Shown here: piece after piece, positions 1 to 64,000 of the stretch
Layout of the letters: each line of letters starts with the position of its first letter
Numbering within the stretch: the stretch's first letter is position 1
Source of the DNA: Streptomyces sp. NBC_01445
GTDB taxonomy: Bacteria; Actinomycetota; Actinomycetes; Streptomycetales; Streptomycetaceae
Direction: 5' to 3'
Length of the DNA stretch: 64,000 nucleotides
NCBI RefSeq assembly: GCF_035918235.1
Contig: NZ_CP109485.1
Span: 248,001-312,000, forward strand
Made by a program: the position numbers and the translations under genes
The notes under the pieces: generated by a model
Database searches by the model: none
Seen by the model: only the letters and a program-made list of their open reading frames with translations
Told to the model about the DNA's origin: nothing

Positions 1-52
1 CTCGATTCGCTTCTAGGCGGATTTCCGGAACAAGCGGAGGACGGAAACTTCC

Positions 53-925
53 ATGCGCGTCTTCGTTGCCGGTGCGACCGGTGCGGTTGGCCGACTGCTC
101 GTTCCGCTGCTGTTGGACGCGGGGCACCAGGTCACCGGAATCTCCCGCTCGCTTGCGGGGACCGACCGCGTACTGCGTCAAGGCGCGTCAGCCGTTCAAG
201 CAGACGTACTCGACCGGGACGTTGTCCGCCAAGTAGTGGCAACGGCCGCACCTGACGCGGTGATCGACCAGCTCACCGACCTGTCGGACGCAGATGGGGA
301 GGCAACCAACCGGCTGCGCCGGGAGGGGACGCGCAATCTGGTGGACGCGGCCAAGGCCGCCGGCGTGCCGAGGATTGTCGCCCAGTCAATCTCCTGGGCG
401 TACGCGCCGGGCGAGCAGCCGGCCGACGAGACCGTCCCCCTCGACCTCGGGGCTCCGCAGCCGCGAGGGGGGATGGTGGACGGTATCCAGGCGCTCGAGG
501 AAACAGCGGCCGAGTTGGACACGGCGGTACTGCTGCGGTACGGCGTCCTGTACGGCCCCGCCACCTGGTACGCGCCTGGCGGCCCCGCAGCCGCAGCCCT
601 GTCCGGAGATCCGGCCGCCCGTTTTCTCGGGAGCGTCGAGGCGGATCTCTCCGTGATCTCGTTCGTTCACGTTGCCGATGCGGCACGGGCCGCCGTCGAG
701 GCCCTCGACTGGCCGACTGGGCCGGTCAACATCGTGGACGACGAACCCGCGCAAGCTCGCGAGTGGGTGCCCGTCTTGGCCAGCGCCCTCGGCGTGCCCG
801 CACCAGAACCCACATCAGGCCAGCAAAGCTGGGCCCGAGGAGCTTTCAACGGCCTGGCCCGCTCACGTGGATGGCAACCCGCGCATCCGACGTGGCGGTC
901 CGGCTTCGCAGCGCAACTCGCCTAG
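53..925 (+). CDS. NAD-dependent epimerase/dehydratase family protein
   Basis: The 290-residue product opens with a Rossmann dinucleotide-binding motif, VAGATGAVGRLL at residues 4-15, and has the length and layout of an extended short-chain dehydrogenase/epimerase. It probably acts in the cytosol on a nucleotide sugar or similar NAD(P)-linked substrate. The ATG start is preceded by the purine-rich stretch gcggaggacgga. No partner gene follows in the same orientation and the next 300 bp look like decayed DNA, so the pathway cannot be inferred. The family call is secure; the substrate is unknown. Confidence 0.85.
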   Translation: MRVFVAGATGAVGRLLVPLLLDAGHQVTGISRSLAGTDRVLRQGASAVQADVLDRDVVRQVVATAAPDAVIDQLTDLSDADGEATNRLRREGTRNLVDAAKAAGVPRIVAQSISWAYAPGEQPADETVPLDLGAPQPRGGMVDGIQALEETAAELDTAVLLRYGVLYGPATWYAPGGPAAAALSGDPAARFLGSVEADLSVISFVHVADAARAAVEALDWPTGPVNIVDDEPAQAREWVPVLASALGVPAPEPTSGQQSWARGAFNGLARSRGWQPAHPTWRSGFAAQLA

Positions 926-977
926 GTTCTGTCCGGTCGGACCAGGCGCACGCCTGGTGAGACAGCTGCTGGTCGGT

Positions 978-1043
978 GAAGTGTCGGTCGGCGGCCAGGC
1001 GCCTGGCCGCTCCCTCGATCGCGCCGCTGCCAATCGGCCAAGA
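978..1043 (-). pseudogene. Possible ISKra4-type transposase remnant
   Basis: A short minus-strand reading, IGSGAIEGAARRLAADR, resembles the conserved GSG-(V/A)-(V/I)-EGA motif of ISKra4-family transposases. No other part of a transposase is recognisable in the 926-1228 gap, which otherwise holds nothing I can support. The call rests on one motif. Confidence 0.25.
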
Positions 1044-1228
1044 GCGGCGGGGCTGGGTTCGCTGATTCCCTGCAACTGGTCCGGGACGCGGGAGGAACCG
1101 CAGGTGAGCCGCTGTGGCTTCTTGCCCCGAAACCCATACACGGGGGCCGGTAGCGACGGAGCCCCTCCGGTGTCGCACGAAGGGTAAGATCCCCGCAATT
1201 CCGGGGCTGGGATCCATTGGGGGCGGGA

Positions 1229-1945
1229 ATGAAACGTGCGCTGCTGGTCGGGGTGGGAGTTGTGCTGGTGCTGGTCACCGGGTGCACGGACAGTGGATCG
1301 CCGCAGGCTTCCCGGACTTCCCGTGCGCCCTCGTCGTCACCTTCACCGTCAACGAAGGCTCCCGTGCCACCGGAGCCGGGTCCGGCCAAACCGCTCGGTA
1401 GGGCAGCGGTCGGCAAGCGGGACGGGAAGCTGGTGGACTCCTTCACCGAGTTCATCGAGGAGTCGGACCTGGACACACGCATCGAGCCCGAACTCCCGGA
1501 AGTTGCCGTGCTGCAACGCCTTACCCCCACGGGCACGGGCGACCTGGTATGGATGCCGGACGCCGATACGTACTGTCTGACGACGATCCGGTCCAGCCTG
1601 AAGAGCCATCGGTGCTACGGACTCGCGCCGAAGCGCCCGGCGCGTGGCTATGTACAGGTGGGAGACCCCACGCCGCGCGGCGTGGGGTCGACGTACTCGA
1701 AGCAGGACTGGCTGTCGGTCAGTGTTGTGGAGAATGCCCAAGGGCCCTTCACGTTTACCGGTGATCGGCCGAAGGGCACCAGCGCGGTGCGCCAGGCCAC
1801 GCTGCGCTTCACCTCGGGCCGGACCGTGACATTCCTCGCCTATAGCCAGACAGATTCGAGGATTCCGCAGAACACCAAGATTTGTGGGCCCCACCACAAG
1901 GTCTGCTTCGATCCCTACGACCGTGATCTCGGGCGTGCCACTTAA
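1229..1945 (+). CDS. Putative secreted lipoprotein
   Basis: The protein begins MKRALLVGVG and has a lipobox-like VTGC with the lipidated cysteine at about residue 19. A Ser/Pro/Thr-rich linker follows and then a globular domain of about 180 residues, a classic actinobacterial lipoprotein layout anchored on the outer face of the membrane. I chose the ATG at 1229 over the upstream TTG at 1217 because it places a charged n-region directly before the hydrophobic core. The globular domain was not recognised. It has no operon partner; the next gene is convergent. Confidence 0.7.
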   Translation: MKRALLVGVGVVLVLVTGCTDSGSPQASRTSRAPSSSPSPSTKAPVPPEPGPAKPLGRAAVGKRDGKLVDSFTEFIEESDLDTRIEPELPEVAVLQRLTPTGTGDLVWMPDADTYCLTTIRSSLKSHRCYGLAPKRPARGYVQVGDPTPRGVGSTYSKQDWLSVSVVENAQGPFTFTGDRPKGTSAVRQATLRFTSGRTVTFLAYSQTDSRIPQNTKICGPHHKVCFDPYDRDLGRAT

Positions 1946-1977
1946 GTCGTTGGTCATGCGCGTTCCGACACCGGCGG

Positions 1978-2340
1978 TCAGGCTGTTCGGACGCAGAAGG
2001 GGTGTCCGGCCGGGCTGGCGTAGACGCGCGAGCCTTTTGCGTCGGGGTCGGTGACGTCGTCGGTCGGGCGCAGGCGCCGGCCGCCCGCGGCCAGGACCTG
2101 TTGGTCCGCGGCAGCCAGGTCGCCGGTGGCGAGGTCGAAGTGCATCTGCTGCGCGTTCCCGTCGGGCCAATGCGGCGGCACGTGTCCGAGAGCCCTTTGG
2201 ACGGCGCTGGCGGGGAGGCCATCGGCGTGCAGGAAGTGATGCGTCGGCGCCTTGGCGAGGGATCCGCCGAGCAGGTCGTGCCAGAAGGCGCTCTCGCTGT
2301 CGAGGTCCGCGCTGTCGATGATCAGTGCGGTCCGCTCAGT
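1978..2340 (-). pseudogene. VOC (glyoxalase-like) protein lacking a start codon
   Basis: About 120 codons read continuously as a small VOC-fold domain: TALIIDSADLDSESAFWHDL near the N-terminus and DPDAKGSRVYASPAGHPFC near the C-terminus. A good ribosome-binding sequence (AGGGAGG, near 2354-2360 on the minus strand) lies upstream, but the codon at the expected start position reads TCG. A stop at 2350-2352 closes the frame further up, and there is no ATG, GTG or TTG before the conserved region. This looks like loss of the start codon. A GTG at 2181 would give only the C-terminal 67 residues. Confidence 0.55.
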
Positions 2341-2471
2341 CGAAGACTGCTACCTCCCTGTTCGCCGTCGGGGCACCCCCATCTGTGGGCACCGGATGGG
2401 ATCGTCGCCCGGGCGCTCGATCCCGCCATCGCCGAGCGCCTCTGGGCAGTCTCCACCCATCTGCTGCACGC

Positions 2472-4046
2472 CTAGCGGGCGATCCCGCCGCCTCCCATAT
2501 ACAGGTCCAGCTTCCCGGTGCGCTCGAAACTGTCGCCGTACAGCCGGGTGACGCCGCCGGTCGACAGCCCCTGGTCCGTGCCGGGCAGCAGCCATGCGGA
2601 GCTGCGAATCTTGTCGTCGCCCGGCGCGGCCACCGTCAGGTCGGCCCGGTGGTCGCCGTCCATGTCGACGAGGCGCACCGCCATACCGAATGTGGCCCGC
2701 GCGATCCTCTTGCCGCCGATGTCGCCCGCATCGATGACTCGGGCCCCCTCACCGGTCAGGCCGTTTGGACCGCCCAGCAGGAGCAGCACCTGTTCCGGGC
2801 CCGTCTTCGCGTACTCCTTGCTCCGGGGTGAGCCGGCCACCACGTCCGCGTAGCCGTCACCGTTGACGTCACCGGTGTCCAGGGAGGTGAAGGCGGCGTC
2901 CTCGTCCTGGGGCTCCTCGCCGGGTACGCCCGGGGTGTCGCGGTCGATGGTCGTCGACCGTTTCCCCTTCCCCGGCCCGGCCTTGGAGCCGTACACCACG
3001 GTCACCGAGCTATGGCTCGCCTTGCCGCGCCGGGGACTGAGCACGAGGTCCGCGACGCCGTCGCCGTCCACGTCGCCGACCGCCCCGGCCGCAGCGTCGG
3101 GGAGGTCGATGCCATCTGGCTGGGCGAGGCCGCCGCCGCGGGCGTGGAAGTAACTGACCGGCCAGCGCTCCTCGAACCGGGCTGTGCCGAGGGGCTGGTC
3201 GTGGTGGAAGGCCATCAACTCGTCGGCACCGTCACCGTCCAGGTCCCCGGCGACGAGGCCACGGTAGTTCGCGGTGTCGATATCTTTTGCGGGCTGGCAC
3301 GGTGCGGACACCGGGCCGGTGCCCGCCGGGGTTCCGTCGCGTTTGAAGGGACCCTTGAGCAGGCCCTTGTCGGAACCGAGCCCGAAGACCAGATCGGCAT
3401 GCCCGTCCCCGTCGAAGTCACCAGCGACGAGTTGCTCCTCCAGGATCGGGTCCAGCGCCCAGGAGACGTGGCTGCCGTCCGTCCCCGGTACCCGGACGGC
3501 ACTCTTCAGCCCGTCCGGGGAGCCCCACATGATGATCACGCTCGGTTTCCAGTCGAAGACGGCGGTGGCAAGGTCGGTGTATCCGTCCCCGTCGAAGTCG
3601 CGGGCCACCACATCGGTCCCGAAGAACGCCTCGTCCCGGGCCTCCCCCGGTATCCCAGGGTCGTTCTGCGTGAGGTACTGGCAGCGTGCGAGACCGGTCC
3701 CGTTGCCCGATCCGTACGCCACCGCGATACTGCCGCCGCCGCTGCCGTTCTCCACGTCGCCCAGTGCTCCCATGGCCAGGTCGGGGTGACCGTCACCGTC
3801 GAAGTCCGCGGCGGGCGCGGTACCGGCCGGTGCCTGGGCGCCCTTCGCCGGGGTCCCGGAGGGCACGGTGCCGTGAACCGCGGTGTGGCAGGTGCGGGGT
3901 GCGGCGATGCCCTGGGGCCCGTGCTGAACCAGAACCCCTCCGACCGCGACAACGACCCCGATGACAGCAGCACCGCCCGCGATCACCCACCGGCGTCTGC
4001 CGCCACGCTTCTGCACGGCCACCTGCTCTTCATCTTCGACGTCCAT
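2472..4046 (-). CDS. Membrane-anchored FG-GAP/VCBS repeat protein
   Basis: A charged N-terminus and one transmembrane helix (about 20 residues after a KRGGRRRW motif) are followed by an extracellular region of seven aspartate-rich calcium-binding loops such as DFDGDGHPDLA, DFDGDGYTDLA, DFDGDGHADLV, DLDGDGADELM, DVDGDGVADLV and DVNGDGYADVV. This is an integrin-alpha-like beta-propeller. It is probably surface-displayed with a structural or binding role; no enzymatic motif was seen. I prefer the ATG at 4046; a GTG at 4103 would add 19 residues. It stands alone, convergent with the VOC remnant. Confidence 0.8.
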   Translation of the reverse strand: MDVEDEEQVAVQKRGGRRRWVIAGGAAVIGVVVAVGGVLVQHGPQGIAAPRTCHTAVHGTVPSGTPAKGAQAPAGTAPAADFDGDGHPDLAMGALGDVENGSGGGSIAVAYGSGNGTGLARCQYLTQNDPGIPGEARDEAFFGTDVVARDFDGDGYTDLATAVFDWKPSVIIMWGSPDGLKSAVRVPGTDGSHVSWALDPILEEQLVAGDFDGDGHADLVFGLGSDKGLLKGPFKRDGTPAGTGPVSAPCQPAKDIDTANYRGLVAGDLDGDGADELMAFHHDQPLGTARFEERWPVSYFHARGGGLAQPDGIDLPDAAAGAVGDVDGDGVADLVLSPRRGKASHSSVTVVYGSKAGPGKGKRSTTIDRDTPGVPGEEPQDEDAAFTSLDTGDVNGDGYADVVAGSPRSKEYAKTGPEQVLLLLGGPNGLTGEGARVIDAGDIGGKRIARATFGMAVRLVDMDGDHRADLTVAAPGDDKIRSSAWLLPGTDQGLSTGGVTRLYGDSFERTGKLDLYMGGGGIAR

Positions 4047-4103
4047 GTGATCAAGCACGTCTCGGCGGTACCCAGCAGTTCCGGACGGATCACCGTAGCC
4101 CAC

Positions 4104-4599
4104 GCACGCACGTCGTCGCGCACTGGCTAGACACGTTCAACATCGCCTACGGCCCGGTCAACACCGATGCGTTCCTCTCCACACCCACCGTGTCCATCGA
4201 CGAACAAGGACCACTCCGATAACCCTGTCCTGAACGTCGGCGACGGCCCCAGGTGACGTTGCGTCACCGAGGCCGAACCCCTTTGATCGCCCTCACGGAA
4301 TTTGTGCCTGATCCGAGAACCGACAGCAGACGTTCACCACTTCGGGAGTCACCGGGGTCAGCCGGCCGTTCGATTTCTGCCGAGGCACGCCGGCGACTGG
4401 CCCGTTGACATCTCCCCCAGCTGAAGCAGGGCCCGGCGGCGGCGCTGAGCCGAGGAGAGGCTCCAGGTGGCTGCTCGGCGATGTCACGAAGCGCAAGCAG
4501 TTCGATTCCGGGACTCACTCAAGTGACTCCCGAGATGTACGGCCGGGCCGGCTTCAGTCTCTTGCGGAAACGAGTCCTGCGGGCCTCCTGACGGGCCCG
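4104..4599. other. Intergenic region with no supported gene
   Basis: About 500 bp without a convincing gene. A forward reading ending in a stop at about 4220 (HWLDTFNIAYGPVNTDAF near its middle) looks like the decayed C-terminus of a protein, but I cannot name the family. The rest shows no coding signal I trust. Confidence 0.4.
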
Positions 4600-5097
4600 T
4601 CACAAGCTCTGCTGGAGTCGCTCCGCAGCCTGATCAGGAATGTCCTCGTAGCCAGGCCGTGCCAGCAGGACCGAGCTGAAGTGGTAGCCCTGTTCTTCCT
4701 CAGGCTCATCGTCGGCTGCGAACGGACGCCAGAAGCTCAACAACAAGTCAGGGGCGATGAATGAAGCATCGTCGTCAGGATCTTCCTCGATCGAGGTGAA
4801 CTCACCCATGCGCTGGACAACCTCGCGGGCCGGAAGCGCGAACACGTCCACACCGTGAAGCAACACTCGGTCCGTCTGGGACGACGGCCTTCCCAGCTCG
4901 ATGGCTTCAAGCATGTCGCGCATGCAGTGGATGCTGATCATCAGCCCGCTGGGACGGAAGACGTGCTGCCCCGGCCGATCAGACTCCGAGATCGCAGAGA
5001 GATCGCGGAGCAAGTCCAGCGCCGTGTTCGCCGCGTGCCGAGTCATACCGATCCGCAACGGGCCGACGCCGGTCGGCGGGGCGAGGTGGAAGTCCAT
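4600..5097 (-). CDS. Uncharacterised actinobacterial protein
   Basis: A 165-residue acidic protein opening with MDFHLAPPTGVGPLRIGMTR. The PPTGVGPLRIGM opening is familiar from uncharacterised actinobacterial proteins of similar length. No signal peptide or membrane helix is visible. The C-terminal third is rich in Asp and Glu. Codon use is typical of the host and the gene appears intact. Function unknown; an immunity-protein or ligand-binding role would be speculation. Confidence 0.65.
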   Translation of the reverse strand: MDFHLAPPTGVGPLRIGMTRHAANTALDLLRDLSAISESDRPGQHVFRPSGLMISIHCMRDMLEAIELGRPSSQTDRVLLHGVDVFALPAREVVQRMGEFTSIEEDPDDDASFIAPDLLLSFWRPFAADDEPEEEQGYHFSSVLLARPGYEDIPDQAAERLQQSL

Positions 5098-5166
5098 GTG
5101 GGCATGATCCCAAACAGATCTGTCAGCAAGTCACGAAGTCCCGGCAGGATACAGAGCGTGAGAGGT

Positions 5167-5206
5167 CCACAGGAGTTGGACCAGAACCGGTTCTCGCGAA
5201 CAAAGC
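5167..5206. repeat. Diverged copy of a miniature-element terminus
   Basis: This 40-bp stretch aligns without gaps at most positions with the outer end of the paired inverted-repeat units near 19.06-19.10 kb, including the flank reading ctcg-g-acaaagcc. No partner end was found about 140 bp away. It may be a solo end of the same element family. Confidence 0.35.
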
Positions 5207-5227
5207 CAGTGCAGCCCTCTTGGTGAT

Positions 5228-5690
5228 TCAGCTTGTCACTGCGTCCTCGAGTTTTAAGAAACCGGCAGGCGCAGGGTCAGAGCTCCCCAGATGCCGGACA
5301 GGACTTCCACCGGCGCCTGGACCTGCGCGGAGCGGTAGCGCTCGGCGAGATCCCCGACCAGTACTTCCACCTGATACAGGGCTGCGCGCCGGGCCTCCGC
5401 ATACGGTCCGAACGCCAGTTGGGGGCGGCGCCGCGCGGCACCGCACGACACCGTCGCCATGGTCGGCGCACGCCAGGCCCTGCTCCACGAGCACGCCCAG
5501 GGCCTTCGTCACCGCCTGCGCTACGCAGTCCCCGATGGCCAACGCGTCGGGCCACTGTCAGGACGGTCGACGAGCAGCCCGTACACGTGCTCCGCTTCGG
5601 CCCTCAGATCGAGCAGTGTCGGCAACGACCCGTCCTCGATGTCCGTCACCGAGACCACCCCTCGATCTTGCGCTGCGTTGACGGCGCCAG
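5228..5690 (-). pseudogene. Frameshifted winged-helix regulator-like gene
   Basis: Three consecutive minus-strand readings in different frames join into one protein: SVTDIEDGSLPTLLDLRAEA, then AVTKALGVLVEQGLACADHG, then FGPYAEARRAALYQVEVLVG and LAERYRSAQVQAPVEVLSG. The layout (short helices, a wing-like segment with VLVEQGLA, then a long helical stretch) resembles the N-terminal half of TrmB/LuxR-type regulators of streptomycetes. At least two frameshifts separate the parts and no LuxR domain follows. The family assignment is tentative; the decay is clear. Confidence 0.45.
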
Positions 5691-5749
5691 ATTTAACGCC
5701 GCCCTCCCCAGTCGGCCACGAGCGGGCCAGGGCCGCCCCTGCACTGAGT

Positions 5750-5841
5750 GCCCCAACATCCTCTGGCTCGTGGCCGAGGACCACTATCCGTTCGTCGGCG
5801 CGTACGGGGATCCCGTCGCCCTCCTCCCCAACCCAGGCTGA
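5750..5841 (+). pseudogene. Sulfatase N-terminal remnant
   Basis: About 30 codons read PNILWLVAEDHYPFVGAYGD then P-x-x-PNPG and stop. This is the start of a type I sulfatase, where P-N-I-L near the N-terminus is followed by metal-binding residues and PN-ID. Nothing of the CxPSR active-site region follows. Only the 5' end is left. Confidence 0.55.
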
Positions 5842-6037
5842 CCAGGAGCTTCCCCGTTCCTGCGAGCATCAGCATCACAGCCCGGGCAGTGGAACCCGGC
5901 GCCCACCCGACGCGACACTCGGGCCCTTGGCCTGCCTGCGACCCCGCCCAGAAGGCAAAACGGTCCACCGACTCCGTCGGCGGACCGTCGAGAAAGATCG
6001 AGGCTATCCATCTGCTGTCCACGATCACGGGGAAACT

Positions 6038-6430
6038 TCACCGCACAATTCTCCCCTTTCCACACGCTCCACGCCGCGCAGTTCCTCCTGGCCGCCATCG
6101 TGTACGACGACTGCCCGGAGCAGCTGCGAAACGGGTGCGGGGTCCCGGACATCGACCGGCTGGTCCCCGAGGACGCGGACGCCTGTCCTGATGACGGCCG
6201 ATGGGCAGCGCAGCCTGTTCGGAGGCCGGCTCGATGAGGAACTGCGCAACGTCGAGGACCATGTGGCCGCCACCGGCCGCGCCCGGGCCACCATCCAGCT
6301 GGTGCTGGGGCAGGTGCCACACGGTCGCGAGGGCCGGGCGCGGATGCTTCACCTCGTCTACGGGCTCCGTGACGACCCGCGTGCGATCGCCGGCGTTCTC
6401 GCCTCACCACTGCGGCGCTGCGCAAGGTGG
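6038..6430 (+). pseudogene. Unidentified decayed coding sequence
   Basis: Two readings in different frames look like former protein: LHAAQFLLAAIVYDDCPEQL in one and RARATIQLVLGQVPHGREGR in the next. I could not name the family. The rest of the 5842-6577 interval holds no supported gene. Confidence 0.3.
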
Positions 6431-6577
6431 CCCTGCAGCGGCCGGCGGACGCGTGGGTCGGGCAGTGACAGTGGGCATAGGGTCCGGACGCCACGCCGCG
6501 GGAGGTCATGCCCGACAAGGAGCGACCGACCGCGTCACACTGACAGCAGGTGTGCCGACGAGGCGAGGTGGTCGCGG

Positions 6578-7405
6578 ATGAAGTTCGGAGTATCGACATT
6601 TGTCACCGATGAGGGCATTGGCCCCGCGGCGTTGGGACCCGCCCTGGAGGAGCGTGGGTTCGACGCCCTGCTGCTGGCCGAGCACTCGCATATTCCGGTC
6701 AAGCGGGAGTCCCCGTACCCGGGGGGCGGTGAGCTGCCGCGGATCTACTACCGGACGCTCGACCCGTTCGTGGCGCTCGCCGCGGCCGCCTCGGTGACCC
6801 GTGACCTGCTCCTGGGCACCGGCATCGCTCTGGTGATCCAGCGCGATCCGATCCACACCGCGAAGGAGGTCGCCTCCCTCGATCTGATCTCCGGCGGCCG
6901 GGCCGTGTTCGGGGTCGGCGCGGGCTGGAACCGCGAGGAGATGCGCAACCACGGGACGGATCCGGCCGTCCGCGGGCGGCTCATGGACGAACGCATCCGC
7001 GCGATGGTCGAGCTGTGGACCAAGGAGGAGGCCGAGTTCCATGGCGACTTCGTCGACTTCGATCCCGTCTACGCCTGGCCCAAGCCGGTCCAGAAGCCCC
7101 ATCCGCCCATCTGGGTCGGGGGCGACAGCGAGCGCGCTTTCGAACGCGTCGCCGCGTACGGTGCGGCGTGGATGCCGAGCGCTCTGCCGCTCGAGAAGCT
7201 GGGTGAACGCATCGCGCGTATGCGGCGGACGGCCGGTGACCGCCCGTCCGTCGTGGTGTACGCGGGCCGACACGACCGCAAGGCGCTCGACACCTACGCC
7301 GAACTCGGCGTCGAACGCGTCCTGCTGTATCTGCCGACCCTGCCGGAGAACGAGACGCTGCGCACCCTGGACGAACTGGCCGAGGCCACGTCCGGCCACC
7401 GGTGA
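6578..7405 (+). CDS. LLM-class F420-dependent oxidoreductase
   Basis: The 275-residue protein begins MKFGVSTFVTDEGIGPAALG and carries hallmarks of the luciferase-like (TIM-barrel) F420 family: LLLAEHSHIP near residue 35, FVALAAAASVT and LLLGTGIALVIQRDPIHTAK, then GVGAGWNREEMRNHG and PPIWVGG. Members transfer hydride between F420H2 and an organic substrate in the cytosol. The ATG at 6578 has GAGGTG 7 bp upstream. The next gene also belongs to an F420-binding family and starts 33 bp downstream, so the two probably form one transcript. Substrate unknown. Confidence 0.9.
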   Translation: MKFGVSTFVTDEGIGPAALGPALEERGFDALLLAEHSHIPVKRESPYPGGGELPRIYYRTLDPFVALAAAASVTRDLLLGTGIALVIQRDPIHTAKEVASLDLISGGRAVFGVGAGWNREEMRNHGTDPAVRGRLMDERIRAMVELWTKEEAEFHGDFVDFDPVYAWPKPVQKPHPPIWVGGDSERAFERVAAYGAAWMPSALPLEKLGERIARMRRTAGDRPSVVVYAGRHDRKALDTYAELGVERVLLYLPTLPENETLRTLDELAEATSGHR

Positions 7406-7438
7406 CAGCTCGCGGCTGCCGCTGAATAGGAGCTGACC

Positions 7439-7873
7439 GTGCCGGACATGGCCGGGGACGAGGCGCGCCGCCGGTTCATGACCGCGCGGGTGGCGCGCCT
7501 GGCGACGGTGGATGCGGGCCTGCGCCCGCATCTGGTGCCGGTCGTCTTCGCGGCCCACGGCGAGGAGGTCGTCACCGCCGTCGACTGGAAGCCGAAGAGG
7601 TCGCAGCAGCTCAAACGGTTAGACAACATCGCGGCCCACCCAGCTGTCTGCCTGCTCGTCGACGCGTACGACGAGGACTGGGAGCGGCTGTGGTGGGTCC
7701 GCGCGGACGGTGACGCCCGCGTGCTGCCGCCCGGCACCCAGGGCGAGTACCCGGCGGCCGTCGCCCTGTTGCGGGAGAAGTACGCGCCGTACCGGCAGCG
7801 ACCGCCGACCGGTCCGGCGCTCGTGATCGCCGTCCGCCGGTGGCACGGCTGGCGTGCCGCGTCGGGGGGGTGA
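7439..7873 (+). CDS. PPOX-class F420-dependent oxidoreductase (TIGR03668-like)
   Basis: A 144-residue split-barrel flavin/F420-binding protein. RFMTARVARLATVD at the N-terminus, PHLVPVVFAAHGE, AVDWKPKRS and the C-terminal W-HGW motif match the pyridoxamine-oxidase-like F420 family. The GTG start follows aggagctgacc. It sits 33 bp behind the luciferase-like oxidoreductase, which suggests the pair acts on related substrates with the same deazaflavin cofactor. Confidence 0.85.
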   Translation: MPDMAGDEARRRFMTARVARLATVDAGLRPHLVPVVFAAHGEEVVTAVDWKPKRSQQLKRLDNIAAHPAVCLLVDAYDEDWERLWWVRADGDARVLPPGTQGEYPAAVALLREKYAPYRQRPPTGPALVIAVRRWHGWRAASGG

Positions 7874-8059
7874 CCGTAGGGCAGGAGACACGCCGCCCCC
7901 GGCATCACCAGTACCGGCACCATCACGGCTCGTCGTCGCCGCTATTCGGCTACCCGACACCGCCGTTGCCCCGGAGGAGCTGGGTGTCCATCCGCCCGCC
8001 GCCCCGACACCGCTCGTCTCCCCCGGCGCGCGGCGAACGCCGCAGCTCAGCCAGGCCCG

Positions 8060-8500
8060 ACTGCGGGTCACCCCCGCAAGAACTCCTGCAGATCGCGCAG
8101 ACCCTGGGCGCAGACGGCGTCCATCACGCCCAGGTCGAGACAGGCCGGGTCGCCCGGGTACGACGCAGCGGACGCCCACCCCAGCCCGCCGACTTCGGCG
8201 ACTTCCCCGCCCTGATCTCCCGCACCGTCAGCGACCTCACCAACGACGAACGCAATGTGCTGCGTTCGGTGTCCCTGCTGGACGCGTTCTCCGTACCCCT
8301 GGCCACCCAGGTCGCGGACCGGCGTTCGTCATCGAGGACCCGACCGGGCTGTGACCCTTCCACCTCCACCAAGTCGTACGCTCCGCGATCCGCCATGCCG
8401 ACGACCACACCGACGACCGGTGGTCCGAACAGGACTGGAAGCGCGCCGCCCAGCGGGCGCTCTCAGCGCTGGGACGCGAGTGGGAATGCGGCCCGCGTCG
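8060..8500 (+). pseudogene. Decayed ATP/GTP-binding TPR-type regulator fragment
   Basis: LLQIAQTLGADGVHHAQVE and FPALISRTVSDLTNDERNVL read like the middle of the large streptomycete NTPase/tetratricopeptide proteins, continuing LRSVSLLDAFSVPLATQVAD. After a frameshift the text resumes as FVIEDPTGL, hits an in-frame TGA near 8351, and continues PFHLHQVVRSAIRHADDHTD and WKRAAQRALSALGREWEC. There is at least one frameshift and one nonsense codon. Neither end of the gene is present. Confidence 0.5.
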
Positions 8501-8527
8501 CGGCGGCGTGCGGCCTGACCCGGCCCC

Positions 8528-8625
8528 AAACCTCAGTCCTGTCAGAAGCACCGGGTGACCTCGTCGCCCGGGGCTTCGTCGTGTTCCGGGTGGATCAGTC
8601 CGGCGTTGGTGGCAGCGACAACTGA
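8528..8625 (+). pseudogene. Possible alpha/beta-hydrolase fragment
   Basis: The reading LVARGFVVFRVDQSGVGGSD then stop resembles the strand-loop region before the nucleophile elbow of alpha/beta hydrolases (D-x-S-G-x-G-x-S-D). Nothing else of a hydrolase is present. Confidence 0.25.
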
Positions 8626-8721
8626 CGGGCCGCGGCTTTGGCGCACACGACGAGGACGGCCCCGGTGACGCCCCCGTACGTTGTGCCGACCAGTCGCGAA
8701 CGACGGAGAGTGGAGCCCAGG

Positions 8722-10215
8722 ATGACCGAACTGATCCCGTCGGAAATCACGCGGTCGGCGCCCGGGGCGGGCAGACGCACGCTCGGCGTGCTGCCCCTGG
8801 TCGGAATCTTCTTCTTCACTGTGTCCGGAGGCCCCTTCGGGCTCGAAGCCTCACTGTCCAGCGCCGGTCCGGGCATGACCCTGCTGATGATCGTCCTGGT
8901 GCCGGTGGTCTTCGGCGTGCCGAACGCGCTGGTGGCAGCGGAGTTGAGTGCCGCGATACCGGTCAACGGCGGCTACTACTACTGGACGAAGATCGCGCTC
9001 GGCAGAGGTGCGGCCTTCGTGTTCGGTGCCTGGAATTCGATCGGGTCGGTGCTGAACCTCGCCCTCTACCCGATCTTGCTGGTCGACTACCTGGCCACCT
9101 GGGTCCCGGACATCGCCCGCGGGAAGGGGCTGGTGATCGTGGACCTGTTCCACGGCGGCTTCGTCGTCGACCTGCACTGGATCGTCACCGTCGCTCTCAT
9201 CCTTCCGATGGCGTACCTGAACTACCGCGGCTCCAAGGCCGTGAGCGAATACTCGGTCGGGATGATGCTGCTGATCCTCGCACCGTTCGCGGTGCTGACG
9301 GTCCTCGGCATCTGGCATGCAGTCAGCAACGGGATCAACGTGCTCTCGCCCTTCACGGTGCCGGGGCAGAGCGTCCACTCGTCGGTGGCCGGCGCGCTCA
9401 GCGTGATCGTGTGGCTGTACCTCGGCTTCGACGGCCCGAGCACCGTGCTGGGCGAGGTCGCCGACGCGCACCGCACCTACACCCGAGCCCTGGCCATCTC
9501 GGTTCCGCTGATCATCACCGCCTACCTACTGCCCACCATCGCCGCCATCGGCAGCGGGCTGCACCGGGGCTCGCCCGCCGACTGGGCCCAGGGCGACTTC
9601 ATCGTGGTCGGCGACGCCCTGGGCGGAATCTGGCTGAAGGTCCTGATCTCCCTGGGATCGGCGCTCTCCCTGGTGGGACTGTTCATGGCGATCCTGCTGA
9701 CGAGCACCCGGGTCCCGCGGGCGCTCGCCGCGGACGCGTACCTGCCGCGCTGGATGGCCCGGGACAGCAAACGCTTCAACACACCGGTGGGTGCCCTGCT
9801 GGCGAGCACCACCGTCGTCGTCGTACTCGCCGCCGTCGACTTCAGCTCGATCCTGCGGGCCACGGTGCTGCTCACCCTGGCCTCGATCCTGCTGGAATTC
9901 GTGGCCTTCCTGGTCCTCCGCTGGAGATATCCGCAGATGCTCCGGCCGGTTCGGGTCCCCGGCGGCTGGCCCGGCGCGGTACTGGTCGTCGTGCTGCCCA
10001 CAGCAATGATCGTGTACCTGGCGTGGAGTACGGCGGTCGACGAGGCCGCGACGTTCGGCACGAGTCTCGCGGTGGCGCTGCTGGCCGTGCTGCTATACCC
10101 GCTGTGCCGACGGTTCGTCAAAGGCGACCGGCCGGACGCGGAGATCGACTCCTCCCAGGTCGAGCTGGGTCCGGACCGGTTCGCGGGATTCGGTTCGCGG
10201 AAGGCGGGCGTCTGA
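8722..10215 (+). CDS. APC-superfamily amino acid permease
   Basis: A 497-residue membrane protein with about 12 hydrophobic segments. The family signature is near the N-terminus: GIFFFTVSGGPFGLEASLSS, then PNALVAAELSAAIPVNGGYY and WNSIGSVLNLALYP. APC transporters import amino acids or related amines by proton coupling. The ATG at 8722 follows tggagcccagg. The stop overlaps the start of the serine hydrolase by one base (TGATG), so the two are translationally coupled. A PucR-type regulator stump lies just past the pair. Uptake and hydrolysis of an amino-acid derivative is a reasonable inference. Confidence 0.9.
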   Translation: MTELIPSEITRSAPGAGRRTLGVLPLVGIFFFTVSGGPFGLEASLSSAGPGMTLLMIVLVPVVFGVPNALVAAELSAAIPVNGGYYYWTKIALGRGAAFVFGAWNSIGSVLNLALYPILLVDYLATWVPDIARGKGLVIVDLFHGGFVVDLHWIVTVALILPMAYLNYRGSKAVSEYSVGMMLLILAPFAVLTVLGIWHAVSNGINVLSPFTVPGQSVHSSVAGALSVIVWLYLGFDGPSTVLGEVADAHRTYTRALAISVPLIITAYLLPTIAAIGSGLHRGSPADWAQGDFIVVGDALGGIWLKVLISLGSALSLVGLFMAILLTSTRVPRALAADAYLPRWMARDSKRFNTPVGALLASTTVVVVLAAVDFSSILRATVLLTLASILLEFVAFLVLRWRYPQMLRPVRVPGGWPGAVLVVVLPTAMIVYLAWSTAVDEAATFGTSLAVALLAVLLYPLCRRFVKGDRPDAEIDSSQVELGPDRFAGFGSRKAGV

Positions 10216-11831
10216 TGGATGTGCAACGGGTGCTCTCTGGGCTTGCGGAGCGGTTGCGGACCTGGTGGCCGGTGCCGGGAATCGCGATCAGCGTCGTCGA
10301 TGGGACCGGCGAGTCCGCGTTCGTCACCTCAGGATTCGCGAACGCGGAATCCAGGGCGCCGGTCTCACGGCGCACGCGGTTCGAGATCGGTTCCATCAGC
10401 AAGACCTTCACCGCCTTCCTGCTCGGCATACTGGCGGACGAGGGAAAGGTGGACCTCGACGCGGCGGTCGCCGACCACCTGCCCTGGTTCGCCCCGAACG
10501 GCGGCACCCGCGCGATCACCGTCCGGCATCTCCTGCAGCACACCTCCGGCCTGGTGGCCGGGGCCGACGCGCTGCCTGATGCCGCCGCACGCGGCTACGC
10601 GCTGCGCGATGCGAGGACCTGGGCCGAACCAGGTGAGCTGTTCCACTACTCCAACGAGGGCTACAACCTGCTGGGGTTGATCGTCGAGCAGGTGACGGGG
10701 GAATCGCTGGCGGACGCCATGGCCGGACGGCTGCTGCGGCCCCTGGGCATGCGCGACTCGGCGGCACGGATCACTCACGAGGACATCGCCGAACTCGCCA
10801 CCGGGTACCGGTTCCTGCGCGACGACCGCCCGCCGCTGCCCTCGGCCGCGCTCGCGCCGGCCGGCTTCTTCGAGTATGCGGCGGCCGATGGGAACGTGCT
10901 GGCAACCGCTTCCGACCTGGGCTTGTTCGCCCGCATGCTGCTAGGCCGGGGCACCCTGGACGGCACCAGGATCATCGGGCCAGAGCATCTCCGACAGATC
11001 GTCACGGTGCCTGCCGACGCGGTCAGTTCCGGCTACGCGCTCGGCGTGGACGTGGAAGTGATCGACGGCCGCACCTGGCTGACGCACGCCGGCGGGATGG
11101 TCGGATACCGCTCGTACCTCGCCGTCGACACCGACGGCGGGCACGGTGTCGCCGTGCTGACCAACGCACCCGGCGAGTGCCAGATCATCGACCGCTTCGC
11201 CCGCCATGTGCTCGCCGTCGTCCAGGGAGCCCCGGCGGACCCGACGCTGTTCGACCCGGAGCGGATCCCCGACGCCCAGCGCTACGTCGGGATACACGGA
11301 ACGACGCCGCGTCAGATCTGCGTCGAGGCCACGGGGGACGACCGTCTCACGCTCACCTCGGACGAGGTGACCGGCAGGCTGTACGACGCGGGGGACGGGC
11401 GGCTGGTGTGCGATCACCCAGGATGGTCCGCCTACCACCACTCCCTGGACGGACGCTGGCTCTACGGACCCGAGTCACTGGGCCCCAGCCCCTCCGCGCC
11501 GACCACTCCCCCGCATGCACTCGCAGGTCACTACCGGAGCTACACCCCCTGGTATCCCAGCTTCAGCATCGTGCAGCGGGCGGGACGACTGCACATGATC
11601 GCCGCGACCGGCGTGGAAGCACCCTGCGACGAACCGGAACTTGTCCCGCTCGACGACGGGACGTTCCGCATCGGAGCCGACCCCCGGCTGCCGGAGCGCC
11701 TGACGTCCGGCCCCGCCCCGGACGGCGCGGTGCTCTGGGTCGACCTGGACGGGTGCCGCTACACGCGCTCGTTCCGGGGACAGCCGGAGCCTTGGGAAGC
11801 GCCCGTCCGCAGCCCGCGCACCCGGAGCTAG
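10215..11831 (+). CDS. Serine hydrolase, beta-lactamase/class C-like
   Basis: A 538-residue penicillin-binding-protein-fold hydrolase with all three motifs: S60-I-S-K63, Y145-S-N147 in HYSNEGYN, and H291-A-G-G. An extra C-terminal region of about 180 residues follows the catalytic domain, as in D-aminopeptidase/esterase members. No signal peptide is seen, so it is probably cytosolic. The start overlaps the stop of the APC permease by one base, giving one operon. A role cleaving the imported substrate is inferred. The 3' end overlaps the convergent PucR stump by a few bases. Confidence 0.88.
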   Translation: MDVQRVLSGLAERLRTWWPVPGIAISVVDGTGESAFVTSGFANAESRAPVSRRTRFEIGSISKTFTAFLLGILADEGKVDLDAAVADHLPWFAPNGGTRAITVRHLLQHTSGLVAGADALPDAAARGYALRDARTWAEPGELFHYSNEGYNLLGLIVEQVTGESLADAMAGRLLRPLGMRDSAARITHEDIAELATGYRFLRDDRPPLPSAALAPAGFFEYAAADGNVLATASDLGLFARMLLGRGTLDGTRIIGPEHLRQIVTVPADAVSSGYALGVDVEVIDGRTWLTHAGGMVGYRSYLAVDTDGGHGVAVLTNAPGECQIIDRFARHVLAVVQGAPADPTLFDPERIPDAQRYVGIHGTTPRQICVEATGDDRLTLTSDEVTGRLYDAGDGRLVCDHPGWSAYHHSLDGRWLYGPESLGPSPSAPTTPPHALAGHYRSYTPWYPSFSIVQRAGRLHMIAATGVEAPCDEPELVPLDDGTFRIGADPRLPERLTSGPAPDGAVLWVDLDGCRYTRSFRGQPEPWEAPVRSPRTRS

Positions 11832-11992
11832 AGGTGCGCGAGCAGCATGGCGTCGGCATCGGCGAAGTCCAGCCCGGAGACCTCGCGGATACGGCGCAGC
11901 CGGTAGCGCATGGTGTTGGGGTGGATGTGCAGGGCCTCCGCCGCGGGGCGCAGCCAGTCCATGCCAGCCACGGCCAGATCCAGGTCGCGATC
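11828..11992 (-). pseudogene. PucR-type regulator, C-terminal helix-turn-helix only
   Basis: Reads MDWLRPAAEALHIHPNTMRY then RLRRIREVSGLDFADADAML and stop: the C-terminal HTH_30 domain of PucR/CdaR-type regulators (H-x-N-T-(M/V)-R-Y-R-L). The upstream part is gone and is replaced by transposase debris next to the IS5-type element. Its position after the permease-hydrolase pair suggests it once regulated them. Confidence 0.7.
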
Positions 11993-11994
11993 CC

Positions 11995-12050
11995 AATGCC
12001 GAACCCGGCGGCGAGCTGGGCGTAGGTGTCGCCACAGCGCAGGTAAGACC
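11995..12050 (-). pseudogene. IS5-type transposase helix-turn-helix scrap
   Basis: Eighteen codons read SYLRCGDTYAQLAAGFG, the conserved N-terminal HTH (T-Y-x-Q-L-A-A-G-F-G) of a different IS5-family transposase. It is sandwiched between the PucR stump and the left inverted repeat of the next element. Confidence 0.5.
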
Positions 12051-12074
12051 TAGGCCGTCTCTTTCGGATCATGC

Positions 12075-12425
12075 CTAGACAGCGTCGCCGTCCGCCCGCA
12101 CCCAGGCCAGCTGCAGGTCGCTCAGCGGGGGTACGAACCCCTCTGGGAACATCAGCATGAGCGGCTGCGGCCACATGTTCTCCGGCCCGTGCTCTGGGCA
12201 GTGCAGAGCGATGAGATGTGCCCCTTCCCCGCAGGACTCGTGCCAGTAGTGCCGATCATGCTCCTGGCAGAAGTACCCGTAGCTTGAGCAGTCGTCCTCA
12301 TCTCTCGGCTCATAGAACCTGGGATCACGGACGATCTGGGTCACCGGCTCCTGCCGATTGAACCTCGGGATGGGCCGGGGATCACGCCACAGCAATCGGG
12401 GAGGAAGCACGCGCCCATGCTGCAC
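12075..12425 (-). CDS. Passenger gene: small Cys/His-rich protein
   Basis: A 116-residue protein with Cys and His clustered in the middle: CSSYGYFCQEHDRHYWHESC, then H-L-I-A-L-H-C-P-E-H-G. That spacing could bind zinc. The acidic C-terminus ends WVRADGDAV. It lies wholly inside the IS inverted repeats, divergent from the transposase, and its stop is only 4 bp from the left repeat. No family was recognised. It could be an accessory transposition factor, a host-interaction protein or a captured gene. Confidence 0.6.
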   Translation of the reverse strand: MQHGRVLPPRLLWRDPRPIPRFNRQEPVTQIVRDPRFYEPRDEDDCSSYGYFCQEHDRHYWHESCGEGAHLIALHCPEHGPENMWPQPLMLMFPEGFVPPLSDLQLAWVRADGDAV

Positions 12426-12466
12426 CGAGGCCCACTCCTGCGGATCACTGGGTCGTTGGTCCGGTC

Positions 12467-13311
12467 ATGTCGTTGACTGATGTGCAGTGGTCGCGGATTG
12501 AGCCGCTGCTTCCGGACCGGACTCCGCGACGCGGCGGGCGGTGGCGTGATCACCGGCAGATGATCGAGGCGATCGAGTGGAAGTACCGCACGGGCTCACC
12601 CTGGAAGGGCATGCCCTCCGAGTTCGGTTCGTGGAAGGGCGTCTATAACCGCTTGCGGAAATGGGCGCTCGATGGCACGTGGAAGCGGGTGTTCACCGTT
12701 CTGCTCGCCCAAGCGGACGCCGAGAGGGATCTCGGCTGGGTCGTCGCGGTCGACTCAACTATCGTCCGTGCCCACCAGCACGCCGCCGGGGCCCGCAAAA
12801 GGGGGCGCTGGCTGGCGAGCCAGAGGACCATGCCCTCGGCCGGTCCCGTGGCGGGCTAACCACCAAGGTCCACTTGGCGGCGGACGACCACTGCCGGTCT
12901 CTCGCTTTCGTTTTGACCCCGGGACAGGCCGGTGACGCGCCCGCATTTGAGCAGGTCATGGCCACAATCCGGGTGCCTCGCCCACTCGGGCGGCCTCGAG
13001 TGAGACCGGCCATGGTCCTGGCGGACAAGGCCTATTCCTCGCGCGCGATCCGTGACCACCTCCGCAGACGTGGCATCCGGGCGGTCATTCCCCAGCCCTC
13101 CGACCAGATCGCCAACCGAAAGCGCCGCGGCCGCCACGGCGGAAGGCCACCCGGATTCGACAAGGCTGCCTACAGACAGCGGAACACCGTGGAACGGTGT
13201 TTCAACAAGCTCAAGCAGTGGCGCGGCCTTGCGACCCGGTATGACAAGACCGCGACCATGTACCAGGCCGGACTCCACCTCGCGGGCATCCTCATCTGGG
13301 CCGCTCGGTGA
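12467..13311 (+). CDS. IS5-family transposase made by -1 frameshift
   Basis: The first frame (12467-12859) starts MSLTDVQWSRIEPLLPDR and contains the first catalytic Asp in VVAVDSTIVRAHQH. The second frame (ending 13311) has the second Asp in LADKAYSS and the Glu in NTVERCFNKLKQW. The frames join by a -1 shift at the run caaaaggggg near 12795-12806, a plausible slippery site and the arrangement expected for the IS427 group. With the shift the product is about 280 residues and looks catalytically intact. Confidence 0.8.
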
Positions 13312-13345
13312 TCCGAAAGAGACGGCCTAGCGCTGGGTGGCTCAA

Positions 13346-13465
13346 GTGCCCGTTTCGAAGGTCGAGTTGTACGCGGCGATACGCCATGACGCTCGGGTCG
13401 AAGGGATGTCCTGCAGGGCTTTGTCGGCCAAGTATGGGGTGGGCCGCTTGTGGCTCTGCCCGTGA
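13346..13465 (+). pseudogene. IS21-family IstA N-terminal fragment
   Basis: Thirty-nine codons read KVELYAAIRHDARVEGMSCR then ALSAKYGVG and stop. This is the N-terminal helix-turn-helix of an IS21-type IstA transposase. It lies immediately right of the IS5-type element and probably marks an older insertion. Confidence 0.6.
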
Positions 13466-13480
13466 TCCGTCGGATGGAAC

Positions 13481-14530
13481 TCAGGGGTGCATGACGATCT
13501 TTCCCACGTGCTCCCTGCGGGAGAGCTCTTCCTGCGCCTGAGCGGCCTGGTCCAGTGGGAAGGTCGCTGCGATGACGGGCTGGACCTCTGCCCGACGAGC
13601 CAGGTCCATGAGGAGGCCGAAGTGTGCGGGCGTGTGCATGGAGGACCCGACGACCTGGGCGTTGTGCAGGTAGAGGCGGCGCACGTCGAAGGTCACGTCG
13701 TAGCCGCCGAGTGCGCCGGCGATGACCCACCGGCCCCCTTCGCGCAGCAGCGGCAGCCCTTCACTCACCAGCTCGCCGGCCACGACGTCGAGTGCGACGT
13801 CGATGCCCTCCGGGGCGGCAGTGCGGATCTGCTCGGCGACATCTCCTGCGCGGTCGATGACTTCGTGCGCGCCTGCTTCGCGCACGGCGTCGATCTTGGG
13901 TCCGCTACTGATGGCGAGCACCCTTGCGCCGCGCGCACGGGCGATCTGCACCAGCGCGAGGCCGACGCCGCCGGACGCTCCCGAGACCAGGGCGGTTTCT
14001 CCCTTCTGCAGCCGGCCTCGCTCGATCATGCCCAGCGCCGTGCCGTAGGCGGTCGGCAACGTCGCGAGCTGGTCGTCCGTGAGCGGGGATTCCGTCACGT
14101 CATGTACACGCTCCACCGGTGCCGTCACGTACTCGGCGTATCCGCCGTCGCGTTCGCTCCCCATCAGGCCCACCGGGTGGGCGTCCGGCCCTTCGGTGTC
14201 GTAGATCGCGGGGTCGACAACCACTCGGCGTCCGACAAGGCTCCCCTCCCCTCCGGTCCCGACGGCCACGACACGGCCAGCCACGTCGGCGCCCTGGATG
14301 CGCGGGAAGTCGATCGGGCCGCGCCAGCCCGACAGCGCCTTCGGGTCTCCCGGACGGCCGTAGGCGCCCTCCCGAGTCCACAGGTCGGTGTTGTTCAGGG
14401 CTACCGCGCCGACCTGGACCAGTACCTCTCCCGCCCGCGGGGCAGGGACGGCGACCTCTGTCAGCTCAAGAACCTCCGGCCCTCCGTGCCCTGTGATTCG
14501 CACCGCTCGCATGAACTGGGACGCACTCAT
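13481..14530 (-). CDS. Zinc-type alcohol dehydrogenase-like / quinone oxidoreductase
   Basis: A 349-residue medium-chain dehydrogenase/reductase. The N-terminal GroES-like domain has GEVLVQVGAVALNNTDLWTR and FPRIQGADVAGRVVAVG. The Rossmann motif GASGGVGLALVQIARARGA is mid-protein. The structural-zinc cysteines are absent, which fits NADPH-dependent quinone reductases. The ATG at 14530 has GAGGAGG 7-8 bp upstream, so longer versions are unlikely. It is transcribed divergently from a TetR gene with a shared operator between them, so it is probably the repressor's target. Confidence 0.88.
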   Translation of the reverse strand: MSASQFMRAVRITGHGGPEVLELTEVAVPAPRAGEVLVQVGAVALNNTDLWTREGAYGRPGDPKALSGWRGPIDFPRIQGADVAGRVVAVGTGGEGSLVGRRVVVDPAIYDTEGPDAHPVGLMGSERDGGYAEYVTAPVERVHDVTESPLTDDQLATLPTAYGTALGMIERGRLQKGETALVSGASGGVGLALVQIARARGARVLAISSGPKIDAVREAGAHEVIDRAGDVAEQIRTAAPEGIDVALDVVAGELVSEGLPLLREGGRWVIAGALGGYDVTFDVRRLYLHNAQVVGSSMHTPAHFGLLMDLARRAEVQPVIAATFPLDQAAQAQEELSRREHVGKIVMHP

Positions 14531-14553
14531 CGCTTGAACCTCCTCGCAGGTAT

Positions 14554-14591
14554 ACTGATCTGTGAACATCTCACACCGTACACCGATCAGT
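14554..14591. promoter_or_regulatory. Inverted-repeat operator between oxidoreductase and tetR
   Basis: Half-sites ACTGATCTGTG (14554-14564) and CACCGATCAGT (14581-14591) are inverted copies with one mismatch, spaced so both divergent promoters lie within reach. The position and symmetry suit binding by the adjacent TetR-family repressor. The right half-site overlaps the Shine-Dalgarno side of tetR, suggesting autorepression. Confidence 0.6.
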
Positions 14592-14604
14592 GAAGGGGCC
14601 CGCA

Positions 14605-15180
14605 GTGCAGGAAGCTCGGCCATTGACGCCGGCCGGCCGCCGCATCGTGGCGGCCGCAGAGGAGCTGTTCTACAACCGCGGAATCACAGCGGTCGGCGTG
14701 GATCTGATCGCTGAGCACTCAGGGGTGACCAAGCGGACCCTGTACAACCAGTTCGGTTCGAAAGACCACCTCGTGGCGGCTTACCTCACGGAACGCGACC
14801 AGCGCTGGCGGTCACTCGTCCGTGCCGCCGTCGACGTCGGCGACACTCCCGCGGAGGCCGTCACCGCACCATTCGAAGCACTGCGGACCTGGAGCGAAAC
14901 CAACACCCGCGGATGCGCCTTCATCAACGCGCTCGCCGAACTCCCGGACCCCTCGCATCCCGCACACCGCATCGCCGCGAACCAGAAGCTCTGGCTGCTG
15001 AACCTGTTCAAGGAACTCGCCGTCACAGCGGGCTGCTCGCACCCGGCCACCCTCGCCACCCAACTCCTCGTGCTGCACGAGGGCGCTGTCGCCACGCAGC
15101 CCCTCTCGCTCGACACCCTTCCGGAGAGCACTGACCTGGCACGAGCCCTGGTTCAAGCCGGCACATCGCCCCGCCACTAG
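14605..15180 (+). CDS. TetR/AcrR-family transcriptional repressor
   Basis: A 191-residue regulator. The N-terminal helix-turn-helix reads RRIVAAAEELFYNRGITAVG then DLIAEHSGVTKRTLYNQFGS, followed by the usual variable helical ligand domain. The GTG at 14605 is preferred over the GTG at 14590 because AAGGGG lies 6 bp upstream. Divergent from the quinone-oxidoreductase-like gene, so it probably senses that enzyme's substrate or an electrophile. Confidence 0.85.
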   Translation: MQEARPLTPAGRRIVAAAEELFYNRGITAVGVDLIAEHSGVTKRTLYNQFGSKDHLVAAYLTERDQRWRSLVRAAVDVGDTPAEAVTAPFEALRTWSETNTRGCAFINALAELPDPSHPAHRIAANQKLWLLNLFKELAVTAGCSHPATLATQLLVLHEGAVATQPLSLDTLPESTDLARALVQAGTSPRH

Positions 15181-15282
15181 AGGGGTTTCGACAAGGTGCT
15201 GCCGTTCGGCCAGGCTGGGCGGCACCCGGTGCCTGCGATCGCAAGACGGAGGATCGCAACGTCTGCGGAGCAGGCGGTGGGT

Positions 15283-15555
15283 TCAGCCTGCCAGCTGCTG
15301 CAGCCATTCGCGCAGCAGCGCCGTCTCCGTGTCTCGCAGAGGTACCCCGGCGCCCGCAGCCGGGGGCTCGGTGGTGAGCGCGGTTTCCAGTGCGGCATCG
15401 AGGGGCCCGCTACACCAAGGGGCACGTGCCCACATGGATCTGAGATCCACCCCGGGACAGGTGCCGCTCAGGTCGGCTCCGGTGAGGGTGTGACCGAGAT
15501 ACGCGCCAAAGGGGCCAACGAGATGATCTTGAATCCTGGATGCGCTCGGACTCAC
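15283..15555 (-). pseudogene. C-terminal fragment of an unidentified protein
   Basis: The reading FGAYLGHTLTGADLSGTCPG onward to LLREWLQQLAG has natural composition but lacks a credible start and runs into the integrase remnant upstream. No family recognised. The 15181-15282 stretch holds nothing supported. Confidence 0.35.
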
Positions 15556-15950
15556 CTGCGACGGCGGGCGGCGGGGTCGCGTTCGGTGACGTGCCGGGCG
15601 ACCGCGTCGACGCCGGCGCGGGCGTTCCGCTCCAGGGAGCGGACGGAGGCGTGGCGGGAGCGGGCCATCAGCATCGGGGTGGATGTGCCGCCTTCGGCGT
15701 CATGTGTCAGAGCACTGTGGCGGAGCCTGTGCAGTGTCCAGCCGTCCAGGTCCTCGATGTCCTCGGGTGAGGCGAGCGGATTGGCCAGCGGCCGGGTGTT
15801 CGCTTCGAAGATCTCCTCGGCCCGGCGGTAGGAGAGCCGGGCCCGGCCGGTCTCCGGGCACACGTCGAGCGTCGGCGTTCCGGCCGGCGCCTTGCGGTCG
15901 GTGCCCGTTGGCCGCTCGGGGGCGATGAGCGAGGAGGCTACCGGCGGGGA
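15552..15950 (-). pseudogene. Tyrosine recombinase (integrase) C-terminal remnant
   Basis: About 130 codons read as the C-terminal catalytic part of a phage/plasmid integrase: WTLHRLRHSALTHDAEGGTS with the H-x-L-R-H box, then LMARSRHASVRSLERNARAG. The position that holds the nucleophilic Tyr (LERYARPG in relatives as I recall them) is Asn here. The N-terminal half is missing, so the copy is dead on two counts. It hints at a past integrative element. The stretch to 16192 has only scraps, such as PERDGTYDDLVAQRSQALAM. Confidence 0.6.
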
Positions 15951-16192
15951 AGGGCGTCAGCCTTCGCGGATGGGGAGCATGGCCAGGGCCTGGGAGCGCT
16001 GTGCGACGAGGTCGTCATAGGTGCCGTCGCGCTCGGGGTCGATTCGGGGCAGTCAGAGCAGTCGGGCTCGGCGGAGCCCCCTTCTGTCTCGCGTAGTGGG
16101 CCAGGGCCAGGGATTCCACCCACCCGGCCGTGCCGGCGTGCAGCGGTGTCATGTCTGCTGGTAGGCGTGGATCCCGAACTCGTCGGGGCGCG

Positions 16193-17797
16193 TCACTCGT
16201 CGTCCGACGGCGAGTGACGCGCGTGCGGATGGCGCAGGCGCACCCAGATGTCGCGCGCCTGCCGTCCGGCGGCGGTGCGGCTGCGAGCCACGAGTCTGTG
16301 CGCCTGTTCCGGCGTCTCCACCATGGGGCCAGATCCGCGCAGCGGTCGCCCCGCGGTCTCGTGCAAGAAGAACGTCGAGATGAGGCCGATCAATCCGGCG
16401 ACCATCAGGTAGTACGCGGGGACCATGTTGTTGCCCGTCGCCTCAACGAGGCCTGAGGCGAACAGGGGTGTGGTGCCGCCGAAGAGCGACACGGACAGGT
16501 TGTACGCGATCGACAGGGCGCCGTAGCGGATCCGGGTGGGAAAGAGGGCCGGCAGTGTGGCGGCTGCGGTGCCCGCGAACATGACGAGCAGTATGCCGAG
16601 GATCATGCACCCAAACGCCGGAAGCAGGATGCCGCCCTCCCTGATCAGTAGGAACGCGGGATAGGACAGCGCGATGAGCGCGATGCTCCCAGCCATGAAC
16701 ATGGGTCTGCGTCCCCACCGGTCGGACGTCCTGCCGACGGTGGTGATCAGCAGGACGACCAGGAGCATCGTGCCGAGGACCAGCAACTGCGCCGTCGTGT
16801 CGCTCTCGCCGAGCGTCACGGTCATATAGGTCGGCAGGTACGACGTCACCATGTAGTTGGTGACGTTGTAGAGCAGGACGAGGCCCATACAGATGAGTAC
16901 CGCCTCCCAGTGGCGCGCGAAGATCTCCTTCACGCGGCCCTTGCCCGACTGCCGGGCCTGCTCCACGGGGTCTTCGTCCGCCCCCTTCCCCGACGCCTGC
17001 GAGTGCGCGTACGCGGCCTCCTGCTTGAACGCGGGCGTCTCCTCCAGCTTCATGCGCATGTACAGGCCGATGAGACCGAGCGGACCCGCCACGAAGAAGG
17101 GGATACGCCAGCCCCAGTCCGCGAGGCCGTCGCTGCCGAGCGCCAGCGTGAGCACCGTCACCAGACCGGAGCCGAGCGAGTAGCCGACGAAGGTGCCGAA
17201 GTCGAGCCAGCTGCCGAGGAAGCCCCGGCGCTTGTCGGGCGCGTACTCGGCGATGTAAGTCGTGGCGCCCGCGTACTCGCCGCCGGTCGAAAAGCCCTGG
17301 ACGAGACGGCACACCAGCAAAAGGACCGGGGCGAGGAAGCCGGCCGCCGAGTAGGTCGGCAGGAAGCCCACAGCGAAGGTGCTGGCCGCCATCATGATCA
17401 TCGTGGCCGCGAGCACCTTCTGCCGGCCCACGCGGTCGCCGAGGGGCCCGAAGACGAGCCCGCCCAGGGGACGCACGACGAAGGCCGCGGCGAAGGTGGC
17501 GAAGGTGGAGACGACCTGCGCGCCGGGGGAGCTCGACGGGAAGAAGACCTTGCCCAGGGTGCCCGCCAGGTAGGCGTAGACGCCGAAGTCGAACCACTCC
17601 ATGGTGTTGCCCAGAGCGGCCGCGGTGACGGCCTTGCGCACCTGCGGACGGTCGGCGACGGTCACGTCCTCGGCCGTCAGGGCCTTCTTACGGCGGCGCA
17701 GCAGCGTACGCAGCATGCGGTCGGTGGCCGGATGCGACGCGCGCGGAGCGATCCGCCCCGGCGGATCGGATTTCCGGCGCCGGAAGAGACCTGGCAT
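16193..17797 (-). CDS. MFS transporter, metabolite:H+ symporter (ProP-like)
   Basis: A 534-residue protein with 12 hydrophobic segments. MHS-family signatures are GNTMEWFDFGVYAYLAGTLG near the first helix, RPLGGLVFGPLGDRVGRQKV, RLVQGFSTGGEYAGATTYIA and ADWGWRIPFFVAGPLGLIGL. These proton symporters carry proline, betaine, shikimate or dicarboxylates. The ATG at 17797 gives a basic N-terminus and has gagg about 9 bp upstream. It stands alone between decayed regions. Substrate unresolved. Confidence 0.88.
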   Translation of the reverse strand: MPGLFRRRKSDPPGRIAPRASHPATDRMLRTLLRRRKKALTAEDVTVADRPQVRKAVTAAALGNTMEWFDFGVYAYLAGTLGKVFFPSSSPGAQVVSTFATFAAAFVVRPLGGLVFGPLGDRVGRQKVLAATMIMMAASTFAVGFLPTYSAAGFLAPVLLLVCRLVQGFSTGGEYAGATTYIAEYAPDKRRGFLGSWLDFGTFVGYSLGSGLVTVLTLALGSDGLADWGWRIPFFVAGPLGLIGLYMRMKLEETPAFKQEAAYAHSQASGKGADEDPVEQARQSGKGRVKEIFARHWEAVLICMGLVLLYNVTNYMVTSYLPTYMTVTLGESDTTAQLLVLGTMLLVVLLITTVGRTSDRWGRRPMFMAGSIALIALSYPAFLLIREGGILLPAFGCMILGILLVMFAGTAAATLPALFPTRIRYGALSIAYNLSVSLFGGTTPLFASGLVEATGNNMVPAYYLMVAGLIGLISTFFLHETAGRPLRGSGPMVETPEQAHRLVARSRTAAGRQARDIWVRLRHPHARHSPSDDE

Positions 17798-18793
17798 GGG
17801 CGGAGCCTCTCTGCGGACGGCTGCGGGAGCCACGGGCTGCGGCACCGATGCGGACGGCTCTCATTCTTCGCAGTGGGCGGCCGGACCGCCTCCAGAGACG
17901 GGCTGTATGCGTGGCCCGGGTCACGCCGACGCGAGGGGGTCCCTCCTCGACGATCAGCGCACCGTCCGCGTGCCGTCCCGGCACGGCCGGCACCGCGGCA
18001 TGTCTGCGCCATGGCCGGCCTCGGCCCCGAGCACACGCCCCGCCTCGCGATCAAGGTGCGTACTTCTCACCGGCCCGGGACTGGAGGCCGGGTTCACCAC
18101 GTTCGTAGCCGGCAGCCACACCCTCACCAGGCCCGTCACTGTTCCCCAGGAAGACATCGATCCGCCCGGAGCTCCCACCGGCGGACACCGGCCCGAACGA
18201 CGTGGCCCCCCTTCGAGAACCGCACCTGGCCGCCCGTAGCCTCAACCCGCTCCGGCCACGAGCGACTGGTCGTGATGATGCAGTTCGGCTTCCGGCAGCC
18301 CCTCGGCGTCCGCGACCGCCACCCCGACGGCTCTGTTGCCCTCGTGGGCCCGCTGCGCCTGCTCCAGGGCCCGTGTTCCCAGGACGCGGCCCACGCCCGG
18401 CCCCAAGAATGGGCCGGCCTGCTCACCCCTGGCAGACCTCGACAAGCTCAAGCCGGACAAGCAGCTTCGTCCGGCTGGTGAGCACCACGGCTGACCCCCT
18501 TCACGCACCGGCCGATCACGCCAAAGCGCAGTCACAGCCTCCGGTGGACAGCAGGACGCTCAGGATCAGGAGCCAGATCCGAGCCGTCGACACCACCGAC
18601 CGGTCAGCCGCCGCAGAGATCGACAAGGGCCGACACCATGACCCGGCAGCCGTCCGCATGCTCCTGGGCCGGCCCGCCCAGGCGGCCGGCGATGGAGGGA
18701 TGAGCGAGCACGACCAGGCCCGGGTTCTCGACAGCGGTTGTTCAGCCTTTCGGAGGCGCCCAAACCACCCTGTGTTCGATGTTCACGAGAAGC
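17798..18793. other. Roughly 1 kb with no supported gene
   Basis: Several long open frames exist on both strands, as expected for very GC-rich DNA, but none has family-like sequence, a good start or a ribosome-binding site. One stretch near 18060-18240 (GPGLEAGFTTFVAGSHTLTR) has protein-like composition and may be a scrap of a lost gene. Confidence 0.4.
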
Positions 18794-18935
18794 GGTTCTG
18801 GCTCAACTTCCGTGAAAACCATGCCGACCGGGCTCGTGCCAGCCTCTGGACGAGCCGCTGACCTGCCGGTTCGCCGGGGCCGCCAGCCTCGGACACCGAG
18901 GATCGGTTCGACTTCACGGAAGTTGTGCCAGAACC
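18794..18935. repeat. Miniature inverted-repeat unit A (142 bp)
   Basis: Bounded by inverted 21-bp termini: 18794-18814 (ggttctggctcaacttccgt plus one base) and 18915-18935 (the complement with one difference). It has no coding capacity. Its reverse complement shares an internal block, roughly ggc-gg-ccgg-gaaaccgg-aggtcagc, with unit B. The pattern is that of a MITE or IS-derived end pair. Confidence 0.6.
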
Positions 18936-18941
18936 ATCTCG

Positions 18942-19081
18942 GGTTCTGGCACAACTTCCGTGGCGACGGTCCGTCGATCGCCACGACGGTCCGGCGGGCC
19001 GGTGAAACCGGGAGGTCAGCAGGTTGACTTGAGGTGGGCGCGAGTGAGGACCGCAACAGTCACGGAAGTGATGCCAGAGCC
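18942..19081. repeat. Miniature inverted-repeat unit B (140 bp)
   Basis: Six bases after unit A and inverted relative to it. Termini are at 18942-18962 and 19061-19081. The inner ends of A and B (18915-18935 and 18942-18962) are perfect complements and would form a 21-bp-stem hairpin with a 6-base loop. Possible ISL3-like terminal repeats, judged only from the ggttctggcacaacttccgt form. Confidence 0.6.
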
Positions 19082-19220
19082 CGATCTCGTGGACAAAGCC
19101 ATGGCCTCCACCCCTCAATAAAGCCAGGCTGTCGACAGACGCCGTGCCAGTACATGGCACAAGCGTGGCGGTGAGCGGCAGGAAAACGGTGGGTGCGGCG
19201 TCAGGCAGACGGTATGCCGG

Positions 19221-19502
19221 TCAGGTCTCGATCACGGCATCGCAGTCGGGGCAGACCATGGATGCGTATTCCATGGGATACCAGGACGCTCCAGGGTGCT
19301 CGGAGGGGTTCCAGCGGGTCGTCTCCATGGCGAAGGTGTCCCTGCCGCAGAGGGTCCTCGGCCCCGTCGGGGTGGGCGCCCCTGGGGCTGCGGGCGCCGC
19401 GTGCACCGTGCGGACGGGTCGTTCCTCACCGCTCGGTGTTCCCGGGGAGGAGCCCGTGGCCACCGGCTTGTCGAGCTCGTACACGACGACGATCTCGCTC
19501 AT
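19221..19502 (-). CDS. Small conserved streptomycete protein with C-terminal CPDC
   Basis: A 93-residue protein starting MSEIVVVYELDKPVATGSSP, with TLCGRDTFAMETTRWNPSE in the middle and MVCPDCDAVIET at the end. The Cys pair plus the earlier Cys could bind a metal. The layout resembles small uncharacterised streptomycete proteins. It appears intact. Function unknown. Confidence 0.6.
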   Translation of the reverse strand: MSEIVVVYELDKPVATGSSPGTPSGEERPVRTVHAAPAAPGAPTPTGPRTLCGRDTFAMETTRWNPSEHPGASWYPMEYASMVCPDCDAVIET

Positions 19503-19707
19503 GTCTCTAGCGTAGGCGGTCGCGCATTCGAACCGCCCACAGCCTGCGGCCGGGCGTCGGCGATCGGCTGGCGAGGCTCTTCACGTGGCCCACCCCTCGA
19601 CGGCTATCCCGGCCCGTCGACCGGCATGCGGTGTAGGGCCTCATTCCCCATGTGGACGGCGTAAGGGTCGCCCAGCCGCACAAGAGCGTGCCGCCATTTC
19701 CCTTCCC

Positions 19708-19761
19708 GTCACCGTCACCGTCACCGTCACCGTCACCGTCACCGTCACCGTCACCGTCACC
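19708..19761. repeat. Hexamer tandem repeat, nine GTCACC units
   Basis: Nine perfect copies of GTCACC lie in a row. On the minus strand they would encode alternating Gly-Asp. They lie at the broken C-terminal end of the YceI remnant and may have arisen by slippage at the break. Confidence 0.9.
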
Positions 19762-19935
19762 GAGTGGGTTTGCCCTTGACGGTGCGCTCCCCCAGTGATC
19801 TCGAAGGACTGCGGGGTTCCCGTGACCCTGGTGGAACGGAAGGTGATCGTGGAGTGCTCTGCGGTGTGCAGCAGTGCCTTGTCCGCGAGGGTCCGTTTGA
19901 TCTCGGCCCGGTCGGCGGCACGCGCGCACCAGGGT
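19757..19935 (-). pseudogene. YceI-family protein fragment
   Basis: Reads LADKALLHTAEHSTITFRST then VTGTPQSFEITG, typical of the YceI lipocalin-like domain (I-T-F-x-S-T-x-V-x-G). A single-base shift near the ITGG position moves the ending ERTVKGKPT into another frame. The N-terminal half is absent. Confidence 0.55.
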
Positions 19936-20164
19936 GGCTGAGTGGCTGGCGGGACGGCTGGGCGGTGCTGCCGGGAGTGTGGTGATCTTTTGCCGTTGTG
20001 GTTAGCGGCGGAGGCGTTGTTCTTGATCGGAGACAGCAGTGACCGGCCGGGAGCCTCTCGCGTGCCCGGAGAGCCACGGAGGTCGGCCCTCGGCCGGTGG
20101 TCTGTGCTCGGAACTGAGGAACCCAGGCATGAGCGCTACGTGGTGCCAGGGCTGCGCACGTCCG

Positions 20165-20365
20165 CCTGACCCTGGGCATGGTGCGCGCCAACCGCCCCTG
20201 GGCGGTGTTCCCCGGGACCCTGCACGCGAGCCGCCCCCGGCATCCGGATCCGGATGCCCGAGCCTGTCCCGCGCCCTGGCGAACGTCTTCGCCACCGCAG
20301 CCGTCGGGTTCATCAACGGCACGACCTGGCAGGTCGTCACCGCTGAGTCCTTGGACGTCCGCAAC
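20165..20365 (+). pseudogene. Fragment of the two-domain membrane protein family (copy 1)
   Basis: LGMVRANRPWAVFPG, a frameshift, then LSRALANVFATAAVGFINGT and TWQVVTAESLD match in order the intact protein at 40375-41502 (VGMVRANRPWRLVPGLSKAL and following). The N-terminal domain and the later helices are missing. The surrounding 19.94-20.51 kb has no other supported gene. Confidence 0.6.
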
Positions 20366-20512
20366 CTGCCGAGTTCTTACCGTTTCGCGAGCGATAGCGG
20401 AGACCGTGCGTTGCCGGAGTGGCGCGAAGCGATGGCGGGGAACCTGTACTGGGCCCGTTGCTGCGTGGCGGGCGCACCGTGCCGGAGGACTCGAGTGCAC
20501 TGGAGGTGTGTG

Positions 20513-21655
20513 ATGAGTGCTGACCGCTCCCACGAGAGCCGTGATGGTCACGTACTGGTCCTCGATGCTGGCTCTTCGAGCCTTCACATCGCTCTGTTCG
20601 CGGCGGACGGTGAACGGGTGGCGGATCGAGACGCCTCGGAGCCCCCGGGGCCTGCTGCGGCGGCGGAACTGCGGAACTTCCTCAGCGAGGTGCCCGCTCC
20701 TGCGGCGGTTGGTCACCGCCTCGTCCACAGCGGTCCGCACCTGACTGGACATACGCTGATCGACGCACGCGTACGGGCTCTGCTGGCGGACGTCGCCGAT
20801 CTCGCGCCGCTGCACGTGACCCCTGCCCTGCCTGTGGTCGATGCCGCACGAGAACTCCTGCCCGACGTTCCTCATGTCGCCTGCTTCGACACTGTCTTTC
20901 ACAAGGATCTGCCGGCACAGGCGCGCACGTACGCCGTGCCGGAGCGATGGCGAGCCGAATACGGGCTGCGCCGGTACGGCTTCCACGGGCTTTCCTACTC
21001 GTGGGCACTGCAGAGGACGGCGCAGGCCCTGGGCCGACCCGTCGACAACCTCCAGGTCGTGCTCGTCCACCTGGGCGGCGGCTGCTCGGCCTGCGCCGTC
21101 CGAAACGGACGCAGCGTGGACACCACCATGGGCCTCACTCCGCTGGAAGGCCTGGTGATGAGCCGGCGCAGCGGCAGCATCGACCCCGGCGCGCTGCTGT
21201 GGCTGCAGCGGCGGCACGGTCTGAGCACGGACGAATTGGATGACACACTCCACCGGCATTCCGGTCTGCTCGGCCTCTCCGGTACCTCGGGAGACACCCG
21301 GGACCTGGTGCGCGCCCGCGCGGAGGGTGATGCCGCGGCCGCGTTGGCGCTGGCGACGTTCACACTCAGCTGCCGCAGGGGCATCGCCTCGATGGCCGCC
21401 TCGCTGGACCGGCTGGACGCACTGGTCTTCACCGGGGAGATCGGCGAAGACCAACCCGAGGTGCGCGAGGAGATCTGCTCGGCCCTGACTGTTCTCGGTG
21501 TACGAGGCGGGCTGCTCGTCCCCGAACTGGACGATTTGATGCGGGAAGGCCTCCGACGCATCGATCAGGCGGGGAGAGGTGTCCCGGTCCTCGTGGTAGC
21601 AACCGGCGAGACACAGCAGATCGCCGCCGAGACCCGACGAGTGCTCGGCATGTAA
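20513..21655 (+). CDS. ackA: Acetate/propionate kinase family protein
   Basis: A 380-residue ASKHA-fold kinase that would interconvert acetate plus ATP and acetyl phosphate. Motifs in order: VLDAGSSSLHIALF (canonical N-x-GSSS with Asn replaced by Asp), VGHRLVHSGP, CFDTVFHKDLP, RRYGFHGLSY, LVHLGGGCSACAVRNG, DTTMGLTPLEGLVMSRRSGS and FTGEIGEDQPEVR (usual GIGEN). The ATG at 20513 follows tggaggtgtgtg. No phosphotransacetylase or phosphoketolase partner is in the window. The N-to-D change near the substrate site is worth noting; the family call is firm. Confidence 0.85.
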   Translation: MSADRSHESRDGHVLVLDAGSSSLHIALFAADGERVADRDASEPPGPAAAAELRNFLSEVPAPAAVGHRLVHSGPHLTGHTLIDARVRALLADVADLAPLHVTPALPVVDAARELLPDVPHVACFDTVFHKDLPAQARTYAVPERWRAEYGLRRYGFHGLSYSWALQRTAQALGRPVDNLQVVLVHLGGGCSACAVRNGRSVDTTMGLTPLEGLVMSRRSGSIDPGALLWLQRRHGLSTDELDDTLHRHSGLLGLSGTSGDTRDLVRARAEGDAAAALALATFTLSCRRGIASMAASLDRLDALVFTGEIGEDQPEVREEICSALTVLGVRGGLLVPELDDLMREGLRRIDQAGRGVPVLVVATGETQQIAAETRRVLGM

Positions 21656-21689
21656 CTGGCCAAGGCAACTGCCGGCACATCCACATTGC

Positions 21690-22171
21690 CTGGCCCGCAC
21701 AAAGAACCGGCCTCCTGTACCAGGACAGCACTGGGGAGTGGCGACGTCTGGTCCTGTACGCCGCCCCCGTCTGGCTCGCTGTCGAAGCCAGTGGGCCGGC
21801 CGCCTCGCGAACCACGGTTCTGCCGGTGTCTTTGCTGGTCGAGGCGTTCGGGGTGATGTGCTGGATTCCGCGTCGTCGCAGGTAGCGGCGGCTCTCTCAG
21901 GACGTGTAGGCCTTGTCCGCCAACGCGGGTGCGCGGCCGTCCAACTCCGGCACGAGGAACGGAGACCTTCTCCAGCACGCGCTCGAGTTGAGGGCCGTCA
22001 CCGTAGTGGCCAGGCGTCAGGACAAAAGCGAGAGGCCGGCATCGCCCCTCTGCGACGAGGTGATTTTGGTGGTGAAGCCACCGCGGGAGCGTCCCAGGCA
22101 TTCGCCGAGCTGACCACCTCCGCCAGCCGGACGGCCAGTTTCCGTAGCACAGCACCGGATCGACCTGGTTC
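21690..22171 (-). pseudogene. IS5-family transposase remnant
   Basis: LVAEGRCRPLAFVLTPGHYG then QLERVLEKVSVPRAGVGRPR and, after frameshifts, LDQQRHRQNRGSRGGRPTGF match the central and C-terminal parts of IS5-type transposases. The catalytic Asp segment is frameshifted. It is cut off by the IS605-type element on its right. Confidence 0.6.
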
Positions 22172-22330
22172 TTGAAGTGCTCTCCTCCCTTCGCAGGCTC
22201 AGGAAGGAGATTCCTGCCTACCTTGCGGCGGCGGGCTTGGCGCCACGGGTGCGCCTGACGACTGCCCTCCCGGCAGCCGGGATGAGCGCGTGGCCCATCC
22301 GGTACAGGTGCAAGATGTTCCGGGCTGCGT
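22172..22330 (-). ncRNA. Putative omega RNA (guide scaffold) of TnpB
   Basis: In IS200/IS605 elements the 3' end of tnpB and the right end encode the RNA that guides TnpB cleavage. Here that is the tnpB tail plus about 45 bp downstream, including the caggaa/ttcctg stem-loop. If the element ends at TTCAA (22172), the guide would start with the flanking minus-strand sequence gaaccaggtcgatccggtgc. Position follows family knowledge; expression is not shown. Confidence 0.4.
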
Positions 22331-23537
22331 TCCAGTCGGCGTTGCCGGACCATCCGCAGTCGGGGTTCTTGCATACGAACGTGGCCTGGTCTTCCCGGCT
22401 ACCGGGCGTGATGAAACCGCAGGCGGAGCAGCGCAGGGAGGTGTTCGGGGCGGGAACCTTGGCGAGGGTGCCGCCGTTGCGGGCAGTTTTGTACGTCAGC
22501 ATCGTCACGGTGCGACCCCATGCCTCCTGGCTGATGGAGCGGTTCAGACCGGACTTCTGCGCGACGTTCTTCCCCGGCTGGTCGGTAGTGCCCTTGGCGG
22601 ACTTGACCATGTTCGTGATGTTGAGCTGTTCCACCACGACCGTGCCGTACTGCTCGGCGATGGCGGTGGTGGCCTGGTGCTGCCAGTCAATGGCTCGGCG
22701 CGTGGCTCTTGCGCGGAGCTGCTTGATCTGGTCGTAGGTGCGGTGTAGCCGGTTCGAGCTGCGCTCTTTCGGCTTGCGGAAGGACTTGCGGTGCGCGGCG
22801 CGCTGTTCCAGGCGAAGCAGTCTGGCTTTCTCGTCCGGGTTCAGCCACTTGTCCCGGTCGGCGGTGCCGTCCGGGAGCCGGGGCGGCCGTCCGTGGTCTT
22901 GGTGGCTGCCGTCGGACAGCGCGAGGGGCAGGTTCACCCCGGCGTCGATGCCGACCTCCAGTCCGGTGTGCGGTTCGGGCTTGACCTCAAGAGTCTGGAC
23001 GCGGAAGGCGATGTGCCGGCCGAGTCCGTCTTTGACCAGCCGTGCCCCGGTGATCCGGTTCTCCTTGTTGGCGTGCTTGCCGACCGGGAGGTCCTTGGTC
23101 CAGCGGAAGCGGACGCGGCCCACCTTGGGGATGTTGACCATGCCCCACCGGCGGTGTACTCGCTTGATCTGCAAGTCCCGGCCCTGCGGGATGTCCACCG
23201 ACAATGCCGTGCGGAAGCGGGCCTTGAAGTTCGGCTCGTCCGCACGCCCGTCCCAGCAGTTCCGCCACGCCTGGAAGTACGTCTTGAGTACCGCCTGCGC
23301 GGCCTGCGCGGGCAGCACCGCGTACCAGTCGATCTCCTTGCGGGCCTGCCGCAACGCCTGATCCATGCGCGTCGGAGCGCGCTGACACTTCGGCGTCATC
23401 TGCCACAGGTCGTGGAGCTGATTCCACATCGCGCGTGCCGCGTGCGACTGGTCGTCCATGAGCCGGACCTGTGCAGGCGTCAGCGCCAGCCGGGCGCGAT
23501 GCCCCAACTGCCGCTTCTCCCACACGAGTTCGCTCAT
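22218..23537 (-). CDS. tnpB: RNA-guided endonuclease TnpB
   Basis: About 439 residues (442 if the GTG at 23546 is used). TnpB is an RNA-guided DNA nuclease, the ancestor family of Cas12. RuvC residues all appear present: Asp in LEVGIDAGVNLPLAL (about 201), Glu in VVVEQLNIT (about 306) and Asp in GNADWNAARN (about 404). A zinc finger lies between the last two: C-S-A-C at 373-376 and C-K-N-P-D-C at 392-397. The N-terminal wedge/REC region (ARAMWNQLHDLW, YFQAWRNCWDG) is intact. It appears to be a complete, potentially active nuclease paired with an intact tnpA. Confidence 0.9.
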   Translation of the reverse strand: MSELVWEKRQLGHRARLALTPAQVRLMDDQSHAARAMWNQLHDLWQMTPKCQRAPTRMDQALRQARKEIDWYAVLPAQAAQAVLKTYFQAWRNCWDGRADEPNFKARFRTALSVDIPQGRDLQIKRVHRRWGMVNIPKVGRVRFRWTKDLPVGKHANKENRITGARLVKDGLGRHIAFRVQTLEVKPEPHTGLEVGIDAGVNLPLALSDGSHQDHGRPPRLPDGTADRDKWLNPDEKARLLRLEQRAAHRKSFRKPKERSSNRLHRTYDQIKQLRARATRRAIDWQHQATTAIAEQYGTVVVEQLNITNMVKSAKGTTDQPGKNVAQKSGLNRSISQEAWGRTVTMLTYKTARNGGTLAKVPAPNTSLRCSACGFITPGSREDQATFVCKNPDCGWSGNADWNAARNILHLYRMGHALIPAAGRAVVRRTRGAKPAAAR

Positions 23538-23563
23538 GACAATCACCCTACTACAGTTGGCTT

Positions 23564-23995
23564 ATGTCACCACGATGGAACCCGAATCCTGACGTGCGCA
23601 CCGGCCGTCACGTCGTCTACAACCTGCATGTCCACTTGGTTTTTGTTACCAAGTACCGGCGCAAGGCATTCACCGACGCCATGCTGACCCGCACTGAGGA
23701 GATCATGCGCGAGGTCTGCGCGGACTTCGAAGCCGACCTGAAGCAGTTCAACGGCGAACAGGATCACGTCCACCTGCTTGTGCACTACCCGCCCAAGGTC
23801 CAGCTCTCCAAACTGGTCAACTCCCTCAAGGGCGTCTCCTCCCGCAGGCTCCGCCAGGAACACAGCGCACACGTGCGCCGCTACCTGTGGGGCGGACACT
23901 TCTGGTCCGGCTCCTACTTCGCCGGATCCTGCGGCGGGGCACCGCTGACCGTCGTCAAGCAGTACATCGAGAACCAGCAGCGCCCCATCGGCTGA
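23564..23995 (+). CDS. tnpA: IS200/IS605 Y1 single-strand transposase TnpA
   Basis: A 143-residue HUH endonuclease that excises and inserts single-stranded element DNA. The HUH pair is H68-V-H70 in QDHVHLLVHYPP and the nucleophile is Tyr134 in VVKQYIENQQRP. The N-terminal YNLHVHLVFVTKYRRKAF is the family signature. Full length. Its 3' end lies 14 bp from a stable hairpin expected at the element end. Confidence 0.9.
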   Translation: MSPRWNPNPDVRTGRHVVYNLHVHLVFVTKYRRKAFTDAMLTRTEEIMREVCADFEADLKQFNGEQDHVHLLVHYPPKVQLSKLVNSLKGVSSRRLRQEHSAHVRRYLWGGHFWSGSYFAGSCGGAPLTVVKQYIENQQRPIG

Positions 23996-24008
23996 GAACA
24001 ACACCGCA

Positions 24009-24032
24009 GACCCGTGCGAACCGCGCGGGTCA
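24009..24032. other. Subterminal hairpin of the IS605-type element
   Basis: acccgtgcg and cgcgcgggt pair with one G-T wobble around an aac loop. It sits just past tnpA, where TnpA would recognise a structured element end. It could also act as a tnpA transcription terminator. Confidence 0.5.
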
Positions 24033-24065
24033 GAGCAGCTCTGAGATGGCCTTCACCCCCGCCGT

Positions 24066-25109
24066 AAACAGTTGCGCCTGCCCGAGAGCCCGCGGTGGTT
24101 GGTCCTCAGACACGGACGCGTCGGCGTGGACGAGGCCGCAAGGGTGCTTGAGGACATACGGCCCGACGGCTACGACATCTCCTCCGAGCTCGAGGAGTTC
24201 GTCGCCTTGGAGGGACGCCAGCAGCGGACCAGCAGACGCAACCGCGGGTGGAGCGGGCTGTGGCAGCCATGGGTGCGCCCGGCTTTGGTGGTCGGCTGCG
24301 GCATCGCCGTCTTCACCCAGCTGTCTGGCATCGAAATGATCATCTACTACGCCCCGACCATCCTGACCGACAACGGCTTCTCCACGACGACCGCTCTGTC
24401 GGTCAGCGTGGCGCTGGGCATGACCTACCTGGTGATGATGGTGGTTGGCCTGGTGATCGTCGACAAGGTCGGGCGCCGTCGGCTGACCCTGGTGATGGTG
24501 CCCGGCGCGGCGGTCAGTCTGTTCGCCCTCGGAGCCTTCTTCATCACCGGCCACGCCACCCGTGACTACGTGCCATCCATCGTCGCCTGCCTGCTCGCCT
24601 TCATGTTCTTCAACGCTGGCGGGCTCCAGCTGATGGGCTGGCTGACCGGCTCCGAGATCTACCCGCTGTCGGTGCGTGCCGCCGCCACAAGCGTGCAGTC
24701 GGCCACGCTCTGGAGCACGAACCTGCTGATCACGCTGACCCTGCTGACGATGATCAGCATCTTCGGTGTGGGCCAGGTGTTCTGGATTTACGGGATGTTC
24801 AACGTCGCGGCGTGGCTGTTCGTATGGCGGCGAATGCCGGAGCTCACCGGGCACAGCCTCGAAGACATCGAGAGGCACCTGAAGAGCGGGAAGTTCCGCC
24901 CCCCGCGGCTTCGCCCGCGTCTGACGCGAACCACGTGGCAAAGTGCGGCTCCGAACCGCTCCGGAGGTCGGAACGCAGAGTCAGGGCGCGGGACACTTCA
25001 GCTCAGCCTGGCGGATGAGCTGATCGCTGTGCCAGCCGTGGTCCGGATATGGTCCGGATCTTGGTGGACCGGCCAAGCTACGTCCTTCCCCCGGAGCTCA
25101 CGCCGCTAG
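24066..25109 (+). pseudogene. Sugar-porter MFS transporter missing its N-terminal third
   Basis: The sequence begins abruptly at RLPESPRWLVLRHGRV, the conserved PESPRWL motif after helix 6, and continues QLSGIEMIIYYAPTILTDNG, VDKVGRRRLTLVMVPG and GSEIYPLSVRAAATSVQS to the end of helix 12. Helices 1-6 are gone, replaced by the IS605-type element. Family similarity ends near 24900; the remaining codons to 25109 are read-through. A sugar/H+ symporter that is now dead. Confidence 0.75.
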
Positions 25110-25192
25110 GGCGGCCGACCCCATTGACCTGCCAGGAAGTACGCGGGACACCCGATGTCGGAACGGTCTCCTGCTCCGACGCAGGTGTGCGG

Positions 25193-25870
25193 TCAGCCGG
25201 GTGAGGGCGGGGCCGTGGCGTTACGCGTGAGGGTGTCGAGTCGGGCGGCGAGGTCGGGGTGGGCGGTGGTCAGGTGGGGGCGGGTGGCGTTGAGGGGGTG
25301 GATGAGGTCGGCGGGGTCGTTGTGGGCGAGGGCCGCGTGGAGTTGGTCGAGCGGGTGACGGGCGGCGGTGGGGAGGTCGGTGAGGGCGGTGATCTGGCCG
25401 GCGATGCGGCGCAGGTCGGCGGCGTTGCGGCGGGCCCATTCGGCTTGGGTGTGGTCGGCGGCGCGGCGTTCGCGGGTGGCCTGGACGCGTTGTTCGCCGG
25501 TGGTTCCGGTGGGGCCGGGCCGGTTGCGCAGGTAGCGGCGTTCGGCGGCCTGGCGGCTGGCGACGCCTAGGGGGTGGGCGAGGTCGGCCCAGGTGGCTCC
25601 CGCGTGCCGGGCCGTTTCGATCAGGCCGGTCTCCCATCCGGCGAGCTGCTCGCGGACCTGCCGCAACAGCAGCAGGGAGGCCAGGGCCTGCTCCGCGCCG
25701 GGGCCGGCGGCTGGGGTGCCGGAGGCGCGCTGCTGGGCGGCGTTCAGGGCGTTGTCTATGGCGTGCAGGGCCGCCGCGGCGGCAAGGAACGAAGCCGGGC
25801 TTCGGTCGTCGGCGCTGAACGAGGCCGACTGGTCGGCTGCTGTCACGGGCACCTCCCTCGGGCTTGTCAT
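25193..25870 (-). CDS. rheA: RheA-type thermosensing repressor of hsp18
   Basis: A 225-residue mostly helical protein; 225 residues is also the length I recall for S. albus RheA. In S. albus, RheA represses hsp18 and its own gene and releases DNA on heating. Recognisable parts are [40 protein letters not shown] and [19 protein letters not shown], a likely DNA-binding segment. The gene is divergent from hsp18 and two RheA-type operators lie at and just upstream of its start. The ATG at 25870 gives the family length; the ATG at 25900 lies inside an operator. Confidence 0.85.
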
Positions 25871-25883
25871 CGACTGGACGACA
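25865..25883. promoter_or_regulatory. RheA-type operator, imperfect copy
   Basis: TGTCATC-N5-GACGACA matches the RheA operator consensus TGTCATC-N5-GATGACA at 13 of 14 arm positions. It overlaps the rheA start codon, so binding here would block rheA expression. Confidence 0.65.
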
Positions 25884-25890
25884 CCGCGCT

Positions 25891-25909
25891 TGTCATCCAT
25901 TGGATGACA
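25891..25909. promoter_or_regulatory. RheA-type operator, perfect copy
   Basis: TGTCATC-CATTG-GATGACA is an exact match to the RheA operator described for S. albus. It lies in the divergent promoter region about 67 bp upstream of the hsp18 start. Its centre is 26 bp from that of the second copy. Confidence 0.8.
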
Positions 25910-25975
25910 TGTTACAACGATTTCAGTGAAGCGCATTGGCAGCAACTGCCCGAACCTGCTGGAGGTGTTTTCACG

Positions 25976-26401
25976 ATGTTGATGCGCACTGACCCCTTCC
26001 GTGAACTGGACCGACTGGCTCAGCAGCTGATTGGCCCGGGCACCTGGTCGCGGCCGTCCACGATGCCGATGGACGCCTACCGCGAGGGCGACCAGTATGT
26101 GGTGTCCTTCGACATCCCCGGCGTCAGCGCGGACGCGCTCGACATCGACGTCGAGCGGAACATGCTGACCGTCAAGGCCGAGCGCCGGCCCGTGGCGAAG
26201 GCCGACGACGTGCAGATGGAACTGTCGGAGCGGCCGCTGGGTGTCTTCTCCCGCCAGATCGCGCTGGCCGACACGCTGGACACCGAGCACATCGAGGCGG
26301 ACTACGACGCCGGCGTGCTCACCCTGCGGATCCCGATCGCCGAACGTGCCAAGCCCCGCAAGATCGCCATCGGCGGCGGCCGTAAGGAGATCTCCGGCTG
26401 A
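25976..26401 (+). CDS. hsp18: Small heat shock protein Hsp18 (Hsp20/alpha-crystallin)
   Basis: A 141-residue chaperone that holds unfolded proteins during heat stress. It begins [20 protein letters not shown], as in streptomycete Hsp18. The alpha-crystallin domain spans roughly residues 33-130 ([45 protein letters not shown]). The oligomerisation motif near the C-terminus reads RKIAI. The ATG is 10 bp after ggaggt. It is divergent from rheA across the operators, so it is heat-inducible by derepression. Two DUF2267 genes follow in the same direction. Confidence 0.93.
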
Positions 26402-26498
26402 CCCAACGGCGACAAGGGCCGAACAACGGCGGAGGACGGGTCACTGATCTCCCCCTCTCCCGTCCTCCGCACCCCATCGACCGAAGAAGGTGGCGGCG

Positions 26499-26894
26499 GT
26501 GACCCTGCGACGCGAGGCGTTCCTCGACCGAGTGAAGGAACGCGGTGAGTACGACAGCCCGCAGGAAGCAGAACGCGCGGCCCGTGTGGTGCTCGCCCTG
26601 CTGGGGGCGCACCTGGTCGGCGCGGTGCGCGCCCAGCTCGCGGCGCGCCTGCCGGAAGACTTCGCCCTGATCCTCCTCAACCCGCTGCAGAGCGCCGAAC
26701 CGCTGCCACCGGAGCGGTTCGTTCGGGCGACGGCGGCCTGGATCGAGGGGGCCACCGAGCAGACCGCGGCCTGGGACGTCAGCGCCGTCCTCAGCACCGC
26801 CGGCGATGCCGCTGGTGACGACCTGCTGGGGCAGATCCTGTTCCAGCTCCCCCCGGGCTACGACCTCCTCTTCGGACGCCCCCAGCCCGCCTGA
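26499..26894 (+). CDS. DUF2267 domain protein
   Basis: A 131-residue helical protein beginning VTLRREAFLDRVKERGEYDS and ending LPPGYDLLFGRPQPA. The segment PQEAERAARVVLALLGAHLV and the ending LPxGYDLLFG are characteristic of DUF2267. The GTG at 26499 follows gaagaagg. It lies 97 bp after hsp18 in the same orientation and is followed by a second DUF2267 gene, so a stress-associated operon is likely. Biochemical role unknown. Confidence 0.8.
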   Translation: MTLRREAFLDRVKERGEYDSPQEAERAARVVLALLGAHLVGAVRAQLAARLPEDFALILLNPLQSAEPLPPERFVRATAAWIEGATEQTAAWDVSAVLSTAGDAAGDDLLGQILFQLPPGYDLLFGRPQPA

Positions 26895-26964
26895 TCACCC
26901 ACCCACTCACCTGGTGCCCGTACACCGGCACCACTATCCCGGCGACAGAAAGGCAACCACCGCA

Positions 26965-27402
26965 GTGATCTCCGACCTGCGTACACCACTGCAGCAGCTG
27001 CCCGCGATGACCTACGAGCAAATGCTGGACAAGGTCCGCTACGAAGGCGCCTACCCCACCCGCGAGCGGGCCGAGGAAGTCACCCATCTGGTGCTCGAGG
27101 GACTCGGACGCCAGCTGACGGGCGACGAACGCGTCGAGCTCGCCGCCCGCCTCCCCTTCGAAGCCGCACGTGTCCTCACGGCTCAGATCCCCGACTCCCC
27201 GCCCCTGACCGGTTGGGCCTTCGTCAAGGGCCTCGCCGACCGCACCGGTGCCTCCCTGGCCACCACCCGCTGGAATACCGGAGCCGTCTTCGCCGTCGTC
27301 GCGGCCCTGGCCGGCCCCGACCTCCTCACCCGCATCCTGCGCCAGCTCCCTTCCGGCTTCGCGCTGCTGTTCGGCCGCGCCGAACTCAATCCCGCCGCCT
27401 GA
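26965..27402 (+). CDS. DUF2267 domain protein, second copy
   Basis: A 145-residue paralogue of the preceding gene: YEQMLDKVRYEGAYPTRERA, TGDERVELAARLPFEAARVL and LPSGFALLFGRAEL align with it in order. The GTG at 26965 follows gaaaggcaacc; the ATG at 27007 is an alternative. A strong terminator hairpin lies 130 bp downstream and probably ends the hsp18-DUF2267-DUF2267 transcript. Confidence 0.78.
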   Translation: MISDLRTPLQQLPAMTYEQMLDKVRYEGAYPTRERAEEVTHLVLEGLGRQLTGDERVELAARLPFEAARVLTAQIPDSPPLTGWAFVKGLADRTGASLATTRWNTGAVFAVVAALAGPDLLTRILRQLPSGFALLFGRAELNPAA

Positions 27403-27531
27403 GCGCGCCGTGTCCATCCGGCGCGGGCGCGTTGGTCACGGTGACGCATACACAGGTTGCAAAGACCCCACGGGACCCGTACCGCGGGCGCCGGGGCAAC
27501 AGCAGATGCCCGTTCCCTCTTCCTGACCGTC

Positions 27532-27570
27532 GATCGAAGCCCTGGTCCGCCCGGGACCAGGGCTTCGATC
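27532..27570 (+). terminator. Strong hairpin terminator
   Basis: A perfect 17-bp stem (27532-27548 and 27554-27570) with loop gcccg. It follows the second DUF2267 gene. There is no U-tract, as is usual in Streptomyces. Confidence 0.75.
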
Positions 27571-27672
27571 CGCCCCCGGGCGCTGGGACGCGGTGGGGGC
27601 GGGTCGGGTGTGTATGTGACGGGCTGCCCGGGCCGGCGGCAGCCCGAAAAGCGCGGCGCCCGCACCGAGCGA

Positions 27673-27864
27673 TCAGCGACCAGGCCAGGGATGACGGCGG
27701 GCAACGGTGTCCGCTTGCCAGCGGATGCCCCTGGCGATGCGGCGGCGCAGACTCCTCCGGCAAGCGAGGGCGAGGTCCCGGGCCATGTCGGCGGGCAGGC
27801 TCGGGTCGGCGACTAGGACGAGCCCCAGGTTCCTGCCGTTCATGTCCGCGTCGGGCTGCCTCAT
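27673..27864 (-). pseudogene. Fragment of the two-domain membrane protein family (copy 2)
   Basis: NLGLVLVADPSLPADMARDL and IRWQADTVARRHPW align with the N-terminal domain of the intact protein at 40375 (VVALLADPDAPTEIAQRMAQ and RRFDVEVVSEPF). Only about 60 codons remain before a stop. The rest of the 27.57-28.00 kb gap shows no gene. Confidence 0.5.
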
Positions 27865-28000
27865 ACACCCTTGACCTGCCGCCGGGTGGGCCCCGGTGAT
27901 GTCGCGCCTCGCCCCTCCCCCGGGCTGCCATCGCAGGGAGGGATGCGCTCGTTCACCCGTTCGGCAGCACATCGCGCCTGCGGGCCGGAGAACCCCTAGC

Positions 28001-28501
28001 ATGCTGACTGTGCGACCCATTCTCCCGAAGTTCGAGGGCGGCCGGGTACAGGGCCTCTTGCAGCTCATCGAGGACGGCATCCACCTCGTCGTCGCGGCGC
28101 TCCTTGTACTGCTCGCGGGGCTCCTGACCGTCGGGGTCGTCCACGATGTCATCAGGTCGATCCAGGGGCCATACCGTGAGGAGACGGTCGTTCTCTCCGC
28201 CCTGGACAACGGCCTTGTGCTGTTCATCGTGGCCGAGCTGCTCCACACCGTCCGCCTCACCATCAGGAACCAGACCCTCGACGCGGAGCCGTTCCTCGTC
28301 GTTGGCCTGATTGCCGGCATCCGCAGGGTGCTCATCGTGACAGCCGAGGCGGAGAAGTCCTTCCACTGGAACGTCGAGGGGATCGAACTGCTCATCCTGG
28401 CGGGGCTGATCCTCGTGATGGCGACAGCGGTGTACGTGTGGCGGCGCTCGACGCGGCCCGGAGACTATTTCCCGCTCGAGGAGGCGCGGCGCTCCCCGTA
28501 G
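28001..28501 (+). CDS. PsiE-family membrane protein
   Basis: A 166-residue protein with four hydrophobic helices matching the phosphate-starvation-inducible PsiE family: LLQLIEDGIHLVVAALLVLL, DNGLVLFIVAELLHTVRLTI, FLVVGLIAGIRRVLIVTAEA and ELLILAGLILVMATAVYVWR. The motif LIAGIRRVLI is diagnostic. The ATG at 28001 gives a compact protein starting directly before helix 1. It is convergent with the FUSC gene, 10 bp apart. Role in the family is undefined. Confidence 0.85.
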   Translation: MLTVRPILPKFEGGRVQGLLQLIEDGIHLVVAALLVLLAGLLTVGVVHDVIRSIQGPYREETVVLSALDNGLVLFIVAELLHTVRLTIRNQTLDAEPFLVVGLIAGIRRVLIVTAEAEKSFHWNVEGIELLILAGLILVMATAVYVWRRSTRPGDYFPLEEARRSP

Positions 28502-28511
28502 CCGGCGCCCG

Positions 28512-30683
28512 TCACCCATCCCGGTGCGCGGGTCCTGATGCGTCATCTTCCGCCTCCACGGCCGCCCGCACCCGCTGCTCCTCGCGAGCAGAGCCGACGT
28601 CCCGTTCCAGGGGTGTGCGGGTCACCGCCGTCGCGAGGTCCTCCAAGGCCCGCTTCTGCAGTTCCGCCCCACGCCGCACCACCGGGCTCCGGTCCCCGTC
28701 GGCAGCACCCTCCCACGCGTGGAGCGCCTCCTCCACACGCCCCCAGTCCGGATTCCTGTGCTCGCGCAAGTCGACTGCCGCCTGCGCGGTGTCCGCCTCC
28801 AAGGCCTCGGCGAACCGCTCCGCCTCGGGGACGAAACGACTGTCGACCCGGGGGACGTCGCTCTCCATGAGCATCGCCACCCGGCCGAACCCCTTGAGCG
28901 CCTCCTGCGCCTCCTCCGCCTCGCGCGACGTCAGGCCCCTGGGGCGGACCGGTTCCTGCCTTGCCCGGTCGTAGGCCTCCTGCCAGGCGGCACGTGCCTC
29001 CCTGCTCGCCAGCAGCGCCCTTCGCATGTCGGCGCGGTGCTCCCGGGTCGGATCGGCGTAGCTGCGGAGCACCGCGGCCGCGTAGCGGCCGTTGGCGGCG
29101 AGCCAGTCCGCAAGCCGACCCGGCAACCGGGGCGTCTCCCATGCGGGGAACACCACGTACGCCAGCATGGCCAGGGCCCCGCCGAGCAGGGTGAGCACCA
29201 CCCGCTCCGGGACCGTCTGCTCCCACGCCTGGCCGCCCATACCAAGCAGGAAGACGACGTACGCGGCAGTGAAGCACTGGGAGTAGGCGTAGCCGGTACG
29301 GCTCAGCGTGTACGACAGGCCCGCCGAGACAACCGCCAGCGCGCCGAACACATGGGCGTCCGGGCCCAGGGCCCGGACCATCCCGGTGGCGAGTGCGACC
29401 CCCGCCAGGGTCCCGGCGAGACGGGCCACCGCACGCGCGTACGTCCGGTGGAAGTCCGGCCGCATCACCATCACCGACGCGATGGGCGCCCAGTAGCCGT
29501 GGCCCAGGGGTAGCTGGGCGGCGATCAGATAGCCGAGCGTGGCCACCGCCGCCAGGCGGACGGCGTGCCGGAACACGGGCGAGTCCCCACGGAGCTCACG
29601 GCGGACCGCCCGGACGACGACCGGGACCAGCCGGAACATGGTCGGGCGCACCAGGAACTGGGCGCCCGCTGGGCCGGGCTGCGTGGGCCTCTTCCCGCCG
29701 CCGCTCCCGGCGATCTCCAACGCCTCGCCGAGCAGTTCAACGAGCCGCTCGGCGGCCTGCCGCGCGGGCCCCTCCAGCACCTCGTGCTCCTCATCGACGC
29801 GCAGGACGTCCGCGCTCCTGGGCGGCACCTCGGCGGGAATGCCGCGGCGGATCGAACGGGCGGCGACGTCCAGGACGTCGGCTGCCGCGTCGAGCAACTC
29901 CCGCGCGCGGTCCCGCCCGGGACCCTCCGCCGGGGCGCCGACGTCCGGGTCGGCGAGCACGGCGACGACCGGCCGAATGCGTTCGGCGAGGCCCCGGGGG
30001 CCGTGGAGGACGGGGGGACGGGTTCGGGCCTGTGATGGCGTCACGGCGGCCGCGTCCCGGGCCGCCATCAACGGCTCCGGGTCGAACGAGGCGGTCGGGT
30101 CGTGCCGCAGCCGACGGGCGTAGTCCGCCACGGCGGCCAGGGCGTCGGCGAGCGCGTCACGATGCGCCCCCCAACGCCGGATCGGGAACAGCAAGATCAG
30201 CACGGCCTGCACCACGCCTCCGAGCGCGATGACCCCGGCGTGCTCCAGGGCTCGCCCGACGCTCGTGGGCAGGGTGACGGTCACAAGCATGCTGCCGACC
30301 GTCGTCGCTGCGACGATCCCAGCGGTCGATCCGACGGCCCACGCCATCCCCGCGGCAAAGGCCCATACGGCCAGCAGGGGGAGGAACGTCGCGAGTCGCC
30401 CCGCCGCCAGGTAGCCCACGAAAGTGCTGAGCGCCAGACCTGCGCCCGCGCTGAGCGCGATCACCTTGCGTGGACGCCAGGTGCGCTGGAAGGTGGCCCC
30501 ACCCGCGGAGTAGGCACCGAGGGCGGCGGACGCGGCGTACGCAGGAGAGATCAGCCACAGCGCCGGCCCAATGACGATCGCCACCCCAGCGGCCGTGCGC
30601 AGCGCGAGCAGGGGCTCCAGCCGCGTCTCCTCGATCCTCAGCCCGGATCGCACGACCTCCCCGAAGGCCCGCAGCCACCTCAC
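28512..30683 (-). CDS. FUSC-family membrane protein
   Basis: A 723-residue protein with two transmembrane bundles (about residues 20-165 and 385-530) separated and followed by soluble helical regions. This is the layout of fusaric-acid-resistance/YccS-like and aromatic-acid efflux proteins. Key stretches are ARLAGTLAGVALATGMVRAL and LPLGHGYWAPIASVMVMRPD, the conserved FUSC core. The GTG at 30683 is chosen because sequence upstream is not family-like. The last 230 bp are duplicated at 42.4 kb. Likely efflux of aromatic or amphipathic compounds; the substrate is inferred only from the family. Confidence 0.83.
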   Translation of the reverse strand: MRWLRAFGEVVRSGLRIEETRLEPLLALRTAAGVAIVIGPALWLISPAYAASAALGAYSAGGATFQRTWRPRKVIALSAGAGLALSTFVGYLAAGRLATFLPLLAVWAFAAGMAWAVGSTAGIVAATTVGSMLVTVTLPTSVGRALEHAGVIALGGVVQAVLILLFPIRRWGAHRDALADALAAVADYARRLRHDPTASFDPEPLMAARDAAAVTPSQARTRPPVLHGPRGLAERIRPVVAVLADPDVGAPAEGPGRDRARELLDAAADVLDVAARSIRRGIPAEVPPRSADVLRVDEEHEVLEGPARQAAERLVELLGEALEIAGSGGGKRPTQPGPAGAQFLVRPTMFRLVPVVVRAVRRELRGDSPVFRHAVRLAAVATLGYLIAAQLPLGHGYWAPIASVMVMRPDFHRTYARAVARLAGTLAGVALATGMVRALGPDAHVFGALAVVSAGLSYTLSRTGYAYSQCFTAAYVVFLLGMGGQAWEQTVPERVVLTLLGGALAMLAYVVFPAWETPRLPGRLADWLAANGRYAAAVLRSYADPTREHRADMRRALLASREARAAWQEAYDRARQEPVRPRGLTSREAEEAQEALKGFGRVAMLMESDVPRVDSRFVPEAERFAEALEADTAQAAVDLREHRNPDWGRVEEALHAWEGAADGDRSPVVRRGAELQKRALEDLATAVTRTPLERDVGSAREEQRVRAAVEAEDDASGPAHRDG

Positions 30684-30909
30684 GGGTGTGAGCCTAGCCG
30701 GAACGCCCTGCCGGGTCGCGCCACCACGCAACGCGCTTCGGTGTCCGGCCCGGGAGTAACGGCTCGATCCGCGCCCAATTCGCGCCCGTCTACAACGTAT
30801 AGGCGTGATGGGAGCGCTGATCCCGGAGTCCGGCAATGCCCTGCCACCCGGGAGGATCCAGAACACCTGCGAGGCACAGCGCTACGTCCTGGCCGGCATC
30901 CGCGGGCGG

Positions 30910-31023
30910 TTGCGGATGCCAGGCGAGACGGTCCGCGTCAGCCGTCCCTGGCTGCTGTCCACCGGCCTCTCCAGAGCGCTCGCTAGCGTGTTCGCCACCG
31001 CGGCGTTCGGCATCGTCAGCACC
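30910..31023 (+). pseudogene. Fragment of the two-domain membrane protein family (copy 3)
   Basis: ETVRVSRPWLLSTGLSRALA then SVFATAAFGIVST parallels VGMVRANRPWRLVPGLSKAL onward in the intact member and LSRALANVFATAAVGF in the 20.2-kb copy. It runs directly into the group II intron remnant. Confidence 0.55.
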
Positions 31024-31050
31024 GACAAAGAATGCTTTGAAGTCATCGTC

Positions 31051-31380
31051 GAGCGCAGAGGTGTGAAGAAGGCGCTGGTTGTCCGCTTCGGCGGCATCCC
31101 GCTCAAACGGCAGCGCACAGCGGTAATGGCCGACCGAGAGCCGTTAAAGCCCAACCACATCAGCACCACCGAGTCGGTGAAGCGGCTCCTCGCGGACTGC
31201 TGCGAGATATGCGGATCAACGAGCCGGATTGAGGTCCATCTCATCCGGTAACTCGTCGATCTCAAGCAACAGGGCCGAGCCGAGCGCCCCGTGTGGGTGA
31301 AGTTGATGGCAATGAGCGACGTAAGACCCTGGTCGTCTGCTGGCCTTGCCACGAGGACATCCACGCGGGACGAGCGACCT
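31051..31380 (+). pseudogene. Group II intron-encoded protein, C-terminal HNH remnant
   Basis: ALVVRFGGIPLKRQRTAVMA then CCEICGSTSRIEVHLIR, a TAA where Lys is expected, then LVDLKQQGRAERPVWVKLMA. A frameshift leads to RRKTLVVCWPCHEDIHAG. This is the C-terminal HNH endonuclease of a group II intron reverse transcriptase/maturase. The reverse transcriptase domain is absent. One stop and one frameshift make it dead. Confidence 0.7.
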
Positions 31381-31405
31381 CATCCACGCGGAAAAGATCA
31401 CTGGA

Positions 31406-31439
31406 GAGCGGTGTGCTGGGAAACTAGCCCGCGCCGTTC
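31406..31439 (+). ncRNA. Group II intron domain V
   Basis: Exactly 34 nt reading GAGCGGTGTGCTGG, GAAA tetraloop, CTAGCCCGCGCCGTTC. It folds as the domain V hairpin with the AGC catalytic triad near the 5' end, a two-base bulge and the GNRA loop, 26 bp after the maturase remnant as expected. The 3' catalytic core survives although the intron is 5'-truncated. Confidence 0.65.
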
Positions 31440-31473
31440 GGGAAGGCAGGGCGATCGGCATCGTCGTCACGCT

Positions 31474-31499
31474 GGCCGTCCTGCGCGCGCAGGACGGCC
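31474..31499. repeat. Perfect 26-bp palindrome
   Basis: Two 13-bp arms (ggccgtcctgcgc and its complement) without a spacer. It lies downstream of domain V on the plus strand and downstream of the uvrA-like gene on the minus strand. It may be a terminator for either or part of the decayed intron 3' region. The 31.5-31.68 kb stretch has a decayed reading (HLASDIRHKLERSMATRATL) I cannot name. Confidence 0.6.
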
Positions 31500-31684
31500 G
31501 GGACGTCGGGAATCTCCCAGCACACCGACATCAGGATGCGCCACGTCGCCGAACTCATCGTGTAGTGGGCCCAGGCGGGACACCTCGCGAGCGATATCCG
31601 CCACAAGCTGGAACGCAGCATGGCGACGCGCGCGACCCTGCGCCCCGAACCCGGCTGACCAGTGCTCAGCCCCTCGCGCCGTCG

Positions 31685-34153
31685 TCAGGAGCGCGCTAGC
31701 CGGGCCGCGAGATAGGGCGCGGTGGCGCTGCGGCGGGCCCTCGCCACCTTGGCCGGCCGGCCCGCCGCGACCACCCGCCCGCCCGCGTCGCCGCCGCCCG
31801 GCCCGAGGTCGATGACCCAGTCGGCGGTGGCGATCGTGTCCAGGTCGTGCTCGACGAGGACGACCGTGTTGCCGGCGTCGACGAGCCGGTGCAGCTGTCG
31901 CAGCAGCAGCGCGATGTCCGAGGGGTGCAGCCCCGCCGTCGGCTCGTCGAGCAGGTAGAGCGCGTGACCACGGCGGGCTCGCTGGAGTTCGGTGGCCAGT
32001 TTGATGCGTTGCGCCTCACCACCGCTGAGTTCCGTCGCGGGCTGCCCCAGCCGCAGGTACCCCAGTCCCACCTCGCGCAACGTCTCCAGACTGCGGGAGG
32101 CGGCCGGGACGGCGGATAGGAACTTGGCGGCGGCGTCGACGGACAGCTCCAGCACTTCCGCGATGTTCTTGTCGTGGTAGGTGACTTCCAGCGTTTCGGC
32201 GTTGTACCGGGCGCCCTGGCAGGTCGGGCACGGCGCGTAGGTGCCGGGCAGGAACAGCAGTTCGACCGCGACGAATCCTTCGCCCTGGCAGGTCTCGCAC
32301 CGCCCCTCGGGCACGTTGAAGGAGAACCGCCCGGCCGAGTAGCCGCGCGCCCTGGCCTCGTCCGTCGCCGCGTACAGCTTGCGCACCGCGTCGAACATCC
32401 CCGTGTACGTCGCCAGGTTGGACCGGGGAGTTCGGCCGATGGGCCGTTGGTCGACCCGGACCAGCCGGTCGAACGACTCGACCCCCGACGCGTCCTGGAC
32501 GTCGACCTCCAGCTGCGCCTCGTCGGGCTCCTCGGGTACGAGTCCGAGGTGGCCGCGGACGACCTCGGCGAGCACCTGCGTCACCAGCGTCGACTTTCCG
32601 GAACCGGACACGCCCGTCACCGCCGTCAGTACACAGAGCGGTACGTCGACGGACACGTCGTGCAGATTGTGGCGGGAGACGCCGCTCAGGTGCAACCAGC
32701 CGTGTGGTGTGCGCGGGCGGTGATCGAGCGGCTGGGCACGCCCGAACAGGTACTGGCTCGTGGCCGACTCCCCGACCCGCTCAAGACCGGCGACCGGGCC
32801 GCTGTACAGCACGCGTCCGCCGCCCTCACCCGCGCCGGGGCCGATGTCGACCACCCAGTCTGCCCGCCGTACGACGTCCATGTCGTGCTCCACGACGAAC
32901 AGCGAGTTGCCCGCCGCCTTGAGGCGGTCCAGCACGTCCAGCAACGGTTCCGCGTCAGCCGGGTGCAGGCCCGCGGAGGGTTCGTCGAGAACGTAGACGA
33001 CGCCGAACAGCCCCGAGCGCAGCTGGGTAGCGATCCGCAGGCGCTGCGCCTCGCCGGGCGACAGAGTCGTCGAGCGGCGCCCGAGGCTGAGATATCCGAG
33101 GCCCAGGTCGAGCAGTACGTCGACCCGCGCGACCAGATCGCCGCAGATCCGGACCGCGACCTCGGTCGTCTCCCCGGATCGGGCGGTCGACGTGGTGGCG
33201 TCGGCCTCGGACCGCCCCGCGACGGGCCGCAGCAGCGCCACGACCTCGGTGAGCGGCATCGCGTTGATCTCGGCGATGGAACGTCCGACAAAGGTCACGG
33301 CGAGCGCCTCGGGCCGCAGTCCGCTGCCGTGACACTCGGGGCAGGGCACACTCCTGACGAACCGGAGCGCCCGTTCTCGCATCTTCTCGCTCTTGGAGTC
33401 GGCGAGGACGTGCATGACGTGCTTGCGGGCGCTCCAGAACTTTCCCTGGTAGCCATAGTCGACGCGGTCCTCCTCCGGCTCGATGTACACGGAGGGCTGC
33501 TCGTCCGTGTACAGCAGCCAGTCCCGGTCCTTCTTCCTGAGCCTGCGCCACGGTCGGTCGATGTCGATCCCCAGGCCGCTCACGACACTGCGCAGGTTGG
33601 CGCCCTGCCAGGCGCCCGGCCAGGCGGCGATCGCCCCCTCGCGGATGCTCAGCGAGGGGTCCGGGACGAGCAGGTCCTCGGCGACGTCGTGCACGATGCC
33701 CAGTCCGTGGCACTCCGGACAGGCGCCGGCCGCAGTGTTGGGTGAGAACGACTCGGCCTCCAGCCGCGCGGCCCGGGGCGGATAGGTGCCGGCGCGGGAG
33801 TACAGCATGCGCAGCAGATTGGACAGCGTGGTGATGGTGCCGACCGTCGATCGCGAGCTGGGCGACCCGCGTCGCTGCTGCAGGGCCACGGCGGGTGGCA
33901 GTCCGGTGATTTCCTGCACGTGCGGTGCGCCGACCTGTTGCAACAGCCTTCGGGCGTACGGTGCTACGGACTCGAAGTAGCGCCGTTGGGCCTCCGCGTA
34001 GAGCGTGCCGAACGCGAGCGAGGACTTGCCCGAACCGGAGACGCCGGTGAAGGCGACCATCACGTCCCGCGGAACGTCGACATCGATGTTCCGCAGGTTG
34101 TTCTCACTGGCGCCCCGGACATGCACGAAGGGGTCGGTCGCGTCCTTGCTCAC
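31685..34153 (-). CDS. UvrA2-like excinuclease ATPase
   Basis: An 822-residue tandem ABC ATPase of the UvrA superfamily. The first Walker A is GVSGSGKS (37-44) and the second GVSGSGKST in the middle of the protein. Zinc-binding pairs CPECHGLG, CPECHGSG, CETCQGEG and CPTCQGAR and both ABC signatures (LSPGEAQRL, LSGGEAQRI) are present. Canonical UvrA is about 950-1000 residues, so this shorter form fits the UvrA2/DrrC class associated with drug tolerance. The GTG start has AGGA just upstream. Probably cytosolic, DNA-binding and nonessential. Confidence 0.85.
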   Translation of the reverse strand: MSKDATDPFVHVRGASENNLRNIDVDVPRDVMVAFTGVSGSGKSSLAFGTLYAEAQRRYFESVAPYARRLLQQVGAPHVQEITGLPPAVALQQRRGSPSSRSTVGTITTLSNLLRMLYSRAGTYPPRAARLEAESFSPNTAAGACPECHGLGIVHDVAEDLLVPDPSLSIREGAIAAWPGAWQGANLRSVVSGLGIDIDRPWRRLRKKDRDWLLYTDEQPSVYIEPEEDRVDYGYQGKFWSARKHVMHVLADSKSEKMRERALRFVRSVPCPECHGSGLRPEALAVTFVGRSIAEINAMPLTEVVALLRPVAGRSEADATTSTARSGETTEVAVRICGDLVARVDVLLDLGLGYLSLGRRSTTLSPGEAQRLRIATQLRSGLFGVVYVLDEPSAGLHPADAEPLLDVLDRLKAAGNSLFVVEHDMDVVRRADWVVDIGPGAGEGGGRVLYSGPVAGLERVGESATSQYLFGRAQPLDHRPRTPHGWLHLSGVSRHNLHDVSVDVPLCVLTAVTGVSGSGKSTLVTQVLAEVVRGHLGLVPEEPDEAQLEVDVQDASGVESFDRLVRVDQRPIGRTPRSNLATYTGMFDAVRKLYAATDEARARGYSAGRFSFNVPEGRCETCQGEGFVAVELLFLPGTYAPCPTCQGARYNAETLEVTYHDKNIAEVLELSVDAAAKFLSAVPAASRSLETLREVGLGYLRLGQPATELSGGEAQRIKLATELQRARRGHALYLLDEPTAGLHPSDIALLLRQLHRLVDAGNTVVLVEHDLDTIATADWVIDLGPGGGDAGGRVVAAGRPAKVARARRSATAPYLAARLARS

Positions 34154-34272
34154 CGTTCCTGATTACCTGATCGCACCGGGAACCGCGCGACAGGCGCCGT
34201 CATCGGGCCCCGCTCACACGAGCGTCCGGAGTATCCCGGATCCATTTTCGCTACACGGCCTAAACTTGATCT

Positions 34273-34445
34273 TTAACCTGTGCGGCGTGGTCGTGGGGTG
34301 GTTGACTTCGTCGTTCTCTTTTTCGCTGCCGCTGTTTTGCGGGGTGTATGCACGTCGTGGCGGGGTGTGGGTCGTGTGTTCTTTTGGCCCGGCGGCCGTC
34401 CGGGGCCAGGGCGCGAAGGTTTCGGTGCTTGGGCTGGACAGGCCG
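34273..34445 (-). pseudogene. 3' part of the NF041680-type transposase gene
   Basis: Encodes CPAQAPKPSRPGPGRPPGQK and a basic tail ending TTPRPRRTG. Joined to the 5' part across the IS1182 insertion, after removing one copy of the duplicated GCCG, the frame is restored exactly as HIRPQS-A-CPAQAPKPSRPG. Confidence 0.8.
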
Positions 34446-36105
34446 GAGGCTGTCGCACGGCTCCTGCCCGGTGAAGGTCAAGAGCGATTCGTTGTTCGGT
34501 TCCGAGGGTCAGGGAGGCGTCGGAACCTTGGCTGGTGGGGCGGAACTTCTTGTCGTGTGACCGTGAACGTGATCTTGAGATGCCGCGGGATGTGCGGGAG
34601 TGGCTGCCGCCCGAGCACCTGTGCTGGAAGGTGCTCGACGTCGTCGAGTTACTTGATCTTTCGGCGTTCGAGGGCAGCTACCGTGACGATGGGCGAGGCG
34701 GGGTGGCTTACCCTCCCGCAAGCCTGGTTGCGCTGCTCCTGTACTGCTACAGCAAGGGAGTGCGCTCCTCCCGTCGCGTCGAGCAGGCTTGCTGGGACGA
34801 TGTGGGCTGCCGGATCATCACCGCGAACCGCCGAGTGGATCACTCCACCGTCGCGCGGTTCGTACGACGCCACCGTGCTGCCTTGAACTCGCTGTTCGTG
34901 CAGGTGTTGTCGCTGTGCGGCCGACGTGGCCTGGTCGATCTTTCGGCGGTGGCCGTGGACGGTTCACCGATGGAGGCGAACGCCTCACGCGACGCCAACC
35001 GGCGGCTCCAGCGCCTGGAGGAGACCATCTCCCAGTGCGAGAACGAGATCCACGCGCTATTGGAGGACGTGGTCGACCACGCGCTGAGCGTCGAGGCCGA
35101 CGGCACGGCACCCCAGGGCGACGGCGAGGACGCGTGCGACAACTGGCCTCGCCTGTCCCGGCTGTGCGACCGGCTTGCCCGGGCCCACCTGGCCAGGAAC
35201 AGACTGCATGAGCGGGCGATGCCTTCACCTACCGAGATCCGGATCAAGGTCGAAGCCGCCGAGCGGATGGTGGCCCGCGCGGAGAAGCGCCTAGCCGCCG
35301 AGACCGAGGCTCACCAGGAGAAGCTGAAGAAGTACGAGCTCCGCGTCCGAGAGGACCGGGCGGCAGGACGTCGTGGAGCGAACGGGCGGCCGCCGGTCCC
35401 GATGGAGCACAAGACCGTCCTCGTTCGCCAGCGAACGCGACTGGTGAAGATGCGGGCCTGGCTGGAGCGGGCCCGCACACCTCGACCGGCCCCCTCCCCA
35501 GAGTCGCGTGCCTGCCTGAGCGATCCCGACTCCCGGCTGATTCCCGGCAAACGCGGCGGCTACCTGCAGGGATACAACATCCAGATCGTGTGCGCCCGCC
35601 GTCAATTCTTGCTGGCCATCGAAGCGCACGACAATCCCTCGGACAGAACGGCCCTACTGCCCATGGTGAAGAAGACGCAGCACAATCACCAGGCCGCAGG
35701 GCTACCCGGCGACGTCCAACTCTGGCTCGCCGACAGCGGGTACGCTTCCGCCGCCGCCTTCGAGGCCCTCGCTGACCTCCCGCTATTGGTCTCGGTCACC
35801 AGCGATGCCGACCAGGCAGGCTTTCCCGCGAAACGTCAGCAGGCCCCTGCCGGCCAGCAGGACATGGCGGCCCGCCTCGCCACCCCAACAGGACGGGCCC
35901 AGTACCGTCAACGCAGTGCCCTGGTCGAGCCGGGATTCGCCCAGATCTTCCAACGCTTCGGACGACACCTCAACTACCGCGGCCGCCCGGCGGTGGACGC
36001 CGAGATCAAGCTCCTCGGCACGGTGCACAACCTCAACAAACTCATCAACCACGCGCCCAGGAAGCGCTCTTGACCTTCGCCGGGCAGGAGCCGTGCGACA
36101 GCCTC
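34446..36105. mobile_element. IS1182-family insertion sequence
   Basis: Inverted repeats of about 40 bp (34446-34485 and 36066-36105) begin gaggctgtcgcacggctcct on each end. The 4-bp target GCCG is duplicated at 34442-34445 and 36106-36109. The element carries one transposase gene and interrupts the NF041680-type transposase. Confidence 0.9.
34535..36073 (+). CDS. IS1182-family transposase
   Basis: A 512-residue DDE transposase. The N-terminal DUF772-type domain has LPPEHLCWKVLDVVELLDLS and HSTVARFVRRHRAALNSLF. The catalytic Asp lies in LSAVAVDGSPMEANAS, the second in LADSGYASAAAF, and the Glu in LVEPGFAQIFQRFGRHL. A charged helical insertion of about 150 residues lies between the first two. 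The gene is intact and flanked by good inverted repeats, so the element may be active. A later ATG at 34580 is a possible start. Confidence 0.85.
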   Translation: MGRNFLSCDRERDLEMPRDVREWLPPEHLCWKVLDVVELLDLSAFEGSYRDDGRGGVAYPPASLVALLLYCYSKGVRSSRRVEQACWDDVGCRIITANRRVDHSTVARFVRRHRAALNSLFVQVLSLCGRRGLVDLSAVAVDGSPMEANASRDANRRLQRLEETISQCENEIHALLEDVVDHALSVEADGTAPQGDGEDACDNWPRLSRLCDRLARAHLARNRLHERAMPSPTEIRIKVEAAERMVARAEKRLAAETEAHQEKLKKYELRVREDRAAGRRGANGRPPVPMEHKTVLVRQRTRLVKMRAWLERARTPRPAPSPESRACLSDPDSRLIPGKRGGYLQGYNIQIVCARRQFLLAIEAHDNPSDRTALLPMVKKTQHNHQAAGLPGDVQLWLADSGYASAAAFEALADLPLLVSVTSDADQAGFPAKRQQAPAGQQDMAARLATPTGRAQYRQRSALVEPGFAQIFQRFGRHLNYRGRPAVDAEIKLLGTVHNLNKLINHAPRKRS

Positions 36106-37394
36106 GCCGATTGCGGGCGGATGTGCCGGAAGTCGCGGCGGACTCGGGCGGGGGTGAGTCTGTCCGGCGGGGTGGGTTTCTCCCAGGGACGGCGCCGGTC
36201 GGCTGCGAGTGGGCGGGCGAGCCGCAGTTGGGTGTAGGCAGCGAGGATCAGCCAGGTCCATCGGTCGGCTGCCTCGGGGGTGCGGAGCTTTGGGGAGGTC
36301 CAGCCGAGGGTCTGTTTGAACAGGCGGAAGGTGTGCTCGATGTCGAAGCGCCGGAGATATGCCTGCCAGAGGCGGTCGGCGTCGTCCGGGGTCGCATCGG
36401 TGTCTGACCACCACAGCCAGACCGGCTTGGGTGTTGCTCCGCTGGGCAGATGGCCGATGTCCAGGCGGATCACCGTTCCTTCCACGATCGGGAGGGTGCC
36501 GTCTGCGGCTGCCCAGGAAGAACGGTGGGTCAGCTTGGGGTGCAGCCGGTTCCAGGACCGGGCCCTGGCAGTGCCGTAGAGGCGGGTGTCGGTGATGGTT
36601 TCGGTGTCCGGGATGCTCCAGGTGTTGGGCTGTCCGAAGACGAACTCGCCGCCGTGCCGGGGCGGTCGGCCCTGAGTGTGTGGCAGCCGTGGTGGGACCG
36701 CTCTGCGCAGGACGCGGTCGGATCGCATCCTGGCCAGCACCTGGACCGGCAGGTCACCCAGGAGGAAGCCGAGGCGGGGCGCTTCGTATCCGGCGTCCGC
36801 GACGATGAGGATGTCGGGGTCGCCCGCCTGCCACTGCCCTGCTGCGATGAGTCGCTGCAGCAGATCGCGCAGTTGCCGGGCGGTGACGGTTGCGGTGTCG
36901 TCGCCAGGCTTCAGACGCAGCGCGTCCAGCGGCGCCGTCCATGAGCTACGGCCCGGCTCGAGCGCGCAGACGATCGAGTAGGGCCAGCCGGGGACCGGGA
37001 TGTGCTGGTCCTTGCCCCGGCCATAGGTGTGACACAAAATCCGCTCGGGTGAGGTGTGGGCGTCGGGCCGCAGCCAGCAGGTGACATCGATCGCCAGGAC
37101 CAGCCGGCCGTCGGCAGACCGCGGCAGTGGCACCTCTGCCAGTGCCCGCCGCAGCCGGCCGTCATCGATGCGTCCACGGGCCATGGCTGCGTAGAGCCCT
37201 CCATGGCCGCGGCGGTGCTCACCCACCAACGACAGTTCGGCCAGCGACCTCACCGGCCCGTCGCCGCACAGAACAGCATCAGCCAGCTCGAACAACACGT
37301 CCGAACGGGAGGTCAGGCAGGCATAGAACTCACCCCGGAAGCATGACAGTTGTGCGAGCGACTCTCGCCGGGCGTCGTGATGCAGCAGACTCAT
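36106..37394 (-). pseudogene. NF041680-type transposase, 5' part
   Basis: Begins MSLLHHDARRESLAQLSCFR and runs to RRDFRHIRPQS, about 429 codons. DDE-type motifs are VLAIDVTCWLRPDA, ILIVADAGYEAPRL and FDIEHTFRLFKQTLGWTSPK. The last residues of the open frame (to 36045) come from the IS1182 end. The IS256 element sits 25 bp upstream of the start codon and cuts the gene off from its own promoter region. The 3' part is at 34273-34445. Confidence 0.8.
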
Positions 37395-37419
37395 CCTCAC
37401 GGCCTTCGTGCTGAATGTG

Positions 37420-38847
37420 GGTTGCGTCCAGGGAAGTGGTGTACGGGTTCGACCTGATCCGGGGGTTTGCTCCGGCATCGGGATGGTGCCCGCATAGATG
37501 AACGGCCACCGGCTGATCTTCGAAGTGTCGAAGCCTCGAAGGAGATCAGCACGATGACCGCACCTGACAGTCTGCCCCTGCACGCCCTCGCGGAAGACAA
37601 CCTCGCCACGGCGAGTCCGGATCTGCTGCGCGCGATGGTCAAGACGTTCGCCGACGCCCTCATGTCCGCGGAGGCTGATGCCCTGTGCAACGCCGAATAC
37701 GGGCAGGTCAGCGACGACCGCGTCAACCACCGCAACGGCTACCGCCCACGCGAGTGGGACACGAGGGCCGGCACCGTCGAACTGGCCGTTCCCAAGCTGC
37801 GCCAGGGCAGTTACTTCCCGCACTGGCTCCTCGAGCGACGCCGCCGGGCCGAACAGGCCCTCATCTCGGTGGTCGCCACCGCCTACCTGCTCGGCGTGAG
37901 TACGCGCCGGGTCGAGAAGCTCGCCGCCTCCCTCGGTGTCACCCAACTGTCGAAGTCCCAGGTCAGCGCGATGGCCAAACACCTGGACGAGCAGGTCGCA
38001 GCCTTCCGCAACCGGCCCCTGGACCAAGGCCCCTACACGTTCGTCTGGGTCGACGCGCTGACCCAGAAGGTCCGCGAGGGCGGCCGCATCATCAACATCC
38101 ACGCACTGATCGCGGTCGGCGTGAACGCCGACGGCCACCGCGAGATCCTCGGCATCGACGTCGCCTCCAGCGAGGACGGCGCCGGCTGGCTCGCCTTCCT
38201 GCGCTCACTGATCGCCCGCGGCCTGTCCGGCGTCCAACTGGTCATCTCCGACGCCCATGCCGGCCTCGTCGACGCGATCGGTGCAGTTCTGCCCGGAGCT
38301 TCGTGGCAAAGGTGCCGCACCCACTACGCCCGCAACCTGCTCAGCCAGGTTCCGAAATCGGCCCAGCCCTGGGTGGCCACCTTGCTGCGGACCGTCTTCG
38401 AACAGCCCGACAGCGACGCGGTCCAGGCCCAGATGCGGCACGTTCTGGACGCGTTGGAGGCCAAGTTCCCCAAGGTAGCAGCCCACTTGGACACCGCCCA
38501 GCACGATCTGCTGGCGTTCACCGCGTTCCCGCGGGAGATCTGGCGGCAGGTCTGGTCGAACAATCCGCAGGAGAGGTTGAACAAAGAGATCCGCCGTCGC
38601 ACCGACGTGGTCGGGATCTTCCCCGACCGCACCGCAGTGATCCGGCTCGTCGGCGCGGTGCTCGCCGAGCAGAACGACGAGTGGACCGAGGCCCGCCGCT
38701 ACATGGGACTCGACCTCCTCGCCAAAACCCGCCTCCACCCGATCGAGTCAGAAACCGACGACACCGCCTTGCCCACCGAACTCACCGCATAGCCTCAAAT
38801 CGAGATCACCGAGTGGCCGTCAATACACCACTCCAGCGGACGTGACC
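37420..38847. mobile_element. IS256-family insertion sequence
   Basis: The ends are 24-bp imperfect inverted repeats (37420-37443 and 38824-38847) sharing the inner block AGTGGTGTA. A 9-bp target, ctgaatgtg, is duplicated at 37411-37419 and 38848-38856. It carries one transposase gene and lies just upstream of the NF041680-type transposase start. Confidence 0.85.
37554..38792 (+). CDS. IS256-family (mutator-type) transposase
   Basis: A 412-residue transposase. Catalytic triad: Asp in YTFVWVDALTQKVREGG, Asp in LVISDAHAGLVDAI and Glu in WSNNPQERLNKEIRRRTDVV. The N-terminal zinc-like and HTH region includes YGQVSDDRVNHRNGYRPREW. The motif WQRCRTHYARNLL is family-typical. Full length and apparently intact, with matching ends and target duplication. 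Confidence 0.9.
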   Translation: MTAPDSLPLHALAEDNLATASPDLLRAMVKTFADALMSAEADALCNAEYGQVSDDRVNHRNGYRPREWDTRAGTVELAVPKLRQGSYFPHWLLERRRRAEQALISVVATAYLLGVSTRRVEKLAASLGVTQLSKSQVSAMAKHLDEQVAAFRNRPLDQGPYTFVWVDALTQKVREGGRIINIHALIAVGVNADGHREILGIDVASSEDGAGWLAFLRSLIARGLSGVQLVISDAHAGLVDAIGAVLPGASWQRCRTHYARNLLSQVPKSAQPWVATLLRTVFEQPDSDAVQAQMRHVLDALEAKFPKVAAHLDTAQHDLLAFTAFPREIWRQVWSNNPQERLNKEIRRRTDVVGIFPDRTAVIRLVGAVLAEQNDEWTEARRYMGLDLLAKTRLHPIESETDDTALPTELTA

Positions 38848-38976
38848 CTGAATGTGTGTGTTCCTTGGTCGGAGCACATGTTCAGACGAAGGCCGCCTTC
38901 ATGTCCGGCAGATACCAAACCGAGTGATCAAGTTCGACGGACCATTCGACGCCGCACGTTAAAGATCAAGCTAAAA

Positions 38977-39846
38977 GCGTGTTACATAAGGGTGTGGGTG
39001 GGCAGGTTGAGCTGCGGTTCGGAGCCTTGCTGGTCATGCCGTGAGGGCGAGGTTGTGCATACGGGCGATGGCCTGGACAGCGTGGTGGAGACTGTCGCCG
39101 CACTGCCGGCAGTCGCGGAGGATCTTGTAGTTCTTGATGCGGGCGAAGGCGAGCTCGACGCGGGCGCGGACCTTGCGGTGCTCGGCGTTGTCCGCTTCCT
39201 CGCCCGCGAGGAAGCGGACAACCTGGGCGTTTGCGGTGCGGGACGACGAGCCCGGTGTTGATGTAGGCGCCGTCTGCCAGCACGGTCAGGTTTAGGCCGT
39301 GTTCGGCCAGGCCGGATTCTCTCCACACGCGGGTGTCTGCCCGGTTGCCGGGCGCGGGACGAGCTGTGGCGATGACCATTTTCGTGGCGGCGTCGATGAT
39401 GACCTGCACATTCGCCGAGAACCGTCGGTTGCGGCTGGAGGCGCCGACCTGCCGGTCACGGACCAGGATCAGCGTGCCGTCCACGATCCACAAAACCGGT
39501 CCGTGGCATCGGCCGGGCGTCGGACCGGCTCGATGGCCAGCACACGACCGAGTCGCTCAATCACCCGGCACACAGTCGCCGGCGAGACGCCGAACAGCGG
39601 CGCGAGCTGCCGCATGGTGAGGTTCGTGCGGTAATAGACACCCACCACCAGCACCCGGTCCGCCAAAGGCAGGCACCACGGACGACCAGTCCGCGGACCA
39701 TCACCACCTCGTTCCCGGACAGCTCTCAGCAGCCCTTCGAACTGCCGCATCCGCAACCCGGTGAACGTCTCCACCCACAACGGCTCAGCCCTCAACACCG
39801 CACCCATGCAAGGGAAATGCCCGGCCCAAAGCCTTCTGCAACACGC
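38977..39846. mobile_element. Decayed IS5-family element abutting the stack
   Basis: The ends gcgtgttacataagg (left) and the complement of gcgtgttgcagaagg (right) are inverted repeats. The element begins within a few bases of the right end of the NF041680-type transposon. No target duplication is evident. Confidence 0.6.
39034..39807 (-). pseudogene. IS5-family transposase with two frameshifts
   Basis: Three frames join into a protein of about 257 residues: MGAVLRAEPLWVETFTGLRM to VIERLGRVLAIEPVRRPADA; then WIVDGTLILVRDRQVGASSR to NTGLVVPHRKR; then ADNAEHRKVRARVELAFARI and KNYKILRDCRQCGDSLHHAV. DDE residues are present (D in WIVDGTL, D in LADGAYIN, E in RVELAFARIKNYK) but split between frames, so this copy is inactive. 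Confidence 0.75.
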
Positions 39847-39954
39847 CTTCAAACGGGTGGCGTCGGCGACCCGTGAGGGTGCCATGGCTATCCGCCTCGT
39901 GCACGAGCACCGGGAAAAGAGGGGCAACCTGGTCCGCACCGCGGGCCTCGAGGG

Positions 39955-40165
39955 CCCCGGCCGGTGGCGGGCCATAGAGAGGCACTCGGCATCGTGCTGG
40001 TGTCGGACGAGGGGACGCAACCATTGCGGTGTGAGCAGGAACGCCGCAGTGACATGGACGAGCAGGAACAGCCCGGCGTAGAGGCAGTGATGCCCATGAA
40101 CAAGGTGATCACGGAGACGAGGTTGAACAGGAGGCGGGCCTGCTGCCGATCGATCTCGTCGCGGT
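39955..40165 (-). pseudogene. Fragment of the two-domain membrane protein family (copy 4)
   Basis: DEIDRQQARLLFNLVSVITL, a frameshift, then LYAGLFLLVHVTAAFLLTPQ and WLRPLVRHQHD. This parallels EARQRARLYNASTVVTVGLG and the following helix of the intact protein at 40375. It covers only the last two transmembrane helices. Confidence 0.5.
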
Positions 40166-40374
40166 GCCCGGGCTGGCGCGGAGCGGGTGTTCGCGGTGGC
40201 GCACGCAACCGTGGCCCGATGGTGGAGCAGGCCCTGCACAGGGAGCACGAGGAAATCTGACCGTACCGCCTGCACCTGCTGGCAGGGGCCAGCGTGTCAC
40301 GCGGCGTCGGCGATACCTCGGGGGCATCCTGTGGGCACGGGCGGTCGGGGGCAGCCGACGAGAAGGGTCCAGCC

Positions 40375-41502
40375 ATGCGGGTGTCGTCTCAGGGCGTTAC
40401 GGTCGTAGCTCTCCTGGCGGATCCGGATGCGCCGACGGAGATCGCGCAGCGCATGGCCCAGACACTTACTGCTCGGCTCGCCGACAAGTCGGGCCAGGGG
40501 CGACGGTTCGACGTCGAGGTGGTCAGTGAGCCCTTCACCGCAGCGACCGAGGACTTGCCCACCTTGATACGCCGGATCATGGAGCGCGGAAGTTCGGAGG
40601 ATTGGGACATCGTCGTGGCCCTCACCGACCTTCCGCTGCACACACACGGGCGCAAGCTCGTTGTGAATCTGAGTCACGAACACGGCTTGGCGCTGTTGTC
40701 TCTTCCCTCTCTGGGGGGCTTTCGGCTGTATACGAGGGCTCGGCGGGCCGTGGAAGAAGCCGTGCTGGGCTTGGCAGGTCCGAAGGCTACTGCTGAAGGA
40801 CCTCCGCAGAGTCAGCCGCTGCTAGGGCCCTTTGCCGGTCGACTCGCGCCCATCCACCCGGTCCCGGTCGGTGAGGAAGAGACCGCCGACCTTCGGTACG
40901 TCGTCAGCGGGCCGCGCGGTTACCTGCGGGTGCTCGTCGGTATGGTCCGCGCCAACCGACCGTGGCGGTTGGTCCCGGGTCTGTCGAAAGCCCTGGCGGC
41001 CGCACTTGCCACGGGAGCAGTCGCCACCGTGAACTCCACTGTCTGGAGCCTGGCCGAGGCCCTGAGCGCGCCGCGCCTCGTGATCGCCATGGTCGGGTCC
41101 GTCGGGGTCATGATCGGCTGGCTGATCGTAGACGCGCAGCTATGGCATCGCTCAGCAGAGGGCTCGCTGGAGGCGAGGCAGAGGGCGAGACTCTACAACG
41201 CCTCGACGGTCGTGACCGTGGGTCTCGGGGTGCTCGTCTGCTACGTGGGCTTGATGGTCATCAACTTGGTGTGGGCGCTGTTTATCCTCAACGACCAAGT
41301 GTTCGCTTCCATGACACGAACCCCGCTGCACGCAACGGGCTACTGGACGTTGTCATGGTTCGTCGCTTCGGTCGCAACGGTGGGCGGCGCACTGGGATCG
41401 GGCTTGGAGAGCGACGAGGCGATCCGGGCAGCCGCCTACTCCAAGCGCGAACAGGAACGTCGCCTCATGCTCCAGGACGACCAAGGTGACTATTTAGCAT
41501 AG
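40375..41502 (+). CDS. Two-domain membrane protein (intact family member)
   Basis: A 375-residue protein of unknown function. Residues 1-170 form a soluble alpha/beta-like domain starting VTVVALLADPDAPTEIAQRM. A linker leads to GMVRANRPWRLVPGLSKALA and then about four hydrophobic helices (ALATGAVATVNSTVWSLAEA, LVIAMVGSVGVMIGWLIVDA, VVTVGLGVLVCYVGLMVINL and one near the end). The ATG at 40375 has agaaggg 8 bp upstream. It stands alone. Fragments of four relatives lie at 20.2, 27.7, 30.9 and 40.1 kb, so the family is common on this replicon. Confidence 0.75.
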   Translation: MRVSSQGVTVVALLADPDAPTEIAQRMAQTLTARLADKSGQGRRFDVEVVSEPFTAATEDLPTLIRRIMERGSSEDWDIVVALTDLPLHTHGRKLVVNLSHEHGLALLSLPSLGGFRLYTRARRAVEEAVLGLAGPKATAEGPPQSQPLLGPFAGRLAPIHPVPVGEEETADLRYVVSGPRGYLRVLVGMVRANRPWRLVPGLSKALAAALATGAVATVNSTVWSLAEALSAPRLVIAMVGSVGVMIGWLIVDAQLWHRSAEGSLEARQRARLYNASTVVTVGLGVLVCYVGLMVINLVWALFILNDQVFASMTRTPLHATGYWTLSWFVASVATVGGALGSGLESDEAIRAAAYSKREQERRLMLQDDQGDYLA

Positions 41503-41734
41503 TGACCTGAGCCGGAGATGCGTCGCTGGCTTATGGTCGTCCGCGTCCGAAGATTCTGCTGATTGATCGGTGCGTGGCCGTGAAGCGTGGGGGCCCAGCC
41601 TGCGCCTTCGCCGACCTCGACCTGGCCCCTGGCCAGGTCCTCCAGCACCTCGACAAGATCGCCTGCGGACTCGAGCACTACATCGCCACCTGTGTCTACG
41701 CCGTCTACGACACCCATGATCACCGCTGCCGCAT

Positions 41735-42080
41735 CGATGGAGTCGGACTTGCCGTGCCGGCGTCGGGCGCCTTTGTCGGGTTGGTTGACCTCGGTGACCG
41801 TGATGCCTTCTTGGTGCAAATAGCGTGTAAGGGCGGCTCCGTAGGAGCCGGTGCACTCCACTACGGCCTGCCGTAACCGCCCGAAGGCACGTGCCCAGGA
41901 CAGCAGTTGGCGATAGCCCTCCCGGGTCCTGGGGAAGCTTCGCGTGTCCAGCAGAAGACCGGTGCTGGTGATGACCGCCGCCACGTGGACATCTTCGTGC
42001 GTATCGACTCCGAGCAGGACCTGTTCGTGCTGATCAGTTGTGTCGTGACGCGGATGCCTCTGCTGAGTCTTGCTCGGCAT
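41735..42080 (-). pseudogene. IS110-family transposase, N-terminal part only
   Basis: MPSKTQQRHPRHDTTDQHEQ then VLLGVDTHEDVHVAAVITST, RQAVVECTGSYGAALTRYLH and RRRHGKSDSIDAAAV: the RuvC-like DEDD domain of IS110 transposases with its Asp, Glu and paired Asp residues. The C-terminal serine-containing domain is missing and the frame continues in unrelated DNA to 41490. The element is truncated. Confidence 0.7.
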
Positions 42081-42422
42081 GGTCGCCTGTCTCCTGATCG
42101 CCTCGGGAACACCAATGGCCGACGCCGGAACGGTGTGGCGGTCAGGACTGTGAAGGTGTCTGTCACGAAGGCCTCTATCGGGACACGCCCACCGTTTCGG
42201 TGACAGCACGCACCGCCTCAGGCAGCAGTCTCCGGGCAGACATAGTCGAGGTCGAGGTACTGATGTCGCTGAATTCCGCGAGCAGGTCGCTGGCACGCCT
42301 GCCTACGTCCTTGGTTGAAGCGAAAAGACGGCCGCAATAAACGGGCGGAATCCGGGTAAATCAGCCAGCGTTGTCCGCTGTGGTGAACCCGAAACGCGCC
42401 CAACTCAATCGTGTTGCCCGCA

Positions 42423-42652
42423 CCGCTGCTCTTCGCGAGCAGAGCCGACGTCCCGTTCCAGGGGTGTGCGGGTCACCGCCGTCGCGAGGTCCTCCAAGGC
42501 CCGCTTCTGCAGTTCCGCCCCACGCCGCACCACCGGGCTCCGGTCCCCGTCGGCAGCACCCTCCCACGCGTGGAGCGCCTCCTCCACACGCCCCCAGTCC
42601 GGATTCCTGTGCTCGCACACGTCGACTGCCGCCTGCGCGGTGTCCGCCTCCA
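42423..42652. repeat. Copy of the 3' end of the FUSC gene
   Basis: Matches 28572-28801 over 230 bp at a constant offset of 13851 with about three mismatches. It encodes the C-terminal tail of the FUSC protein (minus strand, ADTAQAAVD onward) without the rest of the gene. About 340 bp before it (42081-42422) shows no recognisable gene. Confidence 0.9.
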
Positions 42653-42790
42653 TCTCCAGCACGTTGGCCTGCGAGCCGGCCGGTCCTCGCCACAGGGGAC
42701 GCAGCCGGATCCCGGGGAACAGCTCACGGACCGGGGCTTCGTCGACAGAGACGAAGGTGTAACCCTCCTGCGCGAGGATCTCAGGGTGCA
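42645..42790 (-). pseudogene. Cupin-domain fragment fused to the FUSC tail
   Basis: PEILAQEGYTFVSVDEAPVR then LFPGIRLRPLWRGPAGSQAN and VLEMEADT, with the style of ChrR-like cupins just before the first metal-binding histidines. It joins in frame with the duplicated FUSC tail, so the His motif is lost. Confidence 0.45.
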
Positions 42791-42863
42791 TGCCTGCAAC
42801 AGTGCCGTGCACGGGCCGCGGCAGGACAGAGACTGCGATGACATCACGGGCTACTTTCCTGCC

Positions 42864-43040
42864 ATGCATCGCGTGGTGGCCCTGGTACGGCCGGTGCAGT
42901 CGGTCTTCGAGCTCGGCTGCGCCGTCGAGGTCTTCGGCACCAAGCGGCCCGGGGTGCCGCAGCACTACGAATTCGAATCGTGCACGGAGACACCCGGCTC
43001 AGTGCCGACCACGGGCGGGTACGCGATATCCGTGTCACAG
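42864..43040 (+). pseudogene. GlxA-type AraC regulator, N-terminal fragment
   Basis: MHRVVALVRPVQSVFELGCA then VEVFGTKRPGVPQHYEFESC is the start of the class I glutamine-amidotransferase-like domain of GlxA-family AraC regulators. The frame then enters a scrap of TetR sequence (minus strand, GVGKSTIYRSA at 43040-43083) and the tautomerase copy. Confidence 0.55.
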
Positions 43041-43083
43041 GGCCCATCGCGCGGAGCGGTAGATGGTCGATTTGCCGACGCCC

Positions 43084-43374
43084 CAACGTGGTCTTCTCCG
43101 AACTGCCTCAGGACAGCGTCTACGTCGGCGGAAAACCAGGGACGCCCCTCCTGATCGGCGGCTGGGCACGCCGCGGCCACCCGCAGGAGGAAACGACGCG
43201 CTTGGCACTCGAACTGTCGGCAGCCGCATCCCGCATCACCGGGATACCCGAGCACGACATCCTGGTGGTGATCCAGGACGGTCCCGCGCGCTCCGCTGTC
43301 GAAGCCGGCCAGGTCCTGCCCGACCCGGGTCAGGAGAAGGAATGGCTGAGCCAGCACGAGGAGTAAAACCGGGC
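43084..43374 (+). pseudogene. Duplicated 3' part of the tautomerase gene
   Basis: Matches 59152-59442 over 291 bp with about two mismatches and no gaps. It encodes the last 93 residues and stop of the tautomerase but lacks the N-terminus with the catalytic Pro1. It is joined to unrelated sequence on the left. Confidence 0.9.
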
Positions 43375-43856
43375 CGGTGCGAGGGCCCGCGGGTCCTTGG
43401 ACAGAGTTCCCTTCGGAGCCATTTGGGAGCCGACCCGCTCCCCGCTTCCCAAGACCACGCGAACCTCTGTGAACCACGAGGGGTTTTTAGGACGCTTCGC
43501 GCGCGAGTTCCCCGCATCGACGTTCGAGCCACACCTGGTTCCGCTTCTTCTGGCACCCGTGATTGCCCTGTTTAGGACTGGATAGCAAAGGGTGATCGTG
43601 TACGGAAGCGCAAGGCGTGGCGTGTGAACGCCTGCCGCACACGTCACGACGAAGCCCCCGTCCAGACTGGTCGAGGGCTCGATAGCGTGCAGTTACGGTC
43701 ACCGCTCCTCGCGCTAGCCGGACCGATGACCGCGCATCGAGACCGCCGACCGGCCACCAAACTCGGGAGACTCGACTGGAGACGCGGGCAGGTTGGGGCC
43801 GTGGGGCAGCCCGGCGGCGAGGGACTCGCCAAGAAGGTCGGCCACCTCACCAGAGC
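43375..43856. other. About 480 bp with no supported gene
   Basis: No reading frame has family-like content. The run acgaggggtttttagg near 43480 is unusually AT-rich for this window but no RNA gene was recognised. Confidence 0.4.
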
Positions 43857-44381
43857 TCAGCGGGCGCTGGCCGACGGCCCATCAGGTCGAAGCGCGGCCT
43901 GCAACTCTTCGAGGGCCGGAGGACCGGGGTCACGGACGGGACGGCCAACGTCGGACGACCAATTAGGACGGAAGCGTTCAACGAAGTCTGCGAAGTCGTG
44001 ACGCAAATACCGAGAATCGGCCGGCTTCAGCCGGATCTGCTGGCGGCTGTCAGCCCACCAGATCTGGAACTCACCAACTGAGCCTTCCGTCGGCCAGTCC
44101 TCACTCTGGTCCGGAAGCAACGCAGCATCGACGAAGCCTCCGACAGTCAGGCCGATGTCTACGAAGATCCCGATCGCACCGGGCCGAGGAACGTTCACGA
44201 CGGTGCCCTCGAAGACCTGCCCGAAGCGCAGGCACCTGCGAATCCGAACCCACTCGGCGTCTGCTACCACGAACGCATCATCGCACCTTCGCTCGAATCG
44301 CGAGCGACTGACTTGGGAAGCAGAGTCCCGCCACGGACATGATCGACCCGTCCGTCTCGACGACACAGGCACTGCCGTCAC
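43857..44381 (-). CDS. S1 RNA-binding domain protein
   Basis: A 174-residue protein whose middle reads GQVFEGTVVNVPRPGAIGIF then VDIGLTVGGFVDAALLP, an S1-fold OB domain (G-x-V-x-x-x-V-x-x-x-G-x-F-V-D-I-G). The C-terminal part (YLRHDFADFVERFRPNW) is helical and unassigned. The first 40 residues are weakly conserved in character, so the true start may lie inside, for example a GTG before VADAEWVRIRR. A stand-alone cytosolic RNA-binding protein of unknown role. Confidence 0.65.
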   Translation of the reverse strand: MTAVPVSSRRTGRSCPWRDSASQVSRSRFERRCDDAFVVADAEWVRIRRCLRFGQVFEGTVVNVPRPGAIGIFVDIGLTVGGFVDAALLPDQSEDWPTEGSVGEFQIWWADSRQQIRLKPADSRYLRHDFADFVERFRPNWSSDVGRPVRDPGPPALEELQAALRPDGPSASAR

Positions 44382-44413
44382 ATCTCGAGCTCTGGCTCAT
44401 TTTCCGTGATCGG

Positions 44414-45088
44414 TCACTGAGAGTGTCCGGTGCTGGGAAGAAGCAAACTCCGTAGTACGGCGGCGACTCTGCCGGGCTGGCTGATGAAGGGTGAGTGGCT
44501 CGTGTGCCACGTCAATGTGCTGGAACAGCGCCTGCTCATCTCCCTCTGCAGGTCGGGTTCAACCGCGCGATCCTGAGTGCAGATGACGTAGGTGGAAGGC
44601 GTGTTCTGCCACGATTGGCGTTCCGGTACGCCGCGTCCACATCCCGGCTTCTGGGGTCGCAGCAACGATGCTGCCCAGGTCGCACGTTCGATCGAGGCGT
44701 CGGCGTAGAACACTTCTACGGCAGCTGCGGGATCCACGTGGGTCACGCCGTCTCCGTCGTGCACGATGGAGGAGGCGAGGAGCTTGGTCGAACCACCGAG
44801 GCGGGCCGCACTCTCGCCTTCAGCAGGCACAAAGGCTGCCAGGTACACCAAATGAGCAGCACCTGTCAGGCCGGTGGTGACTGACCCGCCGTAAGAGTGG
44901 CCTAGAACCAGGGGCGGCTGTTCCATAGCGTCGACGACTGCTTGCACCGCTTCAGTGTCGGCCTGAAGCGAGCCACGATGCAGTTCCGGAACAGCGACCT
45001 CGACTCGGGCAGCAGCCAACTCCCCCAAAACCAGGTCGAAGTGCTGGGGGTCGTGGTACAGGCCGTGTACCAACACCACACCACTCAC
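44414..45088 (-). CDS. Alpha/beta hydrolase
   Basis: A 224-residue hydrolase opening MSGVVLVHGLYHDPQHFDLV with the oxyanion HG motif. The nucleophile elbow GHSYGGS is near residue 63, the acid is in YVICTQDRAVEPDLQ and the catalytic His in WHTSHSPFISQP. It resembles small actinobacterial esterases annotated from the salicylate-esterase/RsbQ-like group. The GTG start is preceded by gggggga. It stands alone. Substrate unknown. Confidence 0.85.
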   Translation of the reverse strand: MSGVVLVHGLYHDPQHFDLVLGELAAARVEVAVPELHRGSLQADTEAVQAVVDAMEQPPLVLGHSYGGSVTTGLTGAAHLVYLAAFVPAEGESAARLGGSTKLLASSIVHDGDGVTHVDPAAAVEVFYADASIERATWAASLLRPQKPGCGRGVPERQSWQNTPSTYVICTQDRAVEPDLQREMSRRCSSTLTWHTSHSPFISQPGRVAAVLRSLLLPSTGHSQ

Positions 45089-45282
45089 GAAGATCCCCCC
45101 ATACGGAAGTGATTCTGGCTGGCCTCAGGGTTCGAGGGGTGGCGGTGCCTTATCCCTGATTGCTCATGGCGTGACTGATCGCGGAGGCGACGTCTTTGGC
45201 GACGTGGGTTGGGGCCTCCCCCTGAGTGGTGGACACGCTGATACTGGATCTGCTTGATCCGGAGGAAGCGAGAAGACCGCCG

Positions 45283-45627
45283 ATGGCGATGAAGGACTAC
45301 TCGGACGAGTTCAAGGCCGATGCCGTGGCCCTGTACGAGTCCACACCCGGGGCGACCTACAAGAGCATCGCCGCTGACCTGGGCGTCAACCGGGCGACCC
45401 TGCGTGAGTGGGTGCTGCGGGACCGCGAACGCCGTGGCGCCGGCGCCGCGGCTGCGAAGCCGGGCACCCGGCCTCGGGAGGCGGTGCCGTCCGCTGATCC
45501 GGACGAGCGGGTCCGGCAGCTGGAGGCCCGGGTGGCCGAACTCGAGGCGAGTGAGCGCAAGCTGGCCACCGAGCGGGACATCCTCCGCAAGGCGGCCAAG
45601 TATTTCGCCGGAGAGACGAACTGGTGA
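45283..45627 (+). CDS. IS3-family transposase OrfA
   Basis: A 114-residue DNA-binding subunit. MKDYSDEFKADAVALYESTP is the conserved start of the HTH domain; a leucine-zipper-like segment (VRQLEARVAELEASERKLAT) follows. The ATG at 45283 begins the conserved domain. The stop overlaps the OrfB start (gtgag). Confidence 0.88.
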   Translation: MAMKDYSDEFKADAVALYESTPGATYKSIAADLGVNRATLREWVLRDRERRGAGAAAAKPGTRPREAVPSADPDERVRQLEARVAELEASERKLATERDILRKAAKYFAGETNW

Positions 45628-46520
45628 GGAGCCGCTTCCAGTTCGTTGACGACCACCGGGACACCTACGAGGTGAAGCGGCTCTGCCAGGTCCTGGACGT
45701 GAACCGGTCCAGCTACTACAAGTGGCTCGCCGGCGCCGAGGCCCGGGCCACCCGGCAGCACCAGGACCGGCTCCTGGCCGAGGAGATCCGCGAGGTCCAC
45801 GGCGAGTCCGGCGGCGCCTACGGCTCCCCGCGAGTGACCGCCGAGCTCCGCGAGAAAGGACGGCGGGTCAACGAGAAGCGCATCGCCCGGATCATGCGGA
45901 CGTTCTCCATCACCGGTATCCGCCTGCGCAGACACGTGCGCACCACCGTCCCGGACCCGGCAGCCTCACCGGTCCCGGACCTGTTCCAGCGGGACTTCAC
46001 CGCCACCGGACCCGGACTGAAATACATGGGCGACATCACGTATCTCCCCCTGGAAAACGGGCAGTTCCTCTATCTGGCGACCGTGCTGGACTGCTTCAGC
46101 CGCAAGGTCGTCGGCTGGTCCATCGCCGACCACATGCGCACCAGCCTGGTCGCCGACGCACTGCGGATGGCAGCGGCGACCCGCGGCAGCCTGGAGGGCG
46201 CCGTGTTCCACTCCGACCACGGGGCCCAATACGGCTCCCGGGCCTTCGCCGGCCTCTGCGACCAGCTCGGGGTCACCCGGTCGATGGGCGCGGTCGGCAC
46301 CAGTGCCGACAATGCGGCCTGCGAAAGCTTCCACGCCTCCCTGAAACGCGAGACCCTCCAGGGCGCCCACGACTACGGCGACTCCGGCACCTGCCGCAGG
46401 ACCGTCTTCGCCTGGCTGACCCGCTACAACACCCGCCGCCGGCACTCCGCCAACGGCCACCTCAGCCCCAACGAATACGAACACCGACACCACACCGCTA
46501 AACTCACGCTCGCCGCGTGA
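45624..46520 (+). CDS. IS3-family transposase OrfB (rve integrase core)
   Basis: A 298-residue catalytic subunit. Asp in LKYMGDITYLPLENG, Asp in GAVFHSDHGAQYGS and Glu in NAACESFHASLKRETLQG form the DDE triad. The N-terminal HTH_21 region reads AYGSPRVTAELREKGRRVNE. It overlaps OrfA by 4 bp in the -1 frame, allowing coupling or frameshift fusion. The element looks complete. Confidence 0.9.
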   Translation: MRSRFQFVDDHRDTYEVKRLCQVLDVNRSSYYKWLAGAEARATRQHQDRLLAEEIREVHGESGGAYGSPRVTAELREKGRRVNEKRIARIMRTFSITGIRLRRHVRTTVPDPAASPVPDLFQRDFTATGPGLKYMGDITYLPLENGQFLYLATVLDCFSRKVVGWSIADHMRTSLVADALRMAAATRGSLEGAVFHSDHGAQYGSRAFAGLCDQLGVTRSMGAVGTSADNAACESFHASLKRETLQGAHDYGDSGTCRRTVFAWLTRYNTRRRHSANGHLSPNEYEHRHHTAKLTLAA

Positions 46521-46541
46521 TCAATAACCGCGTGCCCACCT

Positions 46542-47150
46542 TCACGGGGGAAGGCCCGTTGGCTGGTAGGAGTCCTGGGACCAGGGGCGGCCATCCGTCA
46601 CCCACACGCTTCGAAGCCCGAGTGCTTCGGCGCCGGCGATGTCAGCATGCGGTGAATCGCCGATCACCCACGCACCAGGTAGAGGAATGCCGACGGTTGC
46701 TGCTGCCGCATGGAAGATTTCCGGTTCGGGCTTCTTGTGACCGATGGTCTCGGAGACCACCCAGCCCTGGACGAGTTGGTCGAGCCCGGTGTTACGGATC
46801 TTCGCTTCCTGCTGGACAGTGCGGCCGTTGGTGACGATCACGCAGGTCCAGCCGTCGGCCTGGGCCTTCCTCAACGCCTCGCGGGAGGAGCGCGTCAACG
46901 CGACGTGGTCGGCGACGCCGTTGTCGAGAAGGGTACGGATAGCGGCGGTTGACACCAGGTCGCCGTATCGGTCGCTCAAGGCTGCGGCGACTTCGTGCCG
47001 CGTGGCATAGCCACTGGCGTCGATAGTCGTCACCCAGGTGAGGTCGGAGTCGGGCAGGCCGTGCCGGGCCAGGAAGCCAGCGGCAGCGGCACGGAAGGCC
47101 GCATCGCGGTCGACCAGGGTGTTGTCGAGGTCCAGCAGTAACAACGGCAT
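46542..47150 (-). CDS. HAD-superfamily hydrolase, possibly 3'-truncated
   Basis: A 202-residue phosphatase-like protein. Motif I is LLLDLDNTLVDRD (D-x-D-x-T), motif II ends CVIVTNGR, the Lys is in IGHKKPEPEIF and motif IV is WVIGDSPHADIAGAEALGL. All four motifs are present, so it may still be active. The stop TGA (46542-46544) is the terminal triplet of the IS3 right end, so the original C-terminus was probably different. Confidence 0.85.
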   Translation of the reverse strand: MPLLLLDLDNTLVDRDAAFRAAAAGFLARHGLPDSDLTWVTTIDASGYATRHEVAAALSDRYGDLVSTAAIRTLLDNGVADHVALTRSSREALRKAQADGWTCVIVTNGRTVQQEAKIRNTGLDQLVQGWVVSETIGHKKPEPEIFHAAAATVGIPLPGAWVIGDSPHADIAGAEALGLRSVWVTDGRPWSQDSYQPTGLPP

Positions 47151-47276
47151 GACCAGCAGTAGATCACGCGCACTGTTTTCGAGCGGGTGGGTTTCCCGCC
47201 CCTACATCGATGTGATCGGCTACACGGAACTCGACCGCTACGGTGTCGAACCCTTCTTCCAGCGAGTTCAGTCTCG

Positions 47277-47309
47277 ACGGCCCGCCGCCCTCACGGGCGG
47301 CGGGCCGTC
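47277..47309. terminator. Perfect hairpin terminator
   Basis: A perfect stem of about 15 bp (gacggcccgccgccc and its complement) with loop tcac. It lies upstream of the HAD gene start on the plus strand, after a short reading ending DVIGYTELDRYGVEPFF that may be the tail of a lost gene. Confidence 0.7.
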
Positions 47310-47616
47310 CCATGCACTGACGTCATTTCTCGTGAACATTCCCGAGCCTGTCGATCTACATCTGCCGCCCAAAGTGCCGGACAAACGCGGCTGCTGAAAG
47401 TGAACGAAGCCAAGCGCCCGGAACGAAAGGAGGACGTCATAGAGCGCGCCGTGCCCGGCGGTGCTCGGCCAGCAGCGTCAGGTCCACCGGCGATGCGTAC
47501 AGCCGCCCGCCACCACAAGAAGGGCACGGAACCCCGGCACACCGAGGAACGGCAAACTTGACGGCCTGGGCCATGTGCAGCGGGCACGAGGCCGAAAGAC
47601 TTCATGGGGTGCACCA

Positions 47617-48132
47617 GTGGATCTCAGCTCAGTGATCATCGCGGTGGCAGGCGTCGCTGGAACCTTAGGAGGATCACTACTCACCCAACGCGGCTCCGAA
47701 CGAGCGAAGCGTCGGGAGATAGAGCTCGTTCGTGATCATGAAGAGGTCCGCGAGAACCGTGCGCTCCGACGTACCTGCTACGTGGAACTCAACCGAGAGG
47801 CCCGGCAGTTCACCACAGCACTCAACCACCACCTGCACGTCATGAGGGAACGAGGCGCGGAGGACGCCGACAGCGACGCACTCGACGAGGCGAAGACCGC
47901 GCACCGCGATCGATACTCCGAAGCACAGATGATCGCCCCCGAAGAAGTACTCATGCGAGCGGGCGTCGTCAACCAAACCCTGAACAAGGTATACGGCCAG
48001 GTCAAGCGCCTCGAACGCGGTGCACCCGAACCAGGCGAAACGATGGAGACCGCGGCCCAAGCCCAGTACGAGATCTGGGACATGCTCCGAACCATGAGAA
48101 CCACTATGCGTCACGACCTCGGTGTCGCATGA
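47617..48132 (+). CDS. Membrane-tethered coiled-coil protein
   Basis: A 171-residue protein. One N-terminal transmembrane helix (SSVIIAVAGVAGTLGGSLLT) is followed by a charged helical cytosolic region (RGSERAKRREIELVRDHEEV and onward). The architecture is the same as that of the protein at 49642-50109, with the AVAGTL-GSLL core shared. The GTG at 47617 is chosen because it starts at the helix. Function unknown. Confidence 0.6.
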   Translation: MDLSSVIIAVAGVAGTLGGSLLTQRGSERAKRREIELVRDHEEVRENRALRRTCYVELNREARQFTTALNHHLHVMRERGAEDADSDALDEAKTAHRDRYSEAQMIAPEEVLMRAGVVNQTLNKVYGQVKRLERGAPEPGETMETAAQAQYEIWDMLRTMRTTMRHDLGVA

Positions 48133-48200
48133 CGATTGAGAGCTGGCACTCAGCTCCATGTGGCCTCTCCTATCTGCCTCGACCAGCCGAAAGCTGACCG

Positions 48201-48225
48201 AGGCAGAGACTAAAACTCAAGCTGA
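48201..48225. repeat. 25-bp direct repeat, left copy
   Basis: aggcagagac then taaaactcaagctga. It matches 49591-49615 at 23 of 25 positions. The two copies bracket about 1.37 kb containing the Imm49 gene. The 48226-48558 stretch holds no supported gene. Confidence 0.65.
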
Positions 48226-48558
48226 TCTCGAGTCTTAACCTCTGGCTGGCTCCCCGCTCCAGCAGAGCCATGCCTCATCGCCGTCAATGTGCAGGAGGAG
48301 TCGGCCGCTGGGGACCGACCGTGATAAGTACGTCAACTCCTGGCATCACGAGGCTTCCACACATCTCGGGTGCTCCGGGAAGGACGGTTGCGGAACATCT
48401 GCGGGCCGGCCTGCTGGTGCCCTGGTGTTCCGGAACCTCTTGTCGTCCGCCCCGGATCGGGCAGAACCGGCGGGGGACACCGCGTAGACGAGGCGAGCCA
48501 GTCGGTCGGGCTTCACTCCTGCTGAGGCAGCACCCGAGACAGTGGTGAGGGCACAGGT

Positions 48559-49485
48559 TCAGCCACTGGCCGACGGCGTGCCTTCGGGGGCGCTCAGCAT
48601 GGCCTGCGGCAGGTAGGCAGATTGGACGCGCAAGTCCCAGCCGTGTGCTTGGACTGCCAGGGCGGCCAGGGCGATGGTCTTGTGCGGCAGGAGGCTGCGG
48701 GGCGCCGCATCGGAGGGTGCGCTCTCCCGGTGCTGGACAAGACGATGCTCCAGGGCTTGTTCGAAGGCCAACTGGTCATCCTCCAAAAGCACGTGCAGGA
48801 GGCGCTGATCTGGCGTCAGCGCACCGAGAGTATCCAGCTGCCGCTTTGCACCGGTGCGCTCACCGGCATTCGGCTTGCACAGCGTTACCGACGGCCAGTG
48901 CCGGGGCAGATGCCCTTCGGCCTGGGTGAGGTAGCCGCACAAAGCGTCCATCTCCGCCAGCTCGCCCGGGTCCGACTTCGATTCCAGCTTCGAGTGCGGC
49001 ACACCGTTACGGATGTCAGGCGCATAGTCGCCGCGCAGCAGCAGCCCGATGACCAGGCGCTGTTCCCAGACCATGCCGCTGATCACAGACAAAGCGAATG
49101 CGTCCAGCCAGGTCCTCGCGGTGGCCGCCTGCTCCACCACAGCCTCGAAGGCTATGTCTTCGCTGCTGAGCTTCTCGTCAATGAGGGTGAAGGAGATCTC
49201 TTGGTCGCCGTTGGGGTAACAGCCCAAGCTCAGGAGTCCCAGGGCGCACTCGGCCGCGGTGCGCAGGACGATGCGTGACGGGGCGGTGCCAGGCTCGGGG
49301 TCCGCCACCGTGCGGGCGGCTAGGTGGTCGAGGAGTTCGTCGCGCATTCCCTGCAGCTCCTCATCGGAGTAGCAGTCGTATTGCATCGTGTGCCAGCGGC
49401 TGCCGGCCCGCCGCCGGACGTTCTCCAGCGCCTGTTCGATCCGCCGCTCACTCACGTCATGCCGGGCTACGTCCTTGATCGTCAT
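48559..49485 (-). CDS. Immunity 49 family protein
   Basis: A helical protein of about 308 residues that I recognise as Imm49, a family that neutralises polymorphic toxins of the contact-dependent or secreted type. Landmarks are YSDEELQGMRDELLDHLAAR, LRTAAECALGLLSLGCYPNG, ISFTLIDEKLSSEDIAFEAV and TARTWLDAFALSVISGMVWE. No toxin is encoded nearby, so this is an orphan immunity gene. Starts at 49485 or 49494 are equally plausible; neither has a strong ribosome-binding site. It lies between 25-bp direct repeats. Confidence 0.7.
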   Translation of the reverse strand: MTIKDVARHDVSERRIEQALENVRRRAGSRWHTMQYDCYSDEELQGMRDELLDHLAARTVADPEPGTAPSRIVLRTAAECALGLLSLGCYPNGDQEISFTLIDEKLSSEDIAFEAVVEQAATARTWLDAFALSVISGMVWEQRLVIGLLLRGDYAPDIRNGVPHSKLESKSDPGELAEMDALCGYLTQAEGHLPRHWPSVTLCKPNAGERTGAKRQLDTLGALTPDQRLLHVLLEDDQLAFEQALEHRLVQHRESAPSDAAPRSLLPHKTIALAALAVQAHGWDLRVQSAYLPQAMLSAPEGTPSASG

Positions 49486-49590
49486 AAGCGTCATCCTGGC
49501 AGCCGCCACTGACACCGCAGGTACGCCAGCCATGACCACGCCCGAGAAGCCTGATAGTTGCAGGGAGCAGCTCCGCGCGGCTCGCGAACC

Positions 49591-49615
49591 AGGCAGAGGT
49601 TAAAACTCAAGCTGA
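49591..49615. repeat. 25-bp direct repeat, right copy
   Basis: aggcagaggt then taaaactcaagctga. Partner of 48201-48225, same orientation. It lies 27 bp downstream of the convergent membrane-tethered gene. Confidence 0.65.
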
Positions 49616-49641
49616 GTACCTGTGCGAGAACTGCCGGCTGT

Positions 49642-50109
49642 CTACCTGATCTGGGCTGAAGCCTGCACGACGAAGGAGTTGAGGGACGCCCGCGCCTCGA
49701 CCGACCTCGTCCGCAGTTCTTCGCGGTCTGTTGCGCGGTGAAGAGCACCGATCATCCCGATGGTCTGCTCGGCCCGCGCATGCAGGTCGCCGTTGGGTAG
49801 GAGCAGACGGAGCTGGTGAACGGCCTGGAAGGCCTGGCCGCGGATCCGGAAGGCTTCTGTTCTGGCTGCTGAATGCGCCGTACCATCCTGTTCCTCGTGC
49901 TTCCGGTGCCACCAGTCGTGTTGGCTCCGTATGAATTCGTTGGTCGCAGCGGTGAAGGCGAGGACGGCGCTGCGGCGTTCGCTCCGGTCTGCCACACGCT
50001 TCTGGAACTGATACCCCAGAAGAGAACCGATGAGTGTTCCCGCCACTGCGATGAAGGTCGTAAGTACCTGGCTCACTGAATTAGTTGACCACGCCAGCTC
50101 CAGCACCAA
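49642..50109 (-). CDS. Membrane-tethered helical protein
   Basis: A 155-residue protein with one N-terminal helix (VLTTFIAVAGTLIGSLLGYQ) followed by a charged helical region (FQKRVADRSERRSAVLAFTA onward). It is similar in plan to the protein at 47617-48132, and the pair flanks the Imm49 gene in opposite orientation. Start uncertain: the GTG at 50109 gives the full helix. Function unknown. Confidence 0.6.
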   Translation of the reverse strand: MVLELAWSTNSVSQVLTTFIAVAGTLIGSLLGYQFQKRVADRSERRSAVLAFTAATNEFIRSQHDWWHRKHEEQDGTAHSAARTEAFRIRGQAFQAVHQLRLLLPNGDLHARAEQTIGMIGALHRATDREELRTRSVEARASLNSFVVQASAQIR

Positions 50110-50360
50110 CAGGGAACGTAACGAGGTTGATGGGCCGCTGTCGAAGCAGTTGGATGCAGTCGGCGAGTTGGTGCCATTGTTGAGGCAGGGTGAGGCGCGA
50201 GCAGCCCGCTACGCCTTGTGGTTGTTCGGGCAGGGTGATGGTGCCGCCTCACAAGCTGCACACGAGTTGGCTGACGGATAGAGCGGCGATTCCATCTCGT
50301 GTTTCCAGCTGATTCGGTGGCGTTGCATGACATCGAAGACCAGCAGTTCGGGACCCTGCG

Positions 50361-50549
50361 ATGAGTGATCTTGACGATGACGTCACAGCGTTCGATCCGC
50401 CGGCCGTTCTCCTCCCCCTGCTGACGGTGGAGGAGGCGCCGGACGTCCTGGAGGTTCTGGCTGCTGTGGTCGCCGGCGAGCGCGCGGATGTCGACCTGGC
50501 GCGCTCGCTGTCGATGCACCTGGCCGCCCGCGTGCCGTCGCGGGAATAG
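50361..50549 (+). CDS. Small acidic hypothetical protein
   Basis: A 62-residue protein starting MSDLDDDVTAFDPPAVLLPL and ending SMHLAARVPSRE. The composition is protein-like, with alternating hydrophobic and acidic residues (LLTVEEAPDVLEVLAAVVAG). The ribosome-binding site is weak. It ends 12 bp before the convergent gene at 50562. No family recognised. Confidence 0.45.
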   Translation: MSDLDDDVTAFDPPAVLLPLLTVEEAPDVLEVLAAVVAGERADVDLARSLSMHLAARVPSRE

Positions 50550-50561
50550 GGACCGAAGGTA

Positions 50562-51011
50562 TTACACGGGTGCCATCTCGTCGGCCTTAAGAGCGGCGAT
50601 GACGCAATCCGCCAGCAAGTCGCAGTGCTCGGCGCCCGTGATGTCTCGGGCTGTGTTGAGGACGAGCCACGCTGCATCGAGCTGCTGCTTTCGGGTGTCT
50701 CCGAACTCGCATTTGAGTGCGGCAGCCAGGTGATCGCGATACATCGGCATGGTCCGACTTCTGAGGTAGGAGCAACTGGCGGCCTCGCGCACGCAGGTGA
50801 AGAACCGCAACGCGTCAGTGCGGCCGAGCTGCTGGTAGATGATCTCCATGAGCTTTCGGCCAGGTTTGAAGCCGTAGGGCCAGGAGCCTCTTGGCCCTAC
50901 CTGCTCCCTGAGTTGGATGTACAGCTCGAAGCTGAAGTCGTACTCGTTCCTCATGGCTGTCTTCGTACCGGCCTTCTTCGGGGAGGCCGCGGCGCCGCGC
51001 CTCTCGTACAT
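50562..51011 (-). CDS. Hypothetical helical protein
   Basis: A 149-residue protein. A basic N-terminus is followed by MRNEYDFSFELYIQLREQVG, KPGRKLMEIIYQQLGRTDAL and AAWLVLNTARDITGAEHCDL. No signal peptide or membrane helix. The true start may be the internal ATG before RNEYDF. Codon use fits the neighbours. Function unknown. Confidence 0.5.
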   Translation of the reverse strand: MYERRGAAASPKKAGTKTAMRNEYDFSFELYIQLREQVGPRGSWPYGFKPGRKLMEIIYQQLGRTDALRFFTCVREAASCSYLRSRTMPMYRDHLAAALKCEFGDTRKQQLDAAWLVLNTARDITGAEHCDLLADCVIAALKADEMAPV

Positions 51012-51026
51012 CCATTCAGCCGCTAC

Positions 51027-51215
51027 TCATGCCACGCTCCGCTCGGCGAGGGGCAGGTCGAGGAGGTCGGCGTGCCCGTGCTGGGTCTGGCAGTTGGGGC
51101 AGCGCAGGCCGAGCGCGTCGAGGGTGAGCCGGCAGGGCTGGTGACCAAGCTCGTCGGCATAGAGGCCACAGCGGCAGAACCTGCAGGCGGGGGCGGTGAC
51201 GTCGTCGAGGGACAT
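51027..51215 (-). CDS. Small cysteine-rich protein (putative zinc ribbon)
   Basis: A 62-residue protein: ACRFCRCGLYADELGHQPCR then LRCPNCQTQHGH. The C-x2-C ... C-x2-C spacing suits a zinc ribbon. The ATG follows acggagcacccgccg. It lies 16 bp upstream of the start of the 50562 gene in the same orientation, so the two may be co-transcribed. Confidence 0.5.
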   Translation of the reverse strand: MSLDDVTAPACRFCRCGLYADELGHQPCRLTLDALGLRCPNCQTQHGHADLLDLPLAERSVA

Positions 51216-51277
51216 CGGCGGGTGCTCCGTTCGGCGGTATTGCAGTTACGGGCTGTGCGTTGGCGCGTTGAACATGC

Positions 51278-51475
51278 ATGAGCAGAAGTCGCAGGTTGCG
51301 GGAGCTATCGGGCCCGGCGGCGTTCGACCAGCTGCAGGCACAGTTGGCCCGTGCTGCCGCCGGGATGGCGAGGGGTAAGTCGCCCCGCCGAACAGCCGTT
51401 GAGGGGGCGCTTCACCCTCCGGATGGGGAGCAGGATGACAGCCGCGGTGAGGCGGCGCCGCCCGGCTCGGGCTGA
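51278..51475 (+). CDS. Possible small basic protein
   Basis: Sixty-five residues starting MSRSRRLRELSGPAAFDQLQ, basic then acidic. There is no clear ribosome-binding site and no family. It could be spurious. Confidence 0.3.
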   Translation: MSRSRRLRELSGPAAFDQLQAQLARAAAGMARGKSPRRTAVEGALHPPDGEQDDSRGEAAPPGSG

Positions 51476-51747
51476 AGTCACACGCCCTCCTTCTCCAGAA
51501 GCCAACGGCGATCCGTGTCGCGGCATTCGGCGACGCTCGGCTCGTCGTGGGCGGGTGCGATCGGCGCGTCGATGAGGGCCAGGGCATCGCGGGCCTGCTG
51601 AATGGCGTGAGCACGCACGGAGACGGCGCGTTGACCTGGCGGTTGCTTCCACGAGGATTGGCGGAGGTTTCGCGCCTGTCCCCGGCGCTCGGCCGAGCCA
51701 CGGCAACCTCGTGACCCGGCGGTCCCGCCCCGCCTCCGATCGGCGGA

Positions 51748-53085
51748 TTCAACAAATCGTCGCAACACGAGGAGTGTTGGGGTCGTTCATCAGGAGGCTG
51801 TTGAAGCGCTCGGCTGGGGTGGCCCAGCCGAGCGTCTTCCGGGGCCTGCGGTTCAAGTCGGCGGCGGCAGCATCCAGATCCTCCTTGGCGTACTTGGACA
51901 GATCCGTGCCCTTCGGGAAGTACTGCCGCAGCAGGCCGTTCGTGTTCTCGTTCGTGCCTCGCTGCCAGGGGCTGTGAGGCTCGCAGAAGTAGACCGGGAT
52001 TCCGGAAGCCGCTGAGAACGCATAGTGATGCGCCATCTCGGACCCTTGGTCCCAGGTCAGGGATCGCTTGAGATTGGCCGGGAGGCCGCTGACAGCATCG
52101 AGGAGCGCTCTCCGGAAGAACCCCGGGAGAGGACCCGTCCGGAAGGTGCACCAACAGCGTGTAGCGGGTGCTGCGTTCGAGAGTGCCGATCGCTGAGCCG
52201 TTCTTCGTGCCGACGATCAGGTCACCTTCCCAGTGCCCCGGGACGCTGCGGTCGGCGACTTCGGCGGGCCACTGGCTGATCAGGACCATCGGGTGAGTGA
52301 ACCGAGGGATCCTCTGGTCCGGCCGCCGACGCTGCTTGCGCATGCTTCGGCCCGTCCGTAGGCGCCGCGAGACCTCTCGCATCAGGCCGGTCTTGGCCTG
52401 GGCATACAGGGCTCGGTAGATCGACTCGTGCGTCACATACATCTCCGGACGGTCCCGGAATTCCCGACGAAGCACGATCTGCTCGGGGCTCCACTTCTCG
52501 TCCCACCGGGCCTGGATGAAATCCCGCAGCTCTGGGCAGCGGTCGACCTTCCGGGGCTTGGGCCGCGGCCGTCGTGCTTGCGCCCGTTTGTGAGCGGTGA
52601 ACGGGCGGTAGTGGGCCGGATGGTTTGGTCTGGTGTCAGGGTTGCCGTTGCGTCGGATCTCCCGGCTGATCGTCGATGGGCTGCGGTTCAGCTCGCCGGC
52701 GATCGCTCGTATCGACTTCTTCTCTCGCCGCAGATCAGCGATGCGCACCCGCTCCTCCTCGGACAGGAAGCGAGTAGAGATTGAGCGTGAGCCGTTCCGT
52801 TCCTCCATGCGCGGATGGGGTTCGAACTTACGGGGGTCCCCGACGATCGGCTGGATCGCGGCCCGCGCCGTCTTCCGTCCTGCCTTCGTGGTCTGCACGC
52901 GTGCACCGCGCCCGCTGATCCACTGACGATGCGGCTGGCCTCTCTGATACTCACACCTTCGTGTATCAGTTCGAGGAACTTCTGCCTGACCTCGGGGGGC
53001 ACCCTCTTGCCGTTCGGGCGCCCCCGGCAGTGCTTCTGTCCTCCATCGCCCACCCGGACGTCGGGTGTTGCGACGTTCATTAGAA
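51748..53085. mobile_element. IS30-family element, inactivated
   Basis: The ends share an inverted CGTCGCAACAC block (about 51760 and 53068). The transposase inside is broken by two frameshifts. Boundaries are approximate. Confidence 0.6.
51749..53080 (-). pseudogene. IS30-family transposase with two frameshifts
   Basis: Part one (from 53080): MNVATPDVRVGDGGQKHCRG and RQKFLELIHEGVSIREASRI. Part two (to about 52130): FLSEEERVRIADLRREKKSI, ELNRSPSTISREIRRNG and [20 protein letters not shown], with the first catalytic Asp. Part three (52036-51749): [20 protein letters not shown], with the catalytic Glu, and [20 protein letters not shown]. Frameshifts lie near 52905 and 52130. Otherwise complete. 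Confidence 0.75.
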
Positions 53086-53106
53086 CCCGAGGATCCGAGG
53101 CGGGCG

Positions 53107-53532
53107 TCAGTCCGCGGAGTCCCTCTCCGGCATCCCGTCGTCCACGGTGTCCGGATGTGAGACGCGGCTGGCGGACGGGTCGTCGGTGTGGTCCGCCCCT
53201 TGCGGGTCGATAGTGGCCGCCCAGCGTCCCGCCCAGCGGGCGAGGGGGTTCAGGGCGTGGCACGCCTCCTGTCCCAGCGGGGTGAGCCCGTAGCGGCTGT
53301 CCGGTAGTTGGTGAATCACCTGGGCATCCAGCAGTTCGGTCAGGCGCTGCCGCATCACGCTGGAGGACATGTCGTCGCACCGCTTCTGCAAGGGACGGAA
53401 TCCAAGCGGGCCCGCCCGAAGCTCCCACAGGATGCGCAGACTCCACCGCCGCCCGAACAGATCGAGTGCGGCCATGAGGGGGCGGCCGGTGGTCGAGCCG
53501 CGAACAGGATTGCCAGGCCTGGGTGTTGCCAT
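53107..53532 (-). CDS. HxlR-family transcriptional regulator
   Basis: A 141-residue MarR/HxlR-type winged-helix protein. LMAALDLFGRRWSLRILWEL, GFRPLQKRCDDMSSSVMRQR and the wing YGLTPLGQEACHALNPLARW are diagnostic of HxlR. An acidic tail follows. It starts at the ATG at 53532, divergent from the DUF3237-like remnant, which may have been its target. HxlR regulators often respond to aldehydes or quinones. Confidence 0.85.
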   Translation of the reverse strand: MATPRPGNPVRGSTTGRPLMAALDLFGRRWSLRILWELRAGPLGFRPLQKRCDDMSSSVMRQRLTELLDAQVIHQLPDSRYGLTPLGQEACHALNPLARWAGRWAATIDPQGADHTDDPSASRVSHPDTVDDGMPERDSAD

Positions 53533-53604
53533 GTCGGGAAGTCCAGCTCTCCAGGGTTGATGCTTCGAATACCGACACGCTAGCATCAGTGACCGCTTCG
53601 GAAA

Positions 53605-53838
53605 TCGAAACGGAGGAGGCTGTTGTGACACCTGCCCCGACGACCTGGGAGAGAGGCGTTCCTCAAAGCCCGTGTCGACGGAGGCGAGACCGGCCGGGAG
53701 GACCGGTACATGCGCATGGTGCCCCGAGTTCGACGTCGGCGCCGAGTCGCACGGACGACTCACTCGGAACTTGTTCGTGGCGGGGGGACGGGTGACCGGC
53801 ACGCGGGAGATCGAGTACAGGATCCACCAGGTCCTGTG
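53605..53838 (+). pseudogene. DUF3237-like gene, frameshifted
   Basis: Starts with the GTG after aacggaggaggctgtt. The first frame gives TPAPTTWER, then AFLKARVDGGETGREDRYMR in a second frame, then EFDVGAESHGRLTRNLFVAG and GTREIEYRIHQVL in a third. The later part resembles the C-terminal half of DUF3237 proteins. At least two frameshifts and a missing middle make it nonfunctional. Confidence 0.45.
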
Positions 53839-53919
53839 AACCGGCCCAGCGGAACTTCAGTGCTGCCTCGTCGGCGGTTGCCGCCACCAAGCCAACATCC
53901 ACTCAGAGGTGGAGCCCAG

Positions 53920-54813
53920 ATGACCACGACCGAGTTTCCCTCGGCGGCAGCACGGGCCGCCGCCGCTGCCGCCCTGGCCGAGGACGCGTCAGGGAAGGAC
54001 GTCACCACCGTGTGGAGCGTTCCCGAGGAACTGGTGGCCACGGCCGAGATCCGCACCCGGCAAAGCGGCATCGCCGCCGGCCTCCCCGTGGTCGCCGAGG
54101 TCTTCGCGCAGGTCGACCCCGAGGTCAAGGTCGAGCCGGCCGTCGCCGACGGCGCCCGACTGGCCGACGGCCAGGTCCTGGTGCACCTGTCCGGTTCGGC
54201 GCGCAGCCTGATCACCGGGGAGCGTACGGCGCTGAACTTCCTGCAGCGCATGTGCGGCATCGCGACGCTGACCGACCGCTACGTCCAAGCTGTGGCAGGG
54301 ACCAGGGCGCGCATCCTGGACACGCGCAAGACGGCGCCGGGCCTGCGCGCCCTGGACAAGTATGCGGTCACCGCCGGCGGCGGCCACAACCACCGCCTCG
54401 ATCTCGCGGCGATGGTCCTGCTCAAGGAGAACCACATCGCCGCGGCGGGCGGGGTGACCGCCGCGATCGAGGCGGTCAGGCGCGGGATGGCGCGCACCGG
54501 GCAGAGCGTGGAAAGCGATGTCGAGGTGCAGACCGTCACACAGGCCGCCGAGGCCCTCGACGCCGGAGCCCGCTGGATCATGCTCGACAACATGCCGGTG
54601 GCCGACATCGAGCAGGTCGTGAAGTTCCGGGCCGGGCGGGCCGACGCTTCCCGGATCCTGCTGGAGGCCTCGGGCACCATCCGCCTGGACACAGTTCTCG
54701 CCATCGCCGGGACGGGCGTCGACCTCATCTCGGTCGGGGCGTTGACGCACAGCGCGCCCGCACTGGACCTGACCATGCTGCTGACCACCGGCCCGGTGCC
54801 ATGCCCGAGGTAG
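53920..54813 (+). CDS. nadC: Nicotinate-nucleotide pyrophosphorylase (carboxylating)
   Basis: A 297-residue quinolinate phosphoribosyltransferase, which converts quinolinate and PRPP to nicotinate mononucleotide, CO2 and PPi. Motifs are LALAEDASGKDVTT (family LxEDxxxxDxT), RTALNFLQRMCGIATLT, DTRKTAPGLRALDKYAVTAG, GGHNHRLDL and GVDLISVGALTHSAPALDL. The ATG has agaggtggag upstream. The 3' end overlaps the PhzF gene by 13 bp. No nadA or nadB is nearby, so it may serve a dedicated pathway; a second nadC tail lies 1.1 kb downstream. Confidence 0.9.
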   Translation: MTTTEFPSAAARAAAAAALAEDASGKDVTTVWSVPEELVATAEIRTRQSGIAAGLPVVAEVFAQVDPEVKVEPAVADGARLADGQVLVHLSGSARSLITGERTALNFLQRMCGIATLTDRYVQAVAGTRARILDTRKTAPGLRALDKYAVTAGGGHNHRLDLAAMVLLKENHIAAAGGVTAAIEAVRRGMARTGQSVESDVEVQTVTQAAEALDAGARWIMLDNMPVADIEQVVKFRAGRADASRILLEASGTIRLDTVLAIAGTGVDLISVGALTHSAPALDLTMLLTTGPVPCPR

Positions 54814-55658
54814 CGGTCGTCGTCGCGTGTCAGCGAGACGGCGCGGGTGGCAGCCCGACCGCCGTTCTGGATGATGCGCCGTTCACCGACGAGGAGCGAT
54901 GCCGCATTCCCACGGCGTTGGGAACATCGCACGCCGTCTTCCTCCGCGCGACCGGAATCGAGCGTCGTCAGCCCGCGTACACACTGCGGTTCTTCACCGC
55001 CCAGGGCGAACTGCCCGCCTGCGGACACGGCACCGTCGCCGCCCTCGCCGTGCTCGCCGAACGGACAGGCGGCGACCACGACTACCGCGCCGCCCTGCGT
55101 ACGGCCCACCGCAGCTTCGACGGTCGGGCAAGCCGAAACGGTGACGGCCTGACGGCGTCGTTCGACCCGGGCCCGGTCAGCTTGCGTAGCACCGGTGGAC
55201 CCGAACTGAGGGCAGTCGTAGGCGGCCTCGCACTGACAGAGGACGCGGTAGCCGGCGACGCCTGCGTGGCGTCGAACGGGCGGCCGAGGCTTCTGCTGCC
55301 CATCCGATCCCGCGCCGCACTGGCCGAACTCACGCCGGACTTAACCCTGTTGCGCGCAGCCTGTGACCGCTACGGTCTGCTGGGCTGCTACGCCTACTCG
55401 CCCCCGGACCGACACGGCCGAGCAGCAGCCCGGATGTTCGCCCCGTCGATCGGCGTCCCCGAGGACATCGCCAACGCCAACAGCACGGCCTGCCTGGCAG
55501 CGCATGCTGCCGGGTTCGGCACACACCGCCTCGCTGTCGACATGGGTGATCACCTCGGCAGCCCGTCCACCATCACAGCGACCGCCCACCGCGACCGCAC
55601 GGGACACCGGATCCGAGTCGGCGGCCAGGCAGCGATCGTGCGCACGGTCATGCGATGA
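54801..55658 (+). CDS. PhzF-family isomerase/epimerase
   Basis: A 285-residue diaminopimelate-epimerase-fold protein. LRFFTAQGELPACGHGTVAA holds the conserved catalytic Glu region before GH-x-T. Later landmarks are ARMFAPSIGVPEDIANANST and ACLAAHAAGFGTHRLAVDMG. PhzF relatives isomerise dihydroaromatic acids. The ATG at 54801 overlaps nadC by 13 bp, indicating translational coupling. A joint role in a pyridine/aromatic secondary pathway is inferred. Confidence 0.85.
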   Translation: MPEVAVVVACQRDGAGGSPTAVLDDAPFTDEERCRIPTALGTSHAVFLRATGIERRQPAYTLRFFTAQGELPACGHGTVAALAVLAERTGGDHDYRAALRTAHRSFDGRASRNGDGLTASFDPGPVSLRSTGGPELRAVVGGLALTEDAVAGDACVASNGRPRLLLPIRSRAALAELTPDLTLLRAACDRYGLLGCYAYSPPDRHGRAAARMFAPSIGVPEDIANANSTACLAAHAAGFGTHRLAVDMGDHLGSPSTITATAHRDRTGHRIRVGGQAAIVRTVMR

Positions 55659-55959
55659 GGCCTGCGCGCTCAAGGCGAGGGTGCCGGTCCGCAGCAGGTC
55701 CAACTGCTCCTGTGAGAGCCCGGCCAGTTCTGGCGGCGTCTGTGGCAGGGGCTCAGGGTTGATGGCCGATCACGTCGTACTGGTGCGACACGTACCTACT
55801 TGTCGGCTCCTCTTCGTTCTAGTCCGGGCCGCGGCCCTTCCGGCGAGGCCAGTCATCGACTCGACCGGCTCTGGCTCGTCCTCGCCCGCCGACGCTCACC
55901 CGAGACCAATCCGATCGCAGCCCGGCCGGTTGATCGAAGCCGTCCGACTTCGACGCCGT

Positions 55960-56036
55960 CTCCGTCGGCTCGCTGACCCACAGCGCGCCGGCCATGGATC
56001 TGAGCATGCTTCTGATCATCAATTCCGAACACAGGG
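55960..56036 (+). pseudogene. C-terminal remnant of a second nadC
   Basis: FDAVSVGSLTHSAPAMDLSM then LLI is clearly the end of a NadC protein and parallels DLISVGALTHSAPALDLTML in the intact gene. Nothing else of that copy remains in 55.66-55.96 kb. It is not identical to the intact copy, so it came from a paralogue. Confidence 0.7.
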
Positions 56037-56042
56037 GGTACC

Positions 56043-56336
56043 GTGGCCAAGGGCTACTGGGTCAGCGTCTACCGCACCATCGCAGACCCTGAGAGGCTTG
56101 CTGCCTACGACAAGCTGGCCGGTCCAGCCGTCAAGGCCGCGGGCGGGCGGCTGCTCTCCCGCGGCAGCCGGGTCGTCGCACACGACGCCGGAATCGCCGA
56201 GCGCACCGTCCTGATCGAGTTCGACAGCTTCGAACAGGCGGTCGCCGCACGCGCGAGTGCGGCCTACCAGGAGGCACTGGCCGTACTTGCTGACGGCGTC
56301 GAGCGCGACTTCCGCATCATCGAAGGCCTCGACTGA
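56043..56336 (+). CDS. DUF1330 domain protein
   Basis: A 97-residue ferredoxin-like dimeric alpha/beta barrel protein. GYWVSVYRTIADPERLAAYD, KAAGGRLLSRGSRVVAHDAG and RTVLIEFDSFEQAVAARASA are typical of DUF1330. The GTG start follows cagggggtacc. It is plus-strand like nadC and PhzF but separated from them by the nadC remnant. Enzymatic role undefined. Confidence 0.85.
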   Translation: MAKGYWVSVYRTIADPERLAAYDKLAGPAVKAAGGRLLSRGSRVVAHDAGIAERTVLIEFDSFEQAVAARASAAYQEALAVLADGVERDFRIIEGLD

Positions 56337-56429
56337 CGACCGATGCCGCGTCAGGGAGGAACACGATGCCGGCTGCGGGGATCACCCCGGCTCGTCAGTG
56401 CGCCGCACCGTCGCGAAAAGCGTCAGGCC

Positions 56430-56645
56430 GGTGGCATCGGCGGTGATGTCCGGTCCGGCGACGGTTCCTTCCCGGCGGCGCGGCGGCGCGGACGTCGGCC
56501 TCGATGTCGGCGGGGGTGCGTTCGACGAGGTTCCAGCGGCCGATGTCGGTCATCAGGGCGGCGTACGGGTTCGAGGTCGCGATGTTGGAGAAGTAGAACG
56601 TGTCTCCGGGGCGCCGGTTCAGGAGATGGGCGAACGCGTCGCTGG
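56430..56645 (-). pseudogene. Unidentified N-terminal fragment
   Basis: The reading SDAFAHLLNRRPGDTFYFSN then IATSNPYAALMTDIGRWNLV and ERTPADIEADVRAA has natural composition but no start or end. It follows the lantibiotic dehydratase fragment in a different frame. No family recognised. Confidence 0.35.
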
Positions 56646-57305
56646 CGGTCGCAGGGGGCGCAGACTGCCGATCAGGTTGCCCCGGGCTACCAGTTCCCCC
56701 ACCAGCGCCTCCAGCCTGTCGGCAGGGGCTTTGGGATGCTCAGCCGCGAGCTTGCCGATAAGGTCGCCGACCCGCAGTGGGGAGCGCGCCAGGGACATGA
56801 CCGCCCGTACAACGGGGATCAGCCGCACTGACACTTCGGTCTGCGAACCGCCGACGCTGCCATGGGGTGCCCATGCCACCACCAGGCGCTCACCGCGTAC
56901 GACGGCCAGATTGTTCATGACGACGGGCAGCCGGCGCCGCAGTTCAGCGCATGCTTCCAGGCGCGCAATCACCTGGGCGACCCACGCCGCGTCGGCTCGG
57001 GTGCGGAGCTGATGGTCTTCGCCCCACCGCGCCGAAAGGCGCGGTCCGAAGCGTGTGCCGGCCACCCCGGCGAAGAGGCCGAATGGCGCGGCCCGGCCGC
57101 GCATCCGCACCCCGTAACGGGCCAATGCCAGCGCCATGCGCCGCGCTTGACCAGCGTCGGTGGGCCGTCCATCGAGCGTGGCGTCGATCTGCCGGGCAAG
57201 AACGGGGCTGGCGATCGTGACGGCCTCGGCCACCGGCCGCATTGCCCATGCCGCGGCCAGCCATTCGCACCATTCCTTGCCGTCGGCGTCCGGCCCAGGC
57301 CAGAG
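56619..57305 (-). pseudogene. Lantibiotic dehydratase N-terminal domain fragment
   Basis: ARYGVRMRGRAAPFGLFAGV (the LanB R-x-x-PFGLFAG motif), then RFGPRLSARWGEDHQLRTRA, LPVVMNNLAVVRGERLVVAW and LIGKLAAEHPKAPADRLEAL. It covers about 220 residues of the glutamylation domain. It lacks a start, because the sequence beyond 57305 belongs to an RTX gene on the other strand, and it lacks the remaining several hundred residues and the elimination domain. Confidence 0.7.
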
Positions 57306-57309
57306 GGGC

Positions 57310-57537
57310 ATGGTCGACGGCCGCGGCGGCAACGACATCATCTGCGGCGGCGACGGCAACGACGCACTGTCCGGCGGCGACGGCAACGACCGCATCGAAG
57401 GCGGCAACGGCGCCGACAACCTCAACGGCAACAACGGCAACGACGCGCTCTTCGGCGGCACCGGCACCAACACCAACGACGGCGTCCCCGGCACCAACGC
57501 CTGCTTCAACCCCTCCACCGGCCCCGGCTGCTTCTAA
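57310..57537 (+). pseudogene. RTX-type calcium-binding repeat C-terminus
   Basis: GRGGNDIICGGDGNDALSGG then DGNDRIEGGNGADNLNGNNG and NDALFGGTGTNTNDG, ending NPSTGPGCF. Four GGxGxDx(I/L) nonapeptide repeats bind calcium in secreted RTX proteins. The upstream part and signal peptide are missing; the left edge abuts the lantibiotic dehydratase fragment. Confidence 0.65.
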
Positions 57538-57807
57538 CCCCGCACACCCCCCGACCGGGGCATGTTGCGTGACATCAGTAGCTGACATCAACAGAGGCGT
57601 ACAACCGCGCACCGTGGCACGCCCGTGATCGGTGGACGAGCCGACAGATTCCAGTAGGCGAGCGGTTCGTGATGATGCTGCACCCGTCTACGGATCACAG
57701 GACCGAGTTCGGGGTCGGGCAGCGTCTGGTCGGTGGATCGCGGGCGGTATGACGGTGTGTCTGTACGGCCGCGCAGCCGGTGTCCAGCCTTCAAAGGTCG
57801 ATGTCAC

Positions 57808-58005
57808 CATCGCGCGGGAGATGGTCGATTTGCCGACGCCCGCGGCCGCCGCGACGGCTTCGATGGTCAGTGCCGCGTACCCCTGTCCCGACAGGACATC
57901 CCGTGCCGCATCAAGGATCTTTGAAGCAGAACGCGGCCCACCGGCCACCGAACCTGAAGAGAAGACGAGTGCCATGACCAGAGCGATACGGATCGTTTCA
58001 CTCAT
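57808..58005 (-). pseudogene. TetR-family regulator, DNA-binding domain only
   Basis: SASKILDAARDVLSGQGYAA then LTIEAVAAAAGVGKSTISRA is an intact TetR helix-turn-helix. Immediately after it the frame enters unrelated sequence, so the ligand-binding domain is lost. It is divergent from the acetoacetate-decarboxylase-like gene. A related TetR scrap with the same GVGKSTI codons occurs at 43040-43083. Confidence 0.7.
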
Positions 58006-58040
58006 GGTTCAAAGCATGCGGCTGTCGCGTTGTCGCCAAT

Positions 58041-58888
<848 letters not shown>

Positions 58889-59032
58889 CCGACCCACACA
58901 CCACGAGGGCCCCGCCACCAGCCACCACCCCTATGGCCCCTCGCCGCTCCCCCAAGACGAACCATCCCCAACGCACCCGTGGCCCCGATGCCGTGGGGGC
59001 ACGCCCACAGCTCTCACATCTCAGGAGTCGAC

Positions 59033-59434
59033 GTGCCCATCTATACCTGCACGAGCGCCCAGGGAACGCTGAGGGCCGGCGCCAAGGGGGAATTGGCCGC
59101 CGAAATCACCAGGATCCACGCGGAGATCAATCACGTCCCGCCCGCCTACGTCAACGTGGTCTTCTCCGAACTGCCTCAGGACAGCGTCTACGTCGGCGGA
59201 GAACCAGGGACGCCCCTCCTGATCGGCGGCTGGGCACGCCGCGGCCACCCGCAGGAGGAAACGACCCGCTTGGCACTCGAACTGTCGGCAGCCGCATCCC
59301 GCATCACCGGGATACCCGAGCACGACATCCTGGTGGTGATCCAGGACGGTCCCGCGCGCTCCGCTGTCGAAGCCGGCCAGGTCCTGCCCGACCCGGGTCA
59401 GGAGAAGGAATGGCTGAGCCAGCACGAGGAGTAA
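59033..59434 (+). CDS. Tautomerase family protein
   Basis: A 133-residue 4-oxalocrotonate-tautomerase-superfamily enzyme. After removal of Met the catalytic Pro1 leads PIYTCTSAQGTLRAGAKGEL. ITRIHAEINHVPPAYVNVVF and TPLLIGGWARRGHPQEETTR follow. The length suits the cis-CaaD/MSAD-like two-domain type. The GTG follows aggagtcgac. The last 291 bp are duplicated at 43.1 kb. It probably works with the upstream decarboxylase-like enzyme. Confidence 0.85.
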   Translation: MPIYTCTSAQGTLRAGAKGELAAEITRIHAEINHVPPAYVNVVFSELPQDSVYVGGEPGTPLLIGGWARRGHPQEETTRLALELSAAASRITGIPEHDILVVIQDGPARSAVEAGQVLPDPGQEKEWLSQHEE

Positions 59435-60016
59435 AACCGGGCGCCGACAGACAGCGGCACCGCCGTGGACAAGCTCCGTGACTAGGCCCTTCGTGGACGC
59501 CCTGCGCTGTGGATCCGCTGGCATGGGGCGCTGCGTGCCAAACTCCCGGCTGGCGTCGCCCGCCTGCACCTGCCGTCACGGTGCACGCGCTCCCCTGCCC
59601 GGTACTCACCGTCCCCGGTCACCGGCACGGAGGCAATCACCTTCGGCAGGCCCGCCACCCCCGAGGAGCAAGCAGACGCTCTGCACCGGGACCAAGAGCG
59701 GATCACAGAAAACAACGCGTTGCTCCCCTCCCCCAGGTCCAGGCCGCATTATCTGATGCTCTGCCAGTGCAGGCCTGGGATACGGCCTTGCCCCACGTGA
59801 GGGCGAGAAAAACTGACGACATTGTCAAGTCCGGTCAGGGGAGAAGGCTGGGCAACCTCGGTGGTGGTGCGGTTCGGCCAGCGAGACACTGACGACACCT
59901 CAGCCGCGCTCTCGATAAAGCCGGTGTCGGAAAGTGCAGGTTAGGAGAGAATGGGGCAGTATCAGCTCTATTCTCCACGCGTCCTGACGGCGCCGAGGCG
60001 ACAGCTGAGGAAGAAC
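59435..60016. other. About 580 bp with no supported gene
   Basis: One forward reading (ITFGRPATPEEQADALHRDQ then ERITENNALL, near 59636-59720) looks like a scrap of protein, but it has no start and quickly loses coding character. Confidence 0.4.
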
Positions 60017-60736
60017 ATGGGCCAGAACGGCACCCGTCTGATGGCCGTGTCGGCCGCTCTTGCCGGAGCGCTCGCGCTCGTGCTGGCCGCTCCGTCCGCG
60101 GCCGGCGCCGATCACCGGACCGGGACCGCGCTCTCGTTCGGCACGGTGGCCGCACCGCAGGCCCCCTCCCCAACTCCACCTCCGCCCCGCCTCCCCCGCA
60201 ACTTCCGCGGCAAGGGCAAGTGGGTCGTCCGGGACCTAGACATCACGGTGCCCTTCACCTGGGAGGGGCGGGACGGCAACAGCCAAATGACCGCCGGGGG
60301 CCCGCAGTACCCAATCTGGTTCACCAACCTGATCTACCACGACACGCTCTACACGCTCACGTACAAATGGCCAGGCCTGTACGAGCACCCCTGCTCACGC
60401 ATCCCGGGCTTCAACCTGAAGGCATTGAACCAGGGGTTCGAGAAAGCCCGGTTCGTCGGGCGGGAGACCCTCAGGCGCACCACGCCGCGGTACGTGAACC
60501 ACTGGCGGGTGGGCGTGGTCCTGCCCGAGCTCCCTCCCGGGAACCACCCGCGCCTGCCGCTCGCTCTGGGCGACATCTATGTCGACGAGAACAACCGGGG
60601 CACCTTCTGGCAGGTACTGCAGTTCGGCGTCCAGAACCTCTACGACCCCGAGCTGGACGAATGGCTGGTCATGGACACGTTCGAGCACCGCCCCGGAATC
60701 GTCACGCTCCCCCAGCGATGCGCACCGCCCCACTGA
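60017..60736 (+). CDS. Secreted protein of unknown function
   Basis: A 239-residue exported protein. The signal peptide MGQNGTRLMAVSAALAGALA continues LVLAAPSAAGA with a likely cleavage after AGA. The mature part starts with a Pro-rich linker (PSPTPPPPRLPRNF) and a 170-residue domain rich in aromatic residues (YPIWFTNLIYHDTLYTLTYK, WRVGVVLPELPPGNHPRLPL). Two Cys are present in the mature domain. The ATG at 60017 has gaggaag 4 bp upstream. No family recognised. Confidence 0.7.
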   Translation: MGQNGTRLMAVSAALAGALALVLAAPSAAGADHRTGTALSFGTVAAPQAPSPTPPPPRLPRNFRGKGKWVVRDLDITVPFTWEGRDGNSQMTAGGPQYPIWFTNLIYHDTLYTLTYKWPGLYEHPCSRIPGFNLKALNQGFEKARFVGRETLRRTTPRYVNHWRVGVVLPELPPGNHPRLPLALGDIYVDENNRGTFWQVLQFGVQNLYDPELDEWLVMDTFEHRPGIVTLPQRCAPPH

Positions 60737-60764
60737 GCACGGTCCCGATCCACAGCGACCCACG

Positions 60765-60933
60765 CCGCCCCGGCGCCCGCGCCTGGGCCGCCTCACGACC
60801 CAACCTCCTCAACGTCGTCGTCAGCCGCGCCAAACGCCGCCTCTTCGTCATCGGCAACCGCGAAACCTGGCAAGAACAGCGCTACTTCACCACCCTCGCC
60901 GACCAACTGCCCGCCCACACCTGGAAGCCGTGA
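60765..60933 (+). pseudogene. C-terminal fragment of a superfamily 1 helicase
   Basis: PNLLNVVVSRAKRRLFVIGN then WQEQRYFTTLADQLPAHTWK matches motif VI and the tail of DNA2/NAM7-type helicases (N-V-A-x-SRA-(K/R)). Only about 55 codons remain. Confidence 0.6.
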
Positions 60934-61004
60934 CCGACGCCTCCACGCCGCTGCCGGCCATGCCGTAGCCGTCACACGGCGCGGTCCAAAGCCGCGCGCG
61001 GCCG

Positions 61005-61027
61005 GTCGCCCGCCGTCCACGGGCGAC
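61005..61027. terminator. Candidate hairpin terminator
   Basis: gtcgcccg and cgggcgac pair perfectly around loop ccgtcca, about 95 bp past the end of the minus-strand P-loop kinase gene. Confidence 0.45.
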
Positions 61028-61122
61028 GCCCGGATTTCAAGTGCTCACACACCGCACCCGGCTCGGGAAGTTCCACGCCCAGCTCTCCCGCTCCTGGTGT
61101 TGGGTCACACCAAGAGTTGGGT

Positions 61123-61647
61123 TCAAGCGAGCGACGGCCACCGATCGGCAGCCCACTCCAGCCATCCCGACCATCCAGGAGGCGGACCTCCAATCTCATG
61201 CCCACCAAGTTCGGCGGCGTCGGGCTCCTCGAAGAGCGTCCTCCAGCGCACGAGGTCCGCTTCACTCATCGGGAAGGTCTGATCCGGGGTGGTCGACTGG
61301 CGATGGGCGATTCGAGCACGTTGGGTCTCATGGTCCACCGGCACGTACACAAGGCGGCAGGATGCCCCCACAGACTCCACCAACCAGCGGATCGCGGACC
61401 TCTCGTCACGGGACCAGCATCCGAAATCCAGAACCACGTTGGTTCCAAGTCGCAGCGCCTCCAGACCGAGCCAGAGCAGCCGGCCCTCCAGCACGTCGCG
61501 CTTCCCATCCGCATCTGACTCGCCGAACAGTGGGTTCATCCACTCATCCGGCGTCAGCCGTAGGGCGCTGTGCCCCTCGGCGAGTTGCCGCGCCCTCGTG
61601 GTCTTGCCGGCCCCGGGCAGCCCGATCATCAGAAACAACGTGGTCAC
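61123..61647 (-). CDS. P-loop AAA/zeta-like kinase
   Basis: A 174-residue ATP-binding protein. Walker A is FLMIGLPGAGKTTRARQLA near the N-terminus. Then come LRLTPDEWMNPLFGESDADG, VVLDFGCWSRDERSAIRWLV and CRLVYVPVDHETQRARI. The layout is that of small AAA_33 nucleoside or antibiotic kinase-like proteins (chloramphenicol-phosphotransferase-like fold). The GTG at 61647 starts directly before the first strand. Substrate unknown. Confidence 0.8.
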   Translation of the reverse strand: MTTLFLMIGLPGAGKTTRARQLAEGHSALRLTPDEWMNPLFGESDADGKRDVLEGRLLWLGLEALRLGTNVVLDFGCWSRDERSAIRWLVESVGASCRLVYVPVDHETQRARIAHRQSTTPDQTFPMSEADLVRWRTLFEEPDAAELGGHEIGGPPPGWSGWLEWAADRWPSLA

Positions 61648-61909
61648 AACCAGACCATTCCAGGAGACCAAGTGCTGGGCGACTGCTTTTTGCTGGAATC
61701 GCCGGGCCGCACCGCGGCCCAGCAGCGCGAGGACACCCAGTGGCGGTGACGCATGCCGCCCAGTCCTTCCGCTGCTGGTCACGTGATCCGCCGGACAGGC
61801 CCGAGTGCTGTGACCGGGAACGTTCGCGGGGTTGGACGGTCAGGCCGCGGCCGGTAGTGGTCTGCCGCCCCATCGGATCTCCGCGCACTGCCACAGCCTG
61901 AAAAACAGG

Positions 61910-62356
61910 TCAGGCCGTTGGCAGATGCCTGCTCGGCGGGCACCTCACGAACAGGTCTTCCGCCTCGGATGTCAAGAGGAACGGCAGGAGCCGACGAAGC
62001 GCAACCGCATGCTCACCCACCCGCTTCAGCACAGCCCGCAACGTCGGAGCAGCCCCTGGTACGTGCTGAGCCGGACCGCAGCCCGCGGCGACATACAGGC
62101 ACTCCAGCCAGGCGGACTGCGTCGTCGCGCCATCGGCACCCGACCGCTGCACCCAGGTGGCAACCTCTGCCTCGCGCCCCGGCAAGAACCACACCTCAAC
62201 CAGCAGCCCCGGCCGGTGGAATCCCAGCCCGTGCTTGGTCGGCTCCGGCCCGCAGAAACCAGCATCCTCCACCAGAAACGCAAACGCTTCCGCAACAGTG
62301 CTGCGGAAGCTCTCCCCTGGATCGGCTCGACGACTCACGCCGCAATGCTCCGCCAC
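61910..62356 (-). CDS. Conserved hypothetical protein
   Basis: A 148-residue protein. FRSTVAEAFAFLVEDAGFCG, HRPGLLVEVWFLPGREAEVA and RVGEHAVALRRLLPFLLTSE look like a folded alpha/beta protein without signal peptide. It lies 51 bp upstream of the GntR stop on the same strand. A GTG 18 bp inside is an alternative start. Function unknown. Confidence 0.6.
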   Translation of the reverse strand: MAEHCGVSRRADPGESFRSTVAEAFAFLVEDAGFCGPEPTKHGLGFHRPGLLVEVWFLPGREAEVATWVQRSGADGATTQSAWLECLYVAAGCGPAQHVPGAAPTLRAVLKRVGEHAVALRRLLPFLLTSEAEDLFVRCPPSRHLPTA

Positions 62357-62407
62357 TCAGACTGCCACGGGAAGGCCACAACCCGGCGAACCTACGCGGT
62401 CACGGCA

Positions 62408-62965
62408 CTAGACGACTGCTCCATCCTGCACAGGCAGGCGGGTGGGGAGGGCCAGTTGGTCAGTCGGGCGTCGGCCGCCGTGATGCAGGGTCGACCGGGC
62501 CGCAGCGAGCAGCGTGTCGTCGATCCCGATCGGGTCGAGGCCGGCATCGAGTAGGCAGAGGGCCTCCTGCACGAGGGCGGTGCCAAGGAACGCCAGCACG
62601 TGGCGGTCGATGTCGCGCAGGAGCGATGTGTCGGCGGGCCAGCGGCCGAGCGCGTTCGCGGGGGCCGTGTCGGTGTAGGTGGCGGACAGGTGGGCGCAGA
62701 CAGACGCGGCGGTCAGGATGTCGCGCACGGGGCTGGCCGGGAATACGCTGCGCGCTGGACGGACATAGGGGTAGCGGCAGCCTTCTTGCTTGATCAGCTG
62801 GGCGTTAGTCAGGCGGGTCAGTGCCGCGCTGACGGTCGGCAGGGCAGCACCGTATGACTGGGCCTGCGTGCGGAGTTTTTGCCCAGGCGGGATCTTGCCC
62901 TGCTGGATCGCCAGGGCCAGGTCGACCGCTATACGGGCGGAGGAAGCGTCGCTGCCGCGTGCCAT
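62408..62965 (-). CDS. GntR-type transcriptional regulator
   Basis: A 185-residue regulator. The N-terminal winged helix reads RIAVDLALAIQQGKIPPGQK, AALPTVSAALTRLTNAQLIK and YPYVRPA. The C-terminal helical domain (YTDTAPANALGRWPADTSLL, HVLAFLGTALVQEALCLLDA) is of FadR-like type but short. The adjacent downstream gene on the same strand may be co-transcribed. Target unknown. Confidence 0.75.
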   Translation of the reverse strand: MARGSDASSARIAVDLALAIQQGKIPPGQKLRTQAQSYGAALPTVSAALTRLTNAQLIKQEGCRYPYVRPARSVFPASPVRDILTAASVCAHLSATYTDTAPANALGRWPADTSLLRDIDRHVLAFLGTALVQEALCLLDAGLDPIGIDDTLLAAARSTLHHGGRRPTDQLALPTRLPVQDGAVV

Positions 62966-63140
62966 CCGGTCACCCTAAAGGCATTCACGGGTCTGGACTG
63001 CGGCGCTCTAATTTCCCGGTGACTGGCCGCTGCCCTGGGTGCAGTGGGTGAAGGCGGCGGTTGAGCTGGCCGGGACATGGCCGGGATCGATGAGGCGCGC
63101 CGGCGGGGTCGCTGCCTGCCGAAGTGCCGTGGACAGCGTC

Positions 63141-63175
63141 AGGGGCGGGTACCCGGTGTCCGGGTACCCGCCCCT
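63141..63175. terminator. Strong hairpin terminator of the HU gene
   Basis: A perfect 16-bp stem (aggggcgggtacccgg and its complement) with loop tgt, 15 bp past the HU stop codon on the minus strand. Confidence 0.85.
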
Positions 63176-63189
63176 GTAGTGCTCTGGAT

Positions 63190-63471
63190 CTACTTGCCCT
63201 TGGCAGCTTCCTTAAGCTTGGAGCCCGCGGCCACCTTCACGCTGTAGCCGGCGGGGATCGTCATCGTCTCGCCCGTGGCGGGGTTGCGGCCCTCCCGCGC
63301 GGAGCGGTGGGTGCGCTCGAACGTCAGGAAGCCCGGGATGGTGACCTTCTCATCACCCTTGGCGACGACATCGCCGACCGTCACGGCAAACGCCGCGAGG
63401 ATGGCGTCGGCGTCCTTCTGGGTCACCTCGGCGCGCTCGGCCAACGCGGCCACCAGCTCACTGCGGATCAT
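63190..63471 (-). CDS. hup: HU-family nucleoid protein
   Basis: A 93-residue HU/IHF-type DNA-bending protein. MIRSELVAALAERAEVTQKD is the dimerisation helix, VTIPGFLTFERTHRSAREGR leads into the beta-arm and GRNPATGETMTIPAGYSVKV is the family signature with the Pro intercalating at the arm tip. It ends KLKEAAKGK like streptomycete HupA; the lysine-rich tail of HupS is absent. It is bracketed by strong hairpins, so it is an independent transcript. Confidence 0.93.
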   Translation of the reverse strand: MIRSELVAALAERAEVTQKDADAILAAFAVTVGDVVAKGDEKVTIPGFLTFERTHRSAREGRNPATGETMTIPAGYSVKVAAGSKLKEAAKGK

Positions 63472-63605
63472 GTCAGTACTCCAATATCGTGCTCGGGAGC
63501 CCCGCTCGGGGAGCGGGGACAGATCAAGTCGCCCATGCTGTCACCCGCCACCGACAACAGGCACGCACCCCGTAGCCCCTTGCGCCGAACGGCCCAGGTA
63601 CGAAA

Positions 63606-63646
63606 AGGGGCCCCGCGCGGCGTGCGAAGCGGTGCGCGGGGCCCCT
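63606..63646. terminator. Strong hairpin
   Basis: aggggccccgcgc and its complement form a perfect 13-bp stem around a 15-base loop, about 135 bp upstream of the HU start. It may terminate a transcript entering from the right. Confidence 0.65.
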
Positions 63647-63908
63647 CAAGGATGGTTGCAGTCCTGTCGCTCATCCCACCGCCGACGGTAATTGACGCAG
63701 TGCCACCTCGCACCCGGGCAGGCGCGGTCGCGAGCCGCCCTCTAGAGGAGAACATCTGGCAGGGCACTGGTGGCGTTGCCGAGCCCGAAGTGCGGAGCTT
63801 GAGATACAGGGCAACGGGTGGACGCTGCCTCCGTGCAGACCGGCGTACAGGCACTGGGCAGCGGGGTCGATGTCCAGGGTTCGTACGTCGTGCCCAGTCA
63901 GTTCGGAT

Positions 63909-64000
63909 TCACCAGGCGTAGAGCAGTTCGCGGATGTCCTGCCAGTCACGATCGATCGCTTTCACCCGCTCGTCCCGCCAGGTGGAGGGGGGGAACGGCT
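63909..64000 (-). CDS. C-terminal end of a gene running off the window
   Basis: Reads STWRDERVKAIDRDWQDIRE then LLYAW and stop. The composition is natural; the gene continues past 64000, so its family cannot be named. Confidence 0.4.
   Translation of the reverse strand, partial: PFPPSTWRDERVKAIDRDWQDIRELLYAW

Follow-up and report, generated by a model that had tools for sequence, protein, structure and literature searches.

Why does an insertion sequence (IS) of the IS5 family hold, within its own terminal inverted repeats, a second gene that faces away from its transposase, and is that gene part of the transposition machinery or is it cargo? The question is raised by an element in a 64,000-nucleotide stretch of Streptomyces sp. 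NBC_01445, which we call the window. Transporter IS (tIS) and mobile insertion cassettes (MICs) figure as known kinds of passenger-bearing elements in two reports (PMC3129680, PMC9330008). In our judgement such elements blur the line between simple IS and transposons, and the entry of a passenger, its switch from one carrier to another and its domestication are seldom visible. For the element studied here, plain relatives, two composites that differ in their transposase bodies, short forms lacking a transposase, relics and settled copies are all available for comparison, so that passenger capture and exchange become directly testable.

A first-pass annotation, made from the sequence alone, had described the locus as an IS5-type element in which perfect inverted repeats enclose a transposase and a divergent passenger gene, here called P. 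The features are collected in Table 1. The inverted pair 12050-12071/13309-13330 is 22 nt long and 100% complementary (the first of 12 inverted pairs between 11500 and 14000), in agreement with that description. Without its palindromic CTAG the repeat reads GGCCGTCTCTTTCGGATCA, and the element proper covers 12053-13327 (1275 bp). Besides its terminal inverted repeats it holds a single IS transposase, laid out in two open reading frames (ORFs) that overlap with an offset of -1 (ORF list and sequence). The first frame matches DUF4096 (PF13340, E 9e-26), the second DDE_Tnp_1 (PF01609, E 3e-19), and both pass the cut-off of the NCBIfam model NF033580 (transpos_IS5_3); a run of A4G5 is the probable slippage site. 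The domain matches and the whole-length copies elsewhere thus uphold the placement as an element of IS5 type that encloses a passenger gene. We take the element to belong to the IS427 group, the name used in the first-pass annotation. IS427-like elements insert at CTAG/YTAR with a short duplication. CTAG stands at both boundaries of the window copy, and TA adjoins both ends in seven of the nine measured element copies, being missing at an end in L072 and L030. The source genome contains ten matches to the element, and only the window copy is whole.

Table 1. Features of the element, with positions in the window
Feature	Position	Strand	Remark
CTAG, left boundary (target; TA or CTAG duplicated)	12050-12053	.	
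Outer left end, GGCCGTCTCTTTCGGATCA	12053-12071	+	Part of the P cassette; 12050-12071/13309-13330 inverted pair
Passenger gene P, counted from the conserved GTG (about 111 codons)	12075-12410	-	Start at 12425 gives 116 codons
CAGCAT, resembling a -10 box, six bases ahead of the probable leaderless P start	12417-12422	-	
Decayed inner left end, 4 mismatches	12429-12447	+	Corresponds to the left end of plain kin
Transposase, first frame, DUF4096	12467-12859	+	ORF, PF13340, NF033580
Transposase, second frame, DDE domain	12661-13311	+	Joined to the first frame by a -1 shift
A4G5 run, probable -1 frameshift site	12797-12805	+	Judged from sequence
Right end, inverted and perfectly matching the outer left end	13309-13327	-	
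CTAG, right boundary	13327-13330	.	

P is a real gene, more than a chance reading frame, because it has 46 homologs at E ≤ 1e-3 (51 candidates) and because whole-length copies of the element exist elsewhere. Its stop codon (12075-12077) lies 3 nt from the left repeat and not 4 as annotated, and the annotated start (GTG at 12425, 116 codons) is probably wrong as well. In most full-length homologs the first codon corresponds to codon 6 of the 116-codon ORF (GTG, 12410), which is GTG in 33 and ATG in 8 of the 43 copies compared. A box precedes this codon by six bases, reading CAGGAT or CAGAAT in 29 of the 43 (17 and 12, respectively) and CAGCAT in three others; on both grounds we place the probable start at 12410, which gives about 111 codons. 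By its position and letters the box looks like a -10 box, which would serve a leaderless start.

A profile search with the passenger protein had been proposed with the first-pass annotation. It yielded homologs, 90 proteins being listed at E ≤ 0.01 with Streptomyces, Kitasatospora, Streptacidiphilus and Embleya as named sources, and no known family: no Pfam, NCBIfam or PADLOC model matched the protein, PHROGs gave nothing convincing, and neither PDB nor viral structures gave a match to the predicted structure at E ≤ 0.001 (mean pLDDT 93.2 for the model of P0001; 93 to 55 across five P models). P is a protein family that is conserved in Streptomyces and described by no library used in this analysis. 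Among 56 homologs picked for fold work from 91 retrieved, C46, H56, C65, H70, C76 and H79 (window numbering) are invariant and C53 is at least 90% conserved; in the window protein and all 46 first hits, the invariant residues are C53, H56, C65, H70 and H79, with C46 and C76 at least 90% conserved. Zinc binding is plausible from this pattern. In one homolog (P0053) the frame continues through the apparent outer end and the C-terminus gains MIRKRRPG, so that an end repeat can become coding.

How P came to lie inside the element can be read from its relatives. The element DNA matches something in 277 of 295 Streptomyces genomes; for loci without P, the best matches listed start at query 364-421, about window 12413-12470, and not at the outer end. 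Among 27 measured loci (L044-L070, with L051 carrying P), the distance from one end-like sequence to the other is 897-904 bp in 21 and exactly 899 bp in 13 of these, mostly with CTA and TAG as the bounding letters; one end is poorly placed in the remaining six and in a few of the 21. P is missing in 26 of 30 fetched kin loci and present in four, which bears out the statement that elements of this group normally hold only the transposase. The left end of the plain kin of about 899 bp corresponds to the decayed inner end of the window element (12429-12447). P was therefore added between this inner end and a new outer end.

P was found in 26 of 392 genomes of the genus, in 20 of 394 genomes of the family (4 of 17 genera) and at 31 loci of the species collection, and is absent from the one genome labelled as the same species. 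None of the 26 P genomes carries two whole copies; three had a second, partial match. From 84 locus records, including the window, 56 distinct P loci were obtained by collapsing on identical P stretches. Thirteen of these are fragments, several with stops, and were dropped (L040, L041, L094-L099 and L115-L119); the remaining 43 were sorted into architecture classes, which are our own labels.

In the first architecture P is divergent from the transposase. The element is of complete length at three loci (window, L100 and L013, although the transposase of L013 reads as broken) and is reduced to short forms without transposase in L072 (475 bp) and L017 (438 bp), which keep about 60 bases of the far part of the element and look like deletion products. 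Nine further loci are relics, of which L015, L029 and L106 have inner and outer ends with no adjoining transposase hit and L014 has the inner end only. In the second architecture P lies downstream of the transposase and is co-directional with it; three loci are complete (L027, L084 and L110) and seven are relics. One P locus shows an outer end only, and at 18 no IS is seen. In both architectures, the outer end follows the P stop codon at a distance that is typically three bases. Of the ten first-architecture copies with both ends scorable, nine have the more mismatched end on the inside and one has a tie, as measured against a consensus that resembles, and so favours, the outer ends; a search of the second architecture for an inner end with at most 5 mismatches found none. 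In the P tree, nine of the ten second-architecture rows fall within a 100/99 set of ten rows that includes one IS-less row, with L101 adjoining, and first-architecture rows are scattered over several groups, mixed with IS-less rows. P was also seen on two linear Streptomyces plasmids (L171, 2441-2850; L172, 2438-2810) with decayed ends, the outer end having 3 mismatches in L172 and being visible only by eye in L171. The 5.3 kb read around them holds no transposase of this kind, but transposases from other families are annotated close to the L171 copy.

The element moves as a unit together with P. The window, L100 and L013 copies each measure 1275 bp between the ends, in three genomes, and a second version of 1272-1274 bp is present in three genomes. 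The window copy and L100 are 89% identical over 1276 aligned columns, and L027 and L084 are 98.5% identical over 1272 nt; the flanks of the latter pair (up to 1 kb) show no similarity at E ≤ 1e-3, and the same holds for L100 and L013. In G019 the flanks of L027 are syntenic and about 115 bases apart, with the element absent; searches for an empty site gave none for the window copy in 61 genomes and none for L100 in 41. The expectation that the gene travels with the ends is thus confirmed by whole-length copies elsewhere, above all by the near-identical pair L027/L084 between unrelated flanks. Neither of the two outcomes named as speaking against it occurred: some other copies do carry P, and the left repeat does not stem from an unrelated insertion because it is common to the three 1275-bp copies, even though copies of about 899 bp exist.

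Within the first architecture, P and the transposase do not share one history. Synonymous divergence was used as the stronger test for the first-architecture pair, as it should depend little on selection on the protein. Between L100 and L013, dS is 1.04 for the transposase and 0.15 for P, with mismatches at 227 of 842 against 22 of 374 positions (Fisher 1e-19); between the window copy and L013 it is 1.15 and 0.33. The control pair, window and L100, gives 0.29 and 0.37 (Fisher 0.20). From this discordance, P and its outer end form an exchangeable module. In the transposase DNA tree, window and L100 make up a branch of their own (100/97), L013 groups with eight plain elements in a set of nine (99/92), and a third set (100/99) unites the second architecture with plain elements; L051, labelled plain in this tree, is the L027 element. 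Forcing all six P-bearing transposases into one clade is rejected (AU p 0.0015). The same constraint on the three transposases of the first architecture is not (AU p 0.121), and the swap inside the first architecture therefore rests on the dS contrast. Far ends of the second architecture read GTTTC in four of four, as in plain kin, and its outer ends GTCTC in six of eight, as in the first architecture, so the outer end of the second architecture probably arrived with P. Altogether, at least two and probably three transposase bodies have received the cassette, which lies in either orientation relative to them. This exchange, the inner end, the second architecture and the forms without transposase all go beyond the first-pass annotation. 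Identity climbs toward the cassette near the transposase start, a gradient that suggests recombination there. Inversion between end repeats, as described for other insertion sequences (PMC3004938), could flip the body and leaves the different body unexplained.

Without any moving cassette, a resident chromosomal P might have been captured at least twice, independently, by different IS427-like elements. The two architectures do differ in their transposase bodies and have opposite gene orders, the copies in Embleya, an outgroup, are without IS, and 14 of the 18 IS-less loci have no end trace. Yet the outer end is equally distant from the P stop in both architectures, outer ends are mostly GTCTC although the far end of the second body is GTTTC, and the dS of P and transposase is discordant inside the first architecture, which together make this account unlikely, though it keeps some weight.

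P often outlives its element. Its dN/dS is 0.19 in the first architecture (36 pairs), 0.27 in the second (28 pairs), 0.32 among four chromosomal copies (6 pairs), 0.38 among three relics (3 pairs) and 0.27 in a mixed clade (10 pairs); in these five groups, which cover 29 of the 43 copies, P is under purifying selection, also where no transposase is present. Only one of the 43 copies has an early in-frame stop (L020), and five others end within the last few codons. L026, L032, L033 and L087 are alike in both flanks and represent one chromosomal site kept in four species. Some part of its flanks was matched in 51 of 61 genomes (G388 and relatives), and both flanks with room for P were found only in G388 and G033 among the matches listed; in G010 the flanks are about 0.2 kb apart, too near for P, and the P copies of G012, G024 and G029 sit away from this site. 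Four of the 18 IS-less loci (L024 and L034; L028 and L077 on the inner side) have end traces better than about 95% or more of the local background windows, where chance would give one or two. The other 14 show no end trace above background, and P may therefore first have been a chromosomal gene, captured perhaps more than once.

Because P is kept at many loci after the element has died, we regard the element as the vehicle and P as its cargo, not as part of the transposition machinery. That P is instead a regulator or accessory factor of transposition, for instance one that binds the ends or the transposase and is kept for tuning the element, would fit its place within the ends, its divergent start a few bases from the inner end in the first architecture, and its association with more than one related transposase body. 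P nevertheless stays open and under purifying selection at loci with a wrecked or absent transposase and at the four-species chromosomal site, and 26 of the 30 fetched kin loci manage without it. A regulatory role is for these reasons improbable, and the effect on transposition that the first-pass annotation suggested for P is unlikely. Mere neighbourhood, in which an unrelated gene happens to lie between a plain IS and a solo end that is accidental or older, has the plain-kin end at the inner end in its favour but is refuted by whole units of 1272-1275 bp that recur in six genomes, with unrelated flanks in the two pairs compared (L027/L084 and L100/L013).

The window element is likely a transporter IS of the IS5 family (IS427-like) whose P gene is host-serving cargo on an exchangeable cassette. 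It is built from a plain IS of about 899 bp to which a cassette of about 375 bp, comprising P and a fresh copy of an end, was added outside its own left end, and the old left end became the degenerate inner end. The transposase would pair the far end with the outer end, the inner one being poor, and P would be carried along. The first capture may have occurred by end-skipping past the inner end. Cassettes may have been exchanged through homologous recombination at the conserved start of the transposase, or else by an inversion or a transposition event between ends. Transcription of P is probably leaderless and driven by its own -10 box, and the product is probably a small metal-binding protein that helps the host in some conditions; we favour such a role over that of a transposition regulator.

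A wider reading, for which the odds seem to us somewhat below even, is that P and its outer end are a plug-in module of IS5-family elements: a cassette of about 375 bp between two like-oriented element ends that leaves one body and joins another in either orientation, moves without transposase as a short form and settles as a host gene. In the same tentative reading, P would be the founder of a new family of small proteins that bind metal, whose fold may not have been solved before and which actinomycetes would have gained repeatedly.

ISEcp1-type elements capture adjacent genes through an alternative end, and their transposase family differs from that of the element studied here. The first capture of P may likewise have skipped the normal end for one further out, whereas the alternative end is here fixed and inherited by the unit, and only the fixed result is visible. 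Like its IS427-like relatives in the IS5 family (transpos_IS5_3), the window element has a two-frame DUF4096/DDE transposase, CTAG at the boundary and plain kin of about 899 bp, but it is 1275 bp long and has a third end and an extra gene. In tIS (PMC3129680, PMC9330008) a passenger gene unrelated to transposition lies inside the ends of an IS, and the window element likewise has a passenger inside its ends, one that probably has no part in transposition. It differs in that the passenger has no Pfam, NCBIfam or PADLOC match and no convincing PHROGs family, and in that the cassette, beside which a relict inner end persists, brings its own outer end and occurs on different bodies, on either side of them. 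L072 and L017 resemble MICs, with a passenger between IS ends and no intact transposase gene; the window copy retains its transposase and so is not a MIC. As far as the literature was searched, both the P passenger family in IS5-type elements and a cassette with its own end, on different transposase bodies and on either side, are new.

The surroundings of the window copy offer some minor observations. About 65 bases before the element (11983-12047) match a sequence that is repeated in several Streptomyces genomes (at least seven places in G025) and continues differently past the insertion point; a broken repeated gene apparently surrounds or adjoins the window copy. Further left, a short open stretch on the minus strand (11832-11966) presumably resembles the C-terminal helix-turn-helix of a PucR-type regulator, although the 45-residue piece had no Pfam match. 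On the right flank, a plus-strand fragment (13337-13459) is what we take to be the start of an IS21-type istA; its 41 residues had no Pfam match. The gene adjoining the element beyond it (13481-14623, minus strand) is zinc-binding alcohol dehydrogenase-like (ADH_N, ADH_zinc_N).
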